A stretch of DNA of 26,084 nucleotides from a virus, in IMG/VR virus record IMGVR_UViG_3300023294_000085, positions 1 through 26,084 of that record. One strand, given 5' to 3'. The position numbers and the translations under genes were made by a program. The notes beneath the pieces were generated by a model that had not been told where the DNA came from, did no database searches, and was given only the letters and a program-made list of their open reading frames with translations. Below are positions 1 through 26,084 of the stretch, piece after piece. How positions within the stretch are numbered: position 1 is the first letter of the stretch; every line of letters starts with the position of its first letter.

Positions 1-1661
1 ACTGCTGTTGTAGCCGTAGCTGTTGTGAATGTACCTGCCGCCGCTGAGTTGGCACCTATGATAGCACCGTCAATGGCACCTCCGTTGATGTCTGCTGTGT
101 CTGTGGTGAACGTTTTACCTGTTGCGACAGTGAAGTCCTGAGCAGATGTGATTACTTCTGCTGTGTTTCTACTGTCAAATGTTAGGTATACGTTAGCACC
201 TTCTTTGACTGTTAATGCTGTAGCTGAGTTGTCTGATACAGCAATGTTGATGTCTGTGCCATCTGCACTGATCGAGTCAAGAGCAATGTTGCCCACGTTG
301 GTGATGTTGTTATCACCGACACTTAAAGCACCTGACAGTGTGATAATACCTGTTGAGTCTGCAATAGTTGCCGCTGTAGTTCCGTCTGCCGCTGATAGTT
401 GAGGAGTTTGTAGATCTGTAACTGTTGTGACACCTGCGTGTAAAGCCGCATATGAATCGATAGTAACGTTACCTGCTGTGGATCCAGCTTCTCCTGCTGA
501 GACTGCCATAGCAAACTCATCTAGTGATTCGTCCCAGATCATCGATACGTTGTCTAGTGAACCCCGATTGATTAATAAACCTTGGTCAAGCACGTTGGCA
601 TCTCCACCGGAGTTGTTTTTTGCCAAAACAATAAGTGGATCTTCAATAGTTAAATTTACTGTATCAATACTCGTTGTAGTACCATTAACTGTTAAGTTAC
701 CGCCTACTGTAAGTGCTCCTGTTGTTGCAACAGCACCTGATGAGTCAGCAATCGTGATTGCCGCTGTTCCATCGTTGGCTTTGACGTTGGTTGCTTGTAC
801 GCTAACTGCTGTTGCAGTTGTGAATGTACCTGCCGCCGCTGAGTTGGCACCTATGATAGCACCGTCAATGGCACCACCGTTGATGTCCACAGTGTCTGAT
901 TCAAATGTAACTCCAGTTGAAACCACAGTTTTCTTGTCAATGGTGATCTGTTCTGAACTGTCAGTTGTAACGAAAGTCATGTAAGCGTTAGATCCTTCTT
1001 TGATCTCCAATGCCGCCGCTCTGTTGTCTGTTAGTGCTAGGTCAAAATCATTGTCATCCGCTTGAACTGAATCAACACTGATTGCTCCAACGTTCAGTGC
1101 CGCTAAGTCACCCAGGTCAAGTCCATCTGTTACTGATAGTCTCTTGATGACAGTCGAACCAGTACCGTTTGGGGTGATATTGATGTCGCCGTTCGTGGTC
1201 AATGAGCTGATGGTCATGTCAGCTATTTTTAAGTTGTTTATTTCAAAAGAACCGTTGTCCCTGATGTGAGCCACATCTCCGTATGTTTCTGTGAAGAAAT
1301 GGATTTCATTTTGATCTGATGCTCTCTCAACATCAATACCTGTGTTGCCGTCTGTGTCAGACAGAGTTGATCCACCGGTCATGGCAACCCATGCACCGTT
1401 GTATCCTTCAATTTGTCCTGTGGTTGAGTTGTGTCGTATCATTCCCACAGCACCGGTCGGTCTTGCCGCTGTGTTACCTGTTGGTACTCTGATAGCATCT
1501 GAACCTGCCACGTGTAATGATACACTTGGGGATGCAGTGCCTACACCCACTCTTGAATTTGTTACATCTAATACTAGTAATGTTGTTTCGAATGCTAAAT
1601 CTGTTCCAGACCTTAGAAGGTTGGATTTCAACATCTGTCCTGATATACGACCTATTGCCAT
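1..1661 (-). CDS. Virion fibre/structural protein with internal repeats (partial, runs off left edge)
   Basis: An open frame of 553 whole codons starts at 1661 (MAIGRISGQM) behind a GGAG ribosome site and continues past the left edge, so the C-terminus is missing. Residues about 1-50 read GRISG..LKSNLLR..DLAFET..LVLDV.NSRVGVG, an N-terminal module also found at the start of the 1216-aa protein at 3718-7368. A later module (VNGTTTSIDTVNLTIEDP, then INRG and IWDE) recurs in the genes at 3718 and 9094. Two long units share a KEG.N.Y.TF segment followed by DINGGAIDGAIIGANSAAAG and are spaced about 265 residues apart. The low-complexity, Thr/Ala/Gly-rich beta composition fits a trimeric fibre or decoration protein on the virion surface. 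No enzymatic motif was seen. The structural role is fairly secure; the exact location on the particle is not. Confidence 0.75.
   Translation of the reverse strand, partial: MAIGRISGQMLKSNLLRSGTDLAFETTLLVLDVTNSRVGVGTASPSVSLHVAGSDAIRVPTGNTAARPTGAVGMIRHNSTTGQIEGYNGAWVAMTGGSTLSDTDGNTGIDVERASDQNEIHFFTETYGDVAHIRDNGSFEINNLKIADMTISSLTTNGDINITPNGTGSTVIKRLSVTDGLDLGDLAALNVGAISVDSVQADDNDFDLALTDNRAAALEIKEGSNAYMTFVTTDSSEQITIDKKTVVSTGVTFESDTVDINGGAIDGAIIGANSAAAGTFTTATAVSVQATNVKANDGTAAITIADSSGAVATTGALTVGGNLTVNGTTTSIDTVNLTIEDPLIVLAKNNSGGDANVLDQGLLINRGSLDNVSMIWDESLDEFAMAVSAGEAGSTAGNVTIDSYAALHAGVTTVTDLQTPQLSAADGTTAATIADSTGIITLSGALSVGDNNITNVGNIALDSISADGTDINIAVSDNSATALTVKEGANVYLTFDSRNTAEVITSAQDFTVATGKTFTTDTADINGGAIDGAIIGANSAAAGTFTTATATTA
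22..92. repeat. Direct repeat copy 1 (71 bp)
   Basis: This segment is repeated at 817-887 (offset 795 bp, a multiple of three) with a single mismatch. It encodes the DINGGAIDGAIIGANSAAAG segment of the fibre protein on the minus strand. The surrounding units have diverged more, so this core appears recently duplicated or homogenised. Confidence 0.85.
817..887. repeat. Direct repeat copy 2 (71 bp)
   Basis: Partner of the repeat at 22-92, differing at one base (a at 876 against t at 81). It lies in the same reading frame of the same fibre gene. Confidence 0.85.
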
Positions 1662-1697
1662 CTTAATTTCTCCAAACGTTTTGTTTTGTCATGATTG

Positions 1698-1721
1698 ACT
1701 GTTATAACAGTGGTATTTACC
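1698..1721 (-). promoter_or_regulatory. Variant late promoter with palindrome at predicted mRNA start
   Basis: On the minus strand GGTAAATA (1721-1714) resembles the T4 late element TATAAATA with two changes. It is followed at once by the perfect 14-base palindrome ACTGTTATAACAGT (1711-1698), which would lie at or next to the predicted transcript start. The fibre gene begins at 1661, with GGAG just ahead of it. The promoter assignment is inference from the motif and position. Confidence 0.45.
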
Positions 1722-1742
1722 AGGTTGTCTTAATTTTTACGC

Positions 1743-1750
1743 TATAAGTA
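1743..1750 (+). promoter_or_regulatory. Probable late promoter (TATAAGTA)
   Basis: One mismatch to the T4-type late element TATAAATA, 21 bases ahead of the plus-strand gene at 1772. It sits in the divergent gap next to the minus-strand element at 1714-1721. Confidence 0.5.
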
Positions 1751-1771
1751 ATAGGATACGATAATGAACAT

Positions 1772-2323
1772 ATGCACACACACGCAGTCAATATAGTGGG
1801 TTCTGTGCCCATACAATGGGATTTTGATCAGAGCGATCTGTTGGGCAGTACCATTCAGGCCGGCAACACACATAAAAATCATCCGTTTGACTATGCTGTC
1901 ACAAATGCAGAGACTCGTCTGCAGGACATGCTGAACACTGACAGTTTCAAGGGCACAAAAATACTGGTGCCAGAGGATCTGTACAAGAAATACATATTTT
2001 TTGATCCTTTGGATAATCTACCCAATTTTCCTTTCGTGAAGAGCTTGGAACTGGAGGTGAATTCCTGTTCCGAACAGAGTCTTGCACTGCTGTTGGCCTG
2101 TTGGATGGAGATGGAAGTGATCTATCTGTTTGGCTATGACATCGCCAATCTCACAGAGCGATCACGATTGATATCCATTGCAATGGCTCATCCCCACAAT
2201 CATATTGTGTATGTGCGTAAACCCAATCCCAACAAGATATTCCTGTTTGATGAGTTTGAGAACATGTCAGTGATGGATTATTTAGAATATCAGAAAGTGG
2301 TGGATGAAACAACCGGTCAATAA
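1772..2323 (+). CDS. MptE/DUF115-like protein (putative)
   Basis: A 183-aa protein. Residues 97-124 (NSCSEQSLALLLACW...IYLFGYDI) match the layout of the segment at residues 93-117 of the 208-aa protein encoded at 15032-15658 (WSSGPTALKHAC...IYILGFD): a Ser-rich turn, an AL..AC helix, then an IY.(L/F)G(F/Y)D strand. That pattern is typical of the Rossmann-like MptE/DUF115 fold found in some pterin kinases and sugar-transfer enzymes. The N-terminal GNGES-type nucleotide loop of the other protein is not obvious here, so this copy may be divergent or inactive. It overlaps the next gene by 20 bases. An ATG at 1764 is in another frame, so 1772 is the start used. It is a plus-strand island among minus-strand virion genes, as accessory cargo genes often are. 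Confidence 0.55.
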   Translation: MHTHAVNIVGSVPIQWDFDQSDLLGSTIQAGNTHKNHPFDYAVTNAETRLQDMLNTDSFKGTKILVPEDLYKKYIFFDPLDNLPNFPFVKSLELEVNSCSEQSLALLLACWMEMEVIYLFGYDIANLTERSRLISIAMAHPHNHIVYVRKPNPNKIFLFDEFENMSVMDYLEYQKVVDETTGQ

Positions 2324-2675
2324 AAAACACATGAAATATCATCTCACCGTGAGGTGGCCAGCAATCTGTCGTAATCGCAGTGCAGAGATTCTCAACGAGC
2401 GACCTGATCTAGTGGAACAGATGAATCGTTTCCGACAGAAATTGGATCGAGTGTGTGAGTTGATCCTGCGTAAATCATTTAGAATAGACACAGGGCACAA
2501 CATGACCGGAGTGAAGTTGTGGTTGGAATCAGGACAGGATGTGTATGATTTTATTATTCGACAACCAGAATTTGATTGGGAGATAGTGCCAGAAATGGGC
2601 ACAGTGAACAGTCTCACAGGTGAATTTAAAAAATATTCTATAATTTATACGCCAACAGGCATCACAATAGATTAG
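2304..2675 (+). CDS. Hypothetical protein, translationally coupled to the gene at 1772
   Basis: A 123-aa protein that I do not recognise. It is basic and Arg-rich at the N-terminus (RWPAICRNRSAEIL) and ends in a Thr/Ile-rich stretch. There are two possible starts: 2304, overlapping the upstream gene by 20 bases, or the internal Met at 2331 (MKYHLTV), eight bases after the upstream stop; the second is equally plausible. The stop overlaps the stop of the convergent minus-strand gene at 2672 by four bases, with no terminator between them. Tight coupling to the MptE-like gene suggests a shared role, which is inference. Confidence 0.6.
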   Translation: MKQPVNKKHMKYHLTVRWPAICRNRSAEILNERPDLVEQMNRFRQKLDRVCELILRKSFRIDTGHNMTGVKLWLESGQDVYDFIIRQPEFDWEIVPEMGTVNSLTGEFKKYSIIYTPTGITID

Positions 2676-3718
2676 TCAGCAAACCCGTGCATGACCACAA
2701 CTCTCGCACCTTCATGTGGTGCTTCTATCACAGAATCTCCGCCAGTGAATGACAACACACTTCCGCTTATTGTGTAGTTTGTGTCAGGCTCCTGCATCAC
2801 ACCATCCACATATAATATCACAGTTTTTTCGTTTGTGGGAGTTATGCTCATTGTGAATTGTGTGGTGGATCCGTCACCGGTGAACACATCTTTGGTGATC
2901 TCGCCTGCTTCAGATGAAGTACGCAGTGAGGTATATGTTGATCCATCTTCTGACACCTCATACTTGCCGGTCTGCGAGTTGAAACGCAACATACCTGCTG
3001 TGGCAGAAGGCCTTGCCGCTGTGTTACCTGTGGGTAGATTGATAGCAGTGGTTGAGTTAAAAACAAACTGTCCTGTTCCTGCTGTGTCTAGAGTAAAGTC
3101 TGCATCGGTTACATCCTGATTGATAGTAGATCCGGCAAATGTGAAATTGCCTGTAGGATCTAAACTCGACACTAAGTTTTGTAATCCTTTAGAGCCTGTG
3201 TATCGTCCTCCGGCTATGTACACCACCTTGCCTGTGAAATTTACACCATTGGGTAGATTGGCTCCTATAAAATGCAACACACCGGATTGATAGTCAAAGA
3301 ACCATTCGTCGTTGTTGCCTGATCCTGTGGCACCTACCTGTGTGCCAGATGCCGCGGCATTGCTCGCATCACCAGAACTGTGTACATATACTTTTACCTG
3401 ATAGGTGGATCCAAATTCAGGTGGTATCCAGTCTGTGAGACCGGTCTTCCAGGTTCTATTAGCCTCTCCAGTGGTGTTGTCCACAGTACAAGCATCTGGA
3501 CTGGATGTGGGGTACACAGTCACAACACCGGTGGATGATCCTGGCAGGATTGTGGGTATTTGGTCTGCCGCATTCCACGTGGTGTCACCTCTCAACAGTA
3601 AAGGAGATGCTATAGATTCATTGGGTGCTTTCTTGTTTGCATTGGTGTCAGTTTTACTAACTCCATATCCTATCTTCTTCCAGAGATAATCAACTTTTTT
3701 TGCGTCTGTGATTGCCAT
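2672..3718 (-). CDS. Virion structural protein with C-terminal fibre/collar-type module
   Basis: A 348-aa protein. The N-terminus (MAITDAKKVDYLWKKIGYGVSKTD) is compact. The middle (residues ~90-175) contains a WFFDYQSGVLHFIG segment that looks like a small beta domain. Residues ~200-270 carry the SATAGMLRFNSQTGKYEV motif seen in phage fibres. The last ~75 residues (FTGDGSTTQF, ILYVDGVMQEP, NYTISG, VVVMHGF) form a module also present at the C-terminus of the protein at 8307-8771. Its start codon shares a base with the stop of the 1216-aa gene (TAATG), so the two are translationally coupled and probably assemble at the same site. A surface structural role is likely; the precise organ (collar, baseplate or fibre) cannot be assigned. 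Confidence 0.7.
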   Translation of the reverse strand: MAITDAKKVDYLWKKIGYGVSKTDTNANKKAPNESIASPLLLRGDTTWNAADQIPTILPGSSTGVVTVYPTSSPDACTVDNTTGEANRTWKTGLTDWIPPEFGSTYQVKVYVHSSGDASNAAASGTQVGATGSGNNDEWFFDYQSGVLHFIGANLPNGVNFTGKVVYIAGGRYTGSKGLQNLVSSLDPTGNFTFAGSTINQDVTDADFTLDTAGTGQFVFNSTTAINLPTGNTAARPSATAGMLRFNSQTGKYEVSEDGSTYTSLRTSSEAGEITKDVFTGDGSTTQFTMSITPTNEKTVILYVDGVMQEPDTNYTISGSVLSFTGGDSVIEAPHEGARVVVMHGFAD

Positions 3719-6700
3719 TATGCGATGCTCAGTGCTGTCACACTGTCTCCTGATTCTAGTTTAATTCTTATTAGTATGTTATTACCTGTGGCATTGGAAG
3801 CATTCTCAGATCCCAGTGTTAGAGTGAATGATTGTGCAGAATATGTTGTGTTGTCTATGATTCTATCTCCAGATGTAAATGCACAACCGTTGGATCCGTT
3901 ACCGCCATTGCCTGTGTCAGCTCCTGGCACACCCGATCCTGCATATGACAACGAAGCATTCAACCATCCGTTGATATCAGAGGCATCATCGATCGCTGTA
4001 CCCGGTGACGCAACAAAAAGTCCTGAAACTTTTCCTGTTAGAGTCACTGTAAAGTTTGCAGTGGAAGTTCTTCGGAAAGCGAACGTGTAGTACTGGGCTC
4101 CACTTCTTCCTGAGTTTAGATCTGGTCCAGCTGGCAGATGGCCTGAGCTCAGATCTGTTGTGTAATGTTGTATGGTACCTGCACTGGTACTCGTTGGTCG
4201 AACGATTGCTTCTTGGGTTCCTGCCACTGTGACTGCACCAGACCATGCATTATTTGTGTAGTAGTCGGCATTTGAGAAAGCCGGTGTGTCTGAGGCGGAA
4301 CCCAATCCGCTTATTCGCACAGCATCGTCATCGTGGGTGGCTCCTAAAGAGTCACTAACTGCGATACCACCTTGATCTAAATTAAGACCTCCCGGTGTTT
4401 GTGTGAAAACTTGAATTTTTGTTGCATCTGCATCATAAGAACCTGCACCATTACAGTTGGTGGCTCTTGCTTTGATAGTGGAAACTGAGAACATGTTTGA
4501 TGTAGTAAGAGGCACTGTGACTGCTCCAATGGTATAAGCAGACGACACCCCGGTGTCTGTGTTGGGTATACCACCTGTTAAGAATGTGCTCGAACCATCT
4601 ATGTTTGCATATGTAAAATCTAAATTGGATATAATAGAGCCAGAACCCTCGGACACTGTGCCTGGTTCAATTTCATGTGGATTAGTTATATCAGCGTAGG
4701 CCTGTCCTGTTAGGTTAGCAATGGTTGTACCGGTTACTGTTAAACTTGGTGAGCCTGAATCGTAATAAGGTATACCTGAAACATACTGGAATGTACCAGC
4801 CGCATTTTGAGTCACTGTGCCAATACTAGTGGTTGGAGCAGATGTAACATCGTCTTTGAGCACATGTACATAGTTGGTGTTACCTGTTGCAGAATGTTCT
4901 AATCTCTGTGCTGTCAATCCTGCCGAGTATGCTGACAGTGCTTTTGTTATTTTTGCTGTGAACACTTGATAGAAATCTTGAGGATACGCACCATCAACTT
5001 CGTCGTAATCTCTTTGATTGCTAACAACCAAGGAAGTAAACGTTCCGTTTTCTCCTGCTGTTGCTGAGAACGCTTTAGCACCATCAGCGGATGCATTGAT
5101 GCTCGCTGTTAGTGTGCCAGCGGCACCATTGTAGGCGTTTGCAACTGTTGCTGTGTCGATTGTAGAGGTACTTGTGTACCTTCTTGCAGTTGTAGAATTT
5201 AATGCAGTACCAGCAGACAATGTATCGGCTGAACTGGTGTTGTCGGTAAATGAAGCACACAGCTTGGGAGATGATCCTTGTGCTGAATCACTTAACGTCA
5301 AACTCTTTGTAGATAGGTTGGCCGGCGCCGAAGGCACTGCTTTCATGATCCACGTAAGAGTTTCTTCATCGTCTTGGAAGAATGTGTCTGGTGTGCCATA
5401 TGCTCGAAATCTTGTTGTGAAAGATCCTGCTGACACTCCTGTAAAGTTCCTTGTTAGAGTTGTTCCAACACTGCCGGCAGTTGATCCGTCTTCTGCTATT
5501 GACACCAAAGAACTTGAATCACTGAAGTAATCATAGTCGTAGTTGTCTGCATTCTGCGAGGTATTGGTAAATGTTGCTGATGCTCTGTTAGCACCAGTTA
5601 GATCTGTGTGATCATACAACGTGTATTGATTGTTGCCTGTTCCGGTTGATACTTTATCTGCCGTGCCTGCTATGTTCGCTCTCACATTGGGCTCCACAAT
5701 AATATTAATATTTTTTGAGAACGGTGTGCCAGAATGTCCAGTGGCAAGACTTAGACTGGTTGTGAAAGTGGATGTTACACCATTTGTTTGATTGGCAGAA
5801 CTTAAATTAAATGTATTAGAAATATCTTCGTCTGTGTCTCCTGCACTTCCAGAACCTACATTAACGTTGGTGTTGCTGTCACCTTCTCCAAAATTCCAAG
5901 TGTACACATTGGCTGAGAATGTGCTCTGTGCTCCAGGATTGGATGCTGTGTCGTTTGTGAATGTAACAGGGAATCCTGATGTGCCTTCTTCGTTGATTCC
6001 TCGTATGGTGGAATCTGTTGTGGAATAATCTACAGCGTGTACAGAATACACATCAAAGTTTTTACTCGCAGTTGCAGGTATCACTGCTGGGTCTGCTGTG
6101 TTATGAGATAACAATTTTAATTTTACAGTATATCGAGTATCACCTGTGCCTGACCCGACCGTGGATCCGTCATCGTCTGCAGAGTTGTTGTAGGTGTGTG
6201 AAAGTCTAGAACCGGATCGACCGCCGGCCGCCGAATCTGATGCTACGGAACTGGTTGAGGTATCTCCCCAATCTACTTCGTAGGTCACTGTGGCACTGCC
6301 GGTGTTGGTGGTTACGTTTTCGAGATACACAGTGGCACCGTTGTCTGCTTTAGTGATTGCTGATCCACCCGACGCGGCCGCATACATAAAGAAATTTGGC
6401 ACAGGTTCTGCTGTGTAAATCACAATGTACTGTGTTCTTGTTTTTGATGCTGTGCTTCCTGCTGAGCCTGCTGTGGCTGTGTGATTGTATGCTGTCACTG
6501 TTATGGTGTAAGGAGAATTTGTATTTGTACTGTAGGTGTGACTTGGTGTGGTATCTGTGGTGGCTGTGGTGGCTGATTCACCTGTGCCCCAATCGATGTC
6601 ATATCTAGTAGCACCGCCACCCACTGTTGAGATGGTGAGAGTAACTGCTAATCCTGCTGACCCAGTGGTAACATCCGCAGAAAAATCCACAGACTTCACA

Positions 6701-7368
6701 TAGGTGTTGTTCCGAATATTTTCCATGGTCTCGTTTAGATCATCCACAGCATCTGTTATAGATCTCGATCCCACCAATGCTGAATAAGCACCGTCTCCAA
6801 ATGAGGAGTCGGCAGGAGTGCCCAACAGTATGTCCCCGCCATCACCCGAAAATGCTCCCGATGAAACAGCACTGTCCACATATGCTTTGGTGGTTAGATC
6901 AGTGTCACCTACCGGATCTGCCGCTTGTATTTTTGCTAGAGTAACACCTGATAAATCTGTTGTTGTAGAACCATCAGATGTGGTAGTTCCAAATCGAAAT
7001 ACATCCAATGTTTCGTCCCAGTACAACACAGCCGGATTACTGGCACCGCCTCTGTTGATCATTATACCTGCATCTGTGGCCGCAGAGTTGTTGGAATTGA
7101 TCACTAAAATATTGTCTTCTACTGATAGATTCTGTGAATCTATCGTGGTTGTTGTACCTGCTACTGTTAGATCACCTGTGATGGTTACTGAATCTTGAAA
7201 TCTTGCTGTACCGTTAACATCCAGAGCATAATTGCCTGGAGAATCGGTTTTAATACCAATCCTGCCGTTAGACACATCTACGAATAATAAATCCGTCTGG
7301 AAGGCAATATCCGATGTACGAATCAGATTGGATTCAAGTAATTCTCCACCTATTCTATTAATTGCCAT
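3718..7368 (-). CDS. Large PKD-domain virion adhesin/fibre protein (1216 aa)
   Basis: The longest gene in the window. Residues 1-50 share the DLAFET-type fibre N-terminus (MAINRIGGELLESNLI..SDIAFQTDLLFVDV) with the gene at 1-1661. Residues 66-165 hold a module (VAGTTTTIDSQNL, INRG, YWDE, FGTTT, TKAYVD) shared with the genes at 1 and 9094. Three PKD-type immunoglobulin-like domains follow, at about 228-318 (DIDWGTG... HTY), 325-442 (EVDWGDT... HTYNNS) and 446-560 (YTWNFGEGDSN). The rest is a long Thr/Ser/Gly-rich beta stalk with no cysteine-rich or enzymatic region. PKD domains are known in cell-surface and phage proteins that bind carbohydrate or protein, so receptor contact is a reasonable inference. 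It is the first gene of a two-gene unit with the one at 2672. Confidence 0.75.
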   Translation of the reverse strand: MAINRIGGELLESNLIRTSDIAFQTDLLFVDVSNGRIGIKTDSPGNYALDVNGTARFQDSVTITGDLTVAGTTTTIDSQNLSVEDNILVINSNNSAATDAGIMINRGGASNPAVLYWDETLDVFRFGTTTSDGSTTTDLSGVTLAKIQAADPVGDTDLTTKAYVDSAVSSGAFSGDGGDILLGTPADSSFGDGAYSALVGSRSITDAVDDLNETMENIRNNTYVKSVDFSADVTTGSAGLAVTLTISTVGGGATRYDIDWGTGESATTATTDTTPSHTYSTNTNSPYTITVTAYNHTATAGSAGSTASKTRTQYIVIYTAEPVPNFFMYAAASGGSAITKADNGATVYLENVTTNTGSATVTYEVDWGDTSTSSVASDSAAGGRSGSRLSHTYNNSADDDGSTVGSGTGDTRYTVKLKLLSHNTADPAVIPATASKNFDVYSVHAVDYSTTDSTIRGINEEGTSGFPVTFTNDTASNPGAQSTFSANVYTWNFGEGDSNTNVNVGSGSAGDTDEDISNTFNLSSANQTNGVTSTFTTSLSLATGHSGTPFSKNINIIVEPNVRANIAGTADKVSTGTGNNQYTLYDHTDLTGANRASATFTNTSQNADNYDYDYFSDSSSLVSIAEDGSTAGSVGTTLTRNFTGVSAGSFTTRFRAYGTPDTFFQDDEETLTWIMKAVPSAPANLSTKSLTLSDSAQGSSPKLCASFTDNTSSADTLSAGTALNSTTARRYTSTSTIDTATVANAYNGAAGTLTASINASADGAKAFSATAGENGTFTSLVVSNQRDYDEVDGAYPQDFYQVFTAKITKALSAYSAGLTAQRLEHSATGNTNYVHVLKDDVTSAPTTSIGTVTQNAAGTFQYVSGIPYYDSGSPSLTVTGTTIANLTGQAYADITNPHEIEPGTVSEGSGSIISNLDFTYANIDGSSTFLTGGIPNTDTGVSSAYTIGAVTVPLTTSNMFSVSTIKARATNCNGAGSYDADATKIQVFTQTPGGLNLDQGGIAVSDSLGATHDDDAVRISGLGSASDTPAFSNADYYTNNAWSGAVTVAGTQEAIVRPTSTSAGTIQHYTTDLSSGHLPAGPDLNSGRSGAQYYTFAFRRTSTANFTVTLTGKVSGLFVASPGTAIDDASDINGWLNASLSYAGSGVPGADTGNGGNGSNGCAFTSGDRIIDNTTYSAQSFTLTLGSENASNATGNNILIRIKLESGDSVTALSIA

Positions 7369-7381
7369 AATACTACATTGA

Positions 7382-7389
7382 TATTTACC
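7382..7389 (-). promoter_or_regulatory. Possible late promoter variant (GGTAAATA)
   Basis: Same GGTAAATA core as at 1714-1721, preceded by CT in both places (CTGGTAAATA). It lies 13 bases ahead of the 1216-aa gene's ATG at 7368. The recurrence in front of two related fibre genes supports it; no T4-consensus TATA is present. Confidence 0.4.
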
Positions 7390-7414
7390 AGATCATACCT
7401 AAGCCAGATAATAC

Positions 7415-7422
7415 ACTAAATA
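7415..7422 (+). promoter_or_regulatory. Possible late promoter variant (ACTAAATA)
   Basis: Two mismatches from TATAAATA, seven bases ahead of the ATG at 7430. It is the only candidate in the 61-base divergent gap for this strand. A transcript from it would start almost at the start codon. Confidence 0.3.
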
Positions 7423-7429
7423 TTCATAT

Positions 7430-8296
7430 ATGGCACTTAAACCTTTAAACACAACTAGGAAGATCACTGCAAAATCTATCAAATTATCTGAGATTGCACT
7501 GGATACCAATTGTTTAACTGGTGATCTTATAGACGGCGGGACAGTAACTAATTTCAGCAGTACAGGTATCAAGGACACTGCGTCAGAAACGCAGATCATT
7601 GTTAAAAATGGCAGTGTGGAAATTAAAAAAGATTTAGATATCAAAGGCACAGTGCGAGCAGACAAATTAGAATATGTTTCTGCACAGGTGCCTAAATTAA
7701 ATGTCACTCAAGCAGTGATGGTGGACAACAACGAAGTTATATGGAAAGATTCTTTAGGTAAGTCTGTAAAGAAAAGTTATCTGCAAGAAGTAGGTATACT
7801 AAAAGATTTACAGGTAAAAAATACTCTGTATGTGGCAGACGGGAGAGTAGGTATCAACACCACAGCCCCTGGAGCAGATTTTGCTGTATTTTCAAATGGT
7901 TACGAAATAGTAACACACTTCCATGAATTGACAGGGTTTGTAGGCACTTCTGCACACGTGCCTTTTTCCATAGGGACAGACAATACTCCACGATTAACTT
8001 GTAGAGCCAACGGAGATGTAGTGGTTGGTTCAGAAACAGGCAAGCCTGTTAATTTAAATGTGTATGGCAAGGTTGGCGTGGGAGTTAAAAATCCAACTGA
8101 AAGTTTAGAAGTTGCCGGCAATATAAAATTTTCTGAAAGAGTATTTTCTTCCGGCGAGCAAGAACCTAAATCCGGTGCCTGGTCCACAGGGTCAATTGTG
8201 TGGAATGAACAGCCTGCTCTGGGTCTTCCGGTTGGCTGGGTATGCATTAAAGGCGGCACTCCTGGTGGATGGCGACCGTTCGGTACAATTAATTAA
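7430..8296 (+). CDS. Tail fibre protein (288 aa)
   Basis: Residues ~1-130 are a slender beta-rich shaft. They are followed by two repeats typical of marine phage fibres, VADGRVGINTTAPGADFAV and GKVGVGVKNPTESLEVAGNIKF. The last 35 residues (GSIVWNEQPALG.PVGWVCIKGGTPGGWRPFG) form the GWVC..GTPG.W..FG tip motif common at the ends of fibre proteins in marine T4-like phages. This is the only fibre here coded on the plus strand, between minus-strand fibre genes, ending 10 bases before the convergent gene at 8307. A receptor-binding or fibre-tip role is likely; whether it is a long or short tail fibre cannot be decided. Confidence 0.75.
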   Translation: MALKPLNTTRKITAKSIKLSEIALDTNCLTGDLIDGGTVTNFSSTGIKDTASETQIIVKNGSVEIKKDLDIKGTVRADKLEYVSAQVPKLNVTQAVMVDNNEVIWKDSLGKSVKKSYLQEVGILKDLQVKNTLYVADGRVGINTTAPGADFAVFSNGYEIVTHFHELTGFVGTSAHVPFSIGTDNTPRLTCRANGDVVVGSETGKPVNLNVYGKVGVGVKNPTESLEVAGNIKFSERVFSSGEQEPKSGAWSTGSIVWNEQPALGLPVGWVCIKGGTPGGWRPFGTIN

Positions 8297-8306
8297 ATTT
8301 TATTTT

Positions 8307-8771
8307 TTATTCGCCTAATTTGTTAAGGCCGTGTATGATTGTGATGATATGGTCGTTACTTGCACCGTCATTTGCTGATGGTGGAGATCCAAATGTGATT
8401 GTGTTCCCGCCAACAGTGTAGTTGACTGTGGGGATTTGATATACACCACCAATGAACACTAATATATCAGTGGGATCTGTTACTGAAAAACTTAATTGTG
8501 CCGCAGTAGAATCGTCCATGTTACCTGAGCCATTTCCAAAAACTGTTGTGGTTCCGTCTCCTTGAAAATTATCAATAGTTATTGTGCCTGGTGCGGAATT
8601 GCCTGTGGATATGTTGGCCCATCCGTTGTCATAGGCTTGAAATGTACCAGTGGTTGCATTGTAAACAATATCACCGTCTGCTCCTGTTGGTCGTTGTGTC
8701 GTGGTTACTGTGGGGATTTTTACAGTTAAAGCACCTGGGTTTATTTTTGGATTTTTTACGAGTCTACCCAT
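8307..8771 (-). CDS. Small virion structural protein (154 aa) with shared C-terminal module
   Basis: The N-terminus MGRLVKNPKI resembles the MGRPVKK start of the protein at 10012. Residues ~20-55 carry the RPTGADGDIVYNATTGTFQAY fibre motif. The last ~85 residues (NFQGDGTTTVF, ILVFIGGVYQIP, NYTVGG, IITIIHGL) match, block by block, the C-terminal module of the 348-aa protein at 2672. It is the third gene of a tight operon: the 104-aa gene stops four bases upstream. A structural role is well supported by these modules; location in the particle is unknown. Confidence 0.7.
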   Translation of the reverse strand: MGRLVKNPKINPGALTVKIPTVTTTQRPTGADGDIVYNATTGTFQAYDNGWANISTGNSAPGTITIDNFQGDGTTTVFGNGSGNMDDSTAAQLSFSVTDPTDILVFIGGVYQIPTVNYTVGGNTITFGSPPSANDGASNDHIITIIHGLNKLGE

Positions 8772-8775
8772 TGGA

Positions 8776-9090
8776 TTATAATCCTATGGTTGATATGGTT
8801 GCGTTGAATTGTGCTGATGAGTCTGGAGCCGCAATGTAAATCTTATCACCAGTTTCGAGAATTAATTTTTCTGAATGAATCACGTAAGTGTCTTGGGCTG
8901 GTACTAAAAGAGTGTTGTAGACTTTGAAATTTTCGTTTACAGTACTGCCCGACGGAACCACATATACGTCCACGTTTCCGTCTGATGATGATTTGTTTGT
9001 GATGTACATAGCTGTGATAGCAGTGGATGCTGACGCTGTGAATGCCGCTGATCCCGTGCCTGTTCCAACTTGAAAATTTGTAATTGCCAT
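8776..9090 (-). CDS. Small virion structural protein (104 aa)
   Basis: A compact beta-rich protein (MAITNFQVGTGTGSAAFTAS... MYITNKSSSDGNVDVYVVPSG... ILETGDKIYIAAPDSS). Its layout matches small structural proteins common in marine myoviruses, in which a tip or decoration beta sandwich ends with an LE.GDKI motif. It sits three bases after the 279-aa gene and four bases before the 154-aa gene. No enzymatic residues are apparent. Confidence 0.65.
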   Translation of the reverse strand: MAITNFQVGTGTGSAAFTASASTAITAMYITNKSSSDGNVDVYVVPSGSTVNENFKVYNTLLVPAQDTYVIHSEKLILETGDKIYIAAPDSSAQFNATISTIGL

Positions 9091-9093
9091 ATA

Positions 9094-9933
9094 TTATCCT
9101 AGTGCAATAGCTAGTGCTGTTGCTTTCTTTTTACTTATCAATTCTCCTTCAGCACCAGAATCAATGTTTGAGTTTTTAAAGTATAGGCCTGTTCCGCCGC
9201 CTGCCGCTGTTTTGTTATACATTTTAGTAGATGTAGTAGCAGTTGGGTTTGCAGTGCCCACTGTGAATGTTAGTATGTCATTCAGCACTATTTCACCTGT
9301 GCCGTTTGCTGTCAGTGTTAAATCACCGTTGGATGCATCTGATGTTATGGATGTAATACCTGTCAAATCGTTGTCTAGTGATATTGTTATTGTGTCTGTG
9401 GCATTATTGCCAACAGTGTTAATGTTGGATCCACCTTTAAGATATAGAGTGTTGCCTGACGCGGCTGTTACAGTTGAAGAATCGTCAACGGCAAATGTTG
9501 CACCCGTTATTGATCCTATCTCAACATCAACATAGTTTTTTGTGGCGACATCTGAGGTTGCAGAAGGTTCTGCTACTTGTAATTTTGCCAGTGTTAGATT
9601 GGTCAGTGGAGATGTGGAAGCATTGTTTGTGGTTGTTCCCATCTTGAATACATCGTCACCTTCGTCCCAAAACATCACAGCATTGTTGCCGGTTCCGCCT
9701 CGATTCACATAGATACCACCATCCAGATCTGAGCCCGAGTTGTTTTTGATCACTTCAATGAAAGGATCATCCACTGTCAGTGTGGTTGAATTAATTACAG
9801 TCTGTGTGCCTTCAATCGTTAACTTTCCTGGAATTCTCACATTTGCCGCATCGAGTGTGATGGTGTTGACACCTAATACGCCCGTGCCTGCTGTAACTGA
9901 ATAATCACCTGAGTTTACAATACGTCTTGCCAT
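9094..9933 (-). CDS. Virion fibre-like structural protein (279 aa)
   Basis: Residues ~30-135 (KLTIEGTQTVINSTTLTVDDPFIEV, then VNRG, MFWDEGDDVFKMGTTT and TKNYVD) are the same module found in the fibre proteins at 1-1661 and 3718-7368. Here it lacks the DLAFET-type N-terminal cap. Residues ~165-240 form a beta stalk (LTGITSITSDASNGDLTLTANGTGEIVLND). It leads a three-gene operon behind an exact late promoter (9945-9952). It is probably a shorter fibre or an adaptor sharing a trimerisation module with the larger ones; that is inference. Confidence 0.7.
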   Translation of the reverse strand: MARRIVNSGDYSVTAGTGVLGVNTITLDAANVRIPGKLTIEGTQTVINSTTLTVDDPFIEVIKNNSGSDLDGGIYVNRGGTGNNAVMFWDEGDDVFKMGTTTNNASTSPLTNLTLAKLQVAEPSATSDVATKNYVDVEIGSITGATFAVDDSSTVTAASGNTLYLKGGSNINTVGNNATDTITISLDNDLTGITSITSDASNGDLTLTANGTGEIVLNDILTFTVGTANPTATTSTKMYNKTAAGGGTGLYFKNSNIDSGAEGELISKKKATALAIALG

Positions 9934-9944
9934 AATATTACTGT

Positions 9945-9952
9945 TATTTATA
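9945..9952 (-). promoter_or_regulatory. Late promoter (exact TATAAATA)
   Basis: A perfect T4-type late element on the minus strand, 11 bases ahead of the ATG at 9933. It directly abuts the U-rich tail of the terminator for the upstream gene (9959-9983), making a compact terminator-promoter junction. Confidence 0.75.
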
Positions 9953-9958
9953 AAAGAA

Positions 9959-9983
9959 ATGGGGGAGCATACAACTCCCCCAT
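9959..9983 (-). terminator. Rho-independent terminator after the 144-aa gene
   Basis: A perfect nine-base stem (ATGGGGGAG / CTCCCCCAT) with a seven-base loop. In minus-strand orientation it is followed by TTTCTTTT. It lies 29 bases past the stop of the gene at 10012. Confidence 0.8.
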
Positions 9984-10011
9984 GGTCTTATAAGCACGTG
10001 TGCTACTATGA

Positions 10012-10446
10012 TTATAGTACGTCGATAGTACCTTTGCCTGCTGTGTTGCCTTCGTCTGTTGCTTCAGTTAGCATTGCGTAAGCTATTGCTCCTGTTGCGC
10101 CAGCCGCTGTTACATAGTGTACAGTTCTGTTGAAGAACTTAGCCACATATGCCACAGTAGAGTCATCAAGTATAAGTTGAACACAAAACTGTCCAGCTGT
10201 CAATGAAGCCGGAGCTACTGCTGTAAGTGCAAGTGTTTGTGCTAATCTAGTCGATCCATCTGCAGATGTAAAATTAATAATAAATCTTTTGCTGGATCTT
10301 TGTTTAACGATATAGTTGCCGGATGCTGTAGATACTGCTTCTGCACCTGTACCGTCTGGCTGTGTTGCTGTTGTTGCAAATGCACCAGTGACTTCAAAGT
10401 CGCCTGCTGTGTTTCCAAAACGTGATTTTTTTACGGGTCTTCCCAT
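10012..10446 (-). CDS. Virion structural protein (144 aa)
   Basis: Starts MGRPVKKSRFG behind a clear AGGAGA ribosome site. Residues ~45-62 (NYIVKQRSSKRFIINFTS) and the hydrophobic beta-rich remainder resemble a small structural protein found near the capsid genes of marine T4-like phages. The MGR.VK start is shared with the 154-aa protein at 8307. It has its own late promoter (10552-10559) and a strong terminator, so it is expressed as a single gene, which suggests high demand, as for a decoration or neck protein. The function is inferred from context only. Confidence 0.65.
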   Translation of the reverse strand: MGRPVKKSRFGNTAGDFEVTGAFATTATQPDGTGAEAVSTASGNYIVKQRSSKRFIINFTSADGSTRLAQTLALTAVAPASLTAGQFCVQLILDDSTVAYVAKFFNRTVHYVTAAGATGAIAYAMLTEATDEGNTAGKGTIDVL

Positions 10447-10517
10447 TTGTTTTCTCCTTTAGTTAGGAGTCCAATCCAAGTTCTACTCGGTACGCGGTGG
10501 TTTATTTCCGCATAAGT

Positions 10518-10535
10518 CTTTACACCATTGTAAAG
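10518..10535 (-). other. Hairpin in 5' untranslated region
   Basis: CTTTACA / TGTAAAG, a perfect seven-base stem with a four-base loop. It lies between the late promoter at 10552-10559 and the ATG at 10446. It may protect the transcript or affect translation. Confidence 0.55.
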
Positions 10536-10551
10536 CACAATTAAACTGATG

Positions 10552-10559
10552 TATTTATA
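10552..10559 (-). promoter_or_regulatory. Late promoter (exact TATAAATA)
   Basis: A perfect T4-type late element on the minus strand, about 105 bases ahead of the gene starting at 10446, giving an unusually long leader that contains the hairpin at 10518-10535. Confidence 0.7.
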
Positions 10560-10592
10560 CAGTGCTAATAAAAATTAAATGTAGAGTTAAAT

Positions 10593-10616
10593 GGGCGATG
10601 CACGTCTGCACCGCCC
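10593..10616 (-). terminator. Probable terminator after the 77-aa membrane protein gene
   Basis: A GGGCG/CGCCC stem continues, after one mismatch, into TGCA/TGCA around a four-base loop. It lies 16 bases past the stop at 10632. The tail that follows is only moderately T-rich, so termination efficiency is uncertain. Confidence 0.5.
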
Positions 10617-10631
10617 CAGGTGTTTGATTGT

Positions 10632-10865
10632 TTATTTTTCTTTGTAGATAGCGTATAGAACGTATATTGCTACAAGTCCTACCAATCCATCAGCTGAGAA
10701 AGATTTTACAATCGCCGACACATTTCCGATTACATTTATTGTTCCCAAGAACGGTATTGGTTGTCCCTTGAACAATATTTCGAAAACCATCGCCAGGGCG
10801 ATCAAGCCCACGCCAGTTTCTGTGATAGTCTTTGCGCCTGCTTTGATTTTAGTTAGAATTTCCAT
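10632..10865 (-). CDS. Small two-helix membrane protein, function unknown
   Basis: A 77-aa protein with two hydrophobic segments, at residues ~17-33 (TGVGLIALAMVFEILF) and ~57-73 (ADGLVGLVAIYVLYAIY). A short N-terminus (MEILTKIKAGAKTI) and a charged C-terminal YKEK flank them. The linker of about 23 residues (FKGQPIPFLGTINVIGN) is Pro/Gly rich. It has a good AAGGAAA ribosome site. Size and topology would suit a holin-like protein, but there is no lysin next to it, and its place between the major capsid gene and structural genes also allows a virion-associated role. I do not recognise a specific family. Confidence 0.65.
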   Translation of the reverse strand: MEILTKIKAGAKTITETGVGLIALAMVFEILFKGQPIPFLGTINVIGNVSAIVKSFSADGLVGLVAIYVLYAIYKEK

Positions 10866-10887
10866 ATTTGGATTTCCTTTCGTTTAA

Positions 10888-10905
10888 GAAGATATTTGTA
10901 TCTTC
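10888..10905 (-). other. Hairpin at predicted 5' end of the membrane-protein mRNA
   Basis: GAAGATA / TATCTTC, a perfect seven-base stem with a four-base loop. It begins right where a transcript from the CCTAAATA element at 10913-10920 would start, just upstream of the ribosome site. Confidence 0.5.
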
Positions 10906-10912
10906 GTAGAAA

Positions 10913-10920
10913 TATTTAGG
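10913..10920 (-). promoter_or_regulatory. Possible late promoter variant (CCTAAATA)
   Basis: Two mismatches from TATAAATA. It lies beyond the major capsid terminator and is the only candidate upstream of the 77-aa gene. Confidence 0.4.
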
Positions 10921-11016
10921 TGTTAGTTGCAACTATTAAAATGTCATATTTGGAATGCAATTCGTACGACAAAGAAAAAAATGCCGTTAAACGAGTGTAT
11001 TTGATTTTTTAGTCAA

Positions 11017-11046
11017 AAAAAAGGCGCCATTTCTGACGCCTTTTTA
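11017..11046 (-). terminator. Rho-independent terminator after the major capsid gene
   Basis: A stem of AAAAAGGCG / CGCCTTTTT, extendable by two more pairs around a six-base loop, with a T-run on either side. It starts 20 bases past the gp23 stop and closes the head operon. Because it is symmetrical it could also work on the other strand. Confidence 0.85.
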
Positions 11047-11065
11047 ATCTCAAATAATCTAAAGA

Positions 11066-12238
11066 TTATTTAAATGATACGTTACTGATTCCTACTGTAC
11101 CTAAGTAGTCAGCCGCGTTACCAAGAGATGACGCAGTGTTGTTTAATTCAACATAGCCATATCTTGTTAAGAAGCCAACAACTGGTTCAAAAGTAGCTGG
11201 ATCAAGTACAACACCCGATGACATCAAAGGAATGTAAGGACAATAGAACGCCGGAGCGTCTGCTTCACTTGCACCTTTGTAACCAACAAGTACGTTAGAG
11301 TCGTCAGCCGCATAAGCGTTAACATATACTCTCATCGCCGCATTCAAAGTTCCAACAAACTTAGTGTTTGACGGTGCTTCGAAAGTTCCTTCAGTTGATC
11401 TTGCGAACGCTGAAGTTGTAGCAGATTGAAGAATAGTTAGAGCTTGTGGAGAAACTACAGCGTAGTTACCAGCGCCTCTTCTTGTTCTTTGTGCGATTAC
11501 GTTAGCAACTCGGTTGATCAAGATTGCAAGTGCCGCATGCTCATCGCCTACGAAAGTTGCAGTTCCAGATACACCAGATTGGTCATAAGTTTCATTGTTA
11601 CCATTAGATGTTGCTAATGATTGTAATGAACCGATAACTTCTTGGTCGATCTCAGCAGTAATCTCTTGAGCTAACGCCGCCATGATTTCCGCTTCAACAT
11701 CGATACCTTGTTGTGCTTGTGCGTCTTGAGCCGCTTCAAAAGTCCATCTTGCAGATAGTTTTCTTGATTTAGCTTCAACCGCTTGTTTTAAGATTTGGAT
11801 AGATAATCTTTTTCCAGCAGATCCTTCTAATGCCGCAGTAGCCGCCGCTTTAGTTGAACTGTTGTCTCCAGAGTATGCTTCCGCAATCTTGAATGGAGAT
11901 AGTGCTTCTTCACCAGCAGTTGTTGTCGTAGTTCCGCTAGAAGAATCAGCATATCTAATTCTTAGTGTGTGGATTTGTCCTACAGGACCAGTCATCGGCT
12001 GTACACCAACGATTTCGTTAGCAATAACAGTCGGCATAACCCGTCTAATTACTGGTAGGATAACCCTGTTTAACGTAGCAACGTTACCAGCAGATGTAGC
12101 ACCTGCAGTAGCAGACTCTGACAAATATCTCTTAGTGTTTTCTAAGATGATGTCCATAGTCTTTTTCTTGTTACCCGCTAAACCTTCAGTTAGAGCTGAT
12201 TTAGTTTCGCTCCATTTTGACTCAAATAATTCACTCAT
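11066..12238 (-). CDS. 23: Major capsid protein gp23 (T4-like)
   Basis: Forms the hexameric capsid lattice. From MSELFESKW it is 390 aa. An in-frame ATG three codons upstream (12247) lies only one base from the AAGGG ribosome site, so 12238 is preferred. Recognisable gp23 features include NRVILPVIRRVMPTVIANEIVGVQPMTGPVG near residues 55-85, YAVVSPQAL mid-protein, a YVNAYA strand, and the YCPYIPLM...GFLTRYGY C-terminal core. LSE at residues 39-41 followed by Ser fits the (L/I)xE cut site of the gp21-type protease, which predicts removal of a 41-residue propeptide. It is preceded by the scaffold and protease genes in canonical T4 order and followed by a strong terminator. Confidence 0.95.
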   Translation of the reverse strand: MSELFESKWSETKSALTEGLAGNKKKTMDIILENTKRYLSESATAGATSAGNVATLNRVILPVIRRVMPTVIANEIVGVQPMTGPVGQIHTLRIRYADSSSGTTTTTAGEEALSPFKIAEAYSGDNSSTKAAATAALEGSAGKRLSIQILKQAVEAKSRKLSARWTFEAAQDAQAQQGIDVEAEIMAALAQEITAEIDQEVIGSLQSLATSNGNNETYDQSGVSGTATFVGDEHAALAILINRVANVIAQRTRRGAGNYAVVSPQALTILQSATTSAFARSTEGTFEAPSNTKFVGTLNAAMRVYVNAYAADDSNVLVGYKGASEADAPAFYCPYIPLMSSGVVLDPATFEPVVGFLTRYGYVELNNTASSLGNAADYLGTVGISNVSFK

Positions 12239-12263
12239 TTGTTTCATTCCCTTAGTTTAGTTG

Positions 12264-13352
12264 TTAGTTTTGAGCAACGCCCGCTAATACACGGATATTG
12301 CTTAGTTCAGCATCGTCTCGTTCTGATCGAGGAGCACCTGCTTTGTCGCCAGAAGCTTCAGAAATAAATTTCTTGGCTCTTGCTACAGGAGCATCTTCCA
12401 TCACTGCTTGAAGATACTTGTCATACGCAGATTTTAATTTGCCAGTTTCTGTTGATTCCAGTAACTGATTCATAACATCTGCTTTTTCTTTGCTCAAAGG
12501 TTTGAGCAACTCTGCCATCGTTTCTTTGCGTTCCATCAAATCCTTGATCTGAGCAATTTCTTGCTCTTTGGATTCAATCACCACTCTGTTCTCTTCGATG
12601 GATTTCTCAGCGCCTTGCAGTTTCAAAGTAGCTTCATCAACAACCTTCATAAGTTTTGATGATTCAGACTTCTCATTTAAGTAAGAAGCTTGATACTCTG
12701 AAGCAAACGCTTCGAAAATTTGTTTACCAAAAGAAACTTCTCTAGCTGACGTGATGTCTTCTTTCAATTGAGCAATTTCTTGAGTCAATTTTTTAGAGAC
12801 AGCCGATTCAACAACCTGAGCTGATTTCTTAATGAAAGATTCTTTCAATTTTTTCAATTGAACTTTTGCTTCTTTCACTAATTTTACTTTGGTTTCGATT
12901 ACAGATTTCTTGTCTTCTGCGAATTCTTTGATTTCTTTAGCAAGTGCGTTTACAACGAACTCCTCTAATTTTCCAAAGTTTTCAGACACAGATTTTCTGT
13001 CGTCGTGTAGTTCTTTAACTTCATTAGTAAGTTTGCTTAATACAAACTCTTCTAATTTTGCAGAATGCGTTCCTACAGATTCTTTGTAAGAAGTTTTTTC
13101 TACAGCCAGTGCTTTTCTGTCTTCGACAAATTTGCTGATTTCTTCAGACAACTTATCAGTCATCATCTTGTCAATAGCCTCGACCATGTTACCTTTGTCG
13201 TGCTCGTATCTTTTAGCAAATTCTTCACGAAGTTCAGCCGCTACTGTTTCTCTGTTTTCTTTAACTTGTGAATCCCACGCTTCAGAGATAGATTTTTGAG
13301 TTTCTTCTCCGATCACGCCTGACTCAACTAGTTTTGATATTGCGTCGAACAT
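12264..13352 (-). CDS. 22: Prohead core scaffolding protein gp22
   Basis: A 362-aa, highly charged, almost entirely helical coiled-coil protein with repeated E.FV...L..E.KE...D(R/K)KS units at about residues 55-155 (each pairs FVLSKL/FVNALA-like segments with a DDRKSV/EDKKSV turn). It directly follows gp21 and precedes gp23, as in T4. Scaffold proteins of this type form the prohead core and are degraded by gp21. The internal ~35-residue repeats are also visible in the DNA. It has no promoter of its own in the two-base gap to gp21. Confidence 0.9.
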   Translation of the reverse strand: MFDAISKLVESGVIGEETQKSISEAWDSQVKENRETVAAELREEFAKRYEHDKGNMVEAIDKMMTDKLSEEISKFVEDRKALAVEKTSYKESVGTHSAKLEEFVLSKLTNEVKELHDDRKSVSENFGKLEEFVVNALAKEIKEFAEDKKSVIETKVKLVKEAKVQLKKLKESFIKKSAQVVESAVSKKLTQEIAQLKEDITSAREVSFGKQIFEAFASEYQASYLNEKSESSKLMKVVDEATLKLQGAEKSIEENRVVIESKEQEIAQIKDLMERKETMAELLKPLSKEKADVMNQLLESTETGKLKSAYDKYLQAVMEDAPVARAKKFISEASGDKAGAPRSERDDAELSNIRVLAGVAQN

Positions 13353-13353
13353 G

Positions 13354-13986
13354 TTATTTTAGTCCTTTGATTATGTTGGTTAGTGCCTCAGTGAGGGCTT
13401 TTTGTGCTTTTTTGTCATTTCTAACTTCAGCCGCCGCACCCATTGCTTTATGTCCGCCTTTTGTGTTTAAAAGATGTTCATATATTGCAGTTGGGTAAGC
13501 ACCAGGTGCCGAAGGTTGAGCCACTATATCCACTGTGATGATTTCAAAGTCTGAAACTTCGCCGTTGCCGTATTCAGAAATGTTTCCACTTCCTCGTGAG
13601 CTAACGCCTAATTTCACACCCGATTCCAACATAGTTGAAACAAGTTGACCCATGGGGGTTGGCAAAATCTTCATTTTGCCGTATCCATTTGGACCGTCCA
13701 TCCACATATCAGTAATCATGTGTGAAACTCTGTCCAAATTAATTTTTAAATCGTCTGGATGATCTACTTCTCCTAGTACAGAATAACCTGACGTGATCTG
13801 ATCATTAAGTGTTTTAGTTGCTTTCGCAATTTCCGAAACCGGATACACTCTTTGATTGGCATTCTTAATGCCTCCTTGAATACAGATACCTTTCATGTAA
13901 AGATCTTTTCCATCTTTACCTTCATGTAAAACCTGCACTCGTGCTTGATCAAACGTTAGTTGTTCTCGTAGGTACAATGATGACAT
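13354..13986 (-). CDS. 21: Prohead core serine protease gp21
   Basis: A 210-aa maturation protease of the herpes-assemblin-like phage family (U9/S80 type). His76 lies in GEVDHP and Ser129/130 in LGVSSRGSG, the two signature motifs of the catalytic site. The downstream F.I.TVDIVAQPSAPGA segment is also conserved in T4 gp21. It has a strong AAGGAGAG ribosome site. It cleaves the core and capsid proteins during head maturation; the LSE site in the neighbouring gp23 is a plausible substrate. The length is close to that of T4 gp21 (212 aa). Confidence 0.95.
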   Translation of the reverse strand: MSSLYLREQLTFDQARVQVLHEGKDGKDLYMKGICIQGGIKNANQRVYPVSEIAKATKTLNDQITSGYSVLGEVDHPDDLKINLDRVSHMITDMWMDGPNGYGKMKILPTPMGQLVSTMLESGVKLGVSSRGSGNISEYGNGEVSDFEIITVDIVAQPSAPGAYPTAIYEHLLNTKGGHKAMGAAAEVRNDKKAQKALTEALTNIIKGLK

Positions 13987-14014
13987 CCGACTCTCTCCTT
14001 AAAATTCCAATTAC

Positions 14015-14914
14015 TTACGCAACTGGAGATTTTTTGTTATCAGCTTTGTCAGCAGTTTCAGTTTTTGGTGCCGGTTTTAATGACACTTTTTCTTTACCGC
14101 CTGTGTTTGCTACATCACCGATGATTTTAGCTGGAGTTGCAACTGTTCCGCCTTTTTCGTCAGCTGAACCTTGAGCAATGTTTTTAGCATCTGCTTTTGC
14201 TACTTTTCCACCTTTATCACTTGTTGGAGATTTTTTGTTAGCAGTTCCGTCAGCAGTTTCAGCAGACTTAGGAATTTTGTATTCTTTTACAGTTTCCTTA
14301 GCTTCGAAAGGCATTTGAGCTTCTACTGGTGCTAAAGCCGCTTCTTCTGCTTCTTCTTCACCTGGTATCATTTCTTCTTCACCTTTATCACCTGACATCA
14401 TTTTTTCAAATTCTGCTTTTAGTTCGTCTAAAGCATCTTCTAAATCAACAACTCTGTCTTCTACATCGCCTTCTTCGTCACCAGCAACTTCTTCTTCGCC
14501 GGCATCGGCAACATCAGCTTCGCCTTCTTCTTCAGCAGATATGTCTTTGATCAATTCATCAGTTGCATCTCCACCTACTTCTTCGATAGACTCTTCTTCA
14601 ACAGTTTCGTCTTTAGCTTCATCTGCAAGTTCAACTTGTTCACCCACAGTTTCGTCTTCTTTAGCTTCTTTCTTATGATCTTTGTCTTTCATAATAGTAC
14701 CGTCAGGCATTTTGTGAGAACCTGCTGGTACAACTTTGCTTACTTCTTCTTCTTTTGTTTCTTCAACAGTTTCGTCTTTTGACTCTTCTGTTTCTGCTAA
14801 TCCTTCGTAGATGTCTCTTGACTTCTCTACTACGATCTCGTGGAATAAAGATTCCGCTTTGTCGTTTTCTTCATTGATTAACAATTCTAATAATTGTTCA
14901 AATTTGTTTGACAT
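14015..14914 (-). CDS. Acidic prohead core protein (gp67/gp68 position)
   Basis: A 299-aa protein. Residues 1-40 (MSNKFEQLLELLINEENDKAESLFHEIVVEKSRDIYEGL) form a helical domain of the kind found at the start of T4-like prohead core proteins. Residues ~40-200 are extremely Glu/Asp rich (EEVAGDEEGDVEDRV), and the C-terminal ~90 residues are Lys/Ala/Thr/Gly rich with two near-repeats around KKSPTSDKGGK and DKADNKKSPVA. T4 has small acidic core proteins between gp20 and gp21; this one is much longer. It has an AGGAGC ribosome site and a promoter-like element at 14963-14970. The role in the prohead core is inferred from position and composition. Confidence 0.7.
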   Translation of the reverse strand: MSNKFEQLLELLINEENDKAESLFHEIVVEKSRDIYEGLAETEESKDETVEETKEEEVSKVVPAGSHKMPDGTIMKDKDHKKEAKEDETVGEQVELADEAKDETVEEESIEEVGGDATDELIKDISAEEEGEADVADAGEEEVAGDEEGDVEDRVVDLEDALDELKAEFEKMMSGDKGEEEMIPGEEEAEEAALAPVEAQMPFEAKETVKEYKIPKSAETADGTANKKSPTSDKGGKVAKADAKNIAQGSADEKGGTVATPAKIIGDVANTGGKEKVSLKPAPKTETADKADNKKSPVA

Positions 14915-14962
14915 GTTGCACGTGCTCCTTGTGTATGCGTTAAGATTACTTATAAGTGTAGG

Positions 14963-14970
14963 TATTTACT
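14963..14970 (-). promoter_or_regulatory. Possible late promoter variant (AGTAAATA) with adjacent palindrome
   Basis: Reads AGTAAATACC on the minus strand, sharing TAAATACC with the element at 1714-1721. The palindrome ACTTATAAGT (14957-14948) lies at the predicted transcript start. About 45 bases upstream of the acidic core gene. Confidence 0.45.
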
Positions 14971-15006
14971 ATATAGGCGGCGAAACAGGTGCCAAAAGCG
15001 GCTAAA

Positions 15007-15025
15007 ACTGTCTTTATATGACAGT
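15007..15025 (-). terminator. Weak terminator after the MptE-like gene
   Basis: An ACTGTC / GACAGT six-base stem with a seven-base loop, followed in minus orientation by TTTT. It lies seven bases past the stop of the gene at 15032. Marginal strength. Confidence 0.4.
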
Positions 15026-15031
15026 ATTACG

Positions 15032-15658
15032 CTATATTTTGATTTGTAAATTATATAGCTCCAAAAACTCTTCAATATCTAGGGTTTTAAAGTTTGGAGC
15101 AAAGTTTAAATCATGAGGACGAAATCCGTTGTGGGGTGCTACTCTTACAAACTGAATGGATGGATAATCGTTTAAACATCGCTTGGTTTGATTCATCCAG
15201 TTGCCATAAAAAGTGGCATCTGATTCCACAGGTTTGTAGTTGCGAGTGCCTTTGAACACATTATTAAATGCAAATTGTCCTTTATTGGACTTAGGATGTC
15301 CTTGATAATCAAAGCCCAGTATGTATATGGTTTTAAAATCCTGTTCACAGGCATGTTTCAATGCGGTGGGACCGGAACTCCAGCCCAACGAGGGTTTAAA
15401 AAACTGTATGTGATTCTTGGCTCGATCGACTTTATCGTACTGGTGATTGTAGTTGCTCCATACTTCGTGTGTTTCAGGGTACGGTGTTTCTGATATTTCT
15501 AACACCATTTTGGGATCCACACACACCAATACATCAGGTTCTTCTGTGCGATACACACCGTTACATGCCCAAACTTTGCCGTGTGTCTTAAGATCAGCAA
15601 TGCGAATACCTTTACGAGATTCACCGTTGCCTAATACAAATGCTGTTGTATTCTCCAT
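15032..15658 (-). CDS. MptE/DUF115-like protein inserted in the head operon
   Basis: A 208-aa protein. The N-terminal AFVLGNGESRKGI (residues 6-18) is the GNG.S nucleotide-contact loop of MptE-like/DUF115 proteins. It is followed by a VWACNGVYR strand, PDVLVCVDPKM, and the W.SSG..AL..A....IYILGFDYQG core at ~93-120. The family includes 6-hydroxymethylpterin pyrophosphokinases and proteins linked to glycan transfer; which reaction applies here cannot be said. It lies between two head genes where T4 has none, and resembles the shorter plus-strand protein at 1772-2323. No late promoter was seen directly upstream (22-base gap). Confidence 0.65.
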   Translation of the reverse strand: MENTTAFVLGNGESRKGIRIADLKTHGKVWACNGVYRTEEPDVLVCVDPKMVLEISETPYPETHEVWSNYNHQYDKVDRAKNHIQFFKPSLGWSSGPTALKHACEQDFKTIYILGFDYQGHPKSNKGQFAFNNVFKGTRNYKPVESDATFYGNWMNQTKRCLNDYPSIQFVRVAPHNGFRPHDLNFAPNFKTLDIEEFLELYNLQIKI

Positions 15659-15680
15659 AATATTGTGTGTTTAATTATTA

Positions 15681-15923
15681 TTACAAAGATAAGTCGTCTT
15701 CAATTGCTGGTTGTCCGTACATTTTTTGTACAAACACTGCTTCTTGTTTTTGCTCTTCGTCGTGTTGCTCTGAGGCAAGACGCATTTTGTTAATGTCTTT
15801 TAGAGTCAAACGAGTTTTTCGAGTATCACCGTCATCTAGGACAGAGATATCGTCTTCGGCATTGTAGTTCTTTGTTTGCTCAAAGCCGTCTGCTGTATTT
15901 TGAAACATTTCCATTAACTTCAT
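15681..15923 (-). CDS. Small conserved protein downstream of portal (prohead core position)
   Basis: An 80-aa protein that begins MKLMEMF and carries DDISVLDDGDTRKTRLTLKDINKMRLASEQHDEEQ... VFVQKMYGQP. It lies where T4 has gp67/gp68, and small RLTLK.INK.R-type proteins occupy this slot in marine T4-like phages. It is charged and probably helical, without membrane segments. The start is five bases from an exact late element overlapping the end of the portal gene. The function is probably in head assembly; position is the main argument. Confidence 0.65.
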   Translation of the reverse strand: MKLMEMFQNTADGFEQTKNYNAEDDISVLDDGDTRKTRLTLKDINKMRLASEQHDEEQKQEAVFVQKMYGQPAIEDDLSL

Positions 15924-15928
15924 AACGA

Positions 15929-15936
15929 TATTTATA
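15929..15936 (-). promoter_or_regulatory. Late promoter (exact TATAAATA) overlapping the portal stop
   Basis: A perfect late element on the minus strand across the last codons of the portal gene, with TCGTT then ATG (15923). Transcription would begin at about the start codon, so an mRNA from here would be leaderless for the 80-aa gene or would mainly serve the genes beyond it. Confidence 0.6.
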
Positions 15937-17635
15937 TTGTATTGGTTCCACCTTGACCCGGCGTTCCGCCTGGAGGAGTTGTGCCCGGCTGTCCTGGTTC
16001 TGGTGAATCTGGTTCTGCTGTGGGTTCTTCAAACTGATCCAGATCTGATTGTAGATCAGATTGTGCTACTCCTGCTGTTCGCATCTGTGTGGATTTGGTT
16101 TGTTTTTTCTGTGCCACATTATTTTCTTCTGACCACAATTGTGAGTTTAGAGCCATTTCTTCTTCGCTCATGCCCAAGAATCGCTTCAGGGCAAATCGTT
16201 TGCTCATGTATGGTAACTCTGCTACCTGTACAAATGTACTCACTCTGCTTTGATCCATTTCTGTTTGTCGATATTGTGCAAAGTTCTGTGGAGGATTCAA
16301 TTTCAACTCAAATGCTGAGTTGTCCATGGTGTAACCTTTGTTCTTGATCCACAATTTGAACTCTTCGTCGAACATGGGTGCAACCATTGATTGTAATCGC
16401 ATGCAATATTTGTTGAATCTTAATTCTTGAATAAATGCTGTGCCCACCCTACCGTCATTGTAAGACTGTTGAGAATCTTCTGGCCCTGTGGGCAGATAAG
16501 ATGATGGAATTCGTAATCCTCGGAACATTTTATTTGTGAAGAATCTTAGATCGTCAATCTCGCCTAGATTGGTACCACCTGGCAGTGTGTCCACTTTAGA
16601 TCCTCGTCCTTCTGCTGTTTGAGGGAAGAAATAATCTTCATTCATTGACATCGGATTGTATGTGGCATCTATGTGATTTGCTCCACCTGCTGTGGTAGGG
16701 ATCCTTCTTTGATTGATCTCGTTTTTAACTCGTTCAACGAACTGCATGGCCAAATGCGTTGGCATGTTACCCACATCGATGTAGAACACTCTTCGTTCCG
16801 GAGCTCGTTGTACTCGGTAGATGATGATTGCATCTTCTAATAATTCTTTTTGTTTGAACACTTTGAATACCTGTTCCAGCACAGACTGACCGAAAGGAAA
16901 CAAGTTATCCAATCCGTCTGACAGACTCATGTGTACCACATGTTCTGCATTGATTGCATACTGGTTCATGGATTTGTAGAATCTTCCACCGGATGCTCCC
17001 ATGCCGCCACCTGCACCTGATTGATTTGCTCCCTGCCCGGCACCTGCAAAATTCTGAGCATATGCTCCACCTGTAGTTCCACCGTACAGTTGGTTTGGTG
17101 TGATCTGTGTGGCACTCAATCTCTGTAGGTTAGGGTTGATGTCTCTGATGATGTACTGTTCAGGCACTTTGCCTTCTGATTCGTTCACAACAATTCTATC
17201 CACCTTGGCAGGATCGATGTACAACCATTTGTTGGTCTCGTTGTCTCTCACGAAGAAACAGTCTCCGTATTTTAAAGTGTTACGGAAAATTCTAAAAATT
17301 CTTTTTGAAAATTGATTTGATTTGGTCCACTGTTGCAGAGCTTTTTTCAACAGTTTAACTTCTGATTCTGTGACATCATCTTTGAACACGATGTCGAATG
17401 GAGTTTCGTTCTCTTTGTTACTCTGTGTGCAAAATTCTGCAAGAATATCCAGGGCCGCATTGACCTCTGAATCAGAATCCATCTGATCGTACTGAAAGTA
17501 TCTTTGCACTCGGTTGGGGTGTCCGGTGTACACATCCGGTAGATAGGATGAGTAATTTCGTTTTGCGAATTGCGGGTTTTTATCTCCTGATATGGGAGAT
17601 AAGTTTGCGTCTTTAAAGTATTTTTTCCAAGCCAT
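15932..17635 (-). CDS. 20: Portal vertex protein gp20
   Basis: A 567-aa protein that forms the dodecameric DNA-entry channel at the capsid vertex. Typical T4-like portal features include the N-terminal YFQYDQMDSDSEVNAALDILAEFCTQ region, YGDCFFVRD, IIYRVQRAPERRVFYIDVGNMP (residues ~285-305), DTLPGGTNLGEIDDL, GLRIPSSYL and the VGTAFIQELRFNKYC helix. The C-terminal ~60 residues are Pro/Gly/Thr rich (GQPGTTPPGGTPGQGG), a low-complexity tail. A Gly-rich insertion (GAGQGANQSGAGGG) lies at ~197-215. It heads the gp20-to-gp23 block. No Shine-Dalgarno sequence is visible ahead of the ATG. Confidence 0.95.
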   Translation of the reverse strand: MAWKKYFKDANLSPISGDKNPQFAKRNYSSYLPDVYTGHPNRVQRYFQYDQMDSDSEVNAALDILAEFCTQSNKENETPFDIVFKDDVTESEVKLLKKALQQWTKSNQFSKRIFRIFRNTLKYGDCFFVRDNETNKWLYIDPAKVDRIVVNESEGKVPEQYIIRDINPNLQRLSATQITPNQLYGGTTGGAYAQNFAGAGQGANQSGAGGGMGASGGRFYKSMNQYAINAEHVVHMSLSDGLDNLFPFGQSVLEQVFKVFKQKELLEDAIIIYRVQRAPERRVFYIDVGNMPTHLAMQFVERVKNEINQRRIPTTAGGANHIDATYNPMSMNEDYFFPQTAEGRGSKVDTLPGGTNLGEIDDLRFFTNKMFRGLRIPSSYLPTGPEDSQQSYNDGRVGTAFIQELRFNKYCMRLQSMVAPMFDEEFKLWIKNKGYTMDNSAFELKLNPPQNFAQYRQTEMDQSRVSTFVQVAELPYMSKRFALKRFLGMSEEEMALNSQLWSEENNVAQKKQTKSTQMRTAGVAQSDLQSDLDQFEEPTAEPDSPEPGQPGTTPPGGTPGQGGTNTI

Positions 17636-17642
17636 GTTTATA

Positions 17643-19700
17643 TTATACTAGGGAAGTGCTCAAGTTTGCAAGTCCTTTTTTGGTATCCATTGTGTTTTTT
17701 GCCACGGTGGAATTTATTCCCACCAGTGTATTTAAATGTTTTTCGCTCTTATCCATTATCTGTGAAATATTATCCAAGTTCCTACTCAATAGTGAGCTGA
17801 TTGCGGTGATATTGTCGGTTTCTCCGCTGTTTCCTTTGTCTGGCATTGCAGATGCAGTCACACTGGCATTCACAGTAGGTTTAACTGTCAGGCTGTCCAC
17901 GGCCGCGACAATCTTGCCCATGGGAGATTCCCTCGGTATTATGGCCTCTGGTCCATGCACCCGAACAACAGTGCCTTGGGTTCCGAAATTTGGAAATCTT
18001 TCTCCGGTTACATTTTTCGTTCCTGTCTTGAAACCATCGTAACTCGCTTCTCCGGAGATGTCGTTTGAGAATGCTGTATTTTGATAGATCTGCATAGGAT
18101 CCGCGGGACCGTTTTTGTCTGTTACTCTTAAAGCACGTGACGAGGGATCAAATGCCATGATAGTGGCCATGGAACTTTTCTTCATTATGTCTCCATCCAA
18201 CTTATTTTGACCCAGTGTTGCGATTGCTTTTTCGAGCAGACCCATAGACGATGCTGTAAATTCCATTGCGCCTGTGGTCAGAGATTCTGCCCCTGATTTG
18301 GCTACCTTGAGTGAATCTCCCATGCCGACTAAACTTTTACTGACCGTGTCTCTGTATGCCATCTCGTTGGCATCTGTGGTATTTCTTGCTCTTTGTAATC
18401 GAGTGGTCTCGTTCACCACACCAGCATTCTCGCCGTTGACTATGCTTGCTCGAGCAAGAGATCGAGTGAAGTCACTAATGGCTCCTTCGTTGGTTGCTCG
18501 ACCCACGATATTTTGAAACTCAACAACATCCATGGCCCCGGACTTGAGAGCTCGGATCGCAGGTATCAACTGTCCGCGGGCAACTTCGTCCAAGAGGGCA
18601 GTGTCGGTTTCCGTGGCTTGACCAAATGCCACCACTTGGGTGATCAACTTACCGATCATCGTGTCGGCTCCTCCAAAACTGGCAATTGTGCCATTGATGG
18701 CCGCTCGCTGTGCTGGACCTAAGGATAACAGTTGTGATTGTAGCACCCCGTTGGCCGCAAGTTCTCTGTTTCTTTTATCTATCGCATCAACATTTTCTCC
18801 GGTTAATTTTGACAGTCTCACTAGATTTTTGATGTAATGGCTTGATCTGGCAATCTCCTCGTCGGTGTTGCCCAGAACCAATCTACCCCTTGCCCTCTCC
18901 AACATTAGATAGGTTTGGAAATATTCTGATGTTTCTGTGAGGTTCAATCCAAATTGAGCAAACTGTTCTTGTGTCACAGTTCGTAACGCACTCTGGAATT
19001 GACTCATTCTCTTAACACCGGCGTCCACAGATCCAAAGAGTTGACCCATCACTTCGGAGTTTTTTGATACCATGTCAACGAAATCCAATATCGGCATCCT
19101 GGCCTCATGGGCCGCATTTCTTAGATTGATGATCGATGACTCAAATGTGGCACCGGTCTGTGCCAGTTGCTTGAATATGCCCACGTTGAAGTCCGCCGAC
19201 TTGGCCAGTGCTGTTAGGCCCTTGCCCAGGAAAGGTACGTCGCCAAAATCTTTTACCGCATCGTTGAAGCCTTCGATTCTTTGTTCGGCATCCATGAATC
19301 TCGCACCGGTGTTGAATATTCCCTTGCCAACGGCCAGTATGCCCTCGACCAGTGTGGCCTGTGCTCCTATGAAACTTTTTAATCCGGTAGTTGCCTTTGT
19401 GGCAACTGCCGCAAACAAACCTTGTTTTCGTGTGCTTTGTCTGATCGATGATAATTCTTGTAATAGTTGGATCCTTTTAATTTTACCTGCATCAGTTTGG
19501 TCTTGTTTACTAGCTCTTAGTTGTCGTAATTCTTCCTGTTTAGCTCTGATATAAAGATTGGTAATTTTTCTTGCGCCTTCTTCACTCTTTGCATTTTTTC
19601 TGAGGGTGTCGTGGGTGCTCTGACTGACTTTGGAAAGTTTATCCAATTCGCCGGCAGTTTTCTTCGCCGACTGTTCCAGTTTTTCTACATCATCCGTCAT
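17643..19700 (-). CDS. Tail tape-measure-like protein (gp29 functional equivalent)
   Basis: A 685-aa, mostly helical protein. Residues 1-95 are a charged coiled coil (KLEQSAKKTAGELDKLSKV... QEELRQLRASKQ). A glycine/alanine-rich hydrophobic stretch at ~100-135 (LFAAVATKATTGLKSFIGAQATLVEGILAVGKGIF) follows. Near residues 569-588 is the F..FG.QGTVVRVHGPEAIIP motif seen near the C-terminus of many tape-measure proteins, then a Val/Thr linker and a final coiled coil. Such proteins set tail length and pass through the tail tube. T4 gp29 is 590 aa. The location next to portal, away from other tail genes, differs from T4. A late promoter lies at 19764-19771. Confidence is good for a tape-measure type and lower for orthology to gp29. 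Confidence 0.7.
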   Translation of the reverse strand: MTDDVEKLEQSAKKTAGELDKLSKVSQSTHDTLRKNAKSEEGARKITNLYIRAKQEELRQLRASKQDQTDAGKIKRIQLLQELSSIRQSTRKQGLFAAVATKATTGLKSFIGAQATLVEGILAVGKGIFNTGARFMDAEQRIEGFNDAVKDFGDVPFLGKGLTALAKSADFNVGIFKQLAQTGATFESSIINLRNAAHEARMPILDFVDMVSKNSEVMGQLFGSVDAGVKRMSQFQSALRTVTQEQFAQFGLNLTETSEYFQTYLMLERARGRLVLGNTDEEIARSSHYIKNLVRLSKLTGENVDAIDKRNRELAANGVLQSQLLSLGPAQRAAINGTIASFGGADTMIGKLITQVVAFGQATETDTALLDEVARGQLIPAIRALKSGAMDVVEFQNIVGRATNEGAISDFTRSLARASIVNGENAGVVNETTRLQRARNTTDANEMAYRDTVSKSLVGMGDSLKVAKSGAESLTTGAMEFTASSMGLLEKAIATLGQNKLDGDIMKKSSMATIMAFDPSSRALRVTDKNGPADPMQIYQNTAFSNDISGEASYDGFKTGTKNVTGERFPNFGTQGTVVRVHGPEAIIPRESPMGKIVAAVDSLTVKPTVNASVTASAMPDKGNSGETDNITAISSLLSRNLDNISQIMDKSEKHLNTLVGINSTVAKNTMDTKKGLANLSTSLV

Positions 19701-19730
19701 ACAGTTTTAAAATACCCTGTTTTGTACGCA

Positions 19731-19738
19731 TATAAATA
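19731..19738 (+). promoter_or_regulatory. Late promoter (exact TATAAATA) for the gp26-type gene
   Basis: A perfect late element on the plus strand, 43 bases ahead of the ATG at 19782. It faces the minus-strand element at 19764-19771. Confidence 0.7.
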
Positions 19739-19763
19739 TAGACACGCACAAGTTAATATTGTA

Positions 19764-19771
19764 TATTTATA
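19764..19771 (-). promoter_or_regulatory. Late promoter (exact TATAAATA) for the tape-measure gene
   Basis: A perfect late element on the minus strand, 63 bases ahead of the ATG at 19700. Predicted starts of the two opposing transcripts overlap by roughly a dozen bases. Confidence 0.7.
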
Positions 19772-19781
19772 GATAACAATT

Positions 19782-20639
19782 ATGGTAGAAAACACAAACC
19801 CACTGAGCAAGTATTATCGACAACCAGCGATCTATATCACTCTGCCCACCAAAGGCAAGTACTATGGACCAGACGTGTTCACTCCCACAGAAACTGGAGA
19901 GATACCAGTATTGCCCATGAACGCCAAAGACGAGCTGGCATTTAAAACACCAGACGCAATGATCAGCGGTCAAGCCACCGTGGATGTGATCAAAAGTTGT
20001 ATACCCAACTTTAAGAATCCTTGGCAGATGACCAATTATGACACGGACACCATACTGTTGGCCATTCGAGCGGCCACCTACGGTGAGTCCATGGACATCA
20101 CATACACAGTGCCAGGCACAACAGAAAAAGTAACCCAATCAATCAGTGTGGTGCAACTGTTAGAGGGATTAAAAAATACAGAGATTCAAGATCAATTCAC
20201 TACAAAGGATAGATTCATAGTAAACGTGGCTCCGTTGAATTACAAAACATTGAATCGAATACAGACTGCACAGTATGAACAAGAGAAAATTTATTCCACT
20301 GTACGTAACAGCAATCTATCAGAACAACAAAAAGGTGATCAATTTGTAAAGAGTTTTAAACTGCTCAATGATATAAATTTTGATCTGCTAGTAGAAGCTG
20401 TCACAGAGATCACAACACCCGAAGGCGTTGTGGTAAAAGACAAAGAAATGATCAAAGAGTTCTGCAACAACTGTGAAGCTAAACTGGTCAACGAGATACA
20501 GAACGAGCTGGGTCGTGTGAGAATGCAGGCACAGATACCGCCGGTAAAAATTCAAGCCACAGAAGAACAGATCAAACTTGGAGCACCTGTCACATACGAA
20601 ATACCAGTGACATTCGACAACTCAAATTTTTTCGTATAA
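19782..20639 (+). CDS. 26: Baseplate hub/tail assembly protein gp26-type (T4_baseplate family)
   Basis: A 285-aa protein. The N-terminal block YYRQPAIYITLPTKGKYY, EIPVLPMNAKDELAFKTPDAM, VIKSCIPNFKNPW and TILLAIRAATYG is the recognisable core of the T4 gp26-type baseplate family. In T4, gp26 is needed for baseplate hub assembly. T4 gp26 is ~208 aa, so this one carries an extra C-terminal region including a central helix (EQEKIYSTVRNSNLSEQQKGDQFVKSF). The zero-frame product ends NSNFFV. The last codons run over two overlapping slippery heptamers (20624-20633), and a -1 shift would extend the protein by 76 residues. No Shine-Dalgarno sequence is evident. Confidence 0.85.
   Translation: MVENTNPLSKYYRQPAIYITLPTKGKYYGPDVFTPTETGEIPVLPMNAKDELAFKTPDAMISGQATVDVIKSCIPNFKNPWQMTNYDTDTILLAIRAATYGESMDITYTVPGTTEKVTQSISVVQLLEGLKNTEIQDQFTTKDRFIVNVAPLNYKTLNRIQTAQYEQEKIYSTVRNSNLSEQQKGDQFVKSFKLLNDINFDLLVEAVTEITTPEGVVVKDKEMIKEFCNNCEAKLVNEIQNELGRVRMQAQIPPVKIQATEEQIKLGAPVTYEIPVTFDNSNFFV
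20624..20633 (+). promoter_or_regulatory. Putative programmed -1 ribosomal frameshift site
   Basis: In the zero frame the codons read A AAT TTT and T TTT TTC. Both AAATTTT (20624-20630) and TTTTTTC (20627-20633) fit X XXY YYZ. The zero-frame stop follows within two codons (20637-20639). A short TGTC/GACA hairpin lies 12 bases downstream (20646-20657), but no strong stimulatory structure was seen. Confidence 0.65.
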
Positions 20640-20863
20640 CACTACTGTCAAAGGACAACTCTGAAATCATCGCATATCTTAAAGATCTGGAAAACGAGAG
20701 TAAAAATCTAAAATTGGAAATAATGAAAATGTGTTGGTACATGCGTGGCGGACTGACCTGGCAGGAAGCACTAGAGTTAAGTCCAGACGAGCGGGCTATT
20801 GTAGGGGACCTTGTCAAAGACAACCTGGAAACTACCAAAAAAACCGGACAACCGTTCTTTTAA
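20627..20863 (+). CDS. -1 frame extension of the gp26-type gene (tail-assembly chaperone-like)
   Basis: The -1 frame is open from upstream of the slippery site to the TAA at 20861-20863. After a shift it adds 76 residues: RITLLSKDNSEIIAYLKDLE, a charged helix, then MCWYMRGGLTWQEALEL and a conserved-looking end KTGQPFF. The frame has no ATG near its beginning; the first in-frame ATG is well inside (about 48 codons remain), so an independent start would lose the helix. The fused product would be about 360 aa. This architecture, a short protein plus a rarer frameshifted longer form, is known for tail assembly chaperones such as lambda gpG/gpGT. The coding nature of the segment is quite clear; the mechanism of expression is inference. 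Confidence 0.7.
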   Translation, partial: FFRITLLSKDNSEIIAYLKDLENESKNLKLEIMKMCWYMRGGLTWQEALELSPDERAIVGDLVKDNLETTKKTGQPFF

Positions 20864-20924
20864 TATCGTACGACATATAGTATAATATAATGATGCAATT
20901 CAAACAATATAACTAATCTTACGC

Positions 20925-21209
20925 ATGAGCACCAAAGAAATACTGATTGAGCTTAAAGCACACATTAAAGACCTCTCCACAGAGAAGGATCGTTTGAATG
21001 ATGACCTCAAAGCCAAAGACAGTCGAATCAAAATGTTACTCACCAAAATAGAACATGCCAACGACGAAGTTCAATCCATGGGAAAGAAACTGTCGGAGAA
21101 CAATCGGCGCATGGAAGAAATGGAAGACGAGTTACTCGAAGTTAAAAAAACCCTAAAAGATTCACAACATGAACCAGCTGATGCCACAGAAGAACAGTCA
21201 GCAGACTAG
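20925..21209 (+). CDS. Coiled-coil protein, function unknown
   Basis: A 94-aa protein, almost entirely a charged coiled coil (ILIELKAHIKDLSTEKDRLNDDLKAKDSRIK... MEEMEDELLEVKKTLKDS) with an acidic tail. I do not recognise a family. It overlaps the next gene by 40 bases, if 21169 is that gene's start. It follows the gp26 extension by 61 bases containing AT-rich sequence (TATAGTATAATATAATG) that could hold a promoter but matches no late consensus. Confidence 0.65.
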   Translation: MSTKEILIELKAHIKDLSTEKDRLNDDLKAKDSRIKMLLTKIEHANDEVQSMGKKLSENNRRMEEMEDELLEVKKTLKDSQHEPADATEEQSAD

Positions 21210-21708
21210 CCCACATGATTATATCAGAGATTGGATGATCTCTTTCGTGGAGAAGCCACATCCAATGCTGGGAGACATGCCTCCTTGTCCTTACGCACAG
21301 CGAGCTCGGTTAGAAAATAAAGTGTCTATGCGATGGGTATCCAATGCCGAACCAGATTCTAATTTCTGGACGCACACCGAAAACACAGACTTTAACAAAA
21401 TTGATGTGCTGATTTTAATAACCGACCGCAAGAGATGGACCTGCAATGAAGCCTACAAAGTGAGATGCGAAATGAATCGCACTTTTAGACTCAACGATGT
21501 TGTGGTGCTGGAAGACCACCCGGACCACAGAGAGAAGATCGGTGATGTGAGCATGAGCAACGGAAAATATTGTTTGATGTTCGTGCAAAAAAAGAGCAAA
21601 TTGAATCGATTCTCAGACATTCTAAAACAAACCACAGACTATTATAAAAATTGGACACAGGCCGAAATAGATGATGTGGTCACTTGGCGTTTCCAAGATC
21701 CGCAATAG
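21169..21708 (+). CDS. Conserved hypothetical protein with PCPYA motif
   Basis: A protein of 179 aa from the first ATG; the internal Met at 21235 (MISFVEKPHPM) is an alternative start beyond the overlap. Visible features are HPMLGDMPPCPYAQRARLE near residues ~34-52, a Leu/Ile strand followed by TDRKRW (KIDVLILITDRKRWTCN), and VVVLEDHPDHREKIGDVSMSNGKYCLMFVQ. The single CP motif and the alternating strand/helix pattern suggest a small enzyme, but I cannot assign a family. Its 3' end overlaps the convergent minus-strand gene at 21680 by 29 bases. Confidence 0.6.
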   Translation: MNQLMPQKNSQQTSPHDYIRDWMISFVEKPHPMLGDMPPCPYAQRARLENKVSMRWVSNAEPDSNFWTHTENTDFNKIDVLILITDRKRWTCNEAYKVRCEMNRTFRLNDVVVLEDHPDHREKIGDVSMSNGKYCLMFVQKKSKLNRFSDILKQTTDYYKNWTQAEIDDVVTWRFQDPQ

Positions 21709-22537
21709 ACCGCAATTCAGAATCTCTCTTACACAATCTCCGATACTCTCTCTTACTGCGACTCCACTTGGTGCCCGTCCACCATTCAAATCCGCGGTGT
21801 CGACTCTTGTACATGGAACTTTTCTCATAGCCAGCACCGGCGTAGTAGTAGGCGGCGTTCTGTTGCTTGGCCCACGCCATCTCCATCTCCATGGTCAGCT
21901 GACTGATGGGTGATCGGTTGCAGTGCATCACGGATTCGATCCCATGTGGTTCGCCTTCTGGATACACAGCAGTCACCTCATCGTTGTAATCGTTGTAGAA
22001 GTGTTCCTGCCAGTGGTAGCGTTTGATCTTGGTGAATCCCAGCAGTGTGTCCAGCGTGTCGCTGTAGAATATCAGGAAACTGTCGCGGTGGCTGACGTGG
22101 TCGAAGGGATTGTAGAGGTCCCGGAACCCCTTGCGTTGGATGTATTCGGCGTACAGTTGGTGCATGCCGGTCCACACCGTGTCGTCACGGTGCCGCGGAA
22201 AAATTTCCTTCATGAACACGGGAAGATCGTTGTGGGTGTGCTCCGTTCCAGATCTGGGCTGTTTGCTGAGATCTATGCGAGTACTGCGACACTGGTAGAA
22301 CACCTCCATGTCACGATCGTATATGTGATAGGGTCGATCCAGGGCCAACCATCCGGACTCCACCATGTCCGCTTCATCGTGTTGATCCGGCACAGCGAGC
22401 ACATCACACACCACGAGGTCCTGTTGTTCCACTAGTCCAAAACGATGATTGAATATTAGGTCCATGCTGTCGTGTGTATTTAAAACTGTTGGGAGATGTG
22501 CTCTGCACATCTGAAACTCGCTGTCGCTTCGTTTCAT
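21680..22537 (-). CDS. GNAT/arginyltransferase-like (ATE C-terminal-like) acyltransferase, putative
   Basis: A 285-aa protein. The C-terminal half carries the pattern of aminoacyl-tRNA-protein transferases and related GNAT folds: LLGFTKIKRY (166-174), SPISQLTMEMEMAWAKQQNAAYYYAGAGYEKSSMYKSRHRGFEWW (209-253), where Y..G...S.MYK....G matches the YLGY...S.KM.YK substrate/CoA-region motif of Bpt-type proteins. The N-terminal half lacks the Cys-rich zinc motif of true ATE/Bpt enzymes, so the substrate is unknown. The gene is GC-rich (62% over 22141-22200), unlike its neighbours, which suggests transfer from a different source. It is convergent with the gene at 21169. A weak ribosome site AAGAAA lies ahead of the ATG. 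Confidence 0.5.
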   Translation of the reverse strand: MKRSDSEFQMCRAHLPTVLNTHDSMDLIFNHRFGLVEQQDLVVCDVLAVPDQHDEADMVESGWLALDRPYHIYDRDMEVFYQCRSTRIDLSKQPRSGTEHTHNDLPVFMKEIFPRHRDDTVWTGMHQLYAEYIQRKGFRDLYNPFDHVSHRDSFLIFYSDTLDTLLGFTKIKRYHWQEHFYNDYNDEVTAVYPEGEPHGIESVMHCNRSPISQLTMEMEMAWAKQQNAAYYYAGAGYEKSSMYKSRHRGFEWWTGTKWSRSKREYRRLCKRDSELRSIADLGNAK

Positions 22538-22571
22538 TTTCTTAATTGCGTTTCCTGTGGTAGATGAGCAG

Positions 22572-22763
22572 TCACAATTCTGCTATTTCTAGCAGAACTG
22601 ACGTGAACCCTGTGGTGAGTTCGCAGTCATCATACATCGCTACCTGCGTCGGGCGGTTGTGCGGTACCCGTTTGCTCATTCTATACAACGCGAGCCTGCC
22701 AAAACCTTGCATGATAGTGTTTGGCGGACCTGAGGGTGGATCTGTTTCCCAGAGCCTCATCAT
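22572..22763 (-). CDS. Possible small protein upstream of the acyltransferase-like gene
   Basis: 63 aa, beginning MMRLWETDPPSGPP and containing GFGRLALYRMSKRVPHNRPTQVAMYDDCELTTGFTSVLLEIAEL. The amino-acid mix looks natural and the gene would lie 34 bases ahead of the acyltransferase-like gene in the same direction. There is no clear ribosome site (GGGGAAG is about 27 bases upstream) and I recognise no family. The opposite strand (22564-22785) is also open, which reduces confidence. Confidence 0.35.
   Translation of the reverse strand: MMRLWETDPPSGPPNTIMQGFGRLALYRMSKRVPHNRPTQVAMYDDCELTTGFTSVLLEIAEL
22578..22597 (-). other. Stable GNRA-loop hairpin
   Basis: On the minus strand TTCTGCTA-GAAA-TAGCAGAA is a perfect eight-base stem with a GAAA tetraloop. 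It lies 41 bases ahead of the acyltransferase-like ATG. There is no T-run, so it is not a terminator; it may stabilise or pause the RNA. Confidence 0.5.
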
Positions 22764-22922
22764 TTTTTTATGTTACACCAAGTGATTCACTTCCCCTTGC
22801 GGGTGCATTTCACTGCTCACTGCGAAGATGCTATATGTGCCTGTTTGAAATTGTGGTTTGTGCCTGTTGGATGGATAAGGTTGCCCATCGTGTGTATATA
22901 ACATCAAAAGAAATTCCTCCAT
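22764..22922. other. Intergenic stretch without a supported gene
   Basis: Together with 22538-22763 this forms a ~400-base divergent gap. I see no tRNA, no convincing ORF and no exact late promoter here. The track of short open frames on both strands looks like chance. The plus-strand promoter for the next gene begins just beyond, at 22934. Confidence 0.4.
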
Positions 22923-22933
22923 ATGATCTTGAG

Positions 22934-22941
22934 TTTAAATA
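22934..22941 (+). promoter_or_regulatory. Late promoter variant (TTTAAATA) close to start codon
   Basis: One mismatch from TATAAATA, five bases ahead of the ATG at 22947. It supports the later of two in-frame starts and a leaderless transcript. The same TTTAAATA-short gap-ATG layout recurs at 24149. Confidence 0.45.
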
Positions 22942-22946
22942 CCATT

Positions 22947-24038
22947 ATGTCAGCAACCTCCGTATACAGTATTGATTTACCAGAGTATGTCTCGAATTTT
23001 TTTAAAGAAATAGGAGGGATATCACTCAGTGCAATCAACCAATCACGGTTGTTAGAACTGTGCAACCAGAGCACGGTAAAACACTTGATGGTGTACGAGA
23101 CTTTTGTTGTAGATCACACAGAGATACTCATGAACCTGTTGCAACAACGGTGTGTGGAATCTCTGACGATATACAACCACCACCCGTTCAAATTTACAGA
23201 TGCACTAATGGATCGTTTAAACACAGTTGCCATGACAATCGATATTAAAATAATAGTCAATGGTTATTACGAAAAGAATTACAGTAATATAAAAATTTAT
23301 CATGAGCAGACCTACGAACACTCGATCAGTCACTCTTTTGTGCTGTTGCTGTCACAGATACTACACAAGAAACGTCGACCTACAAAAACATTTTTAATTC
23401 AAACAGTGTGCAAAGATGATTTTAGAAAAACTGTGAGCGACCATCTCCGAGCTTCGGCAATATGGTCAGACTGCATTGCACCCCCGCGGATCGATCGGAG
23501 ATCTGTATATGAAGACTTTTTTCATGAAAAAAAACACAAGTTATTACAACAGTTTGGCGAACACACTCAACCCATGCATGCATTACACTCATTTGGCAAC
23601 GGCCTGCCCAACTTTAAAATGTATGAGCAGGCATTCTGTGAACTGATACTTGAAACTATGAACTCTGGCAGTTGGCATTTTACGGAAAAAACATTCAGAC
23701 CCATTGCTCTGGGTATTCCTGTGGTGCATTTAGGTCATAAACCCATGCATGCTCGCTTGTTGGCCACGGGATATCGTTTGTATGACAACGGATTTTATCA
23801 GCAGTGGCACACGGATGTTGCGTTGGAAAAAAAACTGCCCTATCTAGAGAGCTTCTTGACACACATCAAAAATGACAAGTCAGCACAGGCACAGATGGAA
23901 CAGATTGCACAGCACAACTATCAGCATTTCTGGAACCATCGAAAGAACCATTACTACACAAACTTACAGAATATGTTTGATGACATAGTCGGAGAGAACA
24001 CACTGACACACAAAATTTACAAACAACTGGACTTTTAA
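22947..24038 (+). CDS. Glycosyltransferase, GT10/fucosyltransferase-like
   Basis: 363 aa from MSATSVYSI; an in-frame ATG at 22923 would add eight residues but would lie upstream of the promoter-like TTTAAATA. The C-terminal half contains FCELILETMNSG, then FTEKT..P (residues ~245-250), IALGIPVVHLG and LLATGYRLYD, the sugar-nucleotide-binding signature of GT10-like phage and bacterial glycosyltransferases. The N-terminal half is a divergent Rossmann-like region. It probably modifies phage or host surface glycans, or transfers sugar to a virion protein; donor and acceptor are unknown. It is followed after one base by a truncated GIY-YIG reading frame. Confidence 0.65.
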   Translation: MSATSVYSIDLPEYVSNFFKEIGGISLSAINQSRLLELCNQSTVKHLMVYETFVVDHTEILMNLLQQRCVESLTIYNHHPFKFTDALMDRLNTVAMTIDIKIIVNGYYEKNYSNIKIYHEQTYEHSISHSFVLLLSQILHKKRRPTKTFLIQTVCKDDFRKTVSDHLRASAIWSDCIAPPRIDRRSVYEDFFHEKKHKLLQQFGEHTQPMHALHSFGNGLPNFKMYEQAFCELILETMNSGSWHFTEKTFRPIALGIPVVHLGHKPMHARLLATGYRLYDNGFYQQWHTDVALEKKLPYLESFLTHIKNDKSAQAQMEQIAQHNYQHFWNHRKNHYYTNLQNMFDDIVGENTLTHKIYKQLDF

Positions 24039-24039
24039 A

Positions 24040-24126
24040 ATGCAATGGATCTACCAAAACGAACCGGTCACTGAGTTGCCAGAGGACTGTGCAGGCATTG
24101 TGTATCTTATTACCAACACAGATTAA
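24040..24126 (+). pseudogene. Truncated GIY-YIG endonuclease remnant (28 codons)
   Basis: Reads MQWIYQNEPVTELPEDCAG then IVYLITNTD and stops. The pattern W.Y......ELP....G.VY.ITNT matches, position by position, the N-terminus of the GIY-YIG protein beginning at 25767 (WTYEGKVVNELPDWVIG, FVYQITNTANG). The remainder (NGRMYIGKK and beyond) is absent. It begins one base after the glycosyltransferase stop. This looks like a decayed copy left when the gene was cut or replaced; I cannot exclude that the short peptide is still made. Confidence 0.7.
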
Positions 24127-24148
24127 AATTCCGGTCACTCTTTTTGGC

Positions 24149-24156
24149 TTTAAATA
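24149..24156 (+). promoter_or_regulatory. Late promoter variant (TTTAAATA) close to start codon
   Basis: One mismatch from TATAAATA, six bases ahead of the ATG at 24163. It sits just past the GIY-YIG remnant and would give the two-gene cassette its own transcript, starting at about the start codon. Confidence 0.45.
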
Positions 24157-24162
24157 CTGCAA

Positions 24163-24879
24163 ATGCAAAAAATCTTATGTGTAGGCGATGGTTTTGGTAA
24201 AGGACACGTGTGGCCAATGTGGCCACAGTTACTACCGGAAATTGTAAATGACACAGAAATTGTAAATTTAAGTGAAGTGGGTGCTGGTAATGAATACATT
24301 TCTCAATGTGTGATTGATTCATGCGAACGTGAGAATTATGATTTGGTAATTGTACAATGGGCAAAGTCGGATAGATTGGATTTGATTAATAATGACCAAA
24401 CAGATTTGTCTAAAAAAATATTGCAAGATACAACCTATAACACAAAATATTCAAATGTAAAACTTAATAATAGATTATGGTGGTTGTCTAGTGCTTCTAA
24501 AATTGATATAGTAAAGCAATACCACAAAAATTACATATCAAAAGATCAACACAAATTGAGAACAGTTAATTTTATCAATCACATAGATTTGTATTTGTCT
24601 CAAAAACAAATCAAATCGTGTTTTTTTAGTTCTTACAATTTGGATTTTTTAGATATCACAGAAAGCCAAACAATTGATCGGAACAAATGGTTACAGAACG
24701 GAGAACTTGGTATGCATGAGTATGGTGTAAAGCACTTGCCAGAATACAAGTCAACAGAGGTACAACCGCATACATTGGTGCATTTAGATTATTTAGAAAA
24801 AGTTTTATGTCCTTTTGCAGGATTAAAATTAGATAATAAAAAATTAGTAGAATTAAAAACAAAATATGTCAGAACATAG
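24163..24879 (+). CDS. SGNH-hydrolase-like protein
   Basis: A 238-aa protein. The N-terminus KILCVGDGFGKGHVWPMWPQLL resembles block I of SGNH/GDSL esterases (GDS with Asp-Gly here instead of Ser, so the usual nucleophile is replaced or shifted). GAGNEYI at ~41-47 matches the G.GN block. DLVIVQWAKSDRLDL at ~60-74 is the typical post-block strand. QPHTLVHLDYLEKVL near 206-220 supplies the C-terminal His-containing segment. Proteins of this type occur in marine phage genomes beside glycan genes. The substituted Ser leaves catalytic activity open. AT-rich; overlaps the next gene by 14 bases. Confidence 0.6.
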   Translation: MQKILCVGDGFGKGHVWPMWPQLLPEIVNDTEIVNLSEVGAGNEYISQCVIDSCERENYDLVIVQWAKSDRLDLINNDQTDLSKKILQDTTYNTKYSNVKLNNRLWWLSSASKIDIVKQYHKNYISKDQHKLRTVNFINHIDLYLSQKQIKSCFFSSYNLDFLDITESQTIDRNKWLQNGELGMHEYGVKHLPEYKSTEVQPHTLVHLDYLEKVLCPFAGLKLDNKKLVELKTKYVRT

Positions 24880-25777
24880 AATTTTTCATACCCCGGGTGC
24901 TTTTGGCAACTATGTTGCTTTTTTGTTAGACTGTAAAACAAAAGGAAAAATAGGTGAAAATCCTTTTACAGAGTCTGGGTCGAGTCATGCTAGGGAAGTA
25001 ATAACACAAAGTTGTGATATAGTTTTGTCCGATGAATATGAAATTTTTTTACAATGCACTAAAGACGACATAGGCATATACTGGCCAAACGAATATTTTT
25101 TCTATATATTACACAGTGCCTATGGCAGAACCAACCACGGACAATATGGCAAATGTGGTGTGAGAGCCCTCCAAGAAAATACGTGGCAATGGTTATCCTT
25201 ACACACAGGGCACAATATATTGGGTAATGATTTAGAGCTGTTTGTTAGCGACTTGGAAAAGATGTATAACTTTAAGTTAGATGAAAAGAATCAAAAAGTT
25301 CCTATCAATCTGTTACGTCATTATTTCTTTTTTCACTTTATTAAATTTTTTAATAACAAGTTGTATAAGAAAAACAAAGAAATTTACAACAATAACATTG
25401 TAAAAAAACTCGACATTGAAACAATTTTTGATTATGACAAATTAAAAAAATTTTTAGATATAGGGTTTGATTTTGAAAACACTCACAACCAATTTATAGA
25501 AAAAAACTCATCATTGATTGCTTATAATACACAAAAGCAAATATTGAGTTCTGTAAAAAACGAACAAGAATGCAAAATTAACGACCTAGATATAATTACC
25601 CAAGCAGGCGTTTTGTATGAATTGGAAAAACATTTTTATGACATTCCGTTTTATAATTTAGATTTTAATTTTAAAAATACATCGCAAATACTAGATTACG
25701 TAAAACAGTTTCCTAACTATATGAGAAAGCCAAATAATTTATTTTTAGAACATTGGAGAATATACAATGACAAATAA
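24866..25777 (+). CDS. Hypothetical protein, AT-rich, coupled to the SGNH-like gene
   Basis: A 303-aa protein that I do not recognise. The N-terminus (EHRIFHTPGAFGNYVAFLLDC) has a strand-Gly-rich turn-helix layout, and SGSSHAREV follows; this loosely recalls sulfotransferase-like or other P-loop-like folds, but no clear Walker motif is present. The middle is Asn/Lys/Phe-rich. One stretch, 25381-25440, is only 22% GC, far below the structural genes. It overlaps its neighbours on both sides (14 bases with the SGNH-like gene, 11 bases with the GIY-YIG gene), so all three are translationally coupled. Confidence 0.6.
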   Translation: MSEHRIFHTPGAFGNYVAFLLDCKTKGKIGENPFTESGSSHAREVITQSCDIVLSDEYEIFLQCTKDDIGIYWPNEYFFYILHSAYGRTNHGQYGKCGVRALQENTWQWLSLHTGHNILGNDLELFVSDLEKMYNFKLDEKNQKVPINLLRHYFFFHFIKFFNNKLYKKNKEIYNNNIVKKLDIETIFDYDKLKKFLDIGFDFENTHNQFIEKNSSLIAYNTQKQILSSVKNEQECKINDLDIITQAGVLYELEKHFYDIPFYNLDFNFKNTSQILDYVKQFPNYMRKPNNLFLEHWRIYNDK

Positions 25778-26084
25778 TTGGACATACGAAGGCAAAGTTG
25801 TAAACGAGTTGCCGGATTGGGTCATAGGATTTGTCTACCAAATTACAAATACTGCTAACGGCAGGATGTATATTGGAAAAAAATTAGCAAGATTCAAAAG
25901 GTCACGAAAACCATTAAAGGGTAGAGTTAACAAAAGAAGATACACAGTTGATTCTGATTGGAAATATTATTATGGATCCAGCGATGAGCTGTCAGCTGAC
26001 GTGTTGAAGTTAGGAAAGGAAAACTTCGCAAGGGAGATACTGTTCTACTGTAAATCGAGATCAGAACTTTCTTACGTGGAGGCA
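25767..26084 (+). CDS. GIY-YIG endonuclease-like protein (partial, runs off right edge)
   Basis: 106 codons lie inside the window. GFVYQITNTANGRMYIGKKLARF carries the GIY-YIG core (the first motif is FVY, then YIG at ~35-37). KRRYTVDSDWKYYYGSSDEL, then FAREILFYCKSRSELSYVEA, match the extended DW..YYGSS and C.S..ELSY.E blocks of the phage GIY-YIG subfamily. The conserved Glu of the last block is present. Such proteins act as homing or DNA-processing nucleases in T4-like phages. The C-terminus is outside. GGAG precedes the start. The truncated copy at 24040-24126 shares its first 28 residues. Confidence 0.8.
   Translation, partial: MTNNWTYEGKVVNELPDWVIGFVYQITNTANGRMYIGKKLARFKRSRKPLKGRVNKRRYTVDSDWKYYYGSSDELSADVLKLGKENFAREILFYCKSRSELSYVEA

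Follow-up and report, generated by a model that had tools for sequence, protein, structure and literature searches.

A gp26-type gene of this virus very probably yields two tail assembly chaperones, one short and one long, through a -1 frameshift on the heptamer T TTT TTC near its end (probability about 0.9). The gene lies in what we call the window, which is the whole stretch of 26,084 nucleotides that was analysed. The slip site, the open -1 frame under selection, the missing start, the deep conservation and the homology to T4 gp51 and gp26 were all observed.

The short-form gene and its -1 extension

The features of the locus, with the evidence for each, are the following:

19782 to 20639, plus strand: short form (TAC-N, T4 gp26-type), 285 aa and stop; PF12322, phrog_150, AlphaFold2
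20624 to 20630, plus strand: second canonical heptamer A AAT TTT, overlapping the first and judged incidental; sequence
20627 to 20633, plus strand: slippery heptamer T TTT TTC, in frame, site of the -1 shift; sequence, relatives
20637 to 20639, plus strand: short-form stop codon, 3 nt past the heptamer (one codon later); sequence
20633 to 20863, plus strand: -1 frame extension (TAC-C, T4 gp51 C-terminal type), 76 aa and stop; conservation, dN/dS, AlphaFold2
join(19782..20633,20633..20863), plus strand: long form, 360 aa; junction NFF/RITLL
17643 to 19700, minus strand: divergent neighbour, 685 aa, candidate tape measure protein; homology to RaK2-type neighbours

The short-form gene belongs to the T4 gp26 family (PF12322, E 1e-8; phrog_150, "baseplate hub", E 3e-14). 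It ends with the codons TCA AAT TTT TTC GTA TAA, in which both A AAT TTT and T TTT TTC are in frame as X XXY YYZ ahead of the 0-frame stop. The predicted tryptic peptides that tell the two products apart are LGAPVTYEIPVTFDNSNFFR across the junction of the long form and LGAPVTYEIPVTFDNSNFFV at the C-terminus of the short form. The coordinates given in a preliminary description of this locus were correct when checked on the sequence, and so was its statement that the -1 frame is open with no good start of its own. This frame is open from 20483 to 20863, and ATG, GTG and TTG are absent from it both upstream of the slip site and in the first 20 codons downstream. The earliest internal starts of the extension lie about 28 codons in, beyond its conserved residues. 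At least 60 open -1 codons are found in 15 of the 66 ORFs, the chaperone gene included, and the length of the open frame was therefore dropped as a stand-alone argument because it is weak. Protein conservation and dN/dS, rather than open-frame length, settled the programmed frameshift reading.

Both parts of the long form were predicted confidently by AlphaFold2, the short form with a pLDDT of 90.9 and the extension, which is all-helical, with a pLDDT of 91.3. Neither domain had a meaningful match in the PDB by Foldseek, and the short-form fold matched no solved chaperone there. The predicted structures of gp26-type proteins from many phages do match the short-form fold. Uncharacterised proteins of about 500-550 aa from other large phages, namely Erwinia Special G, Ralstonia RSF1 and RP12, Aeromonas PS1 and Klebsiella Eowyn, also have predicted folds like that of the short form (E 1e-6 to 4e-3, TM about 0.5). 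These phages are phiKZ-like, and the predicted resemblance makes the proteins candidate chaperones in them.

Conservation of the slip site

Relatives were sampled at 116 loci, and clustering of their extensions at 70% identity left 48 non-redundant representatives. When viral contigs were scanned with the extension, 230 relatives came up and 80 of them were read; two scans through gp26 provided 24 further true relatives. One of the two search patterns spanned the FFR residues, which could have biased the sample. However, 39 of the 80 loci from the extension scan did not match this pattern and still carried T TTT TTC. All 80 had T TTT TTC in frame with the same layout, and the 24 loci found through gp26 gave the same result, with T TTT TTC and the -1 layout. 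The preliminary description had suggested comparing gp26-type genes of other marine T4-like phages at this position, and the comparison among relatives showed that the slippery heptamer and the -1 ORF are conserved; the heptamer is T TTT TTC in 47 of the 48 representatives and T TTT TTT in the other. The -1 domain always follows the heptamer at the 116 loci, with one fragment in which the domain runs off the contig. The stop is 3 nt past the heptamer in 34/48 relatives, and protein conservation (FFR..LL) starts exactly at the slip site. Sequencing error as the source of the frame break is excluded by dozens of independent contigs.

The heptamer is kept beyond what the amino acids require. The codon ahead of it varies (AAT, AGT, CAT, GAT, ACT, CGT, TAT or GCT) and ends in T without exception among the 48 representatives, whereas C-ending synonyms are common in the rest of the same genes (for example, AAC 321 vs AAT 483). 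Elsewhere in the same genes of the relatives, 31% of Phe codons are TTC, and T TTT TTC was seen in frame a single time in 13,750 codons, which makes its presence at this site more than chance. The preliminary description had named two slippery heptamers, and both are present and in frame, but only T TTT TTC is kept; AAATTTT was rejected as a shift site and as part of the conserved signal because its first bases vary among relatives.

The same arrangement reaches well-known phages. With the extension alone as query, tblastn found the jumbo rhizobiophages Atu_ph07 and Phosso at 34-35% identity. The gp26-type gene ends with T TTT TTC in Atu_ph07, Phosso, PA5oct, Serratia BF, Munch, 121Q and RaK2 and with T TTT TTT in RAS14, and in these eight phages the -1 frame carries on as FF[RQY]..L. 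The layout is also found in the cyanophages S-RIM50 and S-RIM4 and in Vibrio phi-ST2. Some relatives are on 300 kb contigs, and the group therefore includes jumbo-size genomes.

A different ending was seen in four Ackermannviridae (L130, L132, L135 and L136), whose gp26-type genes end with GTTTTC, GTTTTT or ATTTTC instead of TTTTTTC. Their -1 frame is conserved, with HLIFE.DL in three of the four. Ackermannviridae phage 3M has G GTT TTC at the end of its gp26-type gene, the slip site of T7 gene 10. The sequence at the Ackermannviridae junction suggests another -1 slip motif rather than stop-restart, and these phages possibly use the same frameshift trick with another heptamer.

Selection on the extension and the question of a separate start

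The -1 extension is under strong purifying selection. Over 113 extension pairs, the median dN/dS was 0.155 in the -1 frame, compared to 1.18 and 1.72 in the other frames. Together with the conservation of the slip site, this supports the programmed -1 frameshift that the preliminary description had proposed.

Several records annotate the extension as a separate ORF (Phosso ORF 319, Atu_ph07 gp687, 121Q gp595), and in a few relatives the stop overlaps with an ATG (as ATGA in Atu_ph07 and Phosso). This would fit an extension that is translated from a start of its own as a separate small gene, or by stop-restart where gp26 ends. However, the window offers no ATG, GTG or TTG until about codon 28, past conserved residues, and the FFR..LL conservation begins right at the slip site. 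Among the 48 representatives, a stop in the -1 frame lies no more than 12 nt upstream of the slip site in 28. Up to codon 30 of the extension, 5 have none of the three start codons and 13 have no ATG, and a Shine-Dalgarno-like sequence ahead of an internal start was seen in only 3, all at least 16 codons in. An independent start is unlikely because of these upstream stops, missing starts and rare Shine-Dalgarno-like sequences. In addition, no relative of this type lacked the slip site or had a Shine-Dalgarno-led start near the junction. We regard a separate gene or stop-restart as highly improbable and frameshifting as the source of the extension.

RNA structure downstream of the slip site

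Folding energy of the RNA was compared to that of dinucleotide shuffles and averaged over the representatives. The mean z was -2.1 in the 75 nt starting 5 nt past the heptamer, near 0 along the gene, and back to about zero 25 nt further on. The dip was sharp in most relatives. Many relatives have a possible stem of 9-16 bp starting 6 nt past the heptamer, such as GGCUUUUGA pairing with UCAAAAGCC. The pairing partners differ among clades, and because of this one fixed consensus stem register covaries only weakly. RNAalifold on 45 aligned sites gave no consensus structure. A stimulatory stem is likely in many relatives. For the window and its nearest relatives, no clear downstream structure was found, with a z of about -1.2 to -1.4 for the window and values near 0 for most of L013-L025, and a stimulatory stem is at most possible in the window's phage. 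Such a structure is not essential to this class of -1 frameshift.

The position of this signal also bears on how the -1 product is made. The site is a homopolymer T run, and RNA polymerase could slip on the six T instead of the ribosome. Polymerase slippage usually needs a run of about nine, whereas nearly all relatives have six T. Moreover, ribosomal slippage agrees with the phase to the codons, with a C as the seventh base in 47/48 and with the RNA structure at +5 nt. Transcriptional slippage is thus extremely unlikely, and ribosomal frameshifting is preferred.

Relationship to T4 gp26 and gp51

T4 gp26 and gp51 both match PF12322 and phrog_150 and are therefore paralogues. On phrog_150, which has 282 positions, gp26 matches to 235 and gp51 to 280. 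In a profile-profile comparison, the first small alignments gave nothing against T4 gp26 and gp51, and deeper alignments of the fused proteins did match. With hhalign, residues 5-248 of T4 gp51 aligned with the frameshift-fused cyano/Vibrio protein at a probability of 97.5%. The probability was 76.6% for gp51 against the fusion of the window's clade and 95.6% against all fusions, with the extension covered, while the alignment of T4 gp26 with the fused product ended at the junction. The profile phrog_634 ("baseplate hub assembly catalyst") matches the C-terminus of gp51 and the cyanophage extensions; for the window's extension, Pfam and PHROGs gave no family. The simplest reading of these alignments is that the short form corresponds to gp26 and the long form to gp51, which would be two genes in T4 and one frameshifted gene here.

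The T4 proteins are listed as hub assembly chaperones (PMC3004832). It is conceivable that the protein is instead a structural component of the baseplate hub, as its name says, and that the extension is a decoy or a decaying remnant. Pfam and PHROGs both use that name, and some genetic studies placed gp26 in the T4 hub (PMC3004832). However, the extension is strongly selected and present across very distant phages, and gp51, the long form in T4, is essential yet missing from the particle (PMC3004832). A structural hub protein with a useless extension is very unlikely for these reasons. The homology suggests that the product is not chiefly a baseplate part and would be a short and long tail assembly chaperone pair, the T4-type counterpart of lambda gpG/gpGT. 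The preliminary description had likewise suggested that the baseplate protein could be, or come from, a chaperone pair, and the T4 gp26/gp51 homology supports this.

Neighbouring genes and the rest of the window

RaK2, 121Q, BF and Munch have a homologue of the divergent 685-aa neighbour at the corresponding position (blastp E 3e-7 to 2e-3), and the likeness to a tape measure protein comes from one annotation, in the RaK2 record. The window's protein had no match in Pfam or PHROGs. In the cyanophages and Vibrio phi-ST2, a large uncharacterised gene directly follows the chaperone pair. Judging by this homology, the product of 17643-19700 may be the tape measure protein, which the chaperones would be expected to serve.

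Directly downstream of the chaperone gene, 20925-21209 encodes a 94-aa protein whose only matches are weak ones of coiled-coil type. Positions 22945-24036 (1.1 kb) are missing from an otherwise 99.94% identical contig (L009). The missing part is almost exactly the 371-aa ORF at 22923-24038, and by this comparison it is a recent insertion or deletion. A SegE-type GIY-YIG endonuclease gene (25767-26084; PF19835, E 1e-28) is cut by the end of the window. On the minus strand, 3718-7368 and 3-1661 encode very large tail-fibre-like proteins with repeats (IDGAIIGANSAAAGTF), of which the 1216-aa protein had no match in Pfam.

Proposed mechanism and comparison with known systems

From the features described above, we infer that ribosomes slip, how often they do so, that the protein is a chaperone in this phage, and which protein is its client. 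The majority of ribosomes would terminate at 20637 and release the 285-aa short form (TAC-N). On T TTT TTC, a minority would move back by one base, bypass the stop and add the 76-aa helical domain, giving the 360-aa TAC-NC. If the pair works as lambda gpG/gpGT do, the tape measure protein (probably the product of 17643-19700) would be coated by the short form, and the added domain would let the few long forms bring in tail-tube subunits.

As in lambda, there would be a short form and a rarer -1 long form of a helical chaperone, with a tape measure gene (here a candidate) adjoining. The sequences are unrelated, and the tape measure candidate is divergent here instead of downstream. The slip site of lambda gpG/gpGT is G GGA AAG, in contrast to T TTT TTC here. 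The gene shares PF12322 and phrog_150 with T4 gp26/gp51, and gp51 aligns with the fused product to its end. T4 differs in having two paralogous genes without a slip site, and none was found in Aes508 or avDM1 either, which also have both genes. The TAC genes of Vandenendeviridae and Andersonviridae similarly have a -1 frameshift where TAC-N ends and an unannotated TAC-C, but the slip motif is GTTTTT and the phage families are others (phage Adele; PMC12846349).

Tail assembly chaperone genes of T4-like phages, with T4 gp26/gp51 as the pair, were identified by Vladimirov, Gautam and Davidson (Virology 2022, 566:9-15), as related by papers that cite them (PMC10885494, PMC12846349). The PRFect paper cites that work for some T4-like phages in which a short copy and a long fused one take the place of frameshifting (PMC10885494), and the phage Adele paper cites it for poly-T slip sites that T4-like phages have in their TAC-N genes (PMC12846349). 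As these papers present it, the family and the short/long logic are the same as here, and T4 26 and 51 are the separate-gene version. A frameshifted chaperone is therefore already known in kind among T4 relatives, and the window's gene is a well-supported new member; the conservation statistics, including the dN/dS of the extension, and the downstream RNA signal are additions from the present analysis. The abstract of the 2022 study reportedly states that frameshifting is conserved in several T4-like groups and that T4 uses genes 26 and 51.

The preliminary description was not aware of frameshifting as a standard annotation for gp26-type T4-like genes. This agrees with the records of Atu_ph07, Phosso, PA5oct, Serratia BF, Munch, 121Q, RaK2 and RAS14, in which the long form is unannotated and the extension is an unlinked small (orphan) ORF, truncated or absent. 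The identification of T4 gp26/gp51 as the chaperone pair, however, is already in print according to the citing papers.

We give about even odds to a broader reading for the T4 superfamily, including the jumbo phages. Frameshifting would be general and probably ancestral, T4 26/51 would be a late duplication that replaced it, and most lineages would have an unreported stimulatory stem about 6 nt past the slip site with clade-specific partners.

Ordinary gene callers miss this long form. The definition of the slip site and junction leads to an exact peptide and reporter test. In records of marine and jumbo phages, a "baseplate hub" gene and an orphan or missing small ORF become one gene with two products, and independent data favour essential T4 gp51 as the long form of the chaperone.
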